Shown here one piece after another: positions 1-64,000 of a DNA stretch of 64,000 nt (within the stretch, counting starts at the first letter, position 1; every line of letters starts with the position of its first letter). The notes under the pieces were generated by a model. It searched no databases and had not been told where the DNA came from. It saw only the letters and a list, made by a program, of their open reading frames with translations. The stretch comes from an uncultured Ignavibacteriota bacterium (GTDB lineage: Bacteria; Bacteroidota; Ignavibacteria; Palsa-1295): positions 124,001-188,000 of the forward strand of contig CAIUMP010000004.1 in assembly GCA_903900335.1 (NCBI GenBank), read 5' to 3'. The translations under genes and the position numbers were made by a program.

Positions 1-20
1 GGAATCCATACTCCGGGCCT

Positions 21-46
21 GGATTCCCGCTTTCGCGGGAATGACA
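21..46. repeat. Palindromic GGATTCCCGC/GCGGGAAT repeat unit
   Basis: A short inverted repeat, ATTCCCGC-TTTC-GCGGGAAT followed by GAC. It is the same family as units at 28892-28925 and 29898-29980. The window begins with ggaatcc, which may be the tail of a partner unit cut by the edge. This is a REP-like intergenic element of a kind found dispersed in many bacterial genomes; no coding function. Confidence 0.7.
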
Positions 47-94
47 GAGTCGGAGCGATAACTTGATCAGAGATTCCTCCTATATAACCTCCTC

Positions 95-433
95 ATGAAA
101 AAACTAATCATTCTCGCATTCGGCATTCTGTGCCTGACCTGCTTCGCTTCCAGCGTGAGCGCCGATGGTACGCTCGTACTTCATAACGATTCCTCCTACG
201 CACTGGGCACGGTAGCCGTCTCCGGGGCTGGCTTGCAATTGATTACCGTCTCGGCCCCCGGCGATTATCCGATCACGCTCTCCTCCATCAGCTCCATCAC
301 AATTAACGGACAAACAGCCTACCCCTCCGATCCCGACACCCTACAACTCGCCAGCGGAGCGTGGGTCATCGTCGAGTGGGTGGCGGATGGAATAGAGGTG
401 ATGGATGAACAGCAAACGGCAAGACCCTCCTAA
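95..433 (+). CDS. Small secreted protein of unknown function
   Basis: A 112-residue protein with a clear Sec signal peptide: Lys-Lys start, hydrophobic core from about residue 5 to 18, and an SVSA cleavage site near residue 23. The mature part is about 89 residues, rich in Ser, Thr and Val, and looks like a single beta-rich domain. It has no Cys, no T9SS sorting domain and no recognisable family motif. It sits 92 bp upstream of another secreted protein in the same direction. The function is unknown; export to the periplasm or beyond is the only safe inference. Confidence 0.7.
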   Translation: MKKLIILAFGILCLTCFASSVSADGTLVLHNDSSYALGTVAVSGAGLQLITVSAPGDYPITLSSISSITINGQTAYPSDPDTLQLASGAWVIVEWVADGIEVMDEQQTARPS

Positions 434-525
434 ATTTTCCCGAAACGAGCACCTGCCGAAGCATACACTAATTCTTCCGTGCGACGGCGGGTGGCTCTTC
501 AAAACCAAATCAAGAATAAGAGAAT

Positions 526-1137
526 ATGAAACTCATAAGTAAACTACTCGCGTTTCTTACAGTAATGGCAGCACTTGCCGCACTCCCATATTCCTCCAGG
601 GCTCAATGTCCGGATGCCACGGGGCCCGCGCCCGATCCGGCGACGTGCCCATGGACCCCAGCTACAACATATAAGCAAGTTCCCGGCACAAGCTGCTGGG
701 CGACAGTGCTTTATTGTTGGAGAAATTGCTCGACTGGTAATCAAGTATGGGTTTATGAAATCGATCCCGATCCCGGTGCCCCCTGCGATGCCCTCACACC
801 TCAGCAACTAATTGATGGCGCTAGAGAAATCGGTCTAGAGGATGCATGCACAAATTTCGGCTTGAGTCCATGCTACAAGGGTTATCCAGCGCAAATCGTA
901 ACCACATACTCTCCTTCCTGTTGGGTTGCTCACCTGAGTCTAACGAGCGGAATTCAATTGGAAGGCTGTGCTGCCTTTAGTTGCTATTGTGAACGGACCT
1001 GCGATGTGTGCGCACTTGGTGGTGGGCAGTTTTTAGTAACGAACTGTCACCATACGGGAGTGGGGTACTGCGATTGCCCTCCTGCGCCGATCACGCCATG
1101 GCCTATTGGTGAATGCTATTCGGTTCTATGCAATTGA
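526..1137 (+). CDS. Cysteine-rich secreted protein
   Basis: A 203-residue protein with a signal peptide ending at SSRA-Q near residue 26. The mature chain holds about 19 cysteines, many as CxC or CxxC (CYCERTCDVC, CDCPP), so it is probably stabilised by disulfides outside the cytoplasm. I recognise no named domain, and there is no T9SS sorting domain. Its stop codon overlaps the start of the next gene by one base (TGATG at 1135-1139), which suggests translational coupling with the BNR-type cargo protein downstream. It may be a partner or accessory of that protein, but this is inference from context only. Confidence 0.72.
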   Translation: MKLISKLLAFLTVMAALAALPYSSRAQCPDATGPAPDPATCPWTPATTYKQVPGTSCWATVLYCWRNCSTGNQVWVYEIDPDPGAPCDALTPQQLIDGAREIGLEDACTNFGLSPCYKGYPAQIVTTYSPSCWVAHLSLTSGIQLEGCAAFSCYCERTCDVCALGGGQFLVTNCHHTGVGYCDCPPAPITPWPIGECYSVLCN

Positions 1138-2555
1138 TGAAAACGAATCGCTATTATTCGACATCAATTACTGTAGTGCTCTCGCTCCTGACAACTTTGT
1201 CAGGAGCGTCAGCCCAGTATCGTTGGCATGTAACGCATTCAGATCATGCCCTTAAGAGTGCGAAGGCCTACTACCAATACTCGTTTACTTCGGTTGACTG
1301 TTCAGGCGAGGTATGTACTGCAGCAGGTTTCGTGCTGGATTCCTCCATCCACGCCATTGGCCACACACGCATCATGTTCTTCCGCAGCACAGATGATGGT
1401 AGTAGTTGGGTCGAGCAGGATCCCGGTCTTCCGCTCCAGCGAGGTACACAGAACGAAATTCGCGTAGTTCAACAGATCGATTCGCTCAATGTGGTTGCTA
1501 TCGGAGACTCGGGCCTTATCGTGCGCACATCCGATGGCGGAAAGACATGGGAGAAGCAGAATTTCCACTCCTCAGAGTATGTAACGAATGTTCATTTCTC
1601 CGACCCCATGACGGGGGTCGCCATTCTAGATCGGCCAACCACTGGCCTTGCCTATGCTTGCGACATTCTGACTACGAATGACGGCGGAAACAATTGGCTT
1701 CTGGCACCATTCTCGCCCTTCCTTTTTGGCACAACATGCCACTCAGACGGCGGCGGAATATTTCGTGTGATCTCATACGACCAAGGGCCAGTGTACAAAA
1801 CCAATGACAATTGGAGTACCGTGGATTCCACGCCTCTCATTGTCCCTCAATCGGACTCCACCCATGTCTTGCGCTCCTTCAACTTCAGAGGGACGAATGA
1901 TTTGATAGGATTCGGCGTAAAACAAGTTGGCACAGTCGTACCGAGGGACAGTCGGACTTTCTTCACACGAAGCACAGATGGTGGGAGGCACTGGGGCTCG
2001 ATCGCGCTCAGCGACGATACCAGCATCGCCTCGCCGCTTTGCATGTCCTCCCTGGATCGAGACATTGTATTCTCCGGTGGCCTACTCAATGGGCGGTGGC
2101 GAATCGCGGTAAGTTCCGACCACGGTAACACTTGGAGCATTGACTCGCTCGCTCTGGACGCCGGCTACCCTGTGTACTCAATAACGAGTGTGGCTGTCAC
2201 ATCTAATAGCACGGGTGTTGCGGTCTTCTCAAGCCCCGGGAAAGGATCACCTGGCATGTTAGTGCGTGGCCAGCCAACCACTGCAAATGTTCAGTCCTAC
2301 GAACGGATTATTTACAATACTCAAGCATTTCCTAATCCGGCGACCAATCGGCTTTCGATCAACTCCATAGACCAATCGCGCCCCGTTCACATCATTGATG
2401 TGTTAGGGAGAGAGGTGCTGCGCGGCGAACTCGACTCGCGGGGCCAGGTCACGTTCGACGTATCCTCTCTGCCACGCGGCATCTACGCCGTCATGCTCGA
2501 TCATTTCGGGCGGCTGCTTCCCGTCGGGAAAGTAGCGGTGGTGGCGAAGGAGTAG
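1137..2555 (+). CDS. Asp-box (BNR/YCF48-like) repeat protein with T9SS sorting domain
   Basis: About 472 residues. I chose the ATG at 1137 because it overlaps the upstream stop and directly precedes a normal signal peptide ending ASA-Q near residue 26; an in-frame ATG at 1113 lies inside the upstream gene. The body carries repeated Asp-boxes (STDDGSSW, TSDGGKTW, TNDGGNNW, STDGGRHW, SDHGNTW), the signature of sortilin/BNR beta-propellers. The last ~85 residues, from PNPATN to the end, form a T9SS type A sorting domain with a DVLGRE strand and a PRGIYAV turn. It is likely secreted and anchored at the cell surface. The ligand is unknown. The next gene is a tandem paralogue. Confidence 0.85.
   Translation: MKTNRYYSTSITVVLSLLTTLSGASAQYRWHVTHSDHALKSAKAYYQYSFTSVDCSGEVCTAAGFVLDSSIHAIGHTRIMFFRSTDDGSSWVEQDPGLPLQRGTQNEIRVVQQIDSLNVVAIGDSGLIVRTSDGGKTWEKQNFHSSEYVTNVHFSDPMTGVAILDRPTTGLAYACDILTTNDGGNNWLLAPFSPFLFGTTCHSDGGGIFRVISYDQGPVYKTNDNWSTVDSTPLIVPQSDSTHVLRSFNFRGTNDLIGFGVKQVGTVVPRDSRTFFTRSTDGGRHWGSIALSDDTSIASPLCMSSLDRDIVFSGGLLNGRWRIAVSSDHGNTWSIDSLALDAGYPVYSITSVAVTSNSTGVAVFSSPGKGSPGMLVRGQPTTANVQSYERIIYNTQAFPNPATNRLSINSIDQSRPVHIIDVLGREVLRGELDSRGQVTFDVSSLPRGIYAVMLDHFGRLLPVGKVAVVAKE
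1183..1208 (+). other. Hairpin inside signal-peptide codons (BNR paralogue 1)
   Basis: A perfect inverted repeat with 12-bp arms (CGCTCCTGACAA and TTGTCAGGAGCG) separated by CT. It lies about 45 to 70 bases into the coding sequence, where the end of the signal peptide is encoded. The tandem paralogue has a hairpin at the aligned place (2616-2651). It could form in mRNA; the role is unknown. Confidence 0.6.
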
Positions 2556-2583
2556 GGGCATTGCTCGAAGTTCAATCAACAAC

Positions 2584-3972
2584 ATGAACAATCTAAAGCA
2601 ATTTTGTTTAGTCGCGCTCGCCTGCCTGACCTTCGCGTCAGGCGCGCGAGCCCAATCCTTCGCGTCTGGGAGCAATGCTCAATATCGGTGGCGAGCTGTC
2701 CACCCCTCGCGTGTGGGAGATCGTAGCTTTGCATTTACAGCTTTGTCGTGCAAAGGCGAGACCTGTAGTGCTGCCGCACTTGTGGTTGATCATAGCCAGG
2801 CCCCGTGGTCAATTCGGATTATATTCTTCCGGAGTGTTGATGGTGGCCAATCGTGGGTGGAACAGGACGCAGGTCTTCAACTAACCACTACTAACATGCA
2901 AATCAGAGACATTCAGCAGATCGATTCCATGAATGCCGTGGCAGTCGGGGATAGCGGGCTCTTCTTTCGAACAACGGACGGGGGTGGGACGTGGGTCAGA
3001 TCAAACTTCACAAACCGCAATCTGTTCAACGCTCACTTTTCCGACCCAAGCACAGGAATCGCGATTGCGAATTTGGATACGAACGTCTTTACCACTACAG
3101 ATGGTGGCAAGCATTGGAGTGGCTTTATCTTTCCCGAAATATTGTGGCCCATCCGCGGGCATTCTTATGGGGCTGGGAAGTTTAGAGTTATTACATACTA
3201 CGCCGGTCCACTTTACACGACGTTCGACGGATTTAAGACCGTGGATACTTCCTGGCTTTATCCGATGGCCGATACCATCCACGGAATCACCGACTGTAAT
3301 TTCGGTCCAGGTGAAAATATGGTTGCCTATGGTGTTCTATCCGTGAATAGAAAGAACAACTACTCGGAATTAACCCGCTCGCCCGATGGGGGCAAGAACT
3401 GGACAGAAATTTTGCTAAGCGATAGCGCCGTACCGTATTTGACGGTGATGTCTTCCTTGGAAGAGAACCCCGTCTTTGTCGGTGGGATGGGACGCGCTAA
3501 GATTCTGAGAAGTGATGATCACGGGCTAACCTGGCGTCCCGACACGACAATATTCGTGAATGACACGGGGACCTATGCCTTAACTTCGAATTCATACGTG
3601 AGGAGTGTGGCCGTTACGCATTCAGGTCACCCTGTCGCGTGCTTTTCAGGTTGGCTTAATGGTTCTGACGGTATGCTCATGCGTGGAGAATTTGCCCCCA
3701 TGAGTGTCGAGGCATACGAGCGTATCGTCTATAACACCTACCTCTATCCCAACCCTGCAACTCAGAAAGTAACCGTTACCTCCATCGACCAATCCCGCCC
3801 CGTTCATATCATTGATGTGTTAGGGAGAGAGGTGCTGCGCGGCGAACTCGACTCGCGGGGCCAGGCCACGTTTGATGTATCCTCCCTGCCTCGCGGCATC
3901 TACGCCGTCATGCTCGATCATTTCGGGCGGCTACTTTCGGTTGGGAAGGTGGCGGTGGTTGCGAAGGAGTGA
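2584..3972 (+). CDS. Asp-box (BNR/YCF48-like) repeat protein with T9SS sorting domain, tandem paralogue
   Basis: A 462-residue paralogue of the preceding gene, starting 29 bp after its stop. The signal peptide ends at ARA-Q near residue 23. Asp-boxes such as SVDGGQSW, TTDGGGTW, TTDGGKHW, SPDGGKNW and SDDHGLTW predict a beta-propeller. The C-terminal ~85 residues are a T9SS type A sorting domain ending KVAVVAKE. The propeller halves of the two paralogues have clearly diverged, but the sorting domains are almost identical even at DNA level, including a 58-base exact match (2391-2448 against 3808-3865). It is likely secreted and surface-attached. The binding partner is unknown. Confidence 0.85.
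   Translation: MNNLKQFCLVALACLTFASGARAQSFASGSNAQYRWRAVHPSRVGDRSFAFTALSCKGETCSAAALVVDHSQAPWSIRIIFFRSVDGGQSWVEQDAGLQLTTTNMQIRDIQQIDSMNAVAVGDSGLFFRTTDGGGTWVRSNFTNRNLFNAHFSDPSTGIAIANLDTNVFTTTDGGKHWSGFIFPEILWPIRGHSYGAGKFRVITYYAGPLYTTFDGFKTVDTSWLYPMADTIHGITDCNFGPGENMVAYGVLSVNRKNNYSELTRSPDGGKNWTEILLSDSAVPYLTVMSSLEENPVFVGGMGRAKILRSDDHGLTWRPDTTIFVNDTGTYALTSNSYVRSVAVTHSGHPVACFSGWLNGSDGMLMRGEFAPMSVEAYERIVYNTYLYPNPATQKVTVTSIDQSRPVHIIDVLGREVLRGELDSRGQATFDVSSLPRGIYAVMLDHFGRLLSVGKVAVVAKE
2616..2651 (+). other. Hairpin inside signal-peptide codons (BNR paralogue 2)
   Basis: Arms at 2616-2630 and 2637-2651 pair with 13 Watson-Crick pairs, one G-U and one mismatch around a CTTCGC loop. It lies at the end of the signal-peptide codons, aligned with the hairpin at 1183-1208. 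The shared core is CCTGAC...GTCAGG, and the next pair out is T-A in one copy and G-C in the other. Confidence 0.55.
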
Positions 3973-3978
3973 GGCGCG

Positions 3979-5058
3979 TTAGAGCTTCCCCTTATACGCT
4001 TCCAAATTCTTCTTGAGCCGTTCTGTGTCGGCGTTGAAGGTGAGAGCTTTTTCCACGCACTCGATGGCGCGGGGATAGTCCCCAAGTCCGGCGTAGCACT
4101 GGCTGAGAAGATCCCACGGCAAAAAGGTGTAGCAGACATCCACGCGGTAGGTGAGGTTGCGCATGGGGCACTTCGTCGCTTCCAGCAGGTACGGAATGGC
4201 ATTCTGATACTGGCCGGCACGTTGCAGCAGCATGGCAATTCTCACGTATGCTTCGGCACGGGTAGCGTCCAATGCGAGTGCCTTCTGCGCGTACTCAAGC
4301 GCAGCCTGGGGATTCCCGAGAAAGCTCTCGCAAAAGGAGAGATGATCGAGCGCGCTGTACTCGTAATTGGAGTTCGGCGCGGCCTCGCGAAATCGTTGCA
4401 AATGGTCCCGTGCCTCGGCCCACTTCTTCACCGAAACCAGATAGAACGCGTAGTTGCGCAGGGTATCCACATGCCGGTCACCATTACGAATCGCCTGTTC
4501 CAGCATGGTGCCAACGCGGTCCATGCGATCCTCTCTGGCCGTGGGGTCGTACCGATGTTCGATAACAATGTCATGCCGAACGAGCGCCCGCGCGGGGTCG
4601 TGCGCGATGTTCTCATGCACCGCATGACGGTAACGTAATCCAGATGCGCGCCGTACCAATCGCACCTGTGAATGAGAGTTGATGCAGCGGCCGTTCTCAT
4701 CGTAGATGTAGTCGTAGGTTACCTCAACGACATCATGTTCGTCGTTCAGTAATTCATGCTTGAGTTCGAGTATCTTCCGCTGGCTCTCAGGTGGAATGAC
4801 ATCATCGCCATCGAGGATCAGTATCCAATCGCCGGTGCATTGGTCGGCTGCGGCATTGCGCGCGGCGGAGAAATCATCTATCCAGGTGAAGTGGTAAACC
4901 CTCGCCCCTGCGCCTTCGGCAAGTGCGACGGTTCTGTCCGTAGAGCCGGTATCCACCACGATCATCTCATCGCACAGCGGACGCGCGGTGTCCAGAGCGC
5001 GCTCGACGAAGCGCTCCTCGTTCCGGACGATCATGGCAAGGGAGATGGTTACGGGCAC
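3979..5058 (-). CDS. Family 2 glycosyltransferase with C-terminal TPR repeats
   Basis: A 359-residue protein with no signal peptide. The N-terminal ~100 residues are a GT-A fold of family GT2: SLAMIVRNEE at the start, VDTGSTDRTV for nucleotide-sugar binding, and WILILDGDDVI carrying the acidic metal-binding motif. From about residue 190 to the end there are tetratricopeptide repeats (ARDHLQRF, ALEYAQKALALDATRAEAYV, GDYPRAIECVEKAL). This GT2-TPR arrangement is common in glycan assembly. The acceptor and sugar are not predictable. It is convergent with the BNR gene, ending 7 bp from it, and stands alone in its direction. Confidence 0.87.
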   Translation of the reverse strand: MPVTISLAMIVRNEERFVERALDTARPLCDEMIVVDTGSTDRTVALAEGAGARVYHFTWIDDFSAARNAAADQCTGDWILILDGDDVIPPESQRKILELKHELLNDEHDVVEVTYDYIYDENGRCINSHSQVRLVRRASGLRYRHAVHENIAHDPARALVRHDIVIEHRYDPTAREDRMDRVGTMLEQAIRNGDRHVDTLRNYAFYLVSVKKWAEARDHLQRFREAAPNSNYEYSALDHLSFCESFLGNPQAALEYAQKALALDATRAEAYVRIAMLLQRAGQYQNAIPYLLEATKCPMRNLTYRVDVCYTFLPWDLLSQCYAGLGDYPRAIECVEKALTFNADTERLKKNLEAYKGKL

Positions 5059-5253
5059 GGTAGGGTCTGAAGTATGATGTAATTGGTGCGTTCTGCCGTT
5101 GTGTCCTCTTAATTCAAAAAGCGCGAAAAGGGTTTGCCACCGGGAGTGATTAAACTTGTCGGTTTGTGTTCTCTCTATGGGATATGCCGGAATGCATATC
5201 GGGCGGAGCGTGGTGTCTGCCCAGTTGTCAGTCGAACATTATTGCCTTAAATT

Positions 5254-6927
5254 ATGGACCGACGCGAATTTCTATTCTTATCAAAGCGCGATAGCGCTTC
5301 CCGCACTGGCGCTCCTCGCCCCATTGATGAGCCGCTGCAAACCCAATCCAATGATCTGACGCCCTACAACGGCACCTGGGACGACGCTCATTTGCGTCAT
5401 CTGCTCCGCCGCTCGATGTTCGGCGTTCCGCCAGCACAGTTTCAGGCAGCGAAAGCGCTGGGTGGAATGCCGGCCGTTGTCGCAAAGCTACTGGAGTGTT
5501 CGGATACCACGAAAGTACCGTTGCCTGCGCAGCCTTCTCCCTATATGACGTTCGCGGATACCTTCTATGTCAAGGGTGATACCCAGGTTACCTCCAGCAA
5601 CAAGGCCCGCCTTGACACCATGCGCAGCCAGGAGCTTGTGAACTGGTGGTTCGATCTCATGATGAAAGAGAATCTCTCCCTCCGCGAGAAGATGACACTC
5701 TTTTGGACCAACCACTTTGTGACCGGCACGCAGACCGTCAATCGAAACGGTTATATGTACACCTATCTTCAGACGTGCCGCGCTAATGCGCTTGGTAATT
5801 TCAAAAGCTTCACCCGAGCTATTGCCACGGACCCCGCGATGCTCGTGTATCTGAACGGAAATCAGAATTACAAGATAGGCAACTCCAGCTACATCAACGA
5901 GAATTTCGCCCGCGAGGTGATGGAGTTGTTCACGCTTGGCATCAACGATCCAAAGACGGGACTGCCGAACTATACCGAGACGGATATTCAAAACTCCGCG
6001 CGTGCACTCACCGGATGGCAGCCTACCGTCACGCCGCCATTCGTCGGTGTGCTCTGGGACGGGACCAACGGAACGAAGAACTACCACGATTCTGGTACGA
6101 AGACATTCCTCGGCCAAACTGGCAACTTTGGATTGACGGAGATCATCGACATCATCTTCTCGCAAGGCACTCCCGCAGGCTATACCGCTGCCTATTTCTT
6201 ATGCTCGAAGTTGTATGCCAACTTCGTCTATTACGTGCCGAACCCACAAGTCGTTGATGCAATGGCGACGTTGATGGTTGCGAACAGTTTCGAGATCGCT
6301 CCGGTGATGCAGGCGCTCCTTATGAGCGATCACTTCTATGATGTCAGCGTGATCGGTGCGCAACTCAAGAGCCCTGTGGAATACGTGGGCAGCCTGGTGC
6401 GCGAATTTGGCTTGACCTACCCCGCCTGGGATGGGACTGACCCTGTCGGTAAGACGCCCGACGTCAACGGCAATATCCAATACACGGATATGAATCCAAC
6501 TCTCACACTAATTACCTCATCCATCCTCTCCTCCTCCCAAGGGCAGCAACTGCTGAACCCGCCGAACGTAAAAGGCTGGCCAGGCGGACATAACTGGATC
6601 TCGACGGGGACTTTCCAGGGAAGGGAGAATCAGACGAATCAGATCCTGAACAATGGCTACATCAACGCCAAGCAGAATTGGAATTTGAGTTTTAGTCCTG
6701 ATATCTACGCTAATCAAATTCCGAATGCGCAAAGCCTTTCTTCGAGTGCGCTGAGTCAAGCATTGGAGGACACTTCCCTCGCTTTCACGTTGGGGCCAGT
6801 GGAGTCAGGCGATTTGAAGAAGGACATCTCAAAAACCTATCCCGATCCCAATTACAAGTACAACGCGGCAGATGTGAAGGGATTTGCGATGTATCTCGCA
6901 AGTTTGCCGGAATTCCAATTGATCTAA
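5254..6927 (+). CDS. DUF1800 family protein
   Basis: A 557-residue DUF1800 protein. Typical features are HLLRRSMFG near residue 50, the KMTLFWTNHFVTG block, FAREVMELFTLGI with YTETDIQNSARALTGW, and a late NPPNVKGWPGGHNW motif. The family has no settled biochemical role. It is routinely encoded beside DUF1501 proteins, as here (gap of 21 bp). The N-terminus reads MDRREFLFLS, which resembles a twin-arginine motif, but charged and polar residues follow instead of a hydrophobic stretch, so no functional signal peptide is visible. No T9SS domain is present. It may be a partner of the exported DUF1501 protein. Confidence 0.88.
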   Translation: MDRREFLFLSKRDSASRTGAPRPIDEPLQTQSNDLTPYNGTWDDAHLRHLLRRSMFGVPPAQFQAAKALGGMPAVVAKLLECSDTTKVPLPAQPSPYMTFADTFYVKGDTQVTSSNKARLDTMRSQELVNWWFDLMMKENLSLREKMTLFWTNHFVTGTQTVNRNGYMYTYLQTCRANALGNFKSFTRAIATDPAMLVYLNGNQNYKIGNSSYINENFAREVMELFTLGINDPKTGLPNYTETDIQNSARALTGWQPTVTPPFVGVLWDGTNGTKNYHDSGTKTFLGQTGNFGLTEIIDIIFSQGTPAGYTAAYFLCSKLYANFVYYVPNPQVVDAMATLMVANSFEIAPVMQALLMSDHFYDVSVIGAQLKSPVEYVGSLVREFGLTYPAWDGTDPVGKTPDVNGNIQYTDMNPTLTLITSSILSSSQGQQLLNPPNVKGWPGGHNWISTGTFQGRENQTNQILNNGYINAKQNWNLSFSPDIYANQIPNAQSLSSSALSQALEDTSLAFTLGPVESGDLKKDISKTYPDPNYKYNAADVKGFAMYLASLPEFQLI

Positions 6928-6932
6928 ATTTT

Positions 6933-6938
6933 AAGGAG
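6933..6938 (+). promoter_or_regulatory. Shine-Dalgarno site of the DUF1501 gene
   Basis: AAGGAG lies 10 bases before the ATG at 6949. It is one of the few strong Shine-Dalgarno sequences in the window and fixes the start of the DUF1501 gene, supporting the Tat-type N-terminus described there. Confidence 0.65.
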
Positions 6939-6948
6939 AAGAGATAGT

Positions 6949-8565
6949 ATGAAACGTCGTGACTTCTTAAAAACAGGTGTGAAGATTGGCATTGCTGCCA
7001 ATGCGCTGCCGATGCTCTTGAACGGCTCCCCAGTCCGTGCGCTTGGCCGCTCGCCACTGCGTAAGGTATTGGAAGCATCGGGTACCAGCAATAACAATGT
7101 GCTCGTCATCATTCAGCTTCAGGGTGGGAATGATGGGCTGAACTGTGTTATCCCGTACACCGACCCACTCTATGCATCGCTTCGCCCAACGCTGAAGCTC
7201 GACCCGACAACGGTGCTGAAGTTGAACGGTAATAGCACCCTCGCGCTTCATCCGAATATGATCGGCATGAACAATCTGTTTACGAACGGGAAGCTCGCCA
7301 TTCTTCAAAACGTCGGTTACCCAAGTTCAAGTCTGTCGCACTTTCGTGGCACGGACATCTGGAATACAGCTACGGATAGCAGCATCTATTCCTCCACCGG
7401 CTGGGTGGGGCGCTTGCTGCTCGAACAAAATCCGGGATACCCACCAAGTTCTATCCCAACGGGAAGTCAGCCGCTCGCCATACAATTCGGCAACTCACTG
7501 AGCAATCTCTTCCTTGCACAGACTGGTGGAATGGGAATCGCGATCAGCCGGGTCCCAACCGTGTCGAATACGAGCAGCCACAATTACGACCCGATTCCGT
7601 CCAGCCCCACAACGCCTTATAAGGAGCTTCAATATGTGAGGATCATTCAGTCAGAGACGGAGATCTATTCGCAGACGATCGCTAACCGCAAAGTCACCAC
7701 GAACAAGGCGACCTATCCAAGCGGAAATCTTGCGTTGCAGCTTTCAAGTGTTGCGCAGATGATCGCAAGTGGATTTCAGACGAAGATCTACATGGTCACG
7801 CAGGGTAGCTACGATACCCACTCAGGACAGCTCACGGGCCAAGGGACGCTGCTCGGAGATCTCTCTGCAGCAGTGGCAGCGTTCCAGCAGGATATTGAGG
7901 CCTTCGGAGTTGCCGATCAGGTTGCTATGATGACCTACTCGGAGTTTGGCCGACGCCCTCAAGAGAACGGCTCCGGCACAGATCATGGCACGGCGGCGCC
8001 GCTCTTCGTGATGGGCACGCAGGTCAAAGGTGCCGTGTATGGAAATGATCCATCGCTGAAGCCAGCGGATCTGGTCTCGAACAATTTGAAGTATGATCCT
8101 CTGCACGACTTCCGGAACATCTACGCAACCGTAATGAACGAGTGGCTGCTTTCCGGTGGCGATCAGACGCAGGTGAACAATGATATTAAGTCTGTACTTA
8201 CGTCGGATGCGAGCGGGACATACTCGAAGACATCCGCGTGGCAGTCGCTTGGTATCTTCAAAGCGTCTCAGCAGGGATATGTTGCGTCGAATCCTGACGC
8301 TGCGGGGCTCATGTTAATGCAGAATTATCCGAACCCTTCTCGAGCAACAACTACGATAGAGTTCGCCTTGCCCGCGCCTGGCGCTGTTGAATTGGGAGTC
8401 TTCAACACTGCCGGTGTGGAGGTTGCTCGCATCGCTGATGGGAGGATGGAGGAAGGAATTCATCGAGAGGAATTCGATGCAAGTCGATTACCAAACGGGG
8501 CCTATTTCTATCGCTTGAGGACCGACGCCGGCGAGGTGACGCGACAGATGATCGTCGAACATTGA
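6949..8565 (+). CDS. DUF1501 family protein with Tat-type signal and T9SS sorting domain
   Basis: A 538-residue DUF1501 protein, a family related to alkaline-phosphatase/sulfatase folds. Family blocks include VLVIIQLQGGNDGLN near residue 50, SHFRGTDIW, YDTHSGQL and MTYSEFGRRPQENGSGTDHGTAAP. The N-terminus is a textbook Tat signal: KRRDFLKTG, a hydrophobic stretch to about residue 26, then a break near SPVRALG. The C-terminal ~85 residues (MLMQNYPNPSRATTTIEF to the end) are a T9SS type A sorting domain with an LPNGAYFYRL turn. Tat export plus T9SS transport in one chain is unusual, because known T9SS cargo enters the periplasm by Sec. It follows its DUF1800 partner by 21 bp and has a strong Shine-Dalgarno site. 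Confidence 0.9.
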   Translation: MKRRDFLKTGVKIGIAANALPMLLNGSPVRALGRSPLRKVLEASGTSNNNVLVIIQLQGGNDGLNCVIPYTDPLYASLRPTLKLDPTTVLKLNGNSTLALHPNMIGMNNLFTNGKLAILQNVGYPSSSLSHFRGTDIWNTATDSSIYSSTGWVGRLLLEQNPGYPPSSIPTGSQPLAIQFGNSLSNLFLAQTGGMGIAISRVPTVSNTSSHNYDPIPSSPTTPYKELQYVRIIQSETEIYSQTIANRKVTTNKATYPSGNLALQLSSVAQMIASGFQTKIYMVTQGSYDTHSGQLTGQGTLLGDLSAAVAAFQQDIEAFGVADQVAMMTYSEFGRRPQENGSGTDHGTAAPLFVMGTQVKGAVYGNDPSLKPADLVSNNLKYDPLHDFRNIYATVMNEWLLSGGDQTQVNNDIKSVLTSDASGTYSKTSAWQSLGIFKASQQGYVASNPDAAGLMLMQNYPNPSRATTTIEFALPAPGAVELGVFNTAGVEVARIADGRMEEGIHREEFDASRLPNGAYFYRLRTDAGEVTRQMIVEH

Positions 8566-8572
8566 GCGAGCG

Positions 8573-8597
8573 TAGGGACGTACGGAGTACGTCCCTA
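8573..8597. repeat. TAGGGACGT palindrome between convergent genes
   Basis: Perfect 11-bp arms TAGGGACGTAC and GTACGTCCCTA around GGA. It fills the 29-bp gap between the DUF1501 gene and the convergent glutaredoxin-like gene. It resembles the palindromes at 55439-55459 and 55501-55521. It may serve as a bidirectional terminator, but there is no clear T-run. Confidence 0.6.
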
Positions 8598-8864
8598 TGC
8601 CCAGAATTTCCACGCTGGCTTCGGCTTGAGCTTGCGGATCAGCATGTCGCGCGTCGTTCGGTGCTGGAAGGCCTCCTTGCCATTGATCATGATGACCGGG
8701 ATCTTGTCCCAATACTTGTTCCATAGCTCGTCACCTAACCGGATCTTGACGATCTCCAGATCGAAATCCACATAGTCCATTGCGGACTGCACCTCTTCGA
8801 AAGCGTCATCACATAGCCCGCAACCACCTTCCTTCGTGATGAATTGTACGACTGGCTTGGGCAT
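8595..8864 (-). CDS. Glutaredoxin-like thiol-disulfide protein
   Basis: An 89-residue cytoplasmic protein of the glutaredoxin-like (DUF836-type) family. The redox motif CGLC is at residues 15-18 after a short first strand, and the cis-Pro loop is KIPVIMINGKEAF. A C-terminal helix completes a thioredoxin fold of usual length for the family. Its ATG overlaps the stop of the upstream DUF4397 gene (TGATG on the minus strand), so the two are likely translated together. It probably reduces or senses disulfides; the substrate is unknown. Confidence 0.82.
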   Translation of the reverse strand: MPKPVVQFITKEGGCGLCDDAFEEVQSAMDYVDFDLEIVKIRLGDELWNKYWDKIPVIMINGKEAFQHRTTRDMLIRKLKPKPAWKFWA

Positions 8865-10381
8865 CAGCGTTTGGCGATAACGTATGGAAATTGGTTTGCT
8901 CCGTTAACTGGTAGCAGGATGATCGTGATCGGAAGTTGAGGTGGCAGATCAAAATCTATCGTACCCGACTTCGCGCCATCGCTAACTGTAACCGTGTAAT
9001 GCCCGATCTTCGCGTCCGCCAAACGGATGTCTCCCTGATTCATCGCAAACGTAGTGCCTCCGAAAGTGAAGTTCATCTTGTGGTCAGGCGATGCATTTAC
9101 GAACCGCACGCGACCGAAGCCAGCATCCGCAGGAAGCGAAACGGTGTCTCGCAACTGGATCACCCCGTATCTCGATGCGCCGCCATTCAGCGGAGTCGAA
9201 TCGATTCCGACAAAGGTGTAGCGATCATTCGCAAAAGACGTTTTCCTAAAATGGTAGGGCGTATCAGTTGGATGCAAGACTGAATAGGGTGGTGGGTCAA
9301 TTCCACAGAGCCAAAAATCACACACCCCATGATCGGAGGGGCTGAGCGGCATGTACTGTTGAGAGTCCGCTGTCCTGCCAATAGAACCTCGAGGCACTAA
9401 CAGCACTCGCTGCTGAAGCGGTAAAGGTGTGTTTCGTGTTGATCGAGGGCCAAATTTTGCATCATCCGGCGGCGAGCTTAGCATCAGGAGGCTCAAGCTG
9501 TCAAACCGTGTCGCATTGGCAAGCCGAATCCCATAGATCTGAAAATCTCCGTTGTATGTGCCATTGCTCTGCTGTCCGTCTTCGATGGTGATAGTAGAAA
9601 CAGCATGTTCCTGTCCGACGGGTTGACTCTGTCCTCGAATAACGATCGTCGCGAGAAACCCGGTTGAGCTAAAAGGAATAGTGAGACGAACTACGACGTT
9701 TGAAGTATCACCTTTTGCTGTAACGAGAAGTCCGTCGGTACCTGAGGTTGGAATGCTGAAGTAGTCCGTTGGCAATTTGCCTGTGCCGGTGCCGCCGCCC
9801 ATTTCGTCTGAGATGTTTCCGTAGGAGAGCACGAGATCGGGTTTCGGTTTGCCGCCGACAACCTGAATTGATTTATGAAAGTACACGTCGAGCCCAGGCA
9901 TATCCGAGACTGCGTGCACAAATCGGACGAGAGACTTCGAAGTATCCACTGCCCTCACGGCATCATCCAAATAGCGCAATTGCGGTTTCTGCGCCAGCGT
10001 GCCCTCCATGCGGCCAATGTAGAGCAACGATTGACGATGGTCCTTCAACAACAACACCGTGTCGGAGAGCAGGGCAGCATCCGATGAGCGGCGCGCGACC
10101 AAGTGATGCGAACCCGGCTGCAAGGTTGAACCATCGGCAAGGAACGTGCTTTCGTAACCAAAATCGCGAGTACCGATCCCGTTCGAACCAAGATCGTAGA
10201 AGCTCTGATCGAAAAGCTTATTGTCGATGTACAAGTCGATCTTATCAACGTTAGTGACAGCGTTCTCCAGGCGTACGCTTGCGAAGGCCTGCGTTGGGAG
10301 TGTGCACGTCGGCTGGCAGCTCTGAAGTGAGAGCGCCAGAGCGGAGACAAGGAGAACGAAGAGAGTAGAAACTTTACCCAT
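8864..10381 (-). CDS. DUF4397 domain lipoprotein
   Basis: About 505 residues from the ATG at 10381, chosen because it gives MGKVSTLFVLLV followed by a lipobox (LSLQSC, Cys near residue 22); the frame stays open upstream to about 10471 without a sensible leader. The mature protein contains repeated units typical of DUF4397: FASVRLENAVTNVDKIDLYIDN, VRFVHAVSDMPGLDVYF and VRFVNASPDHKMNFTF, each a beta-sandwich carrying the hallmark 'vNas...d.v' pattern. It is expected to be an outer-membrane or surface lipoprotein. Its function is unknown. It is coupled by a one-base stop/start overlap to the glutaredoxin-like gene. Confidence 0.8.
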   Translation of the reverse strand: MGKVSTLFVLLVSALALSLQSCQPTCTLPTQAFASVRLENAVTNVDKIDLYIDNKLFDQSFYDLGSNGIGTRDFGYESTFLADGSTLQPGSHHLVARRSSDAALLSDTVLLLKDHRQSLLYIGRMEGTLAQKPQLRYLDDAVRAVDTSKSLVRFVHAVSDMPGLDVYFHKSIQVVGGKPKPDLVLSYGNISDEMGGGTGTGKLPTDYFSIPTSGTDGLLVTAKGDTSNVVVRLTIPFSSTGFLATIVIRGQSQPVGQEHAVSTITIEDGQQSNGTYNGDFQIYGIRLANATRFDSLSLLMLSSPPDDAKFGPRSTRNTPLPLQQRVLLVPRGSIGRTADSQQYMPLSPSDHGVCDFWLCGIDPPPYSVLHPTDTPYHFRKTSFANDRYTFVGIDSTPLNGGASRYGVIQLRDTVSLPADAGFGRVRFVNASPDHKMNFTFGGTTFAMNQGDIRLADAKIGHYTVTVSDGAKSGTIDFDLPPQLPITIILLPVNGANQFPYVIAKR

Positions 10382-10547
10382 GGATCGAATCGTCAAGAAT
10401 CGCGAAAAAATGTGCCACTGGAAGTCCGTTTTCACGGACTCCGCTACCTGAAAAACACCCGGAAGCCACATTTGTCACTCGCAGACGGGAGAATATCTTC
10501 ATGGCAGAGGGTTAGAAGAACCGGGAATCTGGAATAACGAATCGGGA

Positions 10548-11381
10548 ATGACCCATTCTTGCCGTTTTCCAGCCGCAATTAATCGCTATCTATTCTTCCG
10601 TTTCCCGTTGCGCTATTACTTCATCAGTGACGTTCACTTAGGGTACGGTCTCCCGCCGGAGGACCGCCAGCGAGAGGCACGGCTAGTCCTTTTATTGGAG
10701 CAAATCCGCGAGGAGGCAAAAGCCGGAGAAGTAGCTGGGCTCTTCATCGTGGGGGACCTTTTCGATTCCTGGTTCGAATTTCAATCTGTGATTCCCAGGC
10801 GACACATCCGGACGATCGCGCTTCTGGCATGGATCGCCGAGCATGTGCCCGTGGAGTACCTCATGGGTAATCACGATTTCGGCCATCGCAACTTTTTCGA
10901 ACAGGAATTGCGAATCCCGATACATCGCGGCGACGTTGAGCGCACACTACTTGGAAAGCGCTTTTACATTGCGCATGGCGATGGAAAAGCGGTCAACGAC
11001 ACGGGTTACCTGATTCTCCGAGCGGTACTACGCAGTCGCGTCGCGCAAATGGCGTACCGCATCATTCATCCAGATCTGGGAATCCCCTTCGCCGAGTGGG
11101 TCTCAGGTCGTTCGCGCCTGTACACCGATGGCAGGGAAGCACTCAAGCAACACGATGGTCTCCGCATTTTTGCTGAGCGGCAGCTTGCTACCGGAAGGTA
11201 TGACTTCGTCGTCATGGGACATCGTCACGAGGCGATGACGAACACTTTTGAGCACGGCACCTATGTAAATCTTGGCGATTGGATACATAGCTATACCTTC
11301 GGCATCTTCGACGAGAACGGATTCCGTATCGAGCAGGCTCCTATGATCGGTCGGAATGATGACAACGCTATTTCCGACTAA
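10548..11381 (+). CDS. lpxH: UDP-2,3-diacylglucosamine diphosphatase-like metallophosphoesterase
   Basis: A calcineurin-like phosphoesterase with all five metal-site motifs in order: SDVHLG (28-32), GDLFDSW (69-75), GNHD (107-110), AHGDG near 145 and GHRH near 225. Length and motif spacing match LpxH, which cleaves UDP-diacylglucosamine to lipid X in lipid A synthesis at the inner face of the membrane. Start uncertain: residues 1-20 from the ATG at 10548 look non-native, and an in-frame TTG at 10608 gives LRYYFISDVHLG, a more family-like beginning. PBP1A follows 44 bp downstream, consistent with an envelope role. Another substrate cannot be excluded. Confidence 0.78.
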   Translation: MTHSCRFPAAINRYLFFRFPLRYYFISDVHLGYGLPPEDRQREARLVLLLEQIREEAKAGEVAGLFIVGDLFDSWFEFQSVIPRRHIRTIALLAWIAEHVPVEYLMGNHDFGHRNFFEQELRIPIHRGDVERTLLGKRFYIAHGDGKAVNDTGYLILRAVLRSRVAQMAYRIIHPDLGIPFAEWVSGRSRLYTDGREALKQHDGLRIFAERQLATGRYDFVVMGHRHEAMTNTFEHGTYVNLGDWIHSYTFGIFDENGFRIEQAPMIGRNDDNAISD

Positions 11382-11425
11382 CCCGATGGCCATCCCATCC
11401 ACTTCATCATTCCTCATTTCCCCAA

Positions 11426-13717
11426 ATGGCCAGTAATTGGTGGCTGACGAAAGAGGAGGAGTTAGCCGACGAGGGCTACCATCTTCTGTTTCCAGAGCGA
11501 CCGCCGCGGCCGCATTGGTGGCATCACTGGAAGACATGGCAGATCGTTCTCGGCGGTTCCATCATGGGCTCTCTGGTGATCGGGATCTGGATGTGGATAG
11601 CCATCGGAAGAGGGCTCCCGACATTGGATCAATTAGAGAATCCACATCCCGAGCTTGCCACACAGCTCATCTCCGTTGATGGTGAGCGCCTAGATCAGTA
11701 TTACATTAAGAACCGCACGACCGTTCGGCTGAAGAGTGTACCACGCGAGCTTATTAACGCGCTCATCGCTACTGAAGACCGCGATTTCTTCAACCACTGG
11801 GGTATCAATCTCTGGGGTAATATTCGTGCTGCCTACACGGACGTGATCACACTCTCGCCACGCCAGGGAGCGAGCAGCATCACGCAGCAGCTTGCGCGCA
11901 ATCTCTATCTTTCGCAAGAAAAAAGTATCATTCGCAAACTGCGAGAGATGGCTTCCGCGGTGCAGATCGAGCGCACGCATACGAAGAACGAGATACTCGA
12001 AATGTATCTCAATGTAGCCTACTTCGGTCGCGGCGCGTACGGCATCGAGGCCGCTTCGCAAGTCTATTTCGGCAAAGATGTAAATCAGCTTTCACTTGCA
12101 GAGAGCGCATATCTCGTTGGTATCCTCAAGGGACCGGAGAACTATGACCCGGATGATAATTACGACCGCGCCATTGCTCGCCGCAACACCGTGCTAGACA
12201 ACATGGTCGAAGCGAATTATCTGACACAAGCAAAAGCCGCGCAGTGCAAGGCAGAAGAGATACAGTCGCAGGAGGTCAAAGGGTACGATGGTATCGCGCC
12301 GCACTTTGTGGAGATGATCCGGCAGGATCTCGCGAAACGTCCCGAATTGCAAGGCTACGATCTGTATCGTGACGGGCTCATCGTCTATACAACGCTGAAC
12401 GCAACCATGCAGCGTGCCGCGAACAAGGCTGTTGCGGATCACATTGACCAATACCAGAAGAGCATCGTCGATAAGCGATGGAATTGGAATGCGCACCTGG
12501 GACTGCTCGATTCGCTCATCACGCGGGCTGTCCACACCAGCGCGGAGTACAGGGTCGCGCGCAACCCTGCAGACAAACACGTGATCGAAGCGAGGCTGCG
12601 ACAGAACAAGCAATTTCTCGACAGCGTGAAAGAAGCCTCCATCCGGATGCAGTGCGGCTTCGTGTGTCTTGATCAAGCCACGGGACAGATACTCGCCATG
12701 GTGGGAAGCTCGAACGCAAAGGATGCCCGCTACGGACTGAACCACGTAACCCAGATCGTACGACAACCAGGCTCGGCGTTCAAGCCTATCATATATGCCT
12801 CGTGTTTTGAGCATGGCTGTATGCCCGAGACGCCTGTCTCAAACGAACCGATCTCCATTCCAGATGGCGATCACATCTGGTCGCCCGGTAACTTCGAAGG
12901 AGAGTCCGCCGGTGGAATGCGGACGATCAGAACCGCGCTGCAGTACTCGATCAATCTCTGCGCAGTGCACGCCGTACTGGAGCTAACGAAAGTGCAGGAC
13001 GTCGTGAAGATGGCGAAGCGATTGGGCATCCGCTCGAATGTACCGCCGTATCCCTCTATCGCATTAGGAACGGCGGAAGTCAATCCATTGGAGTTGACGA
13101 GTGCATACAGCACGTTCGCCAACGAGGGTGTCCGGGCAACACCGTGTGCCATTCTGCGAGTCGAAGATCGCAACGGCAAGATCATCTATCGCTCGCATCC
13201 TGAGTTCGATAACGCGTTGGAACCACGTGTCTGCCACATGATGACATCCGCGCTCAGCGATGTCGTCAATGTCGGCACAGCCTCGCGTATTCGCGGGCTT
13301 GGTTTCCACTTTCCAGCAGCAGGTAAGACAGGTACTACACAGAATTACGCCGACGCATGGTTCATCGGTTACACGCCACATTACACTGCAGGCGTCTGGG
13401 TTGGCTTCGATGACAAGCGCATCACCTTCTCTGGTGCCGACGGCCAGGGCGGACGCGCCGCCGCCCCGATATGGGGACTCTTTATGAAAAACGTGTACGA
13501 GTCACTCCGTCCACAATTGGAATACTTCACAACAAGTTACAATAACGTCGCTTCACCTGAATTTCCTGATTCCTTAGGCGGCACACGCGACACAACCAAA
13601 GATGCTCCCGCAATCCAACTTGCGCCGCAACCAAACGCACCGACAAATTCGCCTGTCCCCGGAAAGCGCAAGCCCGCGCAACCGCAAACACCAGTGAACA
13701 AACCGGTGGGGAATTGA
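11426..13717 (+). CDS. mrcA: Penicillin-binding protein 1A (bifunctional transglycosylase/transpeptidase)
   Basis: A 763-residue class A PBP. It has a short cytoplasmic Trp-rich tail, one membrane segment (about 38-62), then a GT51 glycosyltransferase with catalytic Glu117 in ATEDRDFF and GASSITQQLARNLYL. The transpeptidase has Ser450-x-x-Lys453 (GSAFKP), Ser508-x-Asn510 (SIN) and KTGTT from Lys634. The C-terminus is Pro-rich and low in complexity. It polymerises and crosslinks peptidoglycan in the periplasm. It follows the LpxH-like gene in the same direction. Length and motif order are normal for the family. Confidence 0.95.
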   Translation: MASNWWLTKEEELADEGYHLLFPERPPRPHWWHHWKTWQIVLGGSIMGSLVIGIWMWIAIGRGLPTLDQLENPHPELATQLISVDGERLDQYYIKNRTTVRLKSVPRELINALIATEDRDFFNHWGINLWGNIRAAYTDVITLSPRQGASSITQQLARNLYLSQEKSIIRKLREMASAVQIERTHTKNEILEMYLNVAYFGRGAYGIEAASQVYFGKDVNQLSLAESAYLVGILKGPENYDPDDNYDRAIARRNTVLDNMVEANYLTQAKAAQCKAEEIQSQEVKGYDGIAPHFVEMIRQDLAKRPELQGYDLYRDGLIVYTTLNATMQRAANKAVADHIDQYQKSIVDKRWNWNAHLGLLDSLITRAVHTSAEYRVARNPADKHVIEARLRQNKQFLDSVKEASIRMQCGFVCLDQATGQILAMVGSSNAKDARYGLNHVTQIVRQPGSAFKPIIYASCFEHGCMPETPVSNEPISIPDGDHIWSPGNFEGESAGGMRTIRTALQYSINLCAVHAVLELTKVQDVVKMAKRLGIRSNVPPYPSIALGTAEVNPLELTSAYSTFANEGVRATPCAILRVEDRNGKIIYRSHPEFDNALEPRVCHMMTSALSDVVNVGTASRIRGLGFHFPAAGKTGTTQNYADAWFIGYTPHYTAGVWVGFDDKRITFSGADGQGGRAAAPIWGLFMKNVYESLRPQLEYFTTSYNNVASPEFPDSLGGTRDTTKDAPAIQLAPQPNAPTNSPVPGKRKPAQPQTPVNKPVGN

Positions 13718-13788
13718 TGTATGAGCGAGAGGGGACGGTGGGCTTGAATGATAAGTCCGCGTAGAGAACGACGCAGTCTTGTCCTATT

Positions 13789-13818
13789 TCATAATTCACA
13801 ATTCATAATTCATAATTT
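13789..13818. repeat. CATAATT short tandem motif
   Basis: Several overlapping copies of an 8-base AATTCATA unit, just upstream of the acylphosphatase gene. The same motif occurs at 29840-29859, 35286-35297 and 50339-50357, always intergenic. Function unknown. Confidence 0.5.
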
Positions 13819-13823
13819 CCCCC

Positions 13824-14099
13824 TTGAAGCGCATCCATCTCATCATTCACGGTCACGTACAGGGCGTAGGCTTTCGCTACTATTGCTACGAGCAGGCCAC
13901 CGAGCTTGGTCTCACCGGTTACGCCCGCAACCGACGCGACGGCACCGTTGAAACAGAAGTGCAGGGGGAGGATGAATCGGTTGATCGTTATGCGCGCGTG
14001 ATGTCACGCGGCCCGCACATTGCGCATGTGACGGAGATTATTCGGCAGGAGATGGATGTGATCGAGGGGGAAGAGGGGTTTGGGAGAGGGTGGGGGTAG
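13824..14099 (+). CDS. acyP: Acylphosphatase
   Basis: A 91-residue acylphosphatase. It carries the active-site loop HVQGVGFR with the phosphate-binding Arg18 and the catalytic Asn36 in GYARNRRDGTVE. Start is a TTG at 13824 that gives the usual first beta strand (KRIHLIIHG); no ATG is available. The C-terminal end (GFGRGWG) is less conserved than in typical members. It hydrolyses acyl phosphates such as 1,3-bisphosphoglycerate in the cytoplasm. The upstream gap of about 100 bp holds the CATAATT motif repeats. Confidence 0.87.
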   Translation: MKRIHLIIHGHVQGVGFRYYCYEQATELGLTGYARNRRDGTVETEVQGEDESVDRYARVMSRGPHIAHVTEIIRQEMDVIEGEEGFGRGWG

Positions 14100-14105
14100 G
14101 CTAGT

Positions 14106-14981
14106 TTAATACTCCAAAGTATCAAGTGCTTCCCCACGCGCTGCTCGAAGCCACAACTCTTGTGATTCAATTTCCAGCCCAGCGATGTACTTTACGAACG
14201 CAGGCAAATTGTCGCCATCTGCTTCGCGCAACGCCCGATAGTAATTCTCTTTATCCTGCGTCTTGACGATTACGACGGGATGGCCGTGTTTCATCAATAC
14301 GAGATTCATGAGTATGCGAGCGATGCGTCCGTTTCCGTCGTCAAATGGATGGATGCTGACGAAACGATAATGGAACGCCGCAGCGAGTGAGACAGGATGT
14401 AGTTCTTTCTTCTCCTCTTCATCTCCGTAACAAGCGATTAGCGATTGCACCTCCGCCGGTACGGATGACGGTTCAGTAAAATAGAATACTTCACGCGTTG
14501 CCGTCTCTACGTGATTTGGTGTGAGCTTGTAGCGGCCCGGAACAACGGTCTTCGTTGTCGGGGCGCCGTCGGGAGTTCGTGCCGGGATTTGATAGGATTC
14601 GCCACCGAGAATCTTCTTGTGTATCTCGCGGATGGTGTGCTCCGTGAGCGGCATCTCGGAATGAATGAGATCTTCGAGGCCGAGAATTGCTTCGTTGTGC
14701 CCTTTGATTTCGAGCGAATCGCGGAGCGGCTTGCCACCGGCTGTCAAGCCGTGAAGGAGAAAGACTTTCGTCTCGCCGTAGCTATAGGAATTACCTTCGA
14801 TATTATTGCTGTGGTAATTCCAGTCAATCCGGAAACGTTGCTCGATGCGGCCAAGCGTGTTGGCATCGAGGGGACGGAGAGATTCGATCTCCTTCTGGAG
14901 TTCAACAATGCGAGCAAGGAGTAAGGAAAGCTCATCCGAACTTTCCACTCTCTGTTCCGGCACTGATGGTCTGCTGTTCAT
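14106..14981 (-). CDS. Fic family protein (class II autoinhibited)
   Basis: A 291-residue Fic protein. The catalytic motif HPFDDGNGR begins at His211, and the expected flap lies upstream (VVPGRYKLTPN region). An N-terminal helix carries SNNIEG (Ser58 to Gly63), matching the class II inhibitory motif [S/T]xxxE[G/N], whose Glu blocks ATP binding. Fic enzymes usually AMPylate protein hydroxyls; the target here is unknown. No signal peptide is present, so it is cytoplasmic. It is convergent with acyP, 6 bp away, and no antitoxin-like partner is adjacent, as expected for a self-inhibited form. Confidence 0.9.
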   Translation of the reverse strand: MNSRPSVPEQRVESSDELSLLLARIVELQKEIESLRPLDANTLGRIEQRFRIDWNYHSNNIEGNSYSYGETKVFLLHGLTAGGKPLRDSLEIKGHNEAILGLEDLIHSEMPLTEHTIREIHKKILGGESYQIPARTPDGAPTTKTVVPGRYKLTPNHVETATREVFYFTEPSSVPAEVQSLIACYGDEEEKKELHPVSLAAAFHYRFVSIHPFDDGNGRIARILMNLVLMKHGHPVVIVKTQDKENYYRALREADGDNLPAFVKYIAGLEIESQELWLRAARGEALDTLEY

Positions 14982-15085
14982 GCGAGGACTAACACCGAGA
15001 GCAAGATTCTCATTTCAGTTGGCACAAAGCCCCGGGATTTAATGCCATTCCACCATGTTTAAGAGGGTACAAGAATCTGAGGGTC

Positions 15086-16522
15086 GTGTCGAAAAAACTG
15101 CAATACATCCCGCTTCTCGTTCTCCTCGCCGTGATGATGGCGAGTTCAGTCGTGTTCCTATCCAGTTGTTCCCAAACACCAACACCCCCAGCTAATACTA
15201 ATCGGGTGGTAATCTCGATGTCAACTCCCGACCCTAATGGCGGACCTGTTGTGTTTACGGCCAAAGTCAATTTCGCTTCGCAGGCAGCACTGTTGTACGT
15301 CTGGAGATTTGATACGAACACAGTGACCACGAAGGTTGACACTGCTATTAGCTCCTTCGCCACCACAGGTAAACATGCTGTTCACTTGGATGTGCGCCGA
15401 ACCGGGGACAACGCGGAGATGTGTTCGGCGGATACTTTTGTGGTTGTTCTCGCCGGTGATTCGACCAAGAGCATCACCCCGGATTCACTCAGTGCCAATC
15501 TGCTAACTCGGTACACGTTTCGGGCGCACCTGCCTTCGCTCCGAACCTCGAAAAACTACAAACTCGTCTGGACAATCGACAGCGCGAAGTTCGTACGCTT
15601 CAACACGGATACTATTTCAACTGCCTTCATCGCTGTTGGAGCGCATTTTATTAATGTTTGTCGCGAGGACACCACGACAGGAAATCCGATTGAGACAGCG
15701 TCAACGATTGCTAATGTGAGCTGCTTCACGCTCAAGATCACACCGTCAACGGGTTCGCCGACCGTCCTTTCGTCCATGAACTTCTCGGTAAACACTACCG
15801 CCGGTGATGTGCCGTCAACTCACTATCTATGGGATTTCGGGGATGGAACGACGGTGGACAATTACGCAGTGAACTCCATTACCCACTCGTTCTCCTTTGC
15901 TGGAAATCTTCAGGTCAAAGTCTCTCTATTTCAGGGTTCTGTCCTACTCGCGTCGGATTCCACCTCAGTGAATGTTCTACCCTCGGTTAAGGGATTCTCA
16001 GTTGCATCATTTACTGGCTTCCGAAGGGGGACTGCTCGTTTCGTCGGCACTACTGCCTTCGGTTGCCTGGGCTTCGATTATACGGGCGATTCCCTCGCTT
16101 GGAATGGATTGCAATTCAGCTACAGCACGGGATCCCAAAGTGGTGGGGCGACCAATAATTCCTTTAGTGGCCATTACTTCTTGGGCCGCGTCTCTCAGGA
16201 CGGCTTGACATTGGATAGTCTCGTAGCTTCTGCCCGATCCGGTTATCATACCGAATATCAGGTAGGCAGTTCGACTAAGACTCATTACGGGAGCAGTCAT
16301 TCGAATCTTTCATGTGTTTCCTTGCAATTAATATGGGGGACTCCTGACTCGGTATGCTATGGGGTTATCGGCCCTAAGACGAAGGACAATGTGACAGCGA
16401 CACGGGATTGTTCTGAAGTATCGAACTACCTTCCAGGAGGATATGATTGGCAATATCCCGGCACAGACTGGAATAGCAGAAATCCAATTCCTTCAGTCAC
16501 AGTTACTTTCTACAAAAAGTAA
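15086..16522 (+). CDS. PKD-domain lipoprotein
   Basis: About 478 residues from a GTG start at 15086, chosen because it gives MSKKLQYIP, a hydrophobic stretch and a lipobox (VFLSSC, Cys near residue 28). The chain holds PKD-like beta-sandwich domains: one around residues 40-125 (VVFTAKVNFASQAALLYVWRF), one around 135-215, and the best at about 235-300 with HYLWDFGDGTTVDN. The last ~170 residues are not recognised. It is probably a surface or periplasmic lipoprotein that binds glycan or protein. It stands alone between the minus-strand Fic and esterase genes. Confidence 0.78.
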   Translation: MSKKLQYIPLLVLLAVMMASSVVFLSSCSQTPTPPANTNRVVISMSTPDPNGGPVVFTAKVNFASQAALLYVWRFDTNTVTTKVDTAISSFATTGKHAVHLDVRRTGDNAEMCSADTFVVVLAGDSTKSITPDSLSANLLTRYTFRAHLPSLRTSKNYKLVWTIDSAKFVRFNTDTISTAFIAVGAHFINVCREDTTTGNPIETASTIANVSCFTLKITPSTGSPTVLSSMNFSVNTTAGDVPSTHYLWDFGDGTTVDNYAVNSITHSFSFAGNLQVKVSLFQGSVLLASDSTSVNVLPSVKGFSVASFTGFRRGTARFVGTTAFGCLGFDYTGDSLAWNGLQFSYSTGSQSGGATNNSFSGHYFLGRVSQDGLTLDSLVASARSGYHTEYQVGSSTKTHYGSSHSNLSCVSLQLIWGTPDSVCYGVIGPKTKDNVTATRDCSEVSNYLPGGYDWQYPGTDWNSRNPIPSVTVTFYKK

Positions 16523-16538
16523 CCCACCTCACAGTCCC

Positions 16539-17270
16539 CTAAAAATTCCTCTCAATCACACTCGGCAGCATCTCGCGCCAGGTGGGCCAGTCGTGGCGGT
16601 ACTCGTCGCCCCAGAGTTCTACCCAGTTGGTAATGCCTTTCTTGCCCATGACCTCGCCCATTTCCCAGCTTGCGTGCGGGTCTTCGTACTCGCCTTTGCC
16701 AGACAGCAGATAGACCTTTTCCTTGCGGCGCAGCGATTCGAGTGTGGGGCCGGTGAGATGCTGGAGATAGTCCATCGGCGAGTTAAAATAGACGTCGTCG
16801 TCGTAGTAGCCCTTCGTGTATTCCTTCAGATCGTAAATGCCGGACATGCCGATGGTGCCATCGAACAGATCGGGACGGCGCAGGAAAGAATTCACGGCAT
16901 GAAGCGCGCCGAGCGAAACGCCGCTCGTGTAGATCGGCGGGTTGGTCGTGCGCATGTTGGTCGCGATGTAGGGCACGACCTCCTCGGCGATGTAGCGGTT
17001 GTATTGCTGGTGCCGAACGGCGCGGTGGCGCGGCTCCATGCTGTCATGCAACCAGCTCTCGGAGTTGATCGAGTTGATCGCGAAGACCTTGATGCGCCCC
17101 GCATCCAGAAAGGGCGCGATGGAGTCGATCAGGTAAAATCGCTCGTATTCGAGGTAATCCGCCGCAGCGGACGGGAACATCAATAGCGCGGGGCCATAAT
17201 GTCCATAGACCGCGATTTCCATCTCTTTGCCCAACGCGGGGCTGTGCCAACCGTCAAGTATTCTTTCCAT
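16539..17270 (-). CDS. Putative esterase (alpha/beta hydrolase, esterase D-like)
   Basis: About 243 residues from the ATG at 17270 (MERILDGWHSPAL), preferred over an upstream in-frame start that adds an unrelated Ala-rich tail. It has the alpha/beta hydrolase fold of the putative esterase family: core strand ALLMFPSAAADYLEYE, nucleophile elbow GVSLGA (Ser near 121), a later Asp in the GKGEYEDPHASW segment, and His in YRHDWPTWREML. No signal peptide is visible, so it is cytoplasmic. The substrate is probably a small ester or thioester, but is not predictable. The Kelch gene starts on the same strand upstream, ending 66 bp away. Confidence 0.8.
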   Translation of the reverse strand: MERILDGWHSPALGKEMEIAVYGHYGPALLMFPSAAADYLEYERFYLIDSIAPFLDAGRIKVFAINSINSESWLHDSMEPRHRAVRHQQYNRYIAEEVVPYIATNMRTTNPPIYTSGVSLGALHAVNSFLRRPDLFDGTIGMSGIYDLKEYTKGYYDDDVYFNSPMDYLQHLTGPTLESLRRKEKVYLLSGKGEYEDPHASWEMGEVMGKKGITNWVELWGDEYRHDWPTWREMLPSVIERNF

Positions 17271-17336
17271 GTTGCAAGAGACAGCGGCGGCGGCACTTTG
17301 GTTGCCCAATGAATCGAGATAGCCCGGGAGCGAGTG

Positions 17337-18548
17337 CTATTCCTTCACGATCCGCTTCGTGGTTCGCACGGAATTTGAAGAGATAACCGCATCATAGATG
17401 CCAGACGGTAGTCCGCTGAGATCCACGAAACCAGATGGGTCGAGGGTTGCCGTTTTAACCCGCGCGCCGATGGGGTTGTAGAGAACGATGTCGTACCCTG
17501 CACCTGCCGTTGGCAGATCAACTCGCACCTTATTGTGCGCCGGATTGGGGTATGTGGCAACGTTAAATAGCGGATAGGCCGTGGCCACTCCGGCGCCTGG
17601 CGGCGTCAGCAACCACAGCTCGCCGTTCGCGGCAGATTGAAAATCCGTGCCTGTTCCAATGATCGCCCCTTGCGACGTTGCCACGGCGGATGACCACGCA
17701 AGCCCATTCGCTCCGGGCCAGAAGCCGGCCGTGTCCCACTCATCTTTTGCTGCATTATACACGAAGAAGTTGCTATACACGGTGGTGTAACCTGCTTGCC
17801 CAAGCCCTACATAAGCTTTGCCGTTCATCACAAAGCTAACGGCTGTTTGTCGCGCTTCACCGGGGAAATTAGCCATCGTTATCCAAGAGTCATTCGATGG
17901 ATCGTACTGCCACGTCGCAGTCCCCTCAGAAGAGATTGAACTGCCCGTTGTGATGTAGCCATACCCTCCGACTGCGAACGGCGCAGGGAAGAACACACCA
18001 CCAGGACCACTGGTTAGGTCAGTCAAGGAATTCCACTTGTCGTGCTTCGGATCGTACGAGTAGAAATCCGTGAGTATCGCCTTGCTGATGTCCACGCCAC
18101 CGCCAATGTACGCTGTGTCATTGATGACAAACGCGAACTGCCCATCACGTCCTTCGCCAGGGCAATCAGCCATGCGTGTCCATTTGTCTGTGGTGGAGTT
18201 GTATCTGCAGAGATCATTCAGATTCGTGTTGATCGCGGTTCTATCCTGCCCCATTCCGATATAAGCGTTGCCTCCGATGACGAAGGCACTTGCCGCACCA
18301 CGAGAGATGGTCACGCCCGGCAGGTCACCCAACTTTTTCCATCCTTTTGATGGAAGATAGGAGTAGAAATCCTTCTTGGCAAATCCACCACCGAAATAGA
18401 CGGTGTCACCGAGCGCAAACATGACGCTCGCATAGCGTCCGCCGCCGGGGAAGCCGGTGATCTGTTTCCATGTGCCGCCCTGCGCTAAGGCGGATGAAGA
18501 AAGCACGAAGGGAAGAATAAGCAGCAGGAGGTTGCGGAGGAGCTTCAT
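17337..18548 (-). CDS. Kelch-repeat protein with T9SS sorting domain
   Basis: A 403-residue secreted protein. The signal peptide is very hydrophobic and ends SALA-Q near residue 22. Five to six Kelch units follow, each with a gly-gly strand and a spaced Tyr/Trp: GDTVYFGGGF, GNAYIGMGQ, NDTAYIGGGV, GYGYITTGSS, GKAYVGLGQ. Together they predict a beta-propeller. The last ~75 residues, from YPNPAHNKVRVDLP, form a T9SS type A sorting domain with LPSGIYDAV and a basic end. It is likely displayed on the surface. Kelch propellers bind proteins or glycans; the partner is unknown. Confidence 0.87.
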   Translation of the reverse strand: MKLLRNLLLLILPFVLSSSALAQGGTWKQITGFPGGGRYASVMFALGDTVYFGGGFAKKDFYSYLPSKGWKKLGDLPGVTISRGAASAFVIGGNAYIGMGQDRTAINTNLNDLCRYNSTTDKWTRMADCPGEGRDGQFAFVINDTAYIGGGVDISKAILTDFYSYDPKHDKWNSLTDLTSGPGGVFFPAPFAVGGYGYITTGSSISSEGTATWQYDPSNDSWITMANFPGEARQTAVSFVMNGKAYVGLGQAGYTTVYSNFFVYNAAKDEWDTAGFWPGANGLAWSSAVATSQGAIIGTGTDFQSAANGELWLLTPPGAGVATAYPLFNVATYPNPAHNKVRVDLPTAGAGYDIVLYNPIGARVKTATLDPSGFVDLSGLPSGIYDAVISSNSVRTTKRIVKE

Positions 18549-18626
18549 ACGTAAAATGGGAGTGTAGATGTTGGCACTATCTGTAATTGCGATAGAGCAG
18601 TTGAACTCGCTGATCGAGGAGCAAAA

Positions 18627-19082
18627 TTACTTTCCTGAAAACAAAAATTCTCTGTACACGGAATCCCGGTTGCGGATAAATACCACTACATCAGTTGGGG
18701 CCCGTTTCCAGTCCGCGAACTCGATGTGAATGTGCATGTTGGTGTCGAGCGTGCCAGTGCGAAGGAAGTGTTCAGCGGATTCCTGGCGTGCGCTCCTGAT
18801 CGTATCTCTGCGCAGCGGGACGCCGCCCATATTTCGCAACGTGACAAAAGCCACCTCTCCCGGCAGGGGTTTGAATGTGATGATCTGTCGGTTAGAATCC
18901 GTGCGTGCGACGCTTTGGCGGCCATCCCAGTAACTGGATCGCTCCATGAACATGGTGTCTTTGCCGCCAGAGAGCGGAATTTCTTTGACAGCATCGACGA
19001 GTCGGGCAGGCCCCTTTCCACAGCCAAGCAATGTTACGCTAAGGAGTGGAAGCGCGAGGCACAATGATTGCAAGTATTTCAT
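18627..19082 (-). CDS. Small lipoprotein of unknown function
   Basis: A 151-residue protein with a lipobox VTLLGC (Cys near residue 21) after a short hydrophobic leader. The mature part contains no motif I recognise; predicted strands alternate with charged loops, and the end (VVFIRNRDSVYREFLF) is amphipathic. It starts 221 bp from the divergent Tyr/Gly-rich lipoprotein gene. Probably anchored in an envelope membrane. Confidence 0.68.
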   Translation of the reverse strand: MKYLQSLCLALPLLSVTLLGCGKGPARLVDAVKEIPLSGGKDTMFMERSSYWDGRQSVARTDSNRQIITFKPLPGEVAFVTLRNMGGVPLRRDTIRSARQESAEHFLRTGTLDTNMHIHIEFADWKRAPTDVVVFIRNRDSVYREFLFSGK

Positions 19083-19303
19083 TGGTTCAAAAATACGACA
19101 AGTCGGAGGAAGTTCTTTGAAGCACGCTCAAGCAGAAAGCTATGAATGCGAATTAACCCAGTTGTTAGTAGGAAAGTGGTCACTCTGGTCGTAGTTTTGC
19201 GTTAGATAGCTGCAGGACAGAACGGATGAGTATGTCTCCTCGATCACCGCTCATTCTTCGATCAACAAAATTTGGAATCTGATTTGAACATTCGTTACAA
19301 GTT

Positions 19304-20572
19304 ATGAAACACGCCCGTTTGATCTTCGCTGGGCTTCTCCTCTTCGCCACGTCCACACTGCTCGGTGGTTGCTACACGCAGCTTGCTACCGATAAGGGCG
19401 ACTACTACGGTTATCACGCCCGCCGCCGCGTTCAGCCTGTTCGCAGCGATACGTTCATCGTTCAGCAACGATCGTCGGTAGCGCAGGTTCAGCCGCAGTA
19501 TGATACCATCATGAAGGGCGATACCATGTTCATCGAAGAACACTCGCGTCCGGCTGCGACGGATCAGTTCTCCGGCGCCGAGACCATCATCAATAACTAC
19601 TACGATGGTTACGGATCACCATATTACGACTATGGTTGGTTTCCTCGACCGCGGGCCGCATTCTCCATCACGATTGGTTACCCGTATGGTTGCTGGCCGG
19701 TGCACTCATGGTATAGTCCGTGGTACTCCTACCAACGGGATTATGGTTACCCCTACGACTGGGGTTATGGGTATCCGGGATATTATCCTCCCATTTACGA
19801 CGCGTATTACTCTCCCTACTATGGATATGGCTACGGCGGTTACTATCGGCACTCGCCATATTATGATGGCTATCTCGGAGGCTCGGGAGGAATACGAACC
19901 AATCCCCGCCACATCGGAAGGACCCCCGGTGGCGAACGTCGGCCCGGAGAGAATCTCAATGCACCATCAGGTCAACCGAATATTATCACAAGCGCGAGCG
20001 GTGGAGTTCGCCCTGGAACGGTAGTCCGGCAAGGTGGCCCGGAAGGGTTGGTCACAATATCCGATCGCAATGCTCCAGTCCATGCTGTTGCTCCCGGATC
20101 AGGTGGACCCGTGACATACATCCCAAGTCCTGGCACCGAAGCTCGGCCAGCAAGCGGGGCCGCGGAGCCGAAGACGCCAGGGACTGTTACCGGTAGCGCA
20201 TCCACACGCCCTGTGACGGTAGTGTCTGGTCCAATGACGGGTGCAAGTGGCGGCCGACGTGTCGTCGTCGTGCGCCGTTCAGGAGGAGGTGTTTCGAATG
20301 GACCGCAATCTGGATATGGACGCTCCAACTCATCAAGCGGCACGAGATCCGGCAGGGGATACGGAACAGGACGGAACGGCGGCTCCAATGCTGGCCCGAC
20401 CACACGAGGTAGTGGCACGTCAAGCACTCCTTCGCCCGGTGGCTCCCGTCCTGCCCCCGAAACCCGATCCACACCCGAGACGCGATCAACCGGCGAGACT
20501 CGCACGTCGGGTGGAGAAACCCGACCATCTGGTGGTGAAACGCGCACCGGTGGCGGCGGAAGAACGAGGTAA
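19304..20572 (+). CDS. Tyr/Gly-rich low-complexity lipoprotein
   Basis: A 422-residue protein with lipobox LLGGC (Cys near residue 23). It has three parts: a short ordered section with YHARRRVQPV and DTIMKGDTMFIEE; a Tyr/Gly/Pro-rich stretch at about 95-200 (YSPYYGYGYGGYYRHSPYY) that resembles adhesive or beta-structured low-complexity proteins; and a Ser/Gly/Thr/Arg-rich tail from about 310 with tandem ETR units (PETRST, GETRTS, GETRPS). It is likely exported and anchored by lipid, with the tail exposed. The role may be adhesive or structural, but this is inferred from composition only. Long opposite-strand open frames here are composition artefacts. Confidence 0.75.
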   Translation: MKHARLIFAGLLLFATSTLLGGCYTQLATDKGDYYGYHARRRVQPVRSDTFIVQQRSSVAQVQPQYDTIMKGDTMFIEEHSRPAATDQFSGAETIINNYYDGYGSPYYDYGWFPRPRAAFSITIGYPYGCWPVHSWYSPWYSYQRDYGYPYDWGYGYPGYYPPIYDAYYSPYYGYGYGGYYRHSPYYDGYLGGSGGIRTNPRHIGRTPGGERRPGENLNAPSGQPNIITSASGGVRPGTVVRQGGPEGLVTISDRNAPVHAVAPGSGGPVTYIPSPGTEARPASGAAEPKTPGTVTGSASTRPVTVVSGPMTGASGGRRVVVVRRSGGGVSNGPQSGYGRSNSSSGTRSGRGYGTGRNGGSNAGPTTRGSGTSSTPSPGGSRPAPETRSTPETRSTGETRTSGGETRPSGGETRTGGGGRTR

Positions 20573-20635
20573 GGGGCTGTAGTCGATCGCACGCTCCTAC
20601 GCACGCGCAATTCTCACCAACAATCTACGGACACA

Positions 20636-22132
20636 ATGAGCACATTCATTCGTTCTTCGATCGCGATCACGATCGCTCTGATGTTGACTCCTCTCGCTAC
20701 TTCGGCACAATCCATCTCGGACGGGGTGCGGCTTGCAACCGAATTGATCCCGACCAATTCTCGCAATGAGGCGATGGGGGGAAATCTGATCTCCGCTGCA
20801 GATGGCTACTCCGCACTGGATGCGAACCCGGCGGCATTGGCTCCGTTAGCCCAAAAGGAGTTCGCACTATCGCTCTACAATCGGTCCTACAACTCAACGG
20901 CGATGTTCCTGGGTAATTCAGCTCAGGCATCGCTTTCGAACCTGGCACTCTCGTCTTTGGGGCTCGCATATCCCTATCCGACGGTTCAAGGTCATTTGGC
21001 TGTTGCTGTCTCCTACGACCGCGTGCGTGATTACCACGCAACGTATGGGTTCAAAGGGGTTAACCCCAACTCTTCACTCTTCAATACGAAGGACTTTGTA
21101 CTCGATCCAGGGATCATCGCGGGTTCCGCTGGGAATCACCAGTATCTTGTAGATAACAACCTCGCATACGCGCTGTACCTCACGAATGACGTCAATGATA
21201 CTGGCGCGGTAACGCTTGTCTCACCGTACACCGGTGGACTTCAACAGTCCGGGACGGTTACCGCGGAGGGGCATTTGGACGCGGTTCGCGTCGGTGCGGG
21301 AGTTGACATAGCTGAAGGAGTCTCAGCAGGAGCGACCTTGAATCTGTTCTTCGGCACATACGATTATAACCGGGACTACAACGAGACGGATGTCGCTGGA
21401 ATATACAGTGCAAAGGGTTTTCAATCCGCGAATATCATTGATGCGATTCACGAAGACCAAAGCGGCGCAAGCCTGAAACTGGGCCTTCTTGTCAACAAAT
21501 TTGATCTTGTTCGCTTTGGATTGACCGTGGAGACACCACAGGTCATTCACGTCGTTCGCACTTTTGACAGGACAGGAACATCCGACTTCAGCGGTGGACA
21601 CGTTTATAGCTCTTCCAACATGGCCGATCAGCACGGATGGGTAGATGAATACAATCTTGTAAGCCCTATGCGGCTGGGTGCAGGCGCATCGCTTCACCTT
21701 CTCGACGCTACCGCCTCTGCGAGCATTAGCTACACGGACATGACCCAAATTCGGTTTGAAAACGCCGATGTGCCAGTCGATGACCTCAATCAATCCGCAC
21801 GTACGCTGCTTCGTTCGGTGCTTTCGATTCATGTGGGCGGGGAGTATGTCATTCCCGTTATTGGACTGAGCCTCCGCGCGGGATTTGCGATCGAGCCATC
21901 GCCATTTGCTGGCGACCCTTCAACCTTTGATACCAAGACTCTTTCCGGTGGGCTCGGACTTCTCCTCAGCAAGTCAGTACTGCTAGAAGCCTCCATTCGA
22001 CACACCACCTATCACACGCTGCATACCATCTATAACGATTTCACTCTCTCCGGCACCCCCGTTAGCGCAAACGTTGACGACGACGCCGTGAAGCGCGACG
22101 ATATCGCCGTGTCGTTCAATTACAGATTTTGA
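20636..22132 (+). CDS. Outer-membrane beta-barrel protein (OmpP1/FadL- or PorV-like)
   Basis: A 498-residue protein with a signal peptide ending TSA-Q near residue 24. After it comes SRNEAMGGNLISAADGYSALDANPAALA, the N-terminal signature shared by OmpP1/FadL-type barrels and PorV-like proteins of Bacteroidota. The rest shows alternating amphipathic strands and ends in Phe (SFNYRF), as expected for a barrel recognised by BamA. It probably forms a hydrophobic-compound channel or a T9SS-associated barrel; sequence alone does not decide. It follows the Tyr/Gly-rich lipoprotein by 63 bp and is convergent with a TonB receptor. Confidence 0.8.
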   Translation: MSTFIRSSIAITIALMLTPLATSAQSISDGVRLATELIPTNSRNEAMGGNLISAADGYSALDANPAALAPLAQKEFALSLYNRSYNSTAMFLGNSAQASLSNLALSSLGLAYPYPTVQGHLAVAVSYDRVRDYHATYGFKGVNPNSSLFNTKDFVLDPGIIAGSAGNHQYLVDNNLAYALYLTNDVNDTGAVTLVSPYTGGLQQSGTVTAEGHLDAVRVGAGVDIAEGVSAGATLNLFFGTYDYNRDYNETDVAGIYSAKGFQSANIIDAIHEDQSGASLKLGLLVNKFDLVRFGLTVETPQVIHVVRTFDRTGTSDFSGGHVYSSSNMADQHGWVDEYNLVSPMRLGAGASLHLLDATASASISYTDMTQIRFENADVPVDDLNQSARTLLRSVLSIHVGGEYVIPVIGLSLRAGFAIEPSPFAGDPSTFDTKTLSGGLGLLLSKSVLLEASIRHTTYHTLHTIYNDFTLSGTPVSANVDDDAVKRDDIAVSFNYRF

Positions 22133-22179
22133 TTGAATGGTAGCTCCGCGTCGAATTGCTGCGGAGGCGGCTTATTGCG

Positions 22180-24498
22180 CTAAAACTCCGCACTAATACC
22201 TACTGAAGGCAATAACCCAATTTGTCCTTGGCTCTCGATCTGACGTGTTGCAGTGTTATACACCGGCGCGTTAGTATTGATGTGGTTATAAATGTCCTGC
22301 ACATCGACGTATGTGATGAGCGTCCAATTCTCGAAGAGCCAGCGCTTATCGATGCGGATATCGAGTGAGTGGCTTGCTGCAAGACGGAGTGCGTTGAGCT
22401 GGGTAACATCCTGGTAGCCAAAGCTGGGATCGCCACGCAGCGTGTCGATCGGACTATACGGTCTGCCCGAAGCGAAGCGGAACTTCAAGCCAAACTCCCA
22501 AAGGTCTCCAAGTTTATATCCGCCCGCGATGTTAAAGATGAATGTCTGATCGTAATCGCTTGGGCGTTCAATGCCATCCTTTGCAATGAAGCGCGAGTCA
22601 TTCACGCTGAGCGCCATGGTGCCATAGATCGGGATCTCCGAGTACTTCTTCTGCACAGATAGCTCTATTCCGCGCGCACGGCCGCTTCCGACGCTGGCTA
22701 ACGGTTCTAGACCGAATGAAGCGAAGCCATCCTGTTGCCCTCCAAACCCAGCGCCCGTGTTCGCAAGGACGAGGTAGTTACGCGAGAGGCTGGCGGGGTA
22801 ATCCGTGTAGTTCTTGTAATATCCCTCTAAGGTTATCTTCAGGTCGCTGCCGATCACACGATCAACACCAAGAACGAAGACGTCCGTCGCAATCTCCTTG
22901 AGGTCAGTATTCACTGGGTTTGCGACGAGCCAAATGTACGACGGAGTCTGATAATATCTGCCGGCACTCACATTGAAATCAAGTCCTTCCATCATCGAGT
23001 ATCCCAGTGATCCCCGCAGTGCTGGCCAGAACTTTTGCGAGATACCCGAGAAATAATCCATTCGCGATCCGATGCTAAAACGCACCTTCGATAGAAATTG
23101 GTCAGCGTATTGGGCGTAGAGCGCGGACTTGTAGTAGCGGTTCTGCAAACTCAGATCCAGTGGATCATGCTGTTGTGCCAGAAAGATATCGGCATTGAAG
23201 CGACTGGTCTTTCCCTGGGCACCGAATGTGAGTTCAGAAGTTGAAGACGGCAGGAGCGTTGCGTCGCAGCGCAGGCTATATTCTTCTTCTAAAGAAGTAT
23301 TTTTAAAAATGGGGTTCTGATTTGGATCGGCCTGGTTGAACTTATAGCTTACCGTACTTCGACCAAGCGTCGTCACAAGATATCCCGCGCTCTCGACGTG
23401 CTTCCATGTCACCCCAAGCAACGATTGGTCTTGCGTGTTGTCAAGGATCTGGGAGTTCTTAATTCGATCCGAGTCACTGCGATTCAATTGCGTGACATAG
23501 TCGATCGCCCCGATCCCAAGCGCAGTGATCTCGTCACTTTTTCCAAGTTGATAGTGTGCCTTTCCTAGAAAGTCCCAGTATTCTGGAATGAAGGAAAGCC
23601 CCGCGGCGCGGAAGATCAGATCGAGATAGCTTCGACGAGCCGAAAAAAGAAAGTCTCCCGACCCGGAAATGGGGCCTTCCATGTTGAGACCGAATTGTGA
23701 GGCGGAGATCGTTGCCTTCCCTCCGATGCGATCGGTTCGTCCGTCACGAAGGCCCAGCGAGAGCACGCTCGACAGTTTATCTCCGTATCGAACGCCAAAT
23801 CCGCCCGTCGAGAAGCTGACATCGCGAACAAAGTCCAGATTCACAAACGATAGTGGTCCACCGCCTGACCCTTGTGTTCCGAAGTGGTTGATATTCGGGG
23901 ATTCGATATTATTGATGAGGTAGAGATTCTCCGAAGGAGCGCCACCGCGAACGAGCAGATCATTGCGCCCATTTTGCGCCTGCGCGACTCCCGGCAGGAT
24001 CGAGACGGCGCGAACAACATCCTCAAAACCTCCCGGGAGTGTGCGAACTTCCTCATTCGAGAACTTGCGCTCGCTCGTCGCAAAGTCGGCGCTCCGCTGG
24101 AAGGCCTCAGCCCGAACCACAACGTCTTCGTTGCCTGTCGGTATGGCCGTGAGTTCGATGTGAATATCCGTCGGTCGGGAAGTGGCGACAACGACGTCGG
24201 TCATAAGTAACTTCCCATAACCGAGAGATGAGACACTCACGCGGTAGGTGCCAGGTGGCACCGATTTAATGCGGAAGTTACCGCCATCACGCGTCACCGC
24301 CCCCAATTTAGTATCAACCAATCTGACGGTTGCGCCAATGATCCCCTCCTGCGTCGCGTGGTCCAGCACGGTCCCGGTTAAGGAACTTAGCTTGCCGGAG
24401 GAGGCCGAGTCAGCCCCTTGAGCGAATAGGGGGGTGACGCAGAAAACTAGAAGCAGAAACGTAACGATGCGATTTATCATACTCATGGGCCTGCCCAT
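22180..24498 (-). CDS. TonB-dependent receptor with carboxypeptidase-regulatory-like domain
   Basis: A 772-residue outer-membrane receptor. After the signal peptide (cleavage near FAQ-G) comes a CarboxypepD_reg-like domain (about 38-125, TGTVLDHATQEGIIGATVRL), a plug domain (about 150-245, with VSILPGVAQAQNGRNDLLVRGG) and a 22-strand barrel ending in Phe (GISAEF). This is the common Bacteroidota layout for active uptake of glycans, peptides or metal complexes through the outer membrane. No SusD partner is adjacent, so it is not a typical polysaccharide utilisation pair. In-frame ATGs at 24486 and 24480 also give good leaders. The ligand is unknown; I see no cobalamin riboswitch upstream. Confidence 0.92.
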   Translation of the reverse strand: MGRPMSMINRIVTFLLLVFCVTPLFAQGADSASSGKLSSLTGTVLDHATQEGIIGATVRLVDTKLGAVTRDGGNFRIKSVPPGTYRVSVSSLGYGKLLMTDVVVATSRPTDIHIELTAIPTGNEDVVVRAEAFQRSADFATSERKFSNEEVRTLPGGFEDVVRAVSILPGVAQAQNGRNDLLVRGGAPSENLYLINNIESPNINHFGTQGSGGGPLSFVNLDFVRDVSFSTGGFGVRYGDKLSSVLSLGLRDGRTDRIGGKATISASQFGLNMEGPISGSGDFLFSARRSYLDLIFRAAGLSFIPEYWDFLGKAHYQLGKSDEITALGIGAIDYVTQLNRSDSDRIKNSQILDNTQDQSLLGVTWKHVESAGYLVTTLGRSTVSYKFNQADPNQNPIFKNTSLEEEYSLRCDATLLPSSTSELTFGAQGKTSRFNADIFLAQQHDPLDLSLQNRYYKSALYAQYADQFLSKVRFSIGSRMDYFSGISQKFWPALRGSLGYSMMEGLDFNVSAGRYYQTPSYIWLVANPVNTDLKEIATDVFVLGVDRVIGSDLKITLEGYYKNYTDYPASLSRNYLVLANTGAGFGGQQDGFASFGLEPLASVGSGRARGIELSVQKKYSEIPIYGTMALSVNDSRFIAKDGIERPSDYDQTFIFNIAGGYKLGDLWEFGLKFRFASGRPYSPIDTLRGDPSFGYQDVTQLNALRLAASHSLDIRIDKRWLFENWTLITYVDVQDIYNHINTNAPVYNTATRQIESQGQIGLLPSVGISAEF

Positions 24499-24666
24499 AC
24501 GGTGAAATCCATAGATAGATTCGCTCTGGTCGTCTGTGTTAAGAAAGATAACATGACGGCCACGGCCTCCGGACCGTCCACCAGTGGATCTCAGACCGGC
24601 ATGAAGACATAGGCATCACCGACCCATCCCGACCGGAATGAGGTGCGTACTAGCGAGGATTTGTGG

Positions 24667-26238
24667 TCATCCTGCATTGCAAATCTCAATCGCCTTCTCC
24701 AAGACCTCATCTCTCCCCGCTCGAATGCCCGCGATGGTTGGATAGACTTCAACATCAACCTTAATCCCAACGCGCTGAGTTGGGCTTCCATCAGGATAGA
24801 ATACTCCGAGGCCGCTGAACATAGTCTTGATTCCGCCGGGAAGCGTGATTGTGGAGACGTTTCCGTCGGCGCCGGCGGTCTGGCTGCCGACGGTAATGCA
24901 ACCTGGGATGGATTGGAACATCATCGCGGTGTACTCCGCTTGAGATTGAGTTCTTTCATTGACCAAAATAGCCACCATCCCCTGATAGTGCCCTTGTCTT
25001 TTTTTCGAGGCGGAGTAATCAATCCTCTCAAAAGTGCCCGGGCACGCATAGTTTGGCTGTCGAAATTGCACCCAATTGGCGTTTCCGGGAAAGTAGTGTT
25101 CCAATTGCCACAGTGTGCCCTTTGGATAATTTCTTATATCGAAGATGAGGGCCCTGGTCTGGGCAAGGGCTTCCATTACCTCTGTGATCTCTTCCTTCTC
25201 CAGTAGACCCATGTTGACTAATCCAATATTCCCTGGAAGTATCTTCCAATGGTCACCCGAATCCGAATGGAGTGGGTTGAGAAGAAATTCTTCGCGCGTA
25301 GTTGGATGGATCGTCACACAGCCAGTGATCCCATCTCTCTTGAACGCTATTTCTACAGGTTGCCTGTTTGCCATTCTACCTGCAGAGGTTCGGATGTTGC
25401 GCCCCCGTGAGGAGTCGTTTGAACCTGGGACAATTCTTCTATATTTATCGCTTAAAACATCCAAAGATTGACCTCCAATCGAAAGCAGTTCGTCGCCGGC
25501 TTGCAATTCAAACTGAGAGTACGAATGTATGACCACATTTTTGCCCTCAATTGTTGAGAAGTCAAAAGGCATAAGATAGGGTCCGAGCAGGGTGTCTAGA
25601 TAAGCGCTTCTGGTGTAGGAGTGACCATCATTCGTGCAACAACAGCACTCCAATATCTCCAACTGATACTCACCCGCACTACGGGCTGCTCTAATTCTTG
25701 GAATGAGACGCGAAAGGACGGCGTCCCAAGGCTCGCCGATCACATCCTTATAGGGAGCAAAATACTCGATACAATTCCAGTAGCGTGCAAGCGCGAGCAT
25801 CCGCTCTTGCTCATTCGGGTAGGGCTCGCATGGGTAGCCGATGTCCGAACTGACGTTTGCATTTTGCGCAATATTTTCAGGGGAAACGTAGGTACCGTGA
25901 CGCGGAATGGCATTGCTGTAGCAGCCCTGCAGCGCTTCCTGAGTCGGCTTGGAAAACCACCCGTCATCATTCATCCAGCTCCTGTCCACAAGGCGAGTGA
26001 GTTGTGACTCATCGATCGCGTGATTCTCGCCGAAAGAGGCAACACCATGCGCGCGGTTCAGCAGGTGGTCAGCCGTTTCAGAGATCTCTTCCGCACAGCT
26101 ACTTATCGCCGCAATAGGATAACCAGCTAGGAACGCTGAGTCCCAGTCAACAGCACCGCGAACGACGTTCGGATGAAAATACTTCAGGTAGCCCCAGACT
26201 TTTATGTACGCCTCGAGACCGCTTATGGTTTGATCCAT
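24667..26238 (-). CDS. S41 family (C-terminal-processing-like) peptidase
   Basis: A 523-residue S41 peptidase. It begins within the family's N-terminal region (YIKVWGYLKYFHPNVVRGAVDWD), and an in-frame TAG lies upstream, so no signal peptide can be present. A PDZ-like section spans about 225-320 (ELQAGDELLSIGGQSLDVL). The catalytic core has ALIFDIRNYPKG and VNERTQSQAEY with Ser432 as nucleophile, followed by VGSQTAGADGNV. Relatives with this layout are usually exported, so the missing leader suggests a cytoplasmic form or 5' loss. A poly-Cys segment (ECCCCTND) at about 199-202 is unusual. It lies 126 bp downstream of the DUF4921 gene. Confidence 0.85.
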   Translation of the reverse strand: MDQTISGLEAYIKVWGYLKYFHPNVVRGAVDWDSAFLAGYPIAAISSCAEEISETADHLLNRAHGVASFGENHAIDESQLTRLVDRSWMNDDGWFSKPTQEALQGCYSNAIPRHGTYVSPENIAQNANVSSDIGYPCEPYPNEQERMLALARYWNCIEYFAPYKDVIGEPWDAVLSRLIPRIRAARSAGEYQLEILECCCCTNDGHSYTRSAYLDTLLGPYLMPFDFSTIEGKNVVIHSYSQFELQAGDELLSIGGQSLDVLSDKYRRIVPGSNDSSRGRNIRTSAGRMANRQPVEIAFKRDGITGCVTIHPTTREEFLLNPLHSDSGDHWKILPGNIGLVNMGLLEKEEITEVMEALAQTRALIFDIRNYPKGTLWQLEHYFPGNANWVQFRQPNYACPGTFERIDYSASKKRQGHYQGMVAILVNERTQSQAEYTAMMFQSIPGCITVGSQTAGADGNVSTITLPGGIKTMFSGLGVFYPDGSPTQRVGIKVDVEVYPTIAGIRAGRDEVLEKAIEICNAG

Positions 26239-26364
26239 CGGAAATCTTTCGTAGCTGCTCAGTTGAAAGAGAAGAAGCGTAGTCTAGTTCGCAGCCACGT
26301 TCTGGGCGCGCCTAACACCGAAGGCAATAATAACAACTTACCTGTCCGCCAGTCACAGCTGAGA

Positions 26365-27687
26365 TTATTCCAAATAATACCTAAGCGGATTCGGATAGAT
26401 CTTACATTCCTCGGCAATCCGGATCGAACTGGCGATGCGGCCCTCATTCCTAAGCCGATAGAGATTCGGAACGATACGGTCTCGAAGATCCAGCGGTGCG
26501 ATGGGGTTGATATAGATCGAGGTGCCGCCCTCGAACCCGGCGGCAGTATTGACCCGCCATTTGATGAGCACATGCCAGGGCATCTTGTACACAGCATCGA
26601 TCGGGGTATAGTACCACTCTTCATTCGACGAGATCTCTGCGCCACTTGCGGCATGGCAAGCATGGACCAAGTCGCTTACGCCGCGGATCTCCTCCTCCGA
26701 ATGTTCGTACGGCCGCGAAAAGTAACTCTTAGAGAATATCTCAATCGTTGGGTGTCGGTGGCCGATACCAGCGAAGGCTATCGCGTGGTCATTCTCGGCG
26801 AAGGTGAGGTTATGCATCGAGCTGAGATTCGCACCAAGCTCATTATAAATATTTGGGTCAGCCCGAAGCATATCTATCTGATGCCGGATGGAAGCACCCC
26901 AGTCATCAATGCCGACGAGCTGCTTGTGCAAATGATCGAAACTCGCCCCGGCCGGAGCAAGCCAGTTCTGAAATATGGAGATGTAGCGGATATACCGGTT
27001 GGCGGCGAAAATGTCCGCCATAGAGTCGATAGTGAACTTGAAGTACTGATGGTGCTCTTCCGCGGTCATGCTGCCACTGGAGTAGAGCTGTCCGGCATTG
27101 GTGGCATTGGCGGCAAAGTGCTGGCTGGCGATGATCAGTTCGTGGCTACCACCGAAAAAGGCGTCCGCGAGCAGCAGAATGACATCCTCAGGTATCTGAT
27201 CGATCTGCTTTTGGGATATTCCCGTCGCACGCATCTTGTACGCCAGGATGTCGTGAACGTGCTGTTCGCCGACGGGGTCTGCGAGATACCGCTCTTTCCA
27301 GGCAAGGTTTTCCTTCGAGAGGAAATAGCTGTAGTTCTTCTTCCAGTAATCTACCGTGACGATCTCAAACAGGTTCGCAACTCGGCGGAACAGCCACGGT
27401 GCCTCCTTCAACTCGCTGGGTCGCACGTGATCGTGACGCGTGAAGCTGAAGTCCTCATTCCGGACGAGCCGGGATTTTTCCGGAGGAGACTCGAAAATGC
27501 GGTCTGTACAAAAGGAGCAAAAGGAGGTAAGATCGGCGGCCGAGACTTCCGGGTGCTCGGATTCAAACCCGTTCGCCGCCGGTTTTGCTGCACGGCCGGG
27601 AACGCTCCAGACCTCATTATCCGTAAAGGGGTTCAGCTGCTTGATGGTCCCATCGGCCATCAGAGTGTAGTATTTCGAGTATTGCAC
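26365..27687 (-). CDS. DUF4921 family, galactose-1-phosphate uridylyltransferase-like protein
   Basis: A 440-residue protein that I match to DUF4921, a HIT-superfamily group. It opens with ADGTIKQLNPFTDNEVWSVPGR. Cys57-x-x-Cys60 (SFCSFCTD) resembles the zinc site of GalT, and LAPAGASFDHLHKQ with His252, His254 and Gln256 matches the GalT HxHxQ nucleotidyl-transfer motif, the first His being the covalent UMP or AMP carrier. It is therefore probably a nucleotidyltransferase or phosphorylase acting on a sugar or nucleotide phosphate. It is cytoplasmic. The S41 peptidase gene follows on the same strand. A 510-codon antisense frame runs across both genes and is not believed to be real. Confidence 0.75.
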   Translation of the reverse strand: MQYSKYYTLMADGTIKQLNPFTDNEVWSVPGRAAKPAANGFESEHPEVSAADLTSFCSFCTDRIFESPPEKSRLVRNEDFSFTRHDHVRPSELKEAPWLFRRVANLFEIVTVDYWKKNYSYFLSKENLAWKERYLADPVGEQHVHDILAYKMRATGISQKQIDQIPEDVILLLADAFFGGSHELIIASQHFAANATNAGQLYSSGSMTAEEHHQYFKFTIDSMADIFAANRYIRYISIFQNWLAPAGASFDHLHKQLVGIDDWGASIRHQIDMLRADPNIYNELGANLSSMHNLTFAENDHAIAFAGIGHRHPTIEIFSKSYFSRPYEHSEEEIRGVSDLVHACHAASGAEISSNEEWYYTPIDAVYKMPWHVLIKWRVNTAAGFEGGTSIYINPIAPLDLRDRIVPNLYRLRNEGRIASSIRIAEECKIYPNPLRYYLE

Positions 27688-27738
27688 AGTATAGCTCGGA
27701 AATAGGTACTCGAGGATGAGCTTTCACCCCCGGTTGGC

Positions 27739-27753
27739 ATGTCCTTTGGACAT
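27739..27753. promoter_or_regulatory. ATGTCC-TTT-GGACAT palindrome in divergent promoter region
   Basis: A 6-bp-arm palindrome in the 192-bp gap between the divergent DUF4921 and YtxH genes. Its position would suit an operator controlling either gene. No regulator is known, so this is only a candidate. Confidence 0.25.
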
Positions 27754-27879
27754 CCAGGGAATGTAGAACGAAAAAACTGCCATTCGGCTCCGCAGTTGGA
27801 ATGAATTTGACCAGACTCGTTGCGGAATGTCTGCGCGGGAAAGTGTATGAAAGAGAAATTGAAACGAGAAGGGACAGTT

Positions 27880-28236
27880 ATGAGTAAGAACAGTAGTGAC
27901 GAAACAGCGAGCGGCTCGAAGATCATGCCATTCCTTGCAGGCGTGACGTTAGGAGCCGTGGTTGGGGCGGCGATAGCACTGCTTTACGCACCAGCCGAAG
28001 GGCAGGAGTTACGGCGAGGTGCGAAGGAAAAGTTTGATGACGTTACGGATGGAGTAGGCGAGATCCTGAAAAAGGCGAAGCGCTCCGCCGAGAAGATGTT
28101 GCGCGATGGAGTCGAGGAAGCGGAAGAGATCATCGACCGCACACGAGAGCGCGCCGATGACATTCTCAACGAAGCAGATCGCGCAATTGCAGAAGCTAAG
28201 CGTCGCGCCTCGGAGCAAGTCTTTGGCGAGGAGTAG
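27880..28236 (+). CDS. YtxH domain-containing protein
   Basis: About 118 residues from the ATG at 27880, chosen because AGAAGGG lies 6 bases upstream; an earlier in-frame ATG at 27820 adds a non-native tail. It has a short N-terminus, one glycine-rich membrane segment (FLAGVTLGAVVGAAIALLYAP) and the YtxH signature LYAPAEGQELRRGAKEKFDD. The rest is a long amphipathic helix likely to form a coiled coil. Family members are small membrane proteins linked to general stress in other bacteria. It is followed 119 bp later by a DUF948 protein, a common pairing. Confidence 0.85.
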   Translation: MSKNSSDETASGSKIMPFLAGVTLGAVVGAAIALLYAPAEGQELRRGAKEKFDDVTDGVGEILKKAKRSAEKMLRDGVEEAEEIIDRTRERADDILNEADRAIAEAKRRASEQVFGEE

Positions 28237-28355
28237 CGCCCACTCTGTGCAAACAGGTGTCTCGTAACCGTTCAGAGGATCAATCCGCTGAATCGGTCTG
28301 TCATCATTTGGCGTGCGCAGGTGTTTTGAACCCGTACTGAAAAAATTTGTCTGCT

Positions 28356-28868
28356 ATGGAATTGATTCTCTATATAACTGGAGGCATTGCGCTGTTGGCG
28401 CTTGCATGGCTTTTCATCTCGCTTGCGGGCACGATCGCCGCCGTCAAGCAAGTGATGTTGGAAGTAAGATCCGACCTGGCCACAATGGTGAGCTCGGTTG
28501 AAGAAATCAAGGCAGAAGTGGTGCCGATTCTCGGTAACGTCAACGCTATCACATCGAACGTTACCTCTATCACAGCAAACGTCAGCTCGATCACCAATGG
28601 TGTGCAGGCACAGATGATCAATGTGCAGGAGACCATTGATGATGCGCTGGATGTAGTTCGGGGGTCGATCGACGATATCGAGCGCCTTAAGGACGAGTTG
28701 GTCTCGGTAGTCGAAGGGCCGATCGCGATGGTCAAGAACACAACATCCGGGACGTTCAGTGTACTTTCGAAAGTCGTGGGAATCCTTGGCAAGCTGGTGG
28801 GGAATAAATCAGATCGTCGGAAATATGCCCATCGCTCGAACGGGAAGTACGAAGAGAAGTACGAATGA
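28356..28868 (+). CDS. DUF948 domain-containing membrane protein
   Basis: About 170 residues from the ATG at 28356; a TTG three codons upstream is the only alternative. One membrane segment (about 3-25) precedes a long helical region with heptad-like spacing (VNAITSNVTSITANVSSITNGV), typical of DUF948. The C-terminal tail is short and basic (KSDRRKYAHRSNGKYEEK). It is usually encoded beside YtxH proteins, as here, and the two may interact at the inner membrane. The precise function is unknown. Confidence 0.83.
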   Translation: MELILYITGGIALLALAWLFISLAGTIAAVKQVMLEVRSDLATMVSSVEEIKAEVVPILGNVNAITSNVTSITANVSSITNGVQAQMINVQETIDDALDVVRGSIDDIERLKDELVSVVEGPIAMVKNTTSGTFSVLSKVVGILGKLVGNKSDRRKYAHRSNGKYEEKYE

Positions 28869-28891
28869 GATTAGCTCTTCCGAAAGAACTG

Positions 28892-28925
28892 AAATGTCAT
28901 TCCCGCGTAAGCGGGAATGACATTT
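28892..28925. terminator. Palindromic repeat acting as bidirectional terminator
   Basis: Perfect 15-bp arms AAATGTCATTCCCGC and GCGGGAATGACATTT around GTAA. It sits between the convergent DUF948 and trmD genes, and its A/T-flanked arms would give a U-run in either direction. Its core is the ATTCCCGC/GCGGGAAT repeat family seen at 21-46 and 29898-29980. Confidence 0.65.
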
Positions 28926-28954
28926 TAAACTGGTTGTAAGGTGAGAGTTTGAAG

Positions 28955-29629
28955 TTATTCAAGCAGATCCGGTCTTCTCTCCCGTGTCCTGCGTAGTGCC
29001 TCGTCATGTCGGTATTGGTCGATCTTCTTGTGGTCGCCACTGAGTAGTGTTTCCGGCACCCGCATCCCTTCGAACTCCGCTGGTCGTGTATAGACTGGCC
29101 CATCGAGCAATCCATTTTGGAAGGAATCCATCAGTGCGCTTTCGGAGTCGTGGATGACGCCGGGGATGAGGCGCACGATTGCATCGACGAGCACACACGC
29201 CGGCAGCTCTCCGCCTGTGAGCACATAGTCCCCAATAGAGATCTCCTTCGTGATCCACCGCTCACGCACACGCTCATCTACCCCTTTGTAGTGTCCACAG
29301 AGGATGATGATGTTCGAGAGCATCGAAAGATTATTCGCCATCGGCTGCGAAAGCATTTCACCATCGGGGCTCATAAAGATTCTCTCATCATAATCGCGCT
29401 CGGAGGTTAAGCGAGTGAACAGTGCAAAGAGCGGCTCCGGCTTCATCACCATCCCAGCGCCGCCGCCAAAGGGCGTGTCGTCGATCTGGTGATATTTGCC
29501 GAGACCGAACTCCCGCAGATCGTGAATGACGATCTCGATCACGCCGTTATCCTGCGCGCGCTTGAGGATGCTCTCGTTCAGCGGGCTGTCGAGTAGTTTC
29601 GGAGCGGCGGAGATGATGTCGATGCGCAT
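28955..29629 (-). CDS. trmD: tRNA (guanine(37)-N1)-methyltransferase TrmD
   Basis: A 224-residue TrmD of the SPOUT class. Landmarks are MRIDIISAAPKL at the start, DDTPFGGGAGMVMKPEP, and the knotted SAM site formed by LCGHYKGVDERV and SIGDYVLTGGELP. The C-terminal helical domain follows with RPAEFEGMRVPETLLSGDH. It methylates G37 beside the anticodon and prevents +1 frameshifting. It is usually found between rimM and rplS after rpsP; here it stands alone between repeats, so the ribosomal-protein cluster has been separated. Length is normal. Confidence 0.95.
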   Translation of the reverse strand: MRIDIISAAPKLLDSPLNESILKRAQDNGVIEIVIHDLREFGLGKYHQIDDTPFGGGAGMVMKPEPLFALFTRLTSERDYDERIFMSPDGEMLSQPMANNLSMLSNIIILCGHYKGVDERVRERWITKEISIGDYVLTGGELPACVLVDAIVRLIPGVIHDSESALMDSFQNGLLDGPVYTRPAEFEGMRVPETLLSGDHKKIDQYRHDEALRRTRERRPDLLE

Positions 29630-29683
29630 GAGTAATGTTTGTATGCCTCTGTGTTAGATTTCCACAACACACAATCACGGCCT

Positions 29684-29792
29684 GTCATTGCTTCGTCACC
29701 CCGGAGGGGTGACGAAGCAATCCGTGGTGGTAGAGCAGTCTCTCCTTCGACAACGGATTGCTTCGTCGGCCTTCGGCCTTCTACGCAATGAC
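29684..29792. repeat. ~110-bp GTCATTGC...GCAATGAC inverted-repeat element, copy A
   Basis: Ends are GTCATTG and CAATGAC, with internal inverted segments GACGAAGCAATCCGT and ACGGATTGCTTCGTC. It is related to copies at 32159-32268 and 33553-33663. There is no open frame of note. This is a MITE-like or REP-type dispersed repeat. Confidence 0.75.
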
Positions 29793-29839
29793 GTAAAAGG
29801 GAATGAGGCTTCTCTCGCAAGAATAGTGTCGAACCAAAC

Positions 29840-29859
29840 TTCATAATTCATAATTCATA
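29840..29859. repeat. CATAATT short tandem motif
   Basis: TCATAATTCATAATTCATAT, the same 8-base unit as at 13789-13818 and 50339-50357. Intergenic and without a known role. Confidence 0.5.
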
Positions 29860-29897
29860 TAACGTATTTGAACATCCCTTAAACCTTGCTTCCACCT

Positions 29898-29980
29898 TGT
29901 CATTCCCGCGGACGCGGGAATCCAGACCCCTGACTTTGCAGGATGATCCGAACCTAGATTCCCGCGTTCGCGGGAATGAC
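29898..29980. repeat. Paired GGATTCCCGC palindromes
   Basis: Two palindromic units in opposite orientation: GTCATTCCCGC...GCGGGAATCC at the left and GATTCCCGC...GCGGGAATGAC at the right, separated by about 30 bp. The pair ends 12 bp before the crcB start. An in-frame ATG inside it (29897) would add a false N-terminus to CrcB. Confidence 0.75.
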
Positions 29981-29992
29981 ATAACATACACG

Positions 29993-30373
29993 ATGCAGAA
30001 GTTCTTATTCCTTTCCATCGGCGCGATAGCCGGAGCCGGAGCACGATACGGCATCGGCGTGTGGACGTCGAACTGGCTCGCCGGCTCCACCGACTTCCCG
30101 TGGGCGACATTCGGCATCAACGTATCCGGCTCGCTCTTGCTGGGGTTCTTCATGCGGTATCTGACCGGTGTTCCGGCAAGCCCCGAGCTGCGCATTATGC
30201 TCACCACAGGATTTTGCGGCGCGTTCACAACGATGAGCACGTTTAGTTACGAGTTTGTGTCACTCATGGGCCAGCGACAGCATCTGATTGCCGGGGCCTA
30301 CATGCTCAGCACGATGATCGCCTCGCCGCTCGCGTGTTTTGGCGGCTATGCCGTCGCAGGTTTGTTGCTTTAA
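29993..30373 (+). CDS. crcB: Fluoride-specific ion channel CrcB
   Basis: A 126-residue CrcB/Fluc from the ATG at 29993; the frame is open further upstream only through a palindromic repeat. Four membrane segments are visible, with the family motifs GAGARYG near residue 14, FGINVSGSLLLGF (Asn in TM2) and TTGFCGAFTTMSTFS, whose Phe and Ser residues line the pore. It expels fluoride as a dual-topology dimer in the inner membrane. The adjacent DUF190 gene is a known frequent neighbour. Length is normal for the family. Confidence 0.93.
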   Translation: MQKFLFLSIGAIAGAGARYGIGVWTSNWLAGSTDFPWATFGINVSGSLLLGFFMRYLTGVPASPELRIMLTTGFCGAFTTMSTFSYEFVSLMGQRQHLIAGAYMLSTMIASPLACFGGYAVAGLLL

Positions 30374-30390
30374 TTTATTGTACCCGACCT

Positions 30391-30771
30391 ATGCATACCG
30401 AGGACATTCGACCCGAGGACACCAGCGATCCTTACGTGATTCTGCGCGTCTATATCAACGAAGCGGACAAAGTGGAGAGCGGCGCGCACCACGGCAAGCC
30501 GCTCTGGGAAGCTCTCTTCAACGATTTCAAAGCGCGCGGTCTTGCCGGCGCGACCGTCATTCGCGCCATTGCCGGATATGGCGTTGCGGCGAAGCGGCAC
30601 AGTATGCTCTCGGAGTACCTCGCGCTCGCGCTGCCGATTGTGATCGAAGTCGTCGATCGCGAGTCCGCCGTCCGCGCCGTGCTGCCGGATCTGGATGAGA
30701 TGATCGGCGCTGGATTGGTGACGATCGAGAAGGTGGAGGTGGTGATTTATCGGGTGGAGGGGAAGTCATGA
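30391..30771 (+). CDS. DUF190 family protein
   Basis: A 126-residue cytoplasmic protein from the ATG at 30391. DUF190 landmarks are LRVYINEADKVESGAHHGKPLWEALFNDFKARGLAGATVIRAIAGYG near the start and the ALPIVIEVVD strand, giving a PII-like fold. It begins 17 bp after crcB, so the two are very likely one transcript. DUF190 proteins are commonly linked to CrcB and may bind a small effector; the exact role is not established. Confidence 0.88.
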   Translation: MHTEDIRPEDTSDPYVILRVYINEADKVESGAHHGKPLWEALFNDFKARGLAGATVIRAIAGYGVAAKRHSMLSEYLALALPIVIEVVDRESAVRAVLPDLDEMIGAGLVTIEKVEVVIYRVEGKS

Positions 30772-30796
30772 ATCCCGCCCGGAACTCTCGGATCCG

Positions 30797-32134
30797 ATGA
30801 AGAGAGGACTTACAATTTTAGCCCTGCTTGTGCTAATTCCTTCTTTGCTTGGTGCTCAGTGGCAGAAAATAGCAGAGCTCAAGGGCACTGACGGCTCAAA
30901 GACGCTTGAGGAATACATTACATGTGTTTATTTTCTCGATCTTCCTGGTTCTCCCAGGATCGGCTTCGTAGGGACTGCCTCCGAACTCTACAGAACAACC
31001 AATGGAGGGGGCACATGGCTTAGTGTATGGGGCGAAGGCAGGGCGTTTTGGAATGACTACGTGTCAGAAATCTCTTTCAAGGATTCGCTTACGGGGTGGT
31101 TTACGGTCGTAGGCCTGAATAACGGCTGTTACCGGACAAACGATGGTGGCACCACTTGGTCCAAGCTTCCCGTTCCCTCTTTGGCCGCAGGGGGGTATGC
31201 ATTGCACTACAGTTCCGGTAGCGGCCTTTTACTATTAAGCCGCTTGGATACAGGGATAACGGCGACCTCAACCATGCTCGTCTCACCCGATTTGGGTGAC
31301 AGTTGGATTGTTCATCCGGAGTGGAAAAGCGGTAGTTTCTCATTCTCTACACAGATGAAGGGGATTGCAACCAACTACAGTGACATAAGTCACGGTATCC
31401 TACGCACAACAGATGGAGGTCAATCATGGATTGACGTTTTTACACCACTTTCCTGCTATCAACCCCTGGCGATCAGAGATACCTCTGTTTGTTTTGCACT
31501 TGCTGAGGACAGTGAGTATGTGCTATACCGGAGTGATGATTACGGAGCTAGCTGGCGTCGAATTAAGAATTTTGGTGCCTCTGTCGATATGATGGGCAAC
31601 AAGATTGCGCCGACTCCAACGGGAGTAATTAAGGGAGATCTTTCACGCCTCTACATTCAGACGGATTCTGGAATGTACATCTCGAGGGATGAGGGAAAAA
31701 CCTGGGTGGGTGACGGCGGTCCCCCCTATTGTTCTCTCTTTACTGATGACCGTTTCTATTGTGCGAAGGGAGTAACGATCGCTGGCATGAGCTACTCCCA
31801 AGGGGCCGTCTATGGTGGTGGTCTTTGGCGGGAGGATTGGGCGCAGTCAGATGTGAAGACTCCTTCAAGTGCGAATACCGACATCTCTGTCACCGAGAAC
31901 CCTTTCGAAATCCAAACCACGCTTCACTTCACGCTCTCCGAGGCGGCCTACACAAAGGTAGATGTGCTGGATGTTCTCGGGCGGGAGGTTGCCGTTGTTG
32001 GCACGGGCCGCATCTTAAATCCCGGCGAGCACCAATTGCCGGTAGATCTCAGCGGCAACACGGCAGGCACGTACTATCTGCGCATCTCTCTAGGGACTGG
32101 GGAAGTGAGGACGATGAAGTTGGTGAAGAGGTGA
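30797..32134 (+). CDS. YCF48/BNR-like propeller protein with T9SS sorting domain
   Basis: A 445-residue secreted protein with a signal peptide ending LGA-Q near residue 20. Asp-box units repeat through the body: TTNGGGTW, TNDGGTTW, TTDGGQSW, SDDYGASW, SRDEGKTW, predicting a beta-propeller as in YCF48 or sortilin. The C-terminal ~85 residues, from TENPFEIQTTLHF, form a T9SS type A sorting domain with VLDVLGREV and GTYYLRISL. It belongs to the same broad family as the genes at 1137 and 2584 but is not a close paralogue. It lies 25 bp after the DUF190 gene in the same direction, probably by chance. Confidence 0.86.
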   Translation: MKRGLTILALLVLIPSLLGAQWQKIAELKGTDGSKTLEEYITCVYFLDLPGSPRIGFVGTASELYRTTNGGGTWLSVWGEGRAFWNDYVSEISFKDSLTGWFTVVGLNNGCYRTNDGGTTWSKLPVPSLAAGGYALHYSSGSGLLLLSRLDTGITATSTMLVSPDLGDSWIVHPEWKSGSFSFSTQMKGIATNYSDISHGILRTTDGGQSWIDVFTPLSCYQPLAIRDTSVCFALAEDSEYVLYRSDDYGASWRRIKNFGASVDMMGNKIAPTPTGVIKGDLSRLYIQTDSGMYISRDEGKTWVGDGGPPYCSLFTDDRFYCAKGVTIAGMSYSQGAVYGGGLWREDWAQSDVKTPSSANTDISVTENPFEIQTTLHFTLSEAAYTKVDVLDVLGREVAVVGTGRILNPGEHQLPVDLSGNTAGTYYLRISLGTGEVRTMKLVKR

Positions 32135-32158
32135 ACGTCTTTCATTTCCCCATTGCAC

Positions 32159-32268
32159 GTCATTGCGAGGAACCGCGTAGCGGTGACGAAGCAATCCGTT
32201 GTTGAGAAGCGCGTTGTTCCTCGACGAGGGATTGCTTCGTTGTCCCTCCGGGGCGGCCTCGCAATGAC
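32159..32268. repeat. ~110-bp GTCATTGC...GCAATGAC inverted-repeat element, copy B
   Basis: Begins GTCATTGCGAGGAA and ends GGCCTCGCAATGAC, with the internal pair GACGAAGCAATCC and GGATTGCTTCGTT-like segments. It occupies most of the gap between the BNR cargo gene and the two-domain VOC gene. Confidence 0.75.
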
Positions 32269-32357
32269 ATGGCAAAGAATCGGTGCCTCCGCACAACTTC
32301 GTTGTAAATTTGCAGACGATTTGTCGCTTACCAAATCACCATGCTTTCAAGAGCTTT

Positions 32358-33134
32358 ATGGCAGTAGTTAAATCACACACTCACGGTAATTTTTCCTGGT
32401 GCGAACTTGTCACCACGGACGCGGTCGCCGCGAAGCAGTTTTACTCGCAGCTTTTTTCTTGGGAGATCGAGGATATGCCGATGGGACCGGACGAGTTTTA
32501 TACGATGCTCAAGCTCAAGGGCGAGTACGTTGCGGCGCTATATGGCATGAACAAGGAGCAGGCGGAGCCTGGCGTGCATCCGCATTGGAATGTGTATGTC
32601 ACTGTCGCCAGTGCGGATGATGCTGCGGCGAAAGCAAAGTCACTGGGTGGGACGATCATCGCGGAGCCGTTCGATGTGATGGATGTTGGCCGCATGACGA
32701 CTATCAACGATCCAGCCGGTGCGCAACTTCAATTGTGGGAGGCGAAGAAGCACAATGGATCGGGTATCATCGATGAGCCGGGCGCATTCTGTTGGTTCGA
32801 ACTCAATGTTCATGATGTCGAAGCAGCGAAGGCGTTCCATACGGGATTATTCGGCTGGACTGCTGGAGGATCCCCAGAGTACACCGAGTGGATCAACGGC
32901 GAGAAGCACATTGGTGGCATGATGCAGATCAAGCCAGAGTGGGGACCGGTTCCTCCGACGTGGACTTCCTACATCATGGTTGAAAATTGCGACGCAACCG
33001 CAGATAAGGCCGTTGCTCTCGGCGGCACGATGATCACTGGCCCGGATGATATTCCTGGCATGGGACGATTCGGAATCGTGAGAGACCCGCAGGGAGCATA
33101 CTTTGCAATCTATCAGATGAGCCGGCCCGCTTAG
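32358..33134 (+). CDS. Two-domain VOC (glyoxalase-fold) protein
   Basis: About 258 residues from the ATG at 32358; upstream in-frame codons run back towards the repeat and look non-native. Two VOC modules are present: residues 10-130 (GNFSWCELVTTDAVAAKQFYSQLFSWE...NDPAGAQLQLWEAK) and 135-258 (GAFCWFELNVHDVEAAKAFHTGLFGWT...RDPQGAYFAIYQ). This layout matches the CFP-30-like glyoxalase/bleomycin-resistance group. No specific substrate can be assigned. It is convergent with the next VOC gene and overlaps it by 4 bases at the 3' ends. Confidence 0.85.
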   Translation: MAVVKSHTHGNFSWCELVTTDAVAAKQFYSQLFSWEIEDMPMGPDEFYTMLKLKGEYVAALYGMNKEQAEPGVHPHWNVYVTVASADDAAAKAKSLGGTIIAEPFDVMDVGRMTTINDPAGAQLQLWEAKKHNGSGIIDEPGAFCWFELNVHDVEAAKAFHTGLFGWTAGGSPEYTEWINGEKHIGGMMQIKPEWGPVPPTWTSYIMVENCDATADKAVALGGTMITGPDDIPGMGRFGIVRDPQGAYFAIYQMSRPA

Positions 33135-33505
33135 TAACTCGCCAGTGGATCGCGCAGATACTGGCAGATGTGAACCGGAGTGCCATCCGGATCTTCGACA
33201 GTAAAGAAGTGCATGAAGCCCGGTGCTTCCTGCACTTCTTGCAGTATTGTAACACCGTTCGCGCTCAGGCGGGTGAATTCCGCTTGCACATCATCCGTTC
33301 GGAGCATGATGGCAATGGGTGCCTCGCCCTCGAAAACGGGGCTGGCTTCCTTCAACTTGAAGAACGAGAAGCGCATCTCTCCCGCTACGGCGGCGAAGTA
33401 GTTCTCGCGTCCGCCGAGGAGTGTGAGACCGAGTTTATCGATGTAGAACTCACGCGCGCGCGTGATGTCGGGGGTTCGAATGACGAGTTGGTTGCAGGTG
33501 AACAT
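33131..33505 (-). CDS. Single-domain VOC protein (glyoxalase-like)
   Basis: A 124-residue protein with one VOC domain in the usual two beta-alpha-beta-beta-beta modules: TPDITRAREFYIDKLGLTLLGG, then AIMLRTDDVQAEFTRLSANGV and FTVEDPDGTPVHICQY. The last segment supplies a Glu-type metal ligand position in the family; the ligand set is incomplete by eye, so catalytic activity is uncertain. It is cytoplasmic. It shares its 3' end with the convergent two-domain VOC gene. Confidence 0.82.
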   Translation of the reverse strand: MFTCNQLVIRTPDITRAREFYIDKLGLTLLGGRENYFAAVAGEMRFSFFKLKEASPVFEGEAPIAIMLRTDDVQAEFTRLSANGVTILQEVQEAPGFMHFFTVEDPDGTPVHICQYLRDPLASY

Positions 33506-33552
33506 GGTGTGGAAATTCGCTTTAGAGTTTGATCGGTTAGAGAAAGAAAAAA

Positions 33553-33663
33553 GTCATTGCGAGGAAACCCCGTAGGGGTGACGAAGCAATCCGTTGTCGA
33601 GGGTGAATGTGCTCCTTGTTAACGGATTGCTTCGTTGTCCCTTCGGGACGGCCTCGCAATGAC
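33553..33663. repeat. ~110-bp GTCATTGC...GCAATGAC inverted-repeat element, copy C
   Basis: Begins GTCATTGCGAGGAA and ends GGCCTCGCAATGAC like copy B. It lies between the VOC gene and the orphan antitoxin gene, 53 bp beyond the antitoxin stop, where a toxin gene would normally be found. Confidence 0.75.
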
Positions 33664-33716
33664 TAAAGGAATAAGGGGAATTGAATGCGTCGATATGGGG
33701 GTCAGACTAGAGTTTT

Positions 33717-33941
33717 TCAAGACCGTGCTCTATCTCGCAAGCCCCGAATTACATCGTCTCCCTCAACTCCGACGACAAGACCCGCATCCCATCGCTCTTT
33801 TCTCAGCTCTGCCTCGTCAAGCCATGCGCGTTTGACATCATCTTCGGGCATACTTTCAAGTAGCCGTTCCGCAACGTGCCGACGTTCCTCCGGTGGAAGC
33901 TCGAGTGCTTCCGCAATGACGCGATCCATCTCTCTATGCAT
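33717..33941 (-). CDS. Addiction module (TIGR02574-like) antitoxin, orphan
   Basis: A 74-residue acidic helical protein. It matches the TIGR02574-type addiction module component: IAEALELPPEERRHVAERLLESM, a central acidic spacer, then RAWLDEAELRKERWDAG. Such proteins normally sit just upstream of a RelE/ParE-family toxin on the same strand. Here the downstream bases hold only repeat copy C and then the VOC gene, so no toxin is present. It may be a leftover antitoxin, or it may have taken another role. A second ATG four codons in is an alternative start. Confidence 0.7.
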   Translation of the reverse strand: MHREMDRVIAEALELPPEERRHVAERLLESMPEDDVKRAWLDEAELRKERWDAGLVVGVEGDDVIRGLRDRARS

Positions 33942-33996
33942 GATAATTTGAACTCATTGGAGTAATCATAAGTGCCAATCTATTCTGCCCATCAAA

Positions 33997-34030
33997 CAAA
34001 AAGCCCCCGCCAATCGCATGGCAGGGGCTT
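33997..34030 (-). terminator. Rho-independent terminator after the CFA synthase-like gene
   Basis: Read on the minus strand, AAGCCCCTGCCA pairs with TGGCGGGGGCTT around a six-base loop, followed by TTTTTGTTTG. It is a strong stem with a U-run, placed 24 bp after the stop of the fatty-acid synthase-like gene. Confidence 0.9.
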
Positions 34031-34053
34031 GATAATTCTATCTGGAAGCTGAG

Positions 34054-35235
34054 TTACACGAGAACTCCACCCGACGCAACCTTCCCGTTCGTTTGAAGAT
34101 CGCGCTCGCCGAGATTGACGCCGCCGAACCAGCGGGTGCGGTTGAACATATCCTGGTTCTTGTTCATCACGAGCTGGAAGCAGGTCGAGTTGCCCTGCTT
34201 GGCGATGTCCACCGACCAGCCGAGGAACACTTCCCAGCAGCGATACCACCACAGACCGTACGCCTCGATGACCGCTTCCTTGTTCTTGATCCAGTTGTAA
34301 TACCAGCGCTGGATCGTGTAGGAATAGTGAATGCCGATATTCTCGGTCGAGTGAATCTCGAATCCGGCGCGCTCCATGTGCTTGACAACAAAGCTAAGCG
34401 GGCAGCTTGCGTCGGCACCGGGGAAAATGTACTCGGACATGAATCCGCCCCAAATGAGCGACTCCTGATGATAGCCAGCGCGCAGACCGGCGATCTGAAG
34501 GAAGAACAAGCCATCGTCCTTGAGGAGGCTCGAAACCTGCCGGCAATACTTCTGGAAATTCTTGACGCCGACGTGCTCAGCCATTTCGAGACAGGAGATC
34601 TTATCGAACTTATCCTGCGGGATCGCGCGGTAATCCATGCGGTGGATGCGCGCATTGTTGCGAACGCCCCAGCGCTCGATCTGCGCATTGCCGTAGTCCG
34701 CGCCCTTTTGCGCGATCGTGATGCCGGTTGTGTCGCTGCCGTAATACTTCGCCGAGTGCGCGGCAAGCGTGCCCCATCCGCAGCCGATGTCGAGCATACG
34801 CTCGCCTGGCTTGAGTTGCAACTTTTGGCAGACCAAATCCATCTTTTGATCCTGCGCTGTTTCGAGATCCTCGAGTCCGGTCTTGAAGAAGCCGGAGGTA
34901 TAGCACATGCGGTCGCCTAAGAACCAGCCGAAGAAGTCGTTGCCACGATCATAGTGGTCGCGGACGATACGCTCGTCCTGCGCCTTTGAGTGAATGGCCA
35001 CTTCCGGGATGAAGCGCGAGAAGAGGAACTTGAGATGATGACCGACGTAATTGTAATTGAAAAAGGTCGTGCGGGCTTTGATGAGGTCCTGCAAGTCGCA
35101 CGTGATATCGACGCGACCATTCATGTAATCTTCGATGAATGTCGTGATCGGTACCTTTACGCCATTTTTGTAGCGAGGGGTGGCTTTATTATCTTTAGAG
35201 ACAACGATGTCGGTGATGTTCTTTGTTTGAATCAT
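34054..35235 (-). CDS. Cyclopropane-fatty-acyl-phospholipid synthase family protein
   Basis: About 393 residues from the ATG at 35235 (MIQTKNITD); a GTG further upstream is less likely. It has the CFA synthase layout: an N-terminal region, then HYDRGNDFFGWFLGDRMCYTSGFF (lipid-facing motif), the SAM-binding GERMLDIGCGWGTLAAH, and DKISCLEMAEHVG with the later LQIAGLRAGYHQ. It would transfer a methylene or methyl group from SAM to membrane lipid double bonds. Cyclopropanation is likeliest, but related enzymes methylate other lipids. A strong terminator follows. Confidence 0.86.
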   Translation of the reverse strand: MIQTKNITDIVVSKDNKATPRYKNGVKVPITTFIEDYMNGRVDITCDLQDLIKARTTFFNYNYVGHHLKFLFSRFIPEVAIHSKAQDERIVRDHYDRGNDFFGWFLGDRMCYTSGFFKTGLEDLETAQDQKMDLVCQKLQLKPGERMLDIGCGWGTLAAHSAKYYGSDTTGITIAQKGADYGNAQIERWGVRNNARIHRMDYRAIPQDKFDKISCLEMAEHVGVKNFQKYCRQVSSLLKDDGLFFLQIAGLRAGYHQESLIWGGFMSEYIFPGADASCPLSFVVKHMERAGFEIHSTENIGIHYSYTIQRWYYNWIKNKEAVIEAYGLWWYRCWEVFLGWSVDIAKQGNSTCFQLVMNKNQDMFNRTRWFGGVNLGERDLQTNGKVASGGVLV

Positions 35236-35285
35236 AGGATGGGAAATAATGAAATGTGGTGCATGAATTATGACGCGACACACTC

Positions 35286-35297
35286 TTCATAATTCAC
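35286..35297. repeat. CATAATT short motif
   Basis: TTCATAATTCAC upstream of the CFA synthase-like gene, the same unit as at 13789, 29840 and 50339. Confidence 0.35.
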
Positions 35298-35566
35298 CAA
35301 AAGCGACAATGATGACTACTATAAGACAATGAAAATGCTTCACTGGTTCTAAGGTATCATGAATAGTGAGGAAGCAGGTAGCAAGGAAATCTCTGTTGAA
35401 CCGAGTTTTATTTTGCAGCATTTTCTGTTCGAACCTAACAGGCCTTCGAACTTCCATCATGACCGCGTTCCGAAACAAAATTGCGACAAGCAAGAACTAA
35501 CCATCCTAATTCTGATTTACAGTACCGTTCAATTTTTGACGGCTTTTCCCAACAGGAATACTGATT

Positions 35567-37201
35567 ATGGATCGTCGGCTATTTATCAAAGGCGCGCTTG
35601 CTGCTGGAGCGCTTTCCCTTTCCGGTATCGACCGTGTGGTTGCTCGCGGGGCGTCACGCTCGGTGAGAGTGGATACCCCGTTAACAAAACCAGCTAAGTC
35701 CGAGCAAGATCTGGCGGATTCGCTCATCCTTCATGCCAAGTCACTCGGGGCAACCTACTGCGATGTCCGGCTGGTTCGGATGCTATCGCAATCCGTGAGT
35801 GCTCGCAATAATAGTATCACAGGGCTCTCGGATTCTGAATCCTATGGGATGGGTGTTCGTGTGATCAAGAACGGCACATGGGGCTTCGCGGGAACACGTG
35901 AGGTGGATGAGGAGAACGGAAAGTCCGCCATTGCCGAGGCTGTGACGATCGCCGAGAGCAATTCCAAGTTGCAGCGGGTTCCGCTTGACCTTGCGCCCGT
36001 GGAGGCTCATGTGGGTGAATGGAAAACTCCCATTAAGAAGAACCCCTTCGAGGTCTCATTCAAAGAACGCGCACAATTCCTTCTCGATATGCACGCACTC
36101 GGTGCCACGGTCGCAATGGGAAGCAACAAACTCACCCTGAATTCAAATTTACGATCCGTCAGGGAGGAGAAATATTTCGCGTCCAGTGAAGGCTCTAAGA
36201 TCTGGCAAGAAGTGACGCGCATTGATCCATCCACCTGGGCAACGGTTGCAGACACTGCAAAGGGCGAGTTTGCTTCGCGAGCTCTCTACGTACTTCCGCA
36301 AGGTCGGGGTTTTGAGTACATTGAAGAGTATCCCTATAAGGATGAGATCAAGGAGGCTGCACAGGAAGCCCAGGAAAAGATCACCGCGAAGCCTGTTGAG
36401 GCCGGAAAGTATGATTTGATCTTACACCCCACACATTTGTGGTTAACGATACACGAGTCCATCGGTCACCCGACCGAGCTTGATCGCATCCTTGGTTACG
36501 AAGCGAATTTCGCCGGTACCAGTTTCCTCACCGCGGAGAAGTGGCGGGGCTTCGGCTACGGGACAGACCTGCTAACAGTCGTTGCGGATCGAACACAGGA
36601 GGGCGGCCTTGCTACCATCGGATTTGACGACGATGGTGTGGCATCGCAGTCGTATAAACTGATCGACCGGGGCGAACTGGTTGGTGTGCAAACTACGCGC
36701 GAGCAAGCGAAAGCCATCGAAGAGAAGGCTTCACGCGGCCAAAGCTACGCGGAAGGCTGGTGGAATACCCCGTTCCAAAGAATGCCCAATGTTAGCCTTC
36801 AACCGAATCCGAAACCGAAGACTCAAGAGGACATAGTCAAGGATACCAGCAAGGGTATTCTTATCAAAGGTAACTCCAGTTATTCGATCGACCAGCAGCG
36901 ATACAACTTTCAGTTCACCGGGCAGGTTGCGTACGCTGTCGAAGACGGCAAAGTCACCCACATGCTGCGGGATGTTGCCTATTATGGAAAGACGGCAAAA
37001 TTCTGGGATTCCCTCGATGCGCTCGGCGATCAATCCACCTACATGCTTGGTGGTGCCATGTATGATGGCAAAGGTGAGCCGATGCAATCCAACCCGGTTT
37101 CGCATGGTTGCCCCGTGGCGCGTTTTGCGAGTCAGCGTGTGATCAACACACGGCAGCAATCAGCTAATAGTAAGAAGGGTATGTTAGATTATGATGAATA
37201 G
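35567..37201 (+). CDS. tldD: TldD-family metallopeptidase with Tat-type signal
   Basis: A 544-residue TldD homologue. The zinc motif is HESIGH (His296, Glu297, His301), followed by PTELDRILGYEANFAGTSFL. Unlike ordinary cytoplasmic TldD, it starts DRRLFIKGALAAGALSLSGI, a twin-arginine-like leader with a hydrophobic stretch and ARG-type break near residue 28. TldD and TldE form a heterodimer that degrades unfolded peptides and trims some peptide natural products. The TldE partner follows 6 bp downstream and lacks a signal, so export as a preassembled pair through Tat is possible but unproven. The C-terminal end looks complete. Confidence 0.88.
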   Translation: MDRRLFIKGALAAGALSLSGIDRVVARGASRSVRVDTPLTKPAKSEQDLADSLILHAKSLGATYCDVRLVRMLSQSVSARNNSITGLSDSESYGMGVRVIKNGTWGFAGTREVDEENGKSAIAEAVTIAESNSKLQRVPLDLAPVEAHVGEWKTPIKKNPFEVSFKERAQFLLDMHALGATVAMGSNKLTLNSNLRSVREEKYFASSEGSKIWQEVTRIDPSTWATVADTAKGEFASRALYVLPQGRGFEYIEEYPYKDEIKEAAQEAQEKITAKPVEAGKYDLILHPTHLWLTIHESIGHPTELDRILGYEANFAGTSFLTAEKWRGFGYGTDLLTVVADRTQEGGLATIGFDDDGVASQSYKLIDRGELVGVQTTREQAKAIEEKASRGQSYAEGWWNTPFQRMPNVSLQPNPKPKTQEDIVKDTSKGILIKGNSSYSIDQQRYNFQFTGQVAYAVEDGKVTHMLRDVAYYGKTAKFWDSLDALGDQSTYMLGGAMYDGKGEPMQSNPVSHGCPVARFASQRVINTRQQSANSKKGMLDYDE

Positions 37202-37207
37202 CCCACA

Positions 37208-38557
37208 ATGAGAATTCTCGATCTGGACGAACTTGAGTCGTTATCTAAGAAGATTGTCAGCTACGCGAAATCGGAATGGGCAGAAGTGTCCATTGATAGC
37301 GGGCACTCTGCAAACTTGCGTTATGCTGCAAATACCGTAACTACAAGCGGTTCGCACAGCAACACTTCCGTTACGATCACTGCTGTCAACGGCAAGCGAG
37401 CTGGATCTGTCTCGACGAACGATCTGTCGGAAGATGGACTTCGTCGCGCCGTGGGTCGTGCCGAGGAAATTGCGGCACTCGCTCCCGAGAATGAGGAGTT
37501 GATGCCGCCACTCGCGAAGAAGCCGGACTATCCGCGTTCATCCGCATACGATGCTCGCTCTGCCGACGTTGAGTGGACGGCGCAACAGCGCGCAAAGATC
37601 GCCGCCGCTGCGATCAAAGAGGCGAGTGCCCATAATTTTCAAGCTGCGGGTTTTATTCAGTCTGGTGTGCATCACAGCGCATTTCGGAATTCCAAAGGTG
37701 TCTTCGTTGGCGACAAGCATACTCGAACGACGTTTTCCACGACGATGCGTACCGAGGACGGGAAGTCCAGCGGCTGGAACAAGCGCGCATCACACTCCAT
37801 CGGGCTACTCGACTCCCAAAGCGCCATCCTTCATGCAAGCGAGAAGTGTAACGCATGGCAGGATCCGCACGATATGGATCCTGGTGTTTATAAGGCCATC
37901 CTTGAACCCAGCGCTGTCGCCGACCTTGTGCAACAGTTTGGCGATGCTTTGGATGCGCGGGAAGCAGAAGAAGGCCGGAGTGCCTTTTCACGTCCCAATG
38001 GCGCTACAGCAGTTGGCGAGAAGATCGTGAGCGAGAAGGTGCACATCTACAGCGACCCCGGACATCCGCTCGTCCCATCGGGCATTTACGGTGAGAGTGG
38101 GCTTGCTGTGCCCTCCACTGAATGGGTGCGAGACGGTAAACTTCAGAATTTGCACCGAGGAAGATATTGGGCTTCTAAGTCAGGAAAAGATCCCCTTCCA
38201 GGTCCGACAAACCTCATTATGGATGGAGGAGGGATGCTCCCAGAGGACTACCTCACTACCATCAAAGAAGGACTCCTCATTACAAGTTTTTGGTACATTC
38301 GCGATGTGGACAATCAGACGCTTCTCAAAACCGGTCTCACTCGCGATGGTTTGTACTGGGTAGAGGATGGCAAGATCCAATACGGTGTGGCCAACTTCCG
38401 CTGGAATGAGTCACCATTAACGCTGCTGCAAAATGTAATTGACTTCTCCAAACCTGTCGTTACAGCGCCGCGCGATGGCTGGGACGGAATGCCCATGTGC
38501 ATGCCGATGCTCTATGTTTCTGGATTTAACTTCGCTTCAGCAAGCGACGCGATTTGA
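37208..38557 (+). CDS. tldE: TldE/PmbA family protein, partner of TldD
   Basis: A 449-residue TldE/PmbA homologue with no signal peptide. It shares the TldD fold (SANLRYAANTVTTSGSHSNTSVTITAVNGKRAGSVSTNDL near the start) but lacks the HExxxH motif, as expected for the non-catalytic half that shapes the active-site chamber. It begins 6 bp after tldD, so the two are one transcript. Peptide substrate unknown; no small precursor-peptide gene is evident next to it. It is convergent with the GT-C-like gene. Confidence 0.87.
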   Translation: MRILDLDELESLSKKIVSYAKSEWAEVSIDSGHSANLRYAANTVTTSGSHSNTSVTITAVNGKRAGSVSTNDLSEDGLRRAVGRAEEIAALAPENEELMPPLAKKPDYPRSSAYDARSADVEWTAQQRAKIAAAAIKEASAHNFQAAGFIQSGVHHSAFRNSKGVFVGDKHTRTTFSTTMRTEDGKSSGWNKRASHSIGLLDSQSAILHASEKCNAWQDPHDMDPGVYKAILEPSAVADLVQQFGDALDAREAEEGRSAFSRPNGATAVGEKIVSEKVHIYSDPGHPLVPSGIYGESGLAVPSTEWVRDGKLQNLHRGRYWASKSGKDPLPGPTNLIMDGGGMLPEDYLTTIKEGLLITSFWYIRDVDNQTLLKTGLTRDGLYWVEDGKIQYGVANFRWNESPLTLLQNVIDFSKPVVTAPRDGWDGMPMCMPMLYVSGFNFASASDAI

Positions 38558-38572
38558 GTTCCGGATCGACCG

Positions 38573-40204
38573 TTACGGGATTATGATGTGGCTTGTGGTT
38601 TTGCCCCGAAAGTCTCGAAGCGATCGGCCGAGCCACGCCGTGTCTTCGAGGCGCATAGCGTACAATCCTACGGTGTCGTTAGCGCAAACGTAATTGCTGT
38701 CAATTACAAGGGCTCCCATCCTTATCCAACTGGTGTCTGGGGAGTAGCCGCGGATTGGGTAGAGAATTGCGAGCCTGGCATGTCTCGCTCGAACGATTGC
38801 GTTCAACGTGTCACTGTATTGCCTTGAGGATTGACCTCCCATTGCGGAGAGTTCACTGCTGCGTTGATGAAACGTAATCCTCGCAATGTCGTCTGAGCCG
38901 AGCCCGATAAGGTCTATCAGAGGTGATTCTGCATAAAAACTTGGAGCGCCAATGTCCACAACGGCTACGGGTTGCCGCTGGCAATACAGATCGATGAAGC
39001 GCGCCTCTTGCACCTGTTCGTCGTAGATGTTCTTGCATGCAATTGGCGTCTTCTCTAAGTAAAAGAAGAACTTCGGGAGCGACGCTATGGTCAGCGCGAT
39101 CAGAATCACCATCGCCGTCAGCCCAATTACCACCTCGAACGTAGCGGAAGAAGCAAGTTCGCGGCCCCGCTTGAATCTCCGAAAGAAACTTGAGACCGTC
39201 GAAGGCCGTGCAAGAATCGCTCCGAAGGAAAGCACGAACGAAAGGTAGAGGTACGTTCGGTACCGTTCGAACTGTCCCGGCGCGTTGGAAAGCACGCCTT
39301 GCGCCAGTGCGGTTATCACCGTGGTCAGAATGACGATCGATTCCATGGAAGGCGGCGAAAGGAATAATCTCCTCTGGAATTTGCGGAACACGAGGTAAGC
39401 GAGTAGGATGCTGGCCGCGAGAATCGCGGCCGTTGCAGGTCCGTGCGACAAGAGCTCCTGTCCGACGATCGTTGCGCCCCGAGCTTTGAGGAAGAGTGTA
39501 TTGGGTACGAATGTGCCTCCAAACGATAGTGCGATAAAGCCATAGATCGTTGCTGGCAATGCTCCCGCAACTGCAAGTGTCAGCCCGCGTCTCCGATCAC
39601 CCCTCAGAAGCATCCCAAGCGCAACCAACTCCACAATGAGTATCGTCTCGTATCGGACAGATCCCAAGAGGAACCCGCAGAGAAACAGCATCGAAGCGGA
39701 ATGTTTGCGCATCGGATCTTCTGCGCCTTCCCGGGACGAGACGTAGTAAAACAAGGCAACGAGGAAGCACTGAAGCATAACCTCCATTCCAATAAACGGT
39801 TGAGACGCAAGGGGCATGAGGAAGAACGTGCCTGTAAGCAGAACGAGTCGTTGGACAGAGTTGAGCTGGATGCGAAGCCAGATCTCATCCAGCAGCGCGA
39901 GTAATGCGAGCACAAGCACAATGTTGAGTATGAACGGTACGTATGCGTTCACGCCAAAGATGGCGAATAGTCCAGTCAGCAAAAGTGTCCACAGCAGTGA
40001 GGAGGAAACCCCGCTCCACTGGTCCGGGGATATTCCCCAAATGTGATGATGCACCAAGTTCTTCGCCACAGCGAGATGGATGTAGGCGTCATCAAGACAA
40101 TAGGTGATGCTGCCGTGTGTGAGCGGAAGCGCGCGCGATAGGTAGAGCGCCACAAGCGCGAGGAACGCGGCGATAGCGAGGAGAAGCGGGTAACGTGTTT
40201 TCAC
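38573..40204 (-). CDS. Polytopic GT-C-type glycosyltransferase-like membrane protein
   Basis: A 543-residue protein with about ten membrane segments in residues 7-385 and a soluble C-terminal domain. After the first segment comes CLDDAYIHLAVAKNLVHHHIWG, the acidic loop motif typical of GT-C enzymes and arabinosyl- or mannosyl-transferase relatives that use polyprenyl-phosphate sugars outside the membrane. The C-terminal domain (EARFIDLYCQRQPVAVVDIGAPSFYAESPLIDLIGLG) resembles the periplasmic part of such proteins. It may add sugars to a lipid or glycan in envelope assembly. The acceptor is not known. Confidence 0.75.
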   Translation of the reverse strand: MKTRYPLLLAIAAFLALVALYLSRALPLTHGSITYCLDDAYIHLAVAKNLVHHHIWGISPDQWSGVSSSLLWTLLLTGLFAIFGVNAYVPFILNIVLVLALLALLDEIWLRIQLNSVQRLVLLTGTFFLMPLASQPFIGMEVMLQCFLVALFYYVSSREGAEDPMRKHSASMLFLCGFLLGSVRYETILIVELVALGMLLRGDRRRGLTLAVAGALPATIYGFIALSFGGTFVPNTLFLKARGATIVGQELLSHGPATAAILAASILLAYLVFRKFQRRLFLSPPSMESIVILTTVITALAQGVLSNAPGQFERYRTYLYLSFVLSFGAILARPSTVSSFFRRFKRGRELASSATFEVVIGLTAMVILIALTIASLPKFFFYLEKTPIACKNIYDEQVQEARFIDLYCQRQPVAVVDIGAPSFYAESPLIDLIGLGSDDIARITFHQRSSELSAMGGQSSRQYSDTLNAIVRARHARLAILYPIRGYSPDTSWIRMGALVIDSNYVCANDTVGLYAMRLEDTAWLGRSLRDFRGKTTSHIIIP

Positions 40205-40234
40205 CTCGCGGTTCAGGTTCCGTGTGGTAGAGTT

Positions 40235-40789
40235 TTATGCTGAAAGCGCGGCCTGTGCCTGATCAAGATGCCGCATCTCATGCACCGCAAGAATACGGAA
40301 TGCAGAATAGACACTATAGCGCACCTTTGCATTGAAAGCGGACTGGACTTTAACCTTCTCGATCGAGAGCCCATCGGCTTTTTTCAACATTTGCACGAGC
40401 TGTGATTGCAACCTGCGAAACTCCTGAAGAGTAGCAGTAATATCCAAGGCTGGAGGGGGCACGAACGTGGGTGGAGTCTTGCTCTTCGTATAAGATTTAC
40501 GAGAGCTAAGGCTCTTCACAAGAAGCCAGCCGAATAGATCCAATCGATATTCACCCGACTTTCGGGGCAACGTGTTTGCCTCGGAGATCGCACTTTCTAA
40601 TCGTGGAATAAAAAAGCGAGATGTAGTATTGAGATGGTCGATGCATTGGATAGCAGACCACCCACCGTTCGCGGGAGCCTTCGATAATATCGTCGCATCT
40701 TGTTTTGCGAGAACATCTACCAGTACATCGGCCTCGGTCAGCTCCGTGAGAACGCCTTGTAATTCTGAGGATCGAATAGGGCTTGTCAT
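40235..40789 (-). CDS. DinB-like protein
   Basis: A 184-residue four-helix protein of the DinB/YfiT group. It has GGWSAIQCIDHLNTTSRFF (first metal His), and LAVHEMRHLDQAQAAL near the C-terminus with the HxxxH pair, giving the usual three-His metal site. Family members include thiol-dependent transferases such as bacillithiol transferases; which one applies here is unknown. The gene lies 3 bp downstream of the YHYH gene on the same strand, so they may be co-transcribed. Confidence 0.82.
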   Translation of the reverse strand: MTSPIRSSELQGVLTELTEADVLVDVLAKQDATILSKAPANGGWSAIQCIDHLNTTSRFFIPRLESAISEANTLPRKSGEYRLDLFGWLLVKSLSSRKSYTKSKTPPTFVPPPALDITATLQEFRRLQSQLVQMLKKADGLSIEKVKVQSAFNAKVRYSVYSAFRILAVHEMRHLDQAQAALSA

Positions 40790-40792
40790 GCC

Positions 40793-42031
40793 CTACTTAA
40801 CAAACCTTTTCGTTAGTTTTTTCCCGCTAGTTGTGAGAATCGAAACAAAGTAGCTCCCTTCAGGGAAGTCTGCGAGAGGGAGAACCGTCTCCGGTCCGCT
40901 CGGATCATTAGCATAGACAAGCGATCCGCGTGTGTCGCGCACGTCAATATGCGAAATGTAATCGTACGTGGAAGCGTAGCTGATATTCACATAATCCGTT
41001 GCAGGGTTTGGATAGAGCGAGAAGAGACTCGAATCAATAGCTTCACCAACGCTGCCTGCTGCTGGTACATACGTGAGCACCGACTCTGCGATCGTCACAT
41101 GTCCCGAATTCGGTCCGGTGTTGCCAGCTGGTACGACGCCGTAGTAGGTTGGCCCTAAGGTGTAAGGATACGTCGCCGTCAGCCCTCCGTCAATCGTGAC
41201 GAAGTACGCATATGTCCCGCTGGGATAATCCGGTGTCACGCAAAAGCGACCATTGTGCTCATCCAGATCGCCAGAGCCACTGACAAATGCAAAATCTTCG
41301 ATGTAGTAGCCTAACGGGTACTGCGCGGAAACAGCTGGGCCGGATTGGGCAGAAGTGAGTTTCGTACCATCGGCGAGCGTCGTTCGATCCGCTATCGACC
41401 GCATTAGGTAACTCGATTGCATTCGCCGAATGCTACCTGTGCCATCGGGTTTTGAATTGCCATACGCGCCATAGATCGGGTATCCATCGAATGCGTAGCC
41501 GATGATCGGGGAGTGATGCGTCGAATCCTTATCATTATATAAACACACTGGATTGAGGTGATGATGATACTCCCCATTGGGCGCCGGATGCCCGAGGCAC
41601 GCATCGAAAGATGAACCCTCTACGGCGATCGCATTCTGATTCCACACACCTGCGTTGTTATAAGAGCGTGCATCCTTCGCGTTGAAGATGCTTACGCCGT
41701 TCGTCCACACGCCGATGTGCCCGTTGGGGGTGGCTGTCTGCGGCCCCGTGTTCGCAACAGGCGTTCGAGTGATCTTGAATAGGAAGTTCTCGTTCTTCGG
41801 GATGTTCGGGTTTCCAGCCCAGGGGCCAATGTCGTATCCCGGGATGCAGCTACAGGTGATATAGACATTAGCATCAGAGTATTGGACTGCTTGGACATTC
41901 GTCGGCAGCCCACCGTAACCTGTTGCGCCGGTTCGGTTAACGATCCAGTTGGTTACCTCGGGGCCCGTGTGCTGGGCAAAGGAGGTGCGACCAATGACGA
42001 GCAGCAAAGCAAGAAGGAACAGTCGTTGCAT
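40793..42031 (-). CDS. YHYH-domain protein with T9SS sorting domain
   Basis: A 412-residue secreted protein with a signal peptide ending SFA-Q near residue 19. The YHYH domain is recognisable from NGEYHHHLNPVCLY and SPIIGYAFDGYPIYGAYG, with DEHNGRFCVTPDYPSGTYAYFVT following; the conserved His suggest a metal site. The last ~75 residues (YPNPATDYVNISYAS to the end) form a T9SS type A sorting domain ending TKRFVK. It is likely secreted or surface-bound. The biochemical role of YHYH proteins is not settled. Confidence 0.86.
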   Translation of the reverse strand: MQRLFLLALLLVIGRTSFAQHTGPEVTNWIVNRTGATGYGGLPTNVQAVQYSDANVYITCSCIPGYDIGPWAGNPNIPKNENFLFKITRTPVANTGPQTATPNGHIGVWTNGVSIFNAKDARSYNNAGVWNQNAIAVEGSSFDACLGHPAPNGEYHHHLNPVCLYNDKDSTHHSPIIGYAFDGYPIYGAYGNSKPDGTGSIRRMQSSYLMRSIADRTTLADGTKLTSAQSGPAVSAQYPLGYYIEDFAFVSGSGDLDEHNGRFCVTPDYPSGTYAYFVTIDGGLTATYPYTLGPTYYGVVPAGNTGPNSGHVTIAESVLTYVPAAGSVGEAIDSSLFSLYPNPATDYVNISYASTYDYISHIDVRDTRGSLVYANDPSGPETVLPLADFPEGSYFVSILTTSGKKLTKRFVK

Positions 42032-42109
42032 GATGACAAGAAATAGTTAGACGAGTGTAGAACACCAGAAGCAGCGACGCATAACTGGCGTAATCTAAAC
42101 GAAGGTTGC

Positions 42110-43003
42110 CTAGTTGCGCGTGATGAATTTCAGCAAGGAGTCAGAGTAATTGCGAAAACCCCACGTCTGTGGCACCGTGCTGTGATCTGCACCCGGGATT
42201 CGGTGGGACTCCCCGTACGCCCCCCGATAATTCTGGAACACCACTTCACCATTCGTCTTGATATTGATGAACTGGTCGTCCACCCCGTGCATCCAGCAGA
42301 ATGGCTGTTGGACAGACTCGATGTTGTCAGCGTTGTTGAACTTGAGGTTCGTTACGAAGCTGCTCGGCATATCCAGTGTTGAAGCATCCGCCGTCAGCGT
42401 TGCGGTGGATGCGAACGGCGATTCAAGAATCAGCTTGAGTGGCGAAAGCGAGCGCGGATGTGCCGTTAGATACGTCGATGCTGCGCACCCCAGACTAAAT
42501 CCATAGAGGATGAGCCTGTTGTTCGTCAGTCCGTGAGATTTAAGCCACGCAATACACGCATCAACATCGGAATAGATGCCATCTTCTGTAGGGCTCCCGC
42601 CGGAAAGCCCAAAGCTGCGGTAATCCATCATAATCACGCCGAACCGATTCTTCCCTCCGACATTCGCGAGCAATTGGGCTCGCGGATAGTAGAAATCCAT
42701 GTGGTGGGAGTAGCCATGAGAATAGACAATCACGGTGTCCTTGGAGATTCTCGATGTATCTCCAAGGTACGCGGCGTAGATGGTGGTTGGAGCTGATTCA
42801 CCCGCGCTTTGACTCTGCAGCGTGAGCACATGGATATTTTTTGCGGGCAAAGTGTAAGACGAATCCAGATGAAAGTCGGTCTTGCCGGTGTAGTCCGCCA
42901 TCTTATACTCGCTTATGGCATCGCCGGGATCGAGCAAATTGCTATCGAGGCTAAAACAGCCTGAGAGCAACAGCGCAAGCATCATAAGATAGGATTTGTG
43001 CAT
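42110..43003 (-). CDS. Alpha/beta hydrolase lipoprotein
   Basis: A 297-residue lipoprotein with lipobox LLLSGC (Cys16). The alpha/beta hydrolase fold is plain: TVIVYSHGYSHHMDFYY (oxyanion region), the MMDYRSFGLSGG loop, nucleophile elbow YGFSLGC with Ser near residue 170, Asp in MHGVDDQFI, and His in GADHSTV. This is a serine hydrolase of the bem46-like type acting in the periplasm or on the surface; substrate unknown. It starts one base after the stop of the upstream lipoprotein gene, a tight operon pair. Confidence 0.85.
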   Translation of the reverse strand: MHKSYLMMLALLLSGCFSLDSNLLDPGDAISEYKMADYTGKTDFHLDSSYTLPAKNIHVLTLQSQSAGESAPTTIYAAYLGDTSRISKDTVIVYSHGYSHHMDFYYPRAQLLANVGGKNRFGVIMMDYRSFGLSGGSPTEDGIYSDVDACIAWLKSHGLTNNRLILYGFSLGCAASTYLTAHPRSLSPLKLILESPFASTATLTADASTLDMPSSFVTNLKFNNADNIESVQQPFCWMHGVDDQFINIKTNGEVVFQNYRGAYGESHRIPGADHSTVPQTWGFRNYSDSLLKFITRN

Positions 43004-43004
43004 G

Positions 43005-43670
43005 TCAGAATTTCCTAGTCAGGGCTAAGTACACACCAAAGGAGCCATTGCCGCTCAGTCCGTGATATTCTACGACACTCGGCAAGTTCATGACTCCCAC
43101 TGCGAGATACTTGATCTCTGTTGTGTATTGCCAGTTCTCGCCGTCGAAGACATGCCCGCATTGTAAATTTGGTACCCAGTGTTGAGGCTGGCTCTCGCCG
43201 TCGGAGCGTGTCGAGGCCAGCTCAAACCAGTTCGAGCTTCCCACATACAGAAGATTACCATTCGACATGTAGTGCCAGTAGGCGTTCGCATTTAGCTCCG
43301 GCCAGAATTTGAAGCTGCCGTCTCGCAGCGCAAGTGCCAGGTTAGCAACGGCAGATGCCGAGACGCCGGGCCGCCAACCATCCTGTGGAAGTAACTCCCG
43401 AAGAGCCCCGATATCAAGCTGTATATCGTGAAATAGTAACGCAGTGGTATGAAGACCCGCAAACAGGGACGTGTTGCTGCTCAGTCCGTACCCCGCCGCG
43501 AGGGATGTCAGGGGCATTGGGATAGTAGCGCCGCTAAACGTGATGAGTGGTCCCCCGAGTGAAGCGGAGGCTGCATAATGCTCGGCTGGAATGGGAGTGA
43601 CGAATCGAACGGGGCTGCACGCGGCAAATAGAAGACTCACTGCCCAGGCAGCTATACGTGTACGGGACAT
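43005..43670 (-). CDS. Lipoprotein with predicted outer-membrane barrel-like strands
   Basis: About 221 residues from the ATG at 43670 (MSRTRIAAWAVS); an ATG six codons earlier is the alternative. A lipobox LLFAAC places Cys near residue 18. The mature part has alternating short amphipathic strands (LAAGYGLSSNTSLFAGL, YTTEIKYLAVGVMNL) and ends in Phe (LALTRKF), which resembles small barrel proteins, although lipidation is more usual for non-barrels. I recognise no family. It is followed one base later by the hydrolase lipoprotein. Confidence 0.68.
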   Translation of the reverse strand: MSRTRIAAWAVSLLFAACSPVRFVTPIPAEHYAASASLGGPLITFSGATIPMPLTSLAAGYGLSSNTSLFAGLHTTALLFHDIQLDIGALRELLPQDGWRPGVSASAVANLALALRDGSFKFWPELNANAYWHYMSNGNLLYVGSSNWFELASTRSDGESQPQHWVPNLQCGHVFDGENWQYTTEIKYLAVGVMNLPSVVEYHGLSGNGSFGVYLALTRKF

Positions 43671-43723
43671 GAATAATGAAATATGCAAAAAGATCGAATA
43701 GACAAATCAGCCATCACAGCTCG

Positions 43724-44656
43724 CTACATACCGACAGCTTCGTGATCGTGCAACTGTCCTAGGTTAATTTCGGTCATGCCATCCTCTGAAGTCCGAAGAA
43801 TCCCCTTGAACTTACGGCCATAGAGCACCTCCTTATGTTTGTAAGACATACGTGTGTGCACGTTCTGCGAAAAGGTGTCGTCGAAGGCCTTCATGATAAT
43901 GAGAAACTCGGCGTCCGAGTGATCCAACTGCTCCTTGGTCACGCCCCACAGCGGGCTGGATTGTGTGATCGGATGCACCACCGTCCAACTCAGATGAAAG
44001 AAACTGAGTTTCTGCCGCTCCAACTCAAGTTCGTAAAAGCGGCGGACACGCTTGCCAGTGCCGTCATCTTCCAATCGCACCATCGTGAATACTGCCTCGA
44101 TGTCAATAAGCTGATTTGTGCGCTCATTCGCGACTCGGAACATGAGTGCGGTGTGGTCTTGGTAGGGTGCGACCAGCGCGTGTTCTGAGAACATGATGCG
44201 TGCAACCGGACGCGAAAATCGCCCATAGAGCAAGCCGGTGGCGAATGCAAAAGACAATAGACCAGCAAGCGACTCCAAAGCTGCCGTCGCGTTCGCACCA
44301 ACCCCCATTGGTGAAATGCGCCCATAGCCAACTGTTGTGAATGTCTGGGTACTGAAGAAAAAAGAATCAAGATAGCGCTGTGTGAGCGAATGTGACTCCA
44401 TCCCGGCAAAGCCATCTACCCCGAGCGCCAGATAGATCAACCCAAATACCGCGTTGATCGCAACGTAGCCAATGAAGAGGAACAGGTTGAACTTCCACCA
44501 CGGTATCAATATCAAGTAGTGGTACGCACTGAACCAGCGCTGGAAGGGCAGCCCTTTGCGGCGGATGTTGAAGCTTCCATCCCGGTTGAGTAGCCGGGTA
44601 CGTGCTTCCGCGGCTTTTCCGCCAAAACCGAGATCCTGAAAACGCTGATTAGCCAA
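43724..44656 (-). CDS. Inward-rectifier potassium channel (KirBac-like)
   Basis: A 310-residue Kir channel homologue. It has a slide-helix region (KGLPFQRWFSAYHYLILIPWW), TM1 at about 56-77, a pore helix leading to the selectivity filter TTVGYG (107-112), and TM2 at about 125-147 with gating glycine and alanine residues. A C-terminal immunoglobulin-like cytoplasmic domain follows (ALMFRVANERTNQLIDIEAVF). It would conduct K+ across the inner membrane as a tetramer. Length and motif order match KirBac proteins. It stands alone between a lipoprotein pair and a long gap. Confidence 0.92.
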   Translation of the reverse strand: MANQRFQDLGFGGKAAEARTRLLNRDGSFNIRRKGLPFQRWFSAYHYLILIPWWKFNLFLFIGYVAINAVFGLIYLALGVDGFAGMESHSLTQRYLDSFFFSTQTFTTVGYGRISPMGVGANATAALESLAGLLSFAFATGLLYGRFSRPVARIMFSEHALVAPYQDHTALMFRVANERTNQLIDIEAVFTMVRLEDDGTGKRVRRFYELELERQKLSFFHLSWTVVHPITQSSPLWGVTKEQLDHSDAEFLIIMKAFDDTFSQNVHTRMSYKHKEVLYGRKFKGILRTSEDGMTEINLGQLHDHEAVGM

Positions 44657-44884
44657 TTGCGAGACGACAAGTTAGTGATGAGCTATTAAAGGGGAGACAC
44701 GACACTTTAATTTCACTAAAAAAAGCCAGTCATGTATAAGAGGGATTTCGAGGACATAAGTCGTAACCAAATCTAAAAACAGTTGAAATTCCTCGTGGAA
44801 TGCTAAGCCTCTAATATTAGCGGTCTTACTGTGCCCGGATGTCCCCGTGAGCGTGAGTGACTGCGCCCCCCTGCCAAGCGGTTA

Positions 44885-45733
44885 TCATGAGGCGTAGAGA
44901 CCGGGTGTGTGCCCGCTCAAGTCAAGTGTCATTGTGTGACTTCCCACTGCTAATCCGTTAACAAGAGGGAAGGATCGAACTATGCTCTCCGGTGTAATAT
45001 GCAAATCAAGTTGCAAGGAATCTACGGGCTGAGATGCAACAAAAGTGAACACTGCATAGCTCGTGGAACCACTCACCGGGTTTGGATTCGCAGCGAGTAA
45101 TCGGAAACTTGGACTTCCTTGCCAGTCACCGTCATCCGGACGATCGAACGTATTGATCGGGTTGGGTGCACTCTCGACGGTGTAGATATAGCCTCGGTAG
45201 CGGCTTGCGAAGGGGACGGAATCGAACCGGGCATTAATGCTTTGAAATATGGAGTCGTTCATTGTGGCCACTTGCAAAGTGTACGAAAGCACCTTGTGCT
45301 CGAATTTCTGATTGATTCGGACGACGTTCGTAGTGTCTAGTATAATCGAAGCATTCGGTTGGAGTATCCCGAGATCGAGCGTGTTAGAAGACCACAAAAG
45401 CCCTTGAATCGATGCAGTTTGCTTGTTCGCTTGCATTTCGCGTGCAGCAGAATCATCGAGTATTTCCCATGCAGCCTTCAGGTGCTGAGGGGCGCTAGAG
45501 GCGTTCGTCACCGTGATGCTCCGATGAAAGTCGAAGTAAACGAATGAATCTAGACCGTCAACAGTATCGAGGATAATGCCAGGCCACTTTGTGCCGCCCG
45601 CGACGAGGTAGCCGAACTGTGTGCTCTTCGAGAATGAGACCAAAGGGGATGTTAAAGCGGCAGGTTGAGTCGAGCTTTTGCAGCCCCCAAGTATTCCAAT
45701 AACCACGAGAAGCCCGATGGCTGATCTACGCAT
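44885..45733 (-). CDS. Lipoprotein with truncated sorting-like C-terminus
   Basis: A 282-residue protein with lipobox GILGGC (Cys18). Residues 25-200 are an unrecognised beta-rich domain. The end, from ANPNPVSGSTSYAVF to LDLSGHTPGLYAS, looks like the start of a FlgD/T9SS-like sorting fold that stops abruptly after GLYA. A -1 frame continues from that point for about 20 codons with a plausible final strand (LMITAWQGG) to a stop at 44826, so a one-base loss may have truncated it. A lipoprotein with a sorting-like end is itself odd. Function unknown. Confidence 0.7.
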   Translation of the reverse strand: MRRSAIGLLVVIGILGGCKSSTQPAALTSPLVSFSKSTQFGYLVAGGTKWPGIILDTVDGLDSFVYFDFHRSITVTNASSAPQHLKAAWEILDDSAAREMQANKQTASIQGLLWSSNTLDLGILQPNASIILDTTNVVRINQKFEHKVLSYTLQVATMNDSIFQSINARFDSVPFASRYRGYIYTVESAPNPINTFDRPDDGDWQGSPSFRLLAANPNPVSGSTSYAVFTFVASQPVDSLQLDLHITPESIVRSFPLVNGLAVGSHTMTLDLSGHTPGLYAS

Positions 45734-45808
45734 AACCCGGAAATGTTAATTCAGTCTCAATTGCCCGCACGGAATATTCTAATCGCTACGGCTCTCTTTC
45801 AGGCAAAG

Positions 45809-47083
45809 TTACACGGGCATCCGCATCCGAAATGTCGTTCCCTTCCCCGGCGCAGATTCCTTCACGAACAGCTTCCCGTGATGATACTCTTGCACGATGC
45901 GTCGCGCCAGCGATAACCCTAGCCCCCAGCCACGCTTCTTTGTCGAATACCCCGGTCGGAAGACATCGTTCTTCTTGCGGAGCGCGATACCCTTGCCGTT
46001 GTCCGTAACATCTAGAAGTACTTCATCGCGACGAGGAGAGTAGTGGATATGGATCCCGATCGTCCCTTCGTTTCCTTCGATCGCCTCGTACGCATTCTTG
46101 ATGAGATTCTCCATCACCCATTCAAATAGCTCGCGATTGAGTCGCAACATGATCTCATCCTCCTCGCTTTCGAGCGACAGAATGATATTCTTTCGGAGCT
46201 TCGGCATTCTTCCTTCAAAGTAGTTCATTACCTCCGCCGTAGTGCTGACCACATTGAGCGGTTTGAGATCAGGTATGGAGCCGATCTTCGAGAATCGAAC
46301 TGCGATGCGGTTGAGACGTTCTATGTCCCTATCAATTTCACCAGCGATCTTTTCCACCTCCGCTGGTTGGTCGGATGAGAGACGTAAGAACTCCGCCCAT
46401 CCCAGCAGCGATGATAGCGGTGTTCCAAGTTGGTGTGCTGTCTCCTTCGCCATACCTACCCAGATATTTGACTGCTCACTTCGCTTGAGATAACTGAAGC
46501 TGAGATACCCAATGAAGACGATGACAGCGCCAAGAAAGAGCTGAATGAATGGCAACGATTCGATCTTCGTCAGGACCAGGCTATTGCCATAGTGAATGTA
46601 TGCAGTAATGGTAGTCTTCTTTGTTGCCGGATCAGTGTAATAGACCGGAACAGGTTTGTATGATGCATCCATGTCACGCATCTGCTCCCGGAGAAAGGAA
46701 ACTTGATGTGTGCTGTCGAGCGTGGAGTCATACGGAACATTCAAGTTGTACTTCCGAAAGTGCTTCACGGAAGGCACATCGCGGCTATCCGTCTGGATCA
46801 CTGGTACTTCGCTCGATTGCGTGTAATGCGTGATCATCTGATAGAGCGAGTCGTCCGGCGGGGGATCGGCGTTCACATAATACTTTATCGACTCGGAGAA
46901 CAACTTGGCAACACGATACTCCCGCTGACGCAATTGCTCCACAAGCTGATGCGCATAAAAGAGTGTGCCGAGCACGAGGATGACCGAGGTCATCAGCAGG
47001 GCCAGCTTGATATTGGCCGAACGAGGCAACCGAGACGAACTCCCACGTAGGATTCGAGTTTCAACCCGCTTGTGCGTCTTCAT
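45809..47083 (-). CDS. Sensor histidine kinase, orphan
   Basis: About 424 residues from the ATG at 47083, chosen because AGAGGG lies close upstream; an ATG at 47119 adds 12 residues without such a site. Two membrane segments (about 24-45 and 175-195) enclose a periplasmic sensor region of about 130 residues that I do not recognise. The HisKA motif is KETAHQLGTPLSSLLGW with the phospho-accepting His. The ATPase has the N box ENLIKNAYEA, G1 DNGKGI, and G2 GWGLGLSLARRI. No response regulator gene is adjacent, so its partner lies elsewhere. Confidence 0.9.
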   Translation of the reverse strand: MKTHKRVETRILRGSSSRLPRSANIKLALLMTSVILVLGTLFYAHQLVEQLRQREYRVAKLFSESIKYYVNADPPPDDSLYQMITHYTQSSEVPVIQTDSRDVPSVKHFRKYNLNVPYDSTLDSTHQVSFLREQMRDMDASYKPVPVYYTDPATKKTTITAYIHYGNSLVLTKIESLPFIQLFLGAVIVFIGYLSFSYLKRSEQSNIWVGMAKETAHQLGTPLSSLLGWAEFLRLSSDQPAEVEKIAGEIDRDIERLNRIAVRFSKIGSIPDLKPLNVVSTTAEVMNYFEGRMPKLRKNIILSLESEEDEIMLRLNRELFEWVMENLIKNAYEAIEGNEGTIGIHIHYSPRRDEVLLDVTDNGKGIALRKKNDVFRPGYSTKKRGWGLGLSLARRIVQEYHHGKLFVKESAPGKGTTFRMRMPV

Positions 47084-47363
47084 CGGTCCCTCTTGATGCT
47101 GTGATAGCGGATTTGACATGTCGGACTGTCAACGCCGGGGAAGTTGTGGCGGTTCAGGCAACAGTGATCGGTGTACCGCGATCGATCCGATTGAATTGCA
47201 ATAACTTGGCGGTGTAAATCGACGTAGAAAACGAATTTCCGCAAAGCCTAAGTCTCTACCAAGTGCTAACGAAACATTTGCACACGATCGCATCGTTGAA
47301 GTTCTACGTGAATTCACCAGGTTCCTAGTTCGATCACCACCAAGGATTAACCAAGCAATTACC

Positions 47364-48731
47364 GTGTCCGAAGGACCTCCACCGCTACTCGATTTCGCCC
47401 AGTCATTGCTTCATGAGAAGCGCTTTGCGGAGGCAGAGCACACCTTCCGTGCCATCTGTCAACATTGGCCAGGAGAATCCATCGGCTACAACGGCCTTGG
47501 TCTCGCGCTCGAAGGGCTCTCACGCACTACGGAAGCGAGCGAATCCTTCAGGCATGCGATTCGCGCTGGAACAGACCCAGCCGCAGGATGGAATAATCTT
47601 GGCCATCTTCATTGGGTTGAAGGCAGACTGGAGGAGGCTGCTGAGGCATTCCAGGCCGCCGTTGCGATTCGTCCGGATTTCACGACAGCGCTACTTAACC
47701 TCGCGCACCTGCATGAGGAAAGGATGGAGACCGACGCGGCTCTTGATGCTTTCGAACGCGTGCTCTACTACAAACCGGGGGACTCGGAGGCCAATTGGAA
47801 TCGGGCGTTGCACCAGTTACTCCGTGGTGACTACCACTCCGGATTTCTTGGCTACGAGTGGCGCTGGGTAGCAGGCAACAGACCCGAACGTGCATTTACC
47901 CAGGCCCGCTGGGACGGATTCCCGATCGAAGGCAAAACAATCCTGTTGCACGCTGAACAAGGCTCTGGTGACACCATTCAATTTGCTCGCTTTGCAGATT
48001 TGGTCGCTCGACGGGGTGCAAAGGTGATTCTTGAATGCCCACGAGGACTTGTTCAGGTATTGAAAGGAGTAGCCGGTGTCTCGCAGATAATAGCCGCTGG
48101 TGACGGCCTTCCACCATTCGATACCCACTGCCCACTGCTCAGTCTTCCGTGGGCATTGCGGCTGGGATTGGACGGAATACCCGCATCAGTACCGTATCTC
48201 CATGCTGACCAATCCCTTTCCCAGGTTTGGCAAGATCGGCTCGCAGAGTATAAGGACGAAATCCGTATCGGGATAGTCTGGGCTGGGGACCCACAGCATC
48301 CTCGGGATTCCAGTCGGTCAACTACGTCGGAAGGATTTGAGCGGATAGCAAATATTCCAGGAGTGCGCCTCTTCAGTCTTCAAAAGAACAAAGGTGGCAA
48401 CCCTTTACTTCTGAATCCCAACGTTGTCGATTGCACACCCGAACTTGACGATTATTCTGATACCGCCGCACTCATCAGCCAGTTGGATCTGGTGATTTCA
48501 GTGGATACTTCCATTGCCCATCTTGCTGGCGCGCTAGGCCGTCCGGTGTGGACGATGTTACCCTACTTCCCAGACTGGCGTTGGATGCTCGATCGGGAGG
48601 ACTCGCCTTGGTATCCCAGCATGAGGCTATTTCGGCAAACTTCTCGTGGTGACTGGTCTTCAGTCTTCGACCGGATCTACGCCGAAGTTGTGCAACTTCA
48701 AAGCTTGGGGATCAGTCGCCAGCCGGTTTGA
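47364..48731 (+). CDS. TPR protein with glycosyltransferase family 9-like domain
   Basis: About 455 residues from a GTG start at 47364. The first ~150 residues are TPR units (AEHTFRAICQHWPGESIGYNGLGLALEG, AAGWNNLGHLHWVEGRLEEAAEAFQAAVAIRPDF, ALDAFERVLYYKPGDSEANWNRAL). GYEWRW links to a GT-B-type domain with ILLHAEQGSGDTIQFARF, IGIVWAGDPQHPRDSSRS and the C-terminal LDLVISVDTSIAHLAGALGRPVWTMLPYFPDWRWML, the donor-site region seen in heptosyltransferase-like proteins. This TPR-GT layout is common in bacterial genomes, but the substrate is unknown. Its end overlaps the convergent cupin gene by 20 bases. Confidence 0.85.
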   Translation: MSEGPPPLLDFAQSLLHEKRFAEAEHTFRAICQHWPGESIGYNGLGLALEGLSRTTEASESFRHAIRAGTDPAAGWNNLGHLHWVEGRLEEAAEAFQAAVAIRPDFTTALLNLAHLHEERMETDAALDAFERVLYYKPGDSEANWNRALHQLLRGDYHSGFLGYEWRWVAGNRPERAFTQARWDGFPIEGKTILLHAEQGSGDTIQFARFADLVARRGAKVILECPRGLVQVLKGVAGVSQIIAAGDGLPPFDTHCPLLSLPWALRLGLDGIPASVPYLHADQSLSQVWQDRLAEYKDEIRIGIVWAGDPQHPRDSSRSTTSEGFERIANIPGVRLFSLQKNKGGNPLLLNPNVVDCTPELDDYSDTAALISQLDLVISVDTSIAHLAGALGRPVWTMLPYFPDWRWMLDREDSPWYPSMRLFRQTSRGDWSSVFDRIYAEVVQLQSLGISRQPV

Positions 48732-49080
48732 TACCCGCATTCTCTACCATCAGCATCACCACCTGTTCAGGAGCGCGGGTTCGGTGCATGACCCCTTTAG
48801 GCACGGTCACACCCTGATTCGGTCCGAGTTCGAAAGTCTTCTCCTCGGTGTCTACGAGCAGATTACCAGACAAGACAAAGAACAGCTCGTCATCATTGTC
48901 ATGTTTATGCCAATGGAATTCCCCTTGGATGATCCCAACCCGTAGCACACTATCATTGATCTTCGTCAAGGTCTGGTTGAACCACTTCTCGCTGTTCTTC
49001 GCGATGACATCGTTCACGTCGATCGTTTCCAGCGGCGGATACTTGATGTCGAGATTAAAGTTGTAATTTGGGCTTTCCAT
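48712..49080 (-). CDS. Cupin-domain protein
   Basis: About 122 residues from the ATG at 49080 (MESPNYNFNLD). One cupin barrel: first motif GEFHWHKHDNDDELFFVLSG supplies two His, a Glu and the glycine turn, and the second motif VPKGVMHRTRAPEQVVM gives the last His. It is cytoplasmic and probably binds a divalent metal. Family members span dioxygenases, isomerases and small-molecule sensors, so the reaction is not predictable. It lies 93 bp downstream of nothing on its own strand; gap follows with a separate promoter likely. Confidence 0.85.
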   Translation of the reverse strand: MESPNYNFNLDIKYPPLETIDVNDVIAKNSEKWFNQTLTKINDSVLRVGIIQGEFHWHKHDNDDELFFVLSGNLLVDTEEKTFELGPNQGVTVPKGVMHRTRAPEQVVMLMVENAGIKPAGD

Positions 49081-49172
49081 AATGAGGCAAAGGTGACAAG
49101 GTTTGGTGGAGAGGATCGACGGAAAGAATCGAGTGGAGCGAATAAATATTCGCTCCACTCAAACGTGCAGAA

Positions 49173-50201
<1,029 letters not shown>

Positions 50202-50234
50202 CTACTACGGAGGACCATCCCCATAAGATTCTCA

Positions 50235-50242
50235 CAAAAATA
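50235..50242 (-). promoter_or_regulatory. Possible -7 element of the gap promoter
   Basis: Read on the minus strand this is TATTTTTG, an exact match to the Bacteroidota -7 consensus TAnnTTTG, 55 bases before the GAPDH start. No TTG is found at the -33 spacing, so the assignment is tentative. Confidence 0.35.
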
Positions 50243-50338
50243 CGGACAATTTCCTGGCCACTCCTGCCTTTCCCTACCACCCATCCTACCTTTTCACGCG
50301 GACAAAACGCAATCTACGCCAAAATCATGTTGGGTGTG

Positions 50339-50357
50339 TCAATTCATAATTCATGAA
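50339..50357. repeat. CATAATT short tandem motif
   Basis: TCAATTCATAATTCATGAA in the gap between gap and the next cargo gene, the same unit as at 13789-13818 and 29840-29859. Confidence 0.45.
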
Positions 50358-50491
50358 CTTCTCATATAAATCAACAACTTACAGCTCTTTGTCTATAAGA
50401 CAGAAAGCGCTTTCCATAAATTTTTTGCGGTTCCCGAACCGACCAGGAATTCGGTAGAAACCCGAAAATTTCTACCCATCTCCCCGTGTAG

Positions 50492-50509
50492 CACAGACTT
50501 TAGTCTGTG
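50492..50509. repeat. CACAGACT-TT-AGTCTGTG palindrome
   Basis: An 8-bp-arm palindrome within GTAGCACAGACTTTAGTCTG. Palindromes of this form occur as dispersed repeats in other genomes; only one copy was found here. Confidence 0.5.
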
Positions 50510-50592
50510 ACCCAGCAGCACCCGCAGGAATCAGGAACCATGCAACCAGTAATATGAACACAAATTAATGGACAACTTCCCATTTCCCGCCG

Positions 50593-50600
50593 TATCTTTG
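50593..50600 (+). promoter_or_regulatory. Isolated TAtcTTTG (-7-like) element
   Basis: TATCTTTG matches the Bacteroidota -7 consensus, but no TTG lies at the usual -33 distance. It points into a region with mutually exclusive hairpins (50631-50660) and a GGATAGC hairpin (50698-50716), 325 bp before the next annotated start. Confidence 0.3.
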
Positions 50601-50924
50601 TCCCACGCAGTTCCCTTCTCGCCGCGCGATACACTGCACGGCAGTGGTGCAATGCCACTCGTTCTTGTCAAACTTCTCGTTCTTCGATCTCTTCTCTGGA
50701 TAGCGCTTGGCTATCCGTTTCGTTACAATTAGCGCCCGGACGTTTCACGGCAGAATAGACATCGCCATGTGTGAAGCGCTCGGTTTTTCATTCATGTTCG
50801 AGAAAGAGATGTAGGTTGAATTTATGATACCCACCGTAAGACCCCACGGTTTCCATAGTACGCAAGGTCTCACCGATCACGGCTTGTAGGTCGCGGTGTT
50901 AGAATAGACACGAAATGGATAGGT

Positions 50925-51890
50925 ATGAAAGCAAACACGTATTTCGCGATAGCAGCATTTAGCGTTGTTACGCTGTGCGGAATAATGACGATCTCCGCGC
51001 AATGCCCACCAAGTCGAGCAAGGATGTTCGACCTACGCACTTCCTTCGAATGTGGCGGTGGTTTTGCCAGACCAAGTGGTAAAGGCAAGCTTACTCCATT
51101 GAGTGGTGACCGACATCCTAACCCTGTAAAAACAACCGACCCCACTTGGCTCTATTGGGAAGCTGAGTTATGGGATGGAATTGACGAACATAAAGCACTG
51201 GATACAATGAGGTTATTTGTGGAGAGATATCCTCACGATAACTACGCATCGGATGGAATCGGAAAAACGAATGATTTTGTAAATCAAATTGCGAACACAG
51301 GTAAGGAAATTCTGCAGGGGCCTTGGATCGACCAATACAATTGGCTGACTAGTATCTATTCGCTAGATACCACTGCGGACTTTACTTCGGAGGTCATTAC
51401 CGACATGTCACAGTGTGCATTGAATTTCGACCGTAACTTGGCGGCGAACATCATGTATAACTACATGCTCTTATTCCGTGAAGCTGGCGATATCTCTTTT
51501 GCATCGCAATGCATCGGTGAAATTCGCAAAGACCAAAAGCTAAGGGGCGAAGATACAGCTGCTTGGTGGGTGATGCCAATACCGCCTAAACCTTTCGGAT
51601 CTGGAGTGGTTGGTGTGACAGCACCGCCTTCCTTGGTTAACCTCTCCGTCATCCCCAACCCCGCAGACAAATCCCTTGCGGCGTTTGTGGAGGCACCGTT
51701 CGCGGCACCCGCCACGCTCGCCATTTACGATGCGTTGGGCCGCGAAGTGGAGCGGCTACCGGAGTCTCGCCTTCAAATGGGCCACAACCGCTTAGACTTC
51801 GACTGCACTTCACTTCCGGCGGGAAGCTACTATTTGCGGCTTTCTACTGGCGGTACGGTGAAGACGGTGAGGGTTGCAATTGAACACTAA
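50925..51890 (+). CDS. Secreted protein with T9SS sorting domain, paralogue 1
   Basis: A 321-residue protein with a signal peptide ending ISA-Q near residue 25. The mature part has a domain shared with the next gene: LYWEAELWDGIDEHKALDTMRLFVERYPH, then WIDQYNWLTSIYSLDTTADF and NFDRNLAANIMYNYMLLF, mostly helical and TPR-like. A Pro-rich linker leads to a T9SS type A sorting domain of about 80 residues (VIPNPADKSLAAFVE to the end) with LPAGSYYLRLS. It is probably exported by T9SS and surface-bound. The next gene starts 2 bases after its stop. Confidence 0.83.
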   Translation: MKANTYFAIAAFSVVTLCGIMTISAQCPPSRARMFDLRTSFECGGGFARPSGKGKLTPLSGDRHPNPVKTTDPTWLYWEAELWDGIDEHKALDTMRLFVERYPHDNYASDGIGKTNDFVNQIANTGKEILQGPWIDQYNWLTSIYSLDTTADFTSEVITDMSQCALNFDRNLAANIMYNYMLLFREAGDISFASQCIGEIRKDQKLRGEDTAAWWVMPIPPKPFGSGVVGVTAPPSLVNLSVIPNPADKSLAAFVEAPFAAPATLAIYDALGREVERLPESRLQMGHNRLDFDCTSLPAGSYYLRLSTGGTVKTVRVAIEH

Positions 51891-51891
51891 G

Positions 51892-53634
51892 ATGATATTA
51901 CTACTATCGTTACTCATTTGTGTGCCGGGAAGTCCGCCAGTGGCGGGCTTCCCGGCTGCGGATGCCTTCAACGTCGCAGACCAGCATCGCCTCATGGTCG
52001 ATTACAACCATTTCTTTAATCACGTTGGGGAGCCGACGAGCGAAGACCCGCTGTGGGATCCGAACTCGATTGCGATAGAGTCGATGTACGGCTCGAACAT
52101 CGATGCAACGGGAAATCAGTTTAGCGCGTATGAGCTGGACATCGTTCGCGATGCAGTACAACCTACAAACGCGTTCCTTTGCTCGAACGACATGGAACAA
52201 GCGGATGTGTGTCAAATTCGTGGTCTTGGTATCGTTGACCAAGGTGTTAACTTCGCGACAACCCACACGTTCGCGAAGCTCAACACTTCCTACAAACTCG
52301 ATACGGCGTACGTGGCAAAAAACTTCACAGCGAGTACGCTAATCGAGAATAAATTTAATCATGGGAATGTCGGTGCTAAGTTTCAGGATCAATGCGCAAC
52401 AGTTCTGTACGGATCGCATACAGGAAGTGACATCCCTGGCTACGCTGGGTTCAATCACTTTGAGAATAACTCGGTAGCTGTCGTGCTGCGTGATGACGGG
52501 ATATTTAATGCACAACCCATGTTCGGGCGGTTGTGCGGTAATCATATTGATGCCGGTGTTTACGGAGAGAACACCTTCGCAACAAGTGGTGGCCTTTACT
52601 TTCGATGCGAGAATCCACCGACTGGTGCGAACTATCCGCTCCTCAATGCGCTGTCGGAGAATCACTGGTCTCCCGGTATTCCTACGCTAGCATATTGTGT
52701 TATCCCTGCATTAACCACCCCCTTTGATCGCGTTCTATACGCGAATGTCAGTGATGGAAGCGCAAGTGATCCGGATTTTAGTTGCGGAGGAGGATTCATT
52801 GCGGGCAAATCAAAGAGCGCACCGCAAGGTTTACTCTTTTCAACGAACCCATGTGACCCTTCCGACACCGACTACCTCTTTTTTGAGGCAATGGCATGGG
52901 ACGGAATAGATGATCAAAAGGCGCTTGATACAATGAGGCTTTTTGTTGAGCGATTCCCAAACTATTGGATTCAGAATGAAAATGTTCTAGCCATTGAGCA
53001 CACTGTAGGTTTTGCTGCGTCGGTAGCCCAGAAGGACACCTTTTATGTCGTCCAGGACTGGATAGATGAGTACAATTGGCTTGCTAGTGTCTACTCCGCA
53101 AATACGGACACTAGCTTATGGGGTCGCCGCTTTCGGTCAACCGTTCTGGTTGCGATGGCCTCTTCGGAGACTTACTTTGATCGTAATAGAGCTGCCAACC
53201 TCTTCTGGAACGCAGAGCAACTCTTCCCGAATATCAAGAGCTCCTGCGACGATGCGATCAATCAGATTCGTACGCATCAAAAGCAAATACCGGAGGACAC
53301 TACAGCATGGCACAAAATCCAGATACCACCGTTGCCGTATGGCGCTTTTGCGGTGCCGGGAACAAGTGTGCCGTCAGTCGTGAGCCTCTCCGTCGTCCCC
53401 AACCCCGCAGACAAATCCCTCGCGGCGTTTGTGGAGTCGCCGTTCGCTGCACCCGCCACGCTCGCCATCTACGATGCGTTGGGCCGTGAGGTGCAGCGGC
53501 TGCCAGAGTCTCGTCTGCAAATGGGCCACAACCGCTTAGACTTCGACTGCACTTCACTTCCGGCGGGAAGCTACTATTTGCGGCTTTCTACTGGCGGTAC
53601 GGTGAAGACTTTGAGAATTACAATCGAACATTAA
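51892..53634 (+). CDS. Secreted protein with T9SS sorting domain, paralogue 2
   Basis: About 580 residues from the ATG at 51892, one base after the upstream stop; an earlier TTG at 51874 lies inside the previous gene. The leader (MILLLSLLICVPGSPPVAGF) is built partly from a palindromic repeat. Residues 25-300 are an extra N-terminal region with short turns that could be a right-handed beta-helix. The rest matches paralogue 1: FFEAMAWDGIDDQKALDTMRLFVERFPN, WIDEYNWLASVYSANTDTS and FDRNRAANLFWN, then a T9SS type A sorting domain. A 92-base exact match (51774-51865 and 53518-53609) joins the two sorting domains. Function unknown. Confidence 0.82.
   Translation: MILLLSLLICVPGSPPVAGFPAADAFNVADQHRLMVDYNHFFNHVGEPTSEDPLWDPNSIAIESMYGSNIDATGNQFSAYELDIVRDAVQPTNAFLCSNDMEQADVCQIRGLGIVDQGVNFATTHTFAKLNTSYKLDTAYVAKNFTASTLIENKFNHGNVGAKFQDQCATVLYGSHTGSDIPGYAGFNHFENNSVAVVLRDDGIFNAQPMFGRLCGNHIDAGVYGENTFATSGGLYFRCENPPTGANYPLLNALSENHWSPGIPTLAYCVIPALTTPFDRVLYANVSDGSASDPDFSCGGGFIAGKSKSAPQGLLFSTNPCDPSDTDYLFFEAMAWDGIDDQKALDTMRLFVERFPNYWIQNENVLAIEHTVGFAASVAQKDTFYVVQDWIDEYNWLASVYSANTDTSLWGRRFRSTVLVAMASSETYFDRNRAANLFWNAEQLFPNIKSSCDDAINQIRTHQKQIPEDTTAWHKIQIPPLPYGAFAVPGTSVPSVVSLSVVPNPADKSLAAFVESPFAAPATLAIYDALGREVQRLPESRLQMGHNRLDFDCTSLPAGSYYLRLSTGGTVKTLRITIEH
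51924..51956. repeat. AAGTCCGCC palindrome within the signal-peptide codons of paralogue 2
   Basis: Arms at 51924-51938 and 51942-51956 pair with 14 Watson-Crick pairs and one G-U around AGT. It encodes part of the leader of the downstream protein, and it resembles the palindrome at 53666-53696. It lies about 34 bp after the stop of paralogue 1. Confidence 0.7.
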
Positions 53635-53635
53635 G

Positions 53636-54556
53636 ATGCTAAAATCATCCGTACTTGGTAGTGTGTTGGTAAGTCCGCCGATAGCGGACTTACCAACCTC
53701 GCGTAAGTCGTGCCTCCTCTCTCGAATTCTCGCATTGCTCGTTTTGCTGTGGGCACCAGCTCTCTCCTTCGGGCAGTCCCCGAGCGGACAGATTGGCCCG
53801 CTGCGTCTGCCGTTTGCTTTCAAGGTCACGGTCAGTGGCATTCTCCGTTCCTGCTCCAATTCGCCGGAGCCAGATTCGTCCAATGGCTCGTTCGTGATTG
53901 ACTGGACGATATATCCCGGCGACACGAATCTCCATCTTCGTAATGACACGATCACTTCTTCCAAGAAGCGGGGGAATATTCAGTCGGGAGCATCGGATAC
54001 TTCTCTAACGCTGATATTCGATACGGCGACCAGAACCATCCGCACGTTGCGCCTTGCCGAGTCGTTCGACATCAACTACGGATATCCTCTTGGCTTTACA
54101 GACTATTCCTCTTTCGTAGAACTTACCAACTTAGGGTACGACTCCACTTCTATTTTTATTCCGGACTCAAGCCTGAGCAAACACTTGACTGACGCGCGAT
54201 ACGCATCAAACTGGCTTGCCGTCACAGGTAATGGGCCAACATACTGTGATACCTTGGCCCGCGTTTCGTCGATAGATCTCGCGGGGAATTTCCGTCCGGC
54301 TACGTTAAAGTCGGGTGTTGCGACGTATGTTACCGCGAACCCCAGAATGTCCTACTCGAATCAGAATGGTATTGGACGTTGCACATTCGTACCAGCAGAT
54401 CATCTTCGTATCTTGGAAATCTACACGCCGCTCGGCACGGAGGCATCCAGTGTCGACATCCCTTCAGGAAGCAGTGAAGCTTCGCTGCCACTGCTTTCAA
54501 ACGGACTGTACTTTGTACGCTTGGATCAATATCTACTCAAGATCGTTGTGAATTAA
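53636..54556 (+). CDS. Secreted protein of unknown function, third member of the cargo run
   Basis: A 306-residue protein starting one base after the previous stop. The first ~25 residues come from sequence containing a palindromic repeat (VLVSPPIADLPTS); a normal hydrophobic leader follows (LLSRILALLVLLWAPALSFG-Q, about residues 27-47), so the signal peptide has an unusually long N-region. The mature part is beta-rich. The end (YTPLGTEASSVDIPSGSSEASLPLLSNGLYFVRLDQYLLKIVVN) resembles a T9SS sorting fold with an NGLYFVRL turn, but is shorter than usual. Probably exported. No family recognised. Confidence 0.72.
   Translation: MLKSSVLGSVLVSPPIADLPTSRKSCLLSRILALLVLLWAPALSFGQSPSGQIGPLRLPFAFKVTVSGILRSCSNSPEPDSSNGSFVIDWTIYPGDTNLHLRNDTITSSKKRGNIQSGASDTSLTLIFDTATRTIRTLRLAESFDINYGYPLGFTDYSSFVELTNLGYDSTSIFIPDSSLSKHLTDARYASNWLAVTGNGPTYCDTLARVSSIDLAGNFRPATLKSGVATYVTANPRMSYSNQNGIGRCTFVPADHLRILEIYTPLGTEASSVDIPSGSSEASLPLLSNGLYFVRLDQYLLKIVVN
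53666..53696. repeat. AAGTCCGC palindrome within the leader codons of the 53636 gene
   Basis: Perfect 13-bp arms TTGGTAAGTCCGC and GCGGACTTACCAA around CGATA. It lies 32 bp after the preceding stop and inside the next gene's N-terminal codons, the same relative position as the palindrome at 51924-51956. Confidence 0.72.
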
Positions 54557-54633
54557 CGGACACTGAAACACGCAATTGGTCGGGGGTCCCTACGCGATGT
54601 GAATTTGGCGAGACAATCCAGTTCGGAAACAGT

Positions 54634-55359
54634 ATGACGATGATCCAGCATTTGAGGTTCGCCACGGTAATTCTGCTTCTGACCTGCGTAGCTGGGTGTA
54701 TGAAGTTTTCCACTTCAACCGAACCGCCAGCAGTGATCAACGATTACATCCCTCCGCCTGTGGAGACTCCGTTCGCGTTTCATAAGCCAAGGCTGGGCGC
54801 TACCTTCACCATGATGGCGATCAATCGTTCGTTCGGTACGATCACTTCCGACACAACGTTTGTATTCACCGTTGTGGATACATCCGCAGTCCATAATGGC
54901 AAGAGTAATGTTTTGGAGTTCGATGGATATTATCGCCCGTTCTTCGTCTCCTACCGTCCAAGCGGCGACATTGACATCTCCGGAGACCCCGACTATATTT
55001 TCGGTAGAGAAAGTTGGACGTGGTGGTCACTCGCGGTTCCAGAGAATGTGATCGCGCAGACCTGGCGGCACGATTCCATCATCTCCAATCCCGATCCGAA
55101 CGACACCAGACAAATTGAACGCGATACGAATATCGTTACGGGTAAAGACACGTTGTACATTCAGGGCCACTACGTGGAGTGCATAAAATTGACATTGCTT
55201 TCAAACTACACACTCATTTCGGTGCAATTCGGATTTAAGAATGGAAGCACTGCAAAGATGGAATACTGGTATGCTCCTTCGCTCGGCTACTGGGCTAAAG
55301 AACACTACTCAGATGGAAGCACAGATATTACGTTTCAACTCACGGCGTATTCACTCTGA
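54634..55359 (+). CDS. Lipoprotein of unknown function
   Basis: A 241-residue protein with a lipobox CVAGC (Cys near residue 22) after MTMIQHLRFATVILLL. The mature domain is beta-rich with recurring Thr/Asp and aromatic pairs (WTWWSLAVPENV, YYRPFFVSY, MEYWYAPSLGYWAKEHYS). I recognise no family. It resembles in style the lipoprotein at 62860. It lies 77 bp downstream of the cargo gene in the same direction and is likely anchored in the envelope. Confidence 0.7.
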   Translation: MTMIQHLRFATVILLLTCVAGCMKFSTSTEPPAVINDYIPPPVETPFAFHKPRLGATFTMMAINRSFGTITSDTTFVFTVVDTSAVHNGKSNVLEFDGYYRPFFVSYRPSGDIDISGDPDYIFGRESWTWWSLAVPENVIAQTWRHDSIISNPDPNDTRQIERDTNIVTGKDTLYIQGHYVECIKLTLLSNYTLISVQFGFKNGSTAKMEYWYAPSLGYWAKEHYSDGSTDITFQLTAYSL

Positions 55360-55408
55360 TAAGCAAGCGTGTCGTTGGCCCTAGCGTCCTCGTTCGACAT
55401 CTCGCTTC

Positions 55409-55427
55409 CCTCGTCGTCGTCGTCGTC
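55409..55427. repeat. CGT trinucleotide microsatellite
   Basis: A run of consecutive CGT units (about TCGTCGTCGTCGTCGTC) in the intergenic region between the lipoprotein and the convergent sorting-domain gene. Possibly length-variable between strains. Confidence 0.5.
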
Positions 55428-55438
55428 CGGCCTGCGTA

Positions 55439-55459
55439 GGGACGTGCTGCGCACGTCCC
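55439..55459. repeat. GGGACGTGC palindrome
   Basis: GGGACGTGC-TGC-GCACGTCCC, perfect 9-bp arms. A second copy in the other orientation lies at 55501-55521 (AGGACGTGC...), and a related palindrome is at 8573-8597. All are intergenic between convergent genes. Confidence 0.65.
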
Positions 55460-55500
55460 ATTTCCAACGGTGCTCTCGGCCAAAATTATGAGGGAGGGGG

Positions 55501-55521
55501 AGGACGTGCGCAGCACGTCCT
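55501..55521. repeat. AGGACGTGC palindrome, second copy
   Basis: AGGACGTGC-GCA-GCACGTCCT, a perfect palindrome and nearly the reverse complement of the copy at 55439-55459. The two together form a nested inverted repeat about 85 bp long. Confidence 0.62.
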
Positions 55522-55541
55522 TACGGTGTGGCCGGCATCGA

Positions 55542-57098
55542 TTAGTGCAATACTTCGATCGTTTTCGTTGTCGTCTTCACCGGTGTTGTCAAGCGCAAGT
55601 AATATGCCCCGTTCGGAAGATCGGCGGCTGAGAAGCTCACGTCGCATTGCCCAGTGCGGCGCTCGCCGTTCAGAATGCGCTTCACTTCACGTCCGGTGGC
55701 ATCATAAAGCGTGATCGAGACATCCGCAGTGCCCGGCACTTGGAACGTCACACTCGCTGTGCCTGAGACGGGGTTCGGCAGCACGTCCATCGAGAGCGCG
55801 GCATCTGCTGACCCAATGGCCACTCCGCCGAGCGGAGGGATGGTGCCGTTGCCTTTTAAGTCCACGCTGACAGGCGCTTCGCTGCCGTCCGACACGTTGA
55901 GTACCGCACTCTGCTGACCGGCGACTTTCGGTGCAAACGTCACGAATAATGCTGCGGAGTCTCCTGGCGCTATAGTGATCAACTTCTTATCTAAGGGCAC
56001 CGAGAACGCCAAACCGCCCGTCACTGCTTTCGATGCTATGCTGAGCAGTGCGTTGCCTTTGTTGAAGAGCCATGCGTTGACACTCTTGAAACTTCCCGTA
56101 TCCACATTGCCGAAATCTATGACCGAAGGTGAAACGGTGAGTATCCCCTTTCCACTTTCGGATGGTATCGGCAGTACCGGATCAGGAAATTGATTCTCCT
56201 TGATGCGAATGGGGCCGGTATAGACCGCTTCAAGGTCGTTGCCGGTGATGGACTTTAGTTGGCTGATATCGTTGTCCGGCCAGTTGGTGTTGTTCTCGCC
56301 GGTGATGTACCAGTTGGAGCCGTTGTCAGCCATGATGATGCCGTACTTCTTCATCGCGGTGGAGATCACCTTTGCGTACCCGGTGTATTTCGAATCATCA
56401 AAGCTGGCTTTGAGCCTCATGCGCAATCCCATCGGCATGACGTTCGTTGTGTCTGTCGTAGAACCGGCATGATGCCGTCCGGGGAAGATCCATCCCTTCG
56501 AGGATTTCTGTACGGTGAAGCGGATCGCATGCTTGATCTCGCCAGCTTGACACTCATCCAATCGTACAAGACCTGGGAAAATTGGTAATCCCGCCGCATC
56601 GCAGGATGTCCATCCGTCCGGGCGATAATTGTTAGAGTCCAGCGCGAAGATCGCCGAAGTTGTTGCCGACCAACCATTACTGGTCTTTATTCCCTGATAC
56701 AATTCATAGAGCTGATGATTCGTGGTATCCACGACGAGCACATGCGCGTCGCCGCCAGGAGGCGCGGGGTATTCGACTTTTGCATTCGGTGGAATCGGCA
56801 TTGGTCCGGGATCCTCCTGTCCCCAGCCGGAGGTCACCGTGATCGGCACGAAAGGTGTCGAGCCATTAACGGCGATCCACGGAATACCATACTGCGCGTT
56901 GCTACCGAAGTCCGGATGCAAATGCACCGTGCCTCCGACCGTAGCGACGTATTTCGCGGAGTTCGGATGCACCGGTAGCGAATCCACCCGCTGATTCCAC
57001 GGATTATTCGAAGGAAATATTTTACAGGCCCCAACACTCTGCGCAAACGTAGGCACTGCGACAAACAAACAAATAACTATTGCAAGACGAAGTTTCAT
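55542..57098 (-). CDS. Secreted protein with choice-of-anchor D domain and T9SS sorting domain
   Basis: About 518 residues from the ATG at 57098 (MKLRLAIVICLF), preferred over an upstream in-frame ATG at 57152. The signal peptide ends TFA-Q near residue 20. The first ~310 residues are a catalytic- or binding-type domain I do not recognise (CKIFPSNNPWNQRVDSLPVHPNSAKYVATVGG). A choice-of-anchor D/HYDIN-like Ig domain follows (about 330-430: SPSVIDFGNVDTGSFKSVNAWLFNKGN). The last ~80 residues are a T9SS type A sorting domain (VLPNPVSGTASVTFQV to the end) with LPNGAYYLRL. Probably secreted and cell-attached. Confidence 0.83.
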   Translation of the reverse strand: MKLRLAIVICLFVAVPTFAQSVGACKIFPSNNPWNQRVDSLPVHPNSAKYVATVGGTVHLHPDFGSNAQYGIPWIAVNGSTPFVPITVTSGWGQEDPGPMPIPPNAKVEYPAPPGGDAHVLVVDTTNHQLYELYQGIKTSNGWSATTSAIFALDSNNYRPDGWTSCDAAGLPIFPGLVRLDECQAGEIKHAIRFTVQKSSKGWIFPGRHHAGSTTDTTNVMPMGLRMRLKASFDDSKYTGYAKVISTAMKKYGIIMADNGSNWYITGENNTNWPDNDISQLKSITGNDLEAVYTGPIRIKENQFPDPVLPIPSESGKGILTVSPSVIDFGNVDTGSFKSVNAWLFNKGNALLSIASKAVTGGLAFSVPLDKKLITIAPGDSAALFVTFAPKVAGQQSAVLNVSDGSEAPVSVDLKGNGTIPPLGGVAIGSADAALSMDVLPNPVSGTASVTFQVPGTADVSITLYDATGREVKRILNGERRTGQCDVSFSAADLPNGAYYLRLTTPVKTTTKTIEVLH

Positions 57099-57167
57099 AA
57101 GGTTGAAATGATTCGAGACTTCATGAGAACGCATGGGATTCAGAAAAGTCACAGGAGGGTAGGGGTT

Positions 57168-57235
57168 AGGGTTTGGGGTATAGGGTGGGGAGGGGGAGTA
57201 TTTTGCTCCACCCTAAACCCTATACCCCAAACCCT
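57168..57235. repeat. GGGTTTGGGGTATAGGG inverted repeat in a divergent promoter region
   Basis: Perfect 18-bp arms AGGGTTTGGGGTATAGGG (57168-57185) and CCCTATACCCCAAACCCT (57218-57235), 32 bp apart, between the divergent starts at 57098 and 57252. The region is G-rich on one strand and C-rich on the other. It may be a repeat element or a regulatory site. Confidence 0.7.
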
Positions 57236-57251
57236 GCGTTCAAGGCAGCGC

Positions 57252-58007
57252 ATGTCCGATACAATCACGATCATAGGTAAGAGCAAGGTGGGGCTGTCGC
57301 TCGCGAAGGCGCTCGGCGCTCGGGCGGGACGCGTCATTGCTGCGCGACGGGAAACGTACCCAGCAATTGACGCCGACATCCTCCTCATCGCCTCCCGCGA
57401 CGACCACGTCGCAGAAGTAGCCCAAAAAGCAGTCGCCGTTGCGAGCAACCGATTGAAGCTTATTTTGCAGGTTGCGGGTTCGCTCCCTCCATCTGTTCTA
57501 CCCGAGCGTGCTGGCGTCTCGCGCCTCACACTCCATCCCATTCAAACTTTCCCAAAACCCTCCGCCGCTTCCTTTGATGGAATTTACTGGATGGCCTGCT
57601 CCGAGGACCCGAACGCCATCAGTTGGGCTCGGAAATTCGTGAAGAGTCTCGGCGGCAGGGGAGTGATCGTGTTACCGCCGGAGTCGTTACCGCTGTACCA
57701 TGCACTAACAGTCTTCAGCGCAAACTTCGTGACATTGCTCGGTGGTGCGATCGAGGAGATGAGTGTGGCGCTTGGTCAGAATCCAAAGATGATGAAGGCC
57801 GCCGTTCAACCACTCATGGAAAAGGTGCTCAGGAATGTGCTAACCAATCAAGCCAAAGATGTGCTCACTGGTCCCATAAAACGCGGCGATCTGGCCACAA
57901 TTCGGAAGCACCAGAAGGCGCTGATGTCTCTCGATCCGAAGCTGAGGAAGCTGTATGATGCCTTTTGGGAATTCGCAAATTCTGTCATCCTTAGTAGCCC
58001 AGAATGA
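57252..58007 (+). CDS. DUF2520 / Rossmann-fold NAD(P)-binding protein
   Basis: About 251 residues from the ATG at 57252; the frame runs further upstream only through an inverted repeat. The N-terminal Rossmann domain has TITIIGKSKVGLSLAKALG and ADILLIASRDDHVAEVAQKA. The second half matches DUF2520: RLTLHPIQTFPKPSAASFDGIYWMACSED, LPPESLPLYHALTVFSANFVTLL and a helical end. The layout is like ketopantoate reductases and related oxidoreductases. Substrate unknown. It is cytoplasmic. Confidence 0.85.
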   Translation: MSDTITIIGKSKVGLSLAKALGARAGRVIAARRETYPAIDADILLIASRDDHVAEVAQKAVAVASNRLKLILQVAGSLPPSVLPERAGVSRLTLHPIQTFPKPSAASFDGIYWMACSEDPNAISWARKFVKSLGGRGVIVLPPESLPLYHALTVFSANFVTLLGGAIEEMSVALGQNPKMMKAAVQPLMEKVLRNVLTNQAKDVLTGPIKRGDLATIRKHQKALMSLDPKLRKLYDAFWEFANSVILSSPE

Positions 58008-58102
58008 CAATTTAGTTGGCATGAACCCCTATCCTGTCCCCCGTGTTAGGCCGCGTTCGCTTTTTACCCCAATCCATATTCGTGCGCTAAATCCCATCCG
58101 GA

Positions 58103-59146
58103 ATGACCACTACTGAGATGAAGCTTACCCCGATCGAGTCCGTCACCTACGACCCCCGTTATGACAGCGCGGCCGATAATGCCGTGAAGGTCTGCCTCCA
58201 GGTGCAATCGGGGGAGCACACCACGCTCATCACCGATCAGGCGACACTCCCGATAGCAGCAAGTCTCGCAGCAGCGCTGCGGCGCGTTGGTGCCGATCTC
58301 CATTGCTTCGTCGTCGAGGATTACTCCGCGCGCCCAATGGTGCACATGCCGCAGGTGATACTCGATGATCTGGCGCTTGCGCAGGTTTCCATCTATTGTA
58401 TGCAGGGCATGGAGAATGAACTCCAGACGCGCAAGGAGATGATGAAGGTGGTCAACCTCGTCAAGCCACGCCACGCGCACATGGTGAACATTTCGCATGA
58501 GATCATGCTCGAAGGTATGCAGGCGGATTTCCTTGCTGTCGATGCCATTTCAAAGCGTGTTATTGAGCTTGCAAAGAAAGCAACGAAGATCGTCGCAGAG
58601 TCACCTGCGGGCACCCACATCGAAGCGACATTCTCCAAAGATCTCAAGTGGCTCAAGACCAGCGGCATCATCAGCCGCGAGAAGTGGGGTAATCTGCCCG
58701 GCGGTGAAGTGCTGACCTGCCCGGAGAATGTCAATGGTGTGTATGTTGTCGATGGTGTGGTTGGGGACTATCTCTGCGCGAAGTACGGCGATCTGAAAGC
58801 GACCCCACTCACGATCCACATCAAAGACAGCCGCATCACGAAATGCGAATGTGCCAATCAGGAGTTGCTCGAAGAATTTCTCGAATACACCCACCGCGAT
58901 GAGAACTCCGATCGGGTTGGCGAGTTTGCTATCGGTACGAACATCGGCGTCAAAGACATTCGCGGGATGATCCTTCAGGACGAGAAGATCCCCGGCATGC
59001 ACATCGCCTTTGGCTATCCCTACTGCGAGCATACCGGCGCCACCTGGTACTCCCAGACGCACATCGATGTTGTTGGTCGCCACTTCAATGTGTGGATCGA
59101 CGATTTGAAGATCATGGAAGACGGGAAGTTTTTGATCGAGGCCTAA
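58103..59146 (+). CDS. M29-like aminopeptidase family metalloenzyme
   Basis: A 347-residue protein of the M29 aminopeptidase (aminopeptidase T-like) superfamily, which also contains the NicX-type dioxygenases. Likely metal ligands sit in VGEFAIGTNIGV (Glu), PGMHIAFGYPYCEHTGATWYSQTHIDVV (His and Asp), with family-typical EFLEYTHRDEN before them. An N-terminal alpha/beta domain (about 20-130) precedes. It is cytoplasmic. Whether it is a peptidase or a ring-cleaving enzyme cannot be decided from the sequence. It lies 95 bp after the DUF2520 gene. Confidence 0.78.
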   Translation: MTTTEMKLTPIESVTYDPRYDSAADNAVKVCLQVQSGEHTTLITDQATLPIAASLAAALRRVGADLHCFVVEDYSARPMVHMPQVILDDLALAQVSIYCMQGMENELQTRKEMMKVVNLVKPRHAHMVNISHEIMLEGMQADFLAVDAISKRVIELAKKATKIVAESPAGTHIEATFSKDLKWLKTSGIISREKWGNLPGGEVLTCPENVNGVYVVDGVVGDYLCAKYGDLKATPLTIHIKDSRITKCECANQELLEEFLEYTHRDENSDRVGEFAIGTNIGVKDIRGMILQDEKIPGMHIAFGYPYCEHTGATWYSQTHIDVVGRHFNVWIDDLKIMEDGKFLIEA

Positions 59147-59150
59147 TTAG

Positions 59151-59180
59151 TTGCGGCTTCGGCTTTTGTGCGTATCTTTG
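59151..59180 (+). promoter_or_regulatory. Bacteroidota-type promoter (TTG-N19-TAtcTTTG)
   Basis: TTG at 59151-59153 and TATCTTTG at 59173-59180, 19 bp apart, match the Bacteroidota -33/-7 consensus (TTG and TAnnTTTG) exactly, 51 bp before the start at 59231. This is the best-supported promoter in the window. Confidence 0.65.
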
Positions 59181-59230
59181 TGGGTTGTCTGGTTTCAAGT
59201 TATGTAATCACTAACCCACATTGATGTCTC

Positions 59231-59755
59231 ATGAAATCACATTCTGTCATCCGCATTCTACTTGTCCTTTGTGTCACATTCTCACTGGCACGAGTTTCCA
59301 CTGCACAGCAAGCCCCCAATGCCGTGTTTCTCGAGTTGGGGGGAAGTGCTGTTCTATACTCCATTAATTACGATCGACACCTCACGCCCGATATGGGATT
59401 TCGAGTTGGCTTCGGCTACCTAGGATTAAGCGCCAGCTCTTCCGACCAAAGCACGGACGTGTCGAGTGCATCGGCGAGCGTCCTCATCATTCCCGCAACA
59501 TTCAACTACTTTCTTGGTACGGGCTCCAGCAGATTGGAACTTGGAGCTGGAATTGTATATGTCAGCCTCTCTGCGAGCGTTAGCGGTGGAGTGGGATCGG
59601 CCTTCTCTGGGTCTGGAATTGGCGGCGCTGCTGTTATAGGGTATCGTTACCAACCTTCGGATGGCGGCCTGCTCTTCCGTGCTTCTTTTACCCCGATCAT
59701 CGGCTCCGGTGGATTCTTGCCATGGGCAGGATTGAGTGTTGGATATGCATTTTAG
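59231..59755 (+). CDS. Small outer-membrane beta-barrel protein
   Basis: A 174-residue protein with a signal peptide ending STA-Q near residue 25. The mature chain alternates polar and hydrophobic residues over about eight strands (VFLELGGSAVLYSINYDR, GFRVGFGYLGLSAS, AAVIGYRYQ) and ends in Phe (LSVGYAF), the usual C-terminal signal for barrel assembly. It resembles small eight-strand barrels of the OmpA/OmpW type. A strong promoter precedes it and a palindromic terminator follows, so it is a single unit. Function unknown. Confidence 0.82.
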   Translation: MKSHSVIRILLVLCVTFSLARVSTAQQAPNAVFLELGGSAVLYSINYDRHLTPDMGFRVGFGYLGLSASSSDQSTDVSSASASVLIIPATFNYFLGTGSSRLELGAGIVYVSLSASVSGGVGSAFSGSGIGGAAVIGYRYQPSDGGLLFRASFTPIIGSGGFLPWAGLSVGYAF

Positions 59756-59780
59756 TGCCGAATACAAAAGCAATCACAGT

Positions 59781-59807
59781 GAAGTGGCCGCATCGAGCGG
59801 CCACTTC
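59781..59807. terminator. Palindromic terminator after the small barrel gene
   Basis: Perfect 11-bp arms GAAGTGGCCGC and GCGGCCACTTC around ATCGA, 26 bp after the stop. The T-run on the plus side is weak. Confidence 0.7.
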
Positions 59808-59877
59808 TCGTTAAGTGGTGTTGTTCGGCTGGCGGTGATCATTGATGTTCTGAGAACTCTACTCCAAGCGCACTGAC

Positions 59878-60465
59878 ATGAGCGGAATGAATCCGAAAGT
59901 TGATTTCTACTTCACAAAAGCAAAAGCCTGGAAGCAAGAGTATGAGAGATTGCGCAGCATTATTCTCGACACCGGGCTGACCGAAGAACTGAAGTGGGGC
60001 GTCCCCTGCTACACCTACGAGAAGAAGAACATCGTTCTGATCCACGGATTTAAGGACTACTGCGCGATCCTCTTTCACAAGGGGGTTCTATTAAAGGATC
60101 CTAAAGGGATACTGATACAACAAACCGAGAATGTGCAGGCGGGTCGCCAGATCCGCTTCACCGATCTTCGCGAGATCTTCGAATTAGAGCCTGTCATAAA
60201 GGCCTACGTTAAGGAAGCCATCGAAGTTGAACGCGCTGGGCTGAAAGTCCCGCTTAAGCAGACAACCGAGTATGCCATCCCTGAGGAATTTCAACGCGCA
60301 TTGGATGAAATGCCCGCATTGAAAAATGCTTTTGGGGGTTTAACGCCAGGCAGGCAGCGAGCGTATCTTCTGTACTTTTCTGCCCCAAAACTCTCCAAAA
60401 CGCGGGAGTCACGGGTGGAGAAGAGTGTGCAGCCGATTCTTGATGGCAAGGGCTTGGATGATTAG
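59878..60465 (+). CDS. YdeI/OmdA (DUF1801-type) family protein
   Basis: A 195-residue cytoplasmic protein. It begins NPKVDFYFTKAKAWKQEYERLRSIILDTGLTEELKWGVPCYTYEKKNIVLIHGFKDYCAILFHKG, which is the DUF1801/YdeI pattern, and has the C-terminal YdeI helical region with TPGRQRAYLLYFSAPKLSKTRESRVEK. Family members have no settled reaction; some are linked to salt or antimicrobial tolerance. It stands alone between the barrel gene and the bL31 leader. Confidence 0.88.
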   Translation: MSGMNPKVDFYFTKAKAWKQEYERLRSIILDTGLTEELKWGVPCYTYEKKNIVLIHGFKDYCAILFHKGVLLKDPKGILIQQTENVQAGRQIRFTDLREIFELEPVIKAYVKEAIEVERAGLKVPLKQTTEYAIPEEFQRALDEMPALKNAFGGLTPGRQRAYLLYFSAPKLSKTRESRVEKSVQPILDGKGLDD

Positions 60466-60580
60466 TACCTCCGATGTGAGCCGGGGAGGATCAATAATAG
60501 TTGGGTAGGCCCATGCTCGCACGCCTTACAAGCCGTGGTCGAATTTGAACGCGATTCACACAAATACGCCTCCGGCAACC

Positions 60581-60637
60581 TAACAGCCACCACGGCCTTC
60601 GGGAACCTCGGAACGTTAACTTAAACGGTGGCTGTTA
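60581..60637 (+). ncRNA. Structured leader upstream of rpmE (hairpin)
   Basis: TAACAGCCACC at 60581-60591 pairs perfectly with GGTGGCTGTTA at 60627-60637; the 35-base interior can pair further. It lies 66 bp before the bL31 start. Ribosomal protein leaders often form such hairpins for feedback control by the protein, and bL31 leaders are known in several phyla. This is a structural match only. Confidence 0.4.
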
Positions 60638-60702
60638 ACCCCGGCCATCAATTTTTAACCGGCGTACGGCAAAACCCGTCAGCGCCACATTATAGAAAAC
60701 CC

Positions 60703-60948
60703 ATGAAAAAAGGAATCCACCCGAATTACCACACGATCACCGTCCATTGCGGCGGTTGCGGCAACGAGTTCGACACGCGTTCGACGGCTGCCGGAGAGAC
60801 GGTTCGCGTAGAAATCTGCGCGAATTGCCACCCATTCTTCACCGGCAAGGACAAGATGGTCGATACCGCTGGTCGCGTTGAGCGCTTCCAGAAGAAGTTC
60901 GCAAAGCAGATCGCCGAGCGCAAAGAGAAGCAGGGCGTCGCTGCGTAA
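60703..60948 (+). CDS. rpmE: Large ribosomal subunit protein bL31
   Basis: An 81-residue bL31 from the ATG at 60703. It begins [23 protein letters not shown] and keeps two CxxC pairs (Cys16/Cys19 and Cys39/Cys42), so it is the zinc-binding C+ form. Later residues [23 protein letters not shown] match the family, and a basic tail follows. It binds the central protuberance of the 50S subunit. A structured leader precedes it and a strong terminator follows. Confidence 0.97.
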
Positions 60949-60971
60949 GCGCTTCCTGTTTGCAAGAATTC

Positions 60972-61002
60972 AAGTCCCGGCTGAACAAGCCGGGACTTTT
61001 TG
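60972..61002 (+). terminator. Rho-independent terminator after rpmE
   Basis: AAGTCCCGGCT pairs with AGCCGGGACTT around GAACA, followed by TTTTGCTTTC. The stem starts 24 bp after the rpmE stop. Confidence 0.92.
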
Positions 61003-61043
61003 CTTTCATTTGGTCATTTAATGAGGATTCCATCTATGAAGTA

Positions 61044-61613
61044 ATGGCCACCAACGAGGGATTGATATCGGTTTCAGCAGTTACAGAGCAGTTAACGAAG
61101 CAATTCCAAGCTCTGCTGATGATGCTTAGGGAGGCGATCGAATTATGCCCGGACAATCTGTGGGATCGAGAGAGCGACACGAATAGATCGTGGCAGATCG
61201 CGTACCACGCGTTGTATTTCACACACTGTTACGCTCAACCAAGTTTCGAGCAGTTCGCTGAGTGGGGAGGTCAGCACCAACCCTCGCAGAACGATGATGG
61301 TATCGGCGGCCAACCAGATCCGAAAAGTGCACTACCCTTCCTCCCAGACCCATATTCAAAGGCTGAGATCCTGGAGTACTGGCAGTTCTGCTGGGATAAT
61401 ATTGCGGATTGGTTAGCGGCCGGGGACGTTGCAAGCAGCGAAAGCGGCTTCTCGTGGTATGAGGTACCGAAGTTGGAACATCTGCTGGTAAATCTACGTC
61501 ACACGTCACTTCACACTGGCCAACTCATGGAGCGGGTTCGCGCCAATTGTGATCTCGGTGTCCGGTGGCGCGGCACGTGGCCGCCGAAGAACCCAACCCC
61601 GCCTACAGCTTAA
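61044..61613 (+). CDS. DinB-like protein
   Basis: About 189 residues from the ATG at 61044; in-frame codons upstream run through the rpmE terminator, so earlier starts are unlikely. It has WQIAYHALYFTHCY (metal His) and LVNLRHTSLHTGQLMERV with the C-terminal HxxxH pair, the DinB/YfiT pattern. A four-helix bundle is expected. Reaction unknown. The alternative-GlmU gene starts 2 bases after its stop. Confidence 0.8.
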   Translation: MATNEGLISVSAVTEQLTKQFQALLMMLREAIELCPDNLWDRESDTNRSWQIAYHALYFTHCYAQPSFEQFAEWGGQHQPSQNDDGIGGQPDPKSALPFLPDPYSKAEILEYWQFCWDNIADWLAAGDVASSESGFSWYEVPKLEHLLVNLRHTSLHTGQLMERVRANCDLGVRWRGTWPPKNPTPPTA

Positions 61614-61615
61614 TT

Positions 61616-62797
61616 ATGGTACAGGATTTCCAAAACATCCTCATCTACGAAGACGAACTGGCGCGCAGCCGTCGGTTCCTGCCGCTCACCTACACGCGCT
61701 GCCTGGCAGAGCTTCGCTCCGGCGCGTTGTCTGGAATAGAGCGCGTGAAGTTGGCCTTTCCGGGTAAAGCGATCTATCTGCACACAACCACAGAGCTGCA
61801 AGCCGTGATAGCTGCGCGCCACAGTCTGCCAGTCAACGAAGTCCCATCCGGGGTAACACTACTTCTGAACGCCCGCGATATTTTTGAGAAGCCAAAGGCG
61901 GAGCGGATCGTTGGCGATATCTCAGCGGATGTTGCTTCCTGCATTGTGTCCGGCGTACCGCTCAAGGGTGCCGATTACGAATCAGTCAATGGGACAACTT
62001 CCCTTTGGGACATAGTGCACAATAACAGCGCCACCATTGGCGTGGATGCTACCCTGATGTTGGAGTCGGGATGGATGAGCATTGATCCGGTTTCAATACC
62101 GAACACGTTCATAGAGCATCCGAAGCACCTCATGGTGCATCCAACCGCAAGAGTTAGCGCCGGCGTTGTATTCGATTGCACTTCTGGTCACATAATTGTT
62201 GAGAGCGGTGCACAGATCTATCCGCAATCCACCATCATTGGTCCGGCGGTGATCGGCGCGAAATCAATCGTCAAAATTGGTGCGAAGATCTATGGTAGTA
62301 CGACGATCGGACCCACCTCCAAAGTTGGAGGTGAGATCGAGAACTCTATCATCCAAGGATATTCCAACAAGCAGCACGATGGCTATCTCGGTCACAGCTT
62401 TATTGGTGAGTGGTGCAATCTCGGCGCAGGGACGAACACAAGCGATTTGAAGAACGACTACTCGAATGTTCGCGTAACCATAGAAGGCGAGGAATTCGAT
62501 ACTAAGTCCATGTTTGTTGGGCTGATGATGGGCGATCACTCGAAGAGCGGAATTGGCGTGCAGTTCAACACGGGCACAGCCGTCGGTGTAAGCTGCAATA
62601 TCTTCGATGCCGGATTCCCGCCCAAGTGGATACCGAATTTCTCGTGGGGTGGTGCGAGTGGACTGACGCTCTATCGCTATGAGAAGGCGATGGAGGTTGC
62701 GCGGAAGGTGATGGAGCGCCGGGGGGTGGAGATGAGGGGGGAGGAGGAGACGATGGTTCGCAGGCTATTCACATTGAGGACGATTGTTGAATTGTGA
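61616..62797 (+). CDS. Alternative bacterial GlmU-like sugar nucleotidyltransferase
   Basis: About 393 residues from the ATG at 61616, two bases after the DinB stop. The N-terminal domain (NILIYEDELARSRRFLPLTYTRCLAELRSGALSGIERVKLAFPGK) lacks the usual pyrophosphorylase glycine loop and matches the PF13562/TIGR03991 'alternative GlmU' type known from Bacteroidetes and Chlorobi. The C-terminal half is a left-handed beta-helix of hexapeptide repeats (HIIVESGAQIYPQSTIIGPAVIGAKSIVKIG) with an acetyltransferase-like end. It is proposed to make UDP-GlcNAc for peptidoglycan and lipid A. Confidence 0.85.
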   Translation: MVQDFQNILIYEDELARSRRFLPLTYTRCLAELRSGALSGIERVKLAFPGKAIYLHTTTELQAVIAARHSLPVNEVPSGVTLLLNARDIFEKPKAERIVGDISADVASCIVSGVPLKGADYESVNGTTSLWDIVHNNSATIGVDATLMLESGWMSIDPVSIPNTFIEHPKHLMVHPTARVSAGVVFDCTSGHIIVESGAQIYPQSTIIGPAVIGAKSIVKIGAKIYGSTTIGPTSKVGGEIENSIIQGYSNKQHDGYLGHSFIGEWCNLGAGTNTSDLKNDYSNVRVTIEGEEFDTKSMFVGLMMGDHSKSGIGVQFNTGTAVGVSCNIFDAGFPPKWIPNFSWGGASGLTLYRYEKAMEVARKVMERRGVEMRGEEETMVRRLFTLRTIVEL

Positions 62798-62859
62798 TGC
62801 CTTCGCAACGCACGCCCGATTCACGTGTTCTCCTAAGGTTGACCTATTCAAGAATCGCA

Positions 62860-63507
62860 ATGAAGCTGATAATTACAATCGTTTTCGGCTGTTGTCTTTG
62901 GATACTTATTAGCTGCAATGGCGGTAGCACCTCGGTGAGTGATGGTAGAGCCAGTGTTCAATGGGTTGTCCCTGGATATGGGAGCTATTTTGTTACTCGA
63001 ACGACCGACAGCTCGAGTTCTGGTGTATTCGTGCATTTTGATACCACAGCCAAAGTTAATTGGAGGGAACCGAAAGACGGCAAGCCAGTCGTGATTGGAG
63101 CAATTGATGGTGCCGACTCGGGCTTTGTAGCGTACGAAGCAAACGGAGATTTCTCGCTCTACGGAGTGCATCATCCTAATGCTTGGGATCGATATCCTAC
63201 CGGAGGTGGCTCCATTTTGGATTCTTCGATTATCGATACTTCCAACGATACGCGCTTTGTGGACTACCACAAAATCAGCTACGCAGGCATCGAATCCATT
63301 TCACTACCAGCAGGCAATTTCTCGGCGATCAAGATACACCACTCCTCGTGGAGTGTCAGAACTTCAAATGGTAAGGTCGTCGTTGATTCAAACAGCGGAG
63401 CTCCCGATAACTGGTTCATTCCATCGGTTGGATGGATAGGTGCAGAAACGGATCGTGGGAATGGCTGGGTGAATAAAAGCGAGTTATACTACTATGAATT
63501 GCACTGA
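62860..63507 (+). CDS. Lipoprotein of unknown function
   Basis: About 215 residues from the ATG at 62860 (MKLIITIVFGCCLW), chosen because it gives a lipobox ILISC (Cys19). The mature chain is beta-rich with Thr/Asp/aromatic pairs and ends VGWIGAETDRGNGWVNKSELYYYELH, much like the lipoprotein at 54634 in style and length. I recognise no family. It follows the alternative-GlmU gene by 62 bp and is likely anchored in the envelope. Confidence 0.7.
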   Translation: MKLIITIVFGCCLWILISCNGGSTSVSDGRASVQWVVPGYGSYFVTRTTDSSSSGVFVHFDTTAKVNWREPKDGKPVVIGAIDGADSGFVAYEANGDFSLYGVHHPNAWDRYPTGGGSILDSSIIDTSNDTRFVDYHKISYAGIESISLPAGNFSAIKIHHSSWSVRTSNGKVVVDSNSGAPDNWFIPSVGWIGAETDRGNGWVNKSELYYYELH

Positions 63508-63524
63508 TCGCCGACAGTTAATTC

Positions 63525-64000
<476 letters not shown>

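Follow-up and report, generated by a model that had tools for sequence, protein, structure and literature searches.

How does a protein leave the cell when its first residues resemble those of a Tat substrate and its last domain resembles the sorting domain of a T9SS cargo? The question is raised by one gene of the DUF1501 family in the window, by which we mean the whole stretch of 64,000 nucleotides analysed here, from an uncultured Ignavibacteriota bacterium. In reviews, Sec is given as the route by which T9SS cargo enters the periplasm (PMC5445135, PMC9127263, PMC9251779), and in the open-access literature, where absence is not proof, we found neither a description of Tat-delivered T9SS cargo nor a paper linking DUF1501 with T9SS. 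The reading we prefer, with a probability of roughly 80%, is that the DUF1501 protein is a T9SS cargo with Tat as its route across the inner membrane. The features of the locus are the following.

5254..6927, + strand: DUF1800 protein, 557 aa, first gene of a two-gene operon (PF08811, 310 bits)
5254..5277, + strand: MDRREFLF, a twin-arginine n-region without a following h-region, read from the sequence as a vestigial Tat signal
6933..6939, + strand: likely ribosome-binding site AAGGAGA, 9 nt upstream of the DUF1501 ATG (sequence)
6949..8565, + strand: DUF1501 protein, 538 aa, with predicted Tat signal and T9SS type A sorting domain (ORF translation, profile matches)
6949..7047, + strand: predicted Tat signal peptide, aa 1-33 (MKRRDFLK...VRALG), with its precise cleavage site uncertain (motif, hydrophobicity, conservation)
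6952..6972, + strand: twin-arginine motif KRRDFLK, aa 2-8, its first R and its F nearly invariant in 83 homologues
7096..8208, + strand: predicted catalytic core, aa ~50-420, with an alkaline-phosphatase/sulfatase superfamily fold (AlphaFold2, Foldseek)
7132..7134, + strand: D62, putative metal ligand in GGNDG, invariant in 83 sequences
7336..7341, + strand: S130-H131, putative nucleophile/ligand pair, invariant in 83 sequences
7813..7821, + strand: D289-T-H291, putative metal ligands, with D289 and H291 invariant in 83 sequences
7981..7986, + strand: D345-H346, putative metal ligands, invariant in 83 sequences
8326..8556, + strand: T9SS type A sorting domain (CTD), aa 460-536 (TIGR04183, PF18962)

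The protein matches the Pfam profile PF07394 (DUF1501) at 78.1 bits, above the cut-off of 27, and its N-terminus (MKRRDFLKTGVKIGIAANALPMLLNGSPVRALGRSP) opens with MKRRDFLK. The original prediction had described a KRRDFLKTG start and a type A sorting domain at the other end, and both are borne out, the former by the ORF translation and by the family N-termini considered below, and the latter by TIGR04183, which the C-terminus passes with 37.8 bits (E 1.4e-9) against a cut-off of 23. PF18962 likewise matches there (31.9 bits, cut-off 27). In the AlphaFold2 model of the protein (pLDDT 86) the core is confident, the sorting domain forms a separate beta domain with pLDDT above 90, and residues 8-41 are disordered (pLDDT below 50). 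The two ends are best read, from sequence, as a Tat signal and a T9SS sorting domain.

A scan for homologues, with one genome per species, gave 80 loci, from which four Verrucomicrobiota lacking a sorting domain were set aside; the remaining 76 relatives, which come from Bacteroidota, Ignavibacteriota, Chlorobiota, Rhodothermota and Balneolota, were combined with the window protein and two paralogues into a comparison set of 79. The pairing suggested for the single protein recurs throughout this survey: among 78 readable N-termini the motif pair is RR in 68, RK in 6 and something else in 4, and TIGR04183 is matched by 77 of the 83 proteins in the survey alignment, which includes the three DUF1501 copies of the source genome. 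By sequence, a Tat start combined with a sorting domain is the standard architecture of DUF1501 proteins in T9SS lineages and no oddity of one protein.

Outside these lineages, DUF1501 proteins without a sorting domain also have a Tat-like start, as we saw in Verrucomicrobiota, on plasmids of Pseudomonadota and Actinomycetota, in Persicobacter and in other Bacteroidota; a twin-arginine motif in DUF1501 was noted by earlier authors (PMC5122149). A tree built on the core groups all 79 rows of the T9SS lineages together (SH-aLRT 98), and the sole intruder without a sorting domain (L235) sits on a long branch whose position is unsure. Judged from these sequences, a single gain of the sorting domain by an ancestrally Tat-exported DUF1501 protein is the most likely origin of the architecture. 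As a side observation, one locus with a DUF1501 gene (L110) belongs to a record titled Akkermansia muciniphila, a species said to be without a DUF1501 module (PMC4960237), and the name of this MAG may be wrong.

The source genome (4.0 Mb) encodes the machinery that both export steps would use: TatC, two TatA/B-type genes, and SprA as a single frame of 2468 aa (TIGR04189, 772 bits), together with at least 150 sorting-domain matches. It also has three DUF1501 genes, which start MKRRDFLK, MKRRDFIK and MKRRTFIQ and end in the sorting-domain pattern YPNP...G.Y..L, so that all three carry both the twin-arginine start and the C-terminal pattern. TatC was found in 47 of 50 homologue genomes. (The three genomes without it, L083, L093 and L114, have a DUF1501 protein with RR and may be incomplete MAGs.) In the phylum as a whole, TatC is present in 246 of 247 genomes and DUF1501 in 114 of 247; since TatC is nearly universal there, its co-occurrence with DUF1501 has no power as a test.

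Other sorting-domain proteins encoded in this genome provide a comparison for the signal itself. The best 150 of 277 sorting-domain candidates gave 142 places, of which 133 have a clear signal; weaker candidates, for example the sorting domain of the C44 DUF1501 paralogue, lie outside this census. We used two measures, picked after the sequences had been viewed but each based on a property that is published or generally known. The first is the hydrophobicity of the best 12-residue stretch of the signal. For the window protein this is 1.85, below 131 of the 133 other cargo proteins, and the mean is 1.52 for 76 DUF1501 homologues versus 2.65 for the 133 (Mann-Whitney p 4e-32). As a yardstick, E. 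coli Tat signals gave 1.71 and Sec signals 2.31, and the weakly hydrophobic DUF1501 signals resemble the Tat signals in this respect. The second measure concerns the cleavage site. Sec/SPI substrates of Bacteroidetes tend to carry a glutamine directly after it, the "Q-rule" (PMC5837995), and [AGS]-Q is present in 113 of the 133 other sorting-domain proteins (85%) versus 17 of 78 DUF1501 signals, where it mostly lies away from a plausible cleavage site. No A-Q site of the Sec type was found in the window signal. The other sorting-domain proteins of this genome therefore look Sec-delivered by their signal sequences. Six of them fit a loose RRx[FLIVM] motif, but all six have strongly hydrophobic, Sec-like stretches, so none was counted as a second Tat-T9SS family.

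A reason for using Tat could lie in the fold of the protein. Foldseek comparison of the model with the PDB returned sulfatases (choline sulfatase), LtaS and others (best E 2.4e-6, most near 1e-5, probability 0.99-1.00); the TM-scores are low, as the comparison used entire chains that include extra domains. A PDB search by sequence found no significant relative of the window protein; a 28-residue chain named CueO that aligned to the signal region was discarded as not significant (E 0.46). Seven residues (D62, S130, H131, D289, H291, D345 and H346) are invariant in the 83 sequences and look similar to the superfamily's set of metal ligands and nucleophile. Sequence and model together suggest that the protein is probably a surface metal enzyme, and we infer from the conserved residues that its core may bind metal; an enzymatic activity is likewise predicted.

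The route we propose would then run as follows. The metalloenzyme-like domain would fold, and probably acquire its metal, in the cytoplasm; TatA and TatC would export the folded protein by means of its RRxFLK signal; and the sorting domain would be recognised, so that the protein, still folded, could reach the cell surface or the medium by way of the SprA translocon. In evolutionary terms, the sorting domain would have been added once to a protein that was already exported by Tat. The original prediction had further argued that T9SS may accept a folded, perhaps cofactor-bearing substrate. A metal-bearing folded enzyme is indeed plausible here, given the fold and the conserved D and H ligands. 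However, folded cargo is already known: folded proteins are held to pass T9SS through the SprA pore (Lauber 2018, as cited in PMC9251779), and sfGFP with a Sec signal and a sorting domain is secreted (PMC9127263). This part of the argument carries no new implication, since it is already accepted that T9SS exports folded proteins. What is new, by sequence, is a T9SS cargo family that appears to enter the periplasm by Tat.

The operon suggests a second possible reason for Tat, which the earlier reading had missed, namely co-export of a complex with the signal-less DUF1800 partner. In 80 of 82 homologous loci DUF1800 lies beside DUF1501 on the same strand (in L002 and L004 both genes are on the minus strand), with a gap of 21 nt in the window and a median of 14 nt over 75 loci. 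The window DUF1800 protein has neither a sorting domain nor a hydrophobic signal region, the hydrophobicity after its RR motif being -0.23. A signal-like hydrophobic stretch is absent from 62 of 69 complete DUF1800 proteins, and no sorting-domain pattern was seen in those homologue DUF1800 C-termini that were inspected. Nevertheless, a remnant of a Tat signal seems to persist: R[RK]x[FLM] occurs at residues 2-8 in 14 of 80 DUF1800 proteins and in all three copies of the source genome, against an interior rate of 0.2%. The C60 paralogue has a full Tat signal (MDRRSFLRTAGSAAGAAALL), unlike the C44 paralogue (MNRRSFLAPWNTAK) and the window copy, and in L037, a close relative, DUF1800 carries a full Tat signal, the hydrophobic part of which the window copy has lost. 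In Pseudomonadota the partner sometimes carries a signal of Sec or lipoprotein type, and so its place there is outside the inner membrane.

Two further observations on DUF1800 may be recorded. RRxF[LF] at the very start without a hydrophobic region is seen in the window and in L055, L056, L063, L067, L109 and L254. The protein (window 5254-6927; also L253 and L254) has a confident AlphaFold2 model (pLDDT 86, pTM 0.89), which found no match below E 0.45 among PDB folds, and it may represent an undescribed fold.

By analogy with Tat hitchhiker complexes, these patterns suggest that the signal-less DUF1800 protein is carried out by DUF1501. Tat would then be used chiefly because DUF1501 leaves preassembled with its partner, and the complex might continue through T9SS on the sorting domain of DUF1501. 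This explanation extends the Tat-T9SS reading rather than opposing it. The conserved adjacency, the missing signals and sorting domains, the RRxFL start without an h-region in many DUF1800 proteins (including two of the three genome copies, the third having the full signal) and the exported partners of Pseudomonadota all speak for it, and such export is documented elsewhere, for E. coli PaoABC and hydrogenase 2 (PMC4273604). On the other hand, the complex is itself putative, DUF1800 could simply act in the cytoplasm, and a clade with a degenerate twin arginine, discussed next, also has a signal-less DUF1800. If that clade uses Sec, hitchhiking fails there, which argues against hitchhiking as a universal rule. 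We therefore hold the explanation tentatively, with the odds somewhat against it, and regard as rather doubtful the more specific claim that an assembled DUF1501-DUF1800 enzyme complex passes first Tat and then the T9SS outer-membrane pore by means of a single Tat signal and a single sorting domain, which DUF1501 supplies. If true, such two-step export of a folded complex would be a route not described for T9SS.

A less probable explanation is that the N-terminus is a plain Sec signal whose basic n-region happens to read RRxFL, and that DUF1501 is a conventional T9SS cargo, as would accord with the reviews that give Sec as the delivery route (PMC9127263, PMC5445135). Consistent with this, the window protein has no match at E<=1 to either of two short Tat profiles, TIGR01409 and PF10518. 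These do match other family members weakly (19 and 14 of 83, respectively), and in the genome scan the C60 DUF1501 paralogue reached 15.8 bits against a Tat-profile cut-off of 16.7. Family members with RS, RA, RH or RQ in place of the twin arginine, some of them with A-Q sites, also favour Sec. In the tree, seven rows of Spirosoma/Cytophagaceae type (L071, L087, L090, L042, L045, L076 and L115) form one clade in which the second arginine is degenerate and the sorting domain is retained. An A-[YF]-[AG]-Q site occurs in 3 of these 7 (L071, L087 and L090) versus 1 of 71 elsewhere (p 0.002), and from sequence the clade may be switching naturally from Tat to Sec. Since hydrophobicity stays low in rows without RR (mean 1.67, nine checked), such a move is only a suggestion. 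Because the clade retains its sorting domain and three of its members have an A-Q site, the architecture does not strictly depend on Tat; and if the clade is moving to Sec, the outer-membrane step would be independent of the inner-membrane route. The clade offers a ready natural comparison. For the family at large, however, the low hydrophobicity, the missing A-Q site and the RR or RK pair in 74 of 78 N-termini weigh against a Sec signal. So do the basic residues near the signal end, which are commoner in DUF1501 than in other cargo (43 of 78 versus 25 of 133 by a loose c-region motif), and the presence of the same motif in DUF1501 relatives outside the T9SS lineages, so that we consider this explanation unlikely. 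(A stricter measure of Sec avoidance, basic residues within 7 aa before the predicted cut, was dropped, as the cleavage guess is unreliable.)

That the sorting domain is vestigial and DUF1501 stays periplasmic after Tat export is very improbable, because the domain scores above the curated cut-off, 77 of 83 proteins match it and several phyla have retained it, even though 2 of the 79 T9SS-lineage rows (L105 and L116) lack a recognisable sorting domain and have a different domain at this end. In these two proteins (L105:4001-5521 and L116:3233-4786) the replacement is a short domain of the form GxW...TWxxGRVP...GHxVTL, which no Pfam profile matches and which may serve for sorting or anchoring instead.

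Elsewhere in the window, two adjacent BNR/Ycf48-like repeat proteins (1113-2555 and 2584-3972) have nearly identical sorting domains on diverged bodies, which suggests, by sequence, that the sorting domain was recently duplicated or converted. Directly downstream of DUF1501, on the opposite strand, lies a glutaredoxin-like ORF of 89 aa with a GCGLCDD motif (8595-8864, - strand), which adjoins a DUF4397 protein whose LQSC start resembles that of a lipoprotein.

Returning to Tat delivery followed by T9SS export, the pairing of the two signals is real and conserved, and is apparently undescribed; dependence on Tat and secretion by T9SS are what it predicts. A Tat-type start on T9SS cargo suggests that the two export steps are freely combinable, and the DUF1501 family would supply natural folded substrates of a cofactor type with which to probe how large or how assembled T9SS cargo may be. 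In the case of the DUF1501-DUF1800 pair, export as a complex is directly testable and would help to assign a function to two large families.

Compared with known systems, the DUF1501 protein shares with T9SS type A cargo (TIGR04183, Por_Secre_tail; for example the gingipains) the Ig-like C-terminal sorting domain, scoring above the curated cut-off, and a host that likewise has SprA and about 150 or more sorting-domain proteins; it differs in its Tat-type signal, whereas the type A cargo described so far enters by Sec. With the Tat substrates CueO and SufI it has in common the RRxFLK motif, a weakly hydrophobic h-region, a basic c-region residue and a predicted folded enzyme of metal type, but those proteins stay periplasmic, and DUF1501 has a sorting domain for further export. 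Its core shares the fold of the alkaline-phosphatase/sulfatase superfamily (LtaS, choline sulfatase) and has a putative ligand pattern, D, S/H, D-x-H, D-H, like that of the superfamily, from which it differs in having only about 10% identity to it. DUF1501-DUF1800 pairs (PF07394, PF08811) of Pseudomonadota, Verrucomicrobiota and Actinomycetota show the same gene order and a Tat-type DUF1501 start but, unlike the window pair, no T9SS sorting domain. Finally, as in the Tat hitchhikers PaoABC and HybOC of E. coli, one member of the window pair has a Tat signal and its operon partner has none; the putative complex of the window pair would add to such hitchhiking a step of T9SS export.
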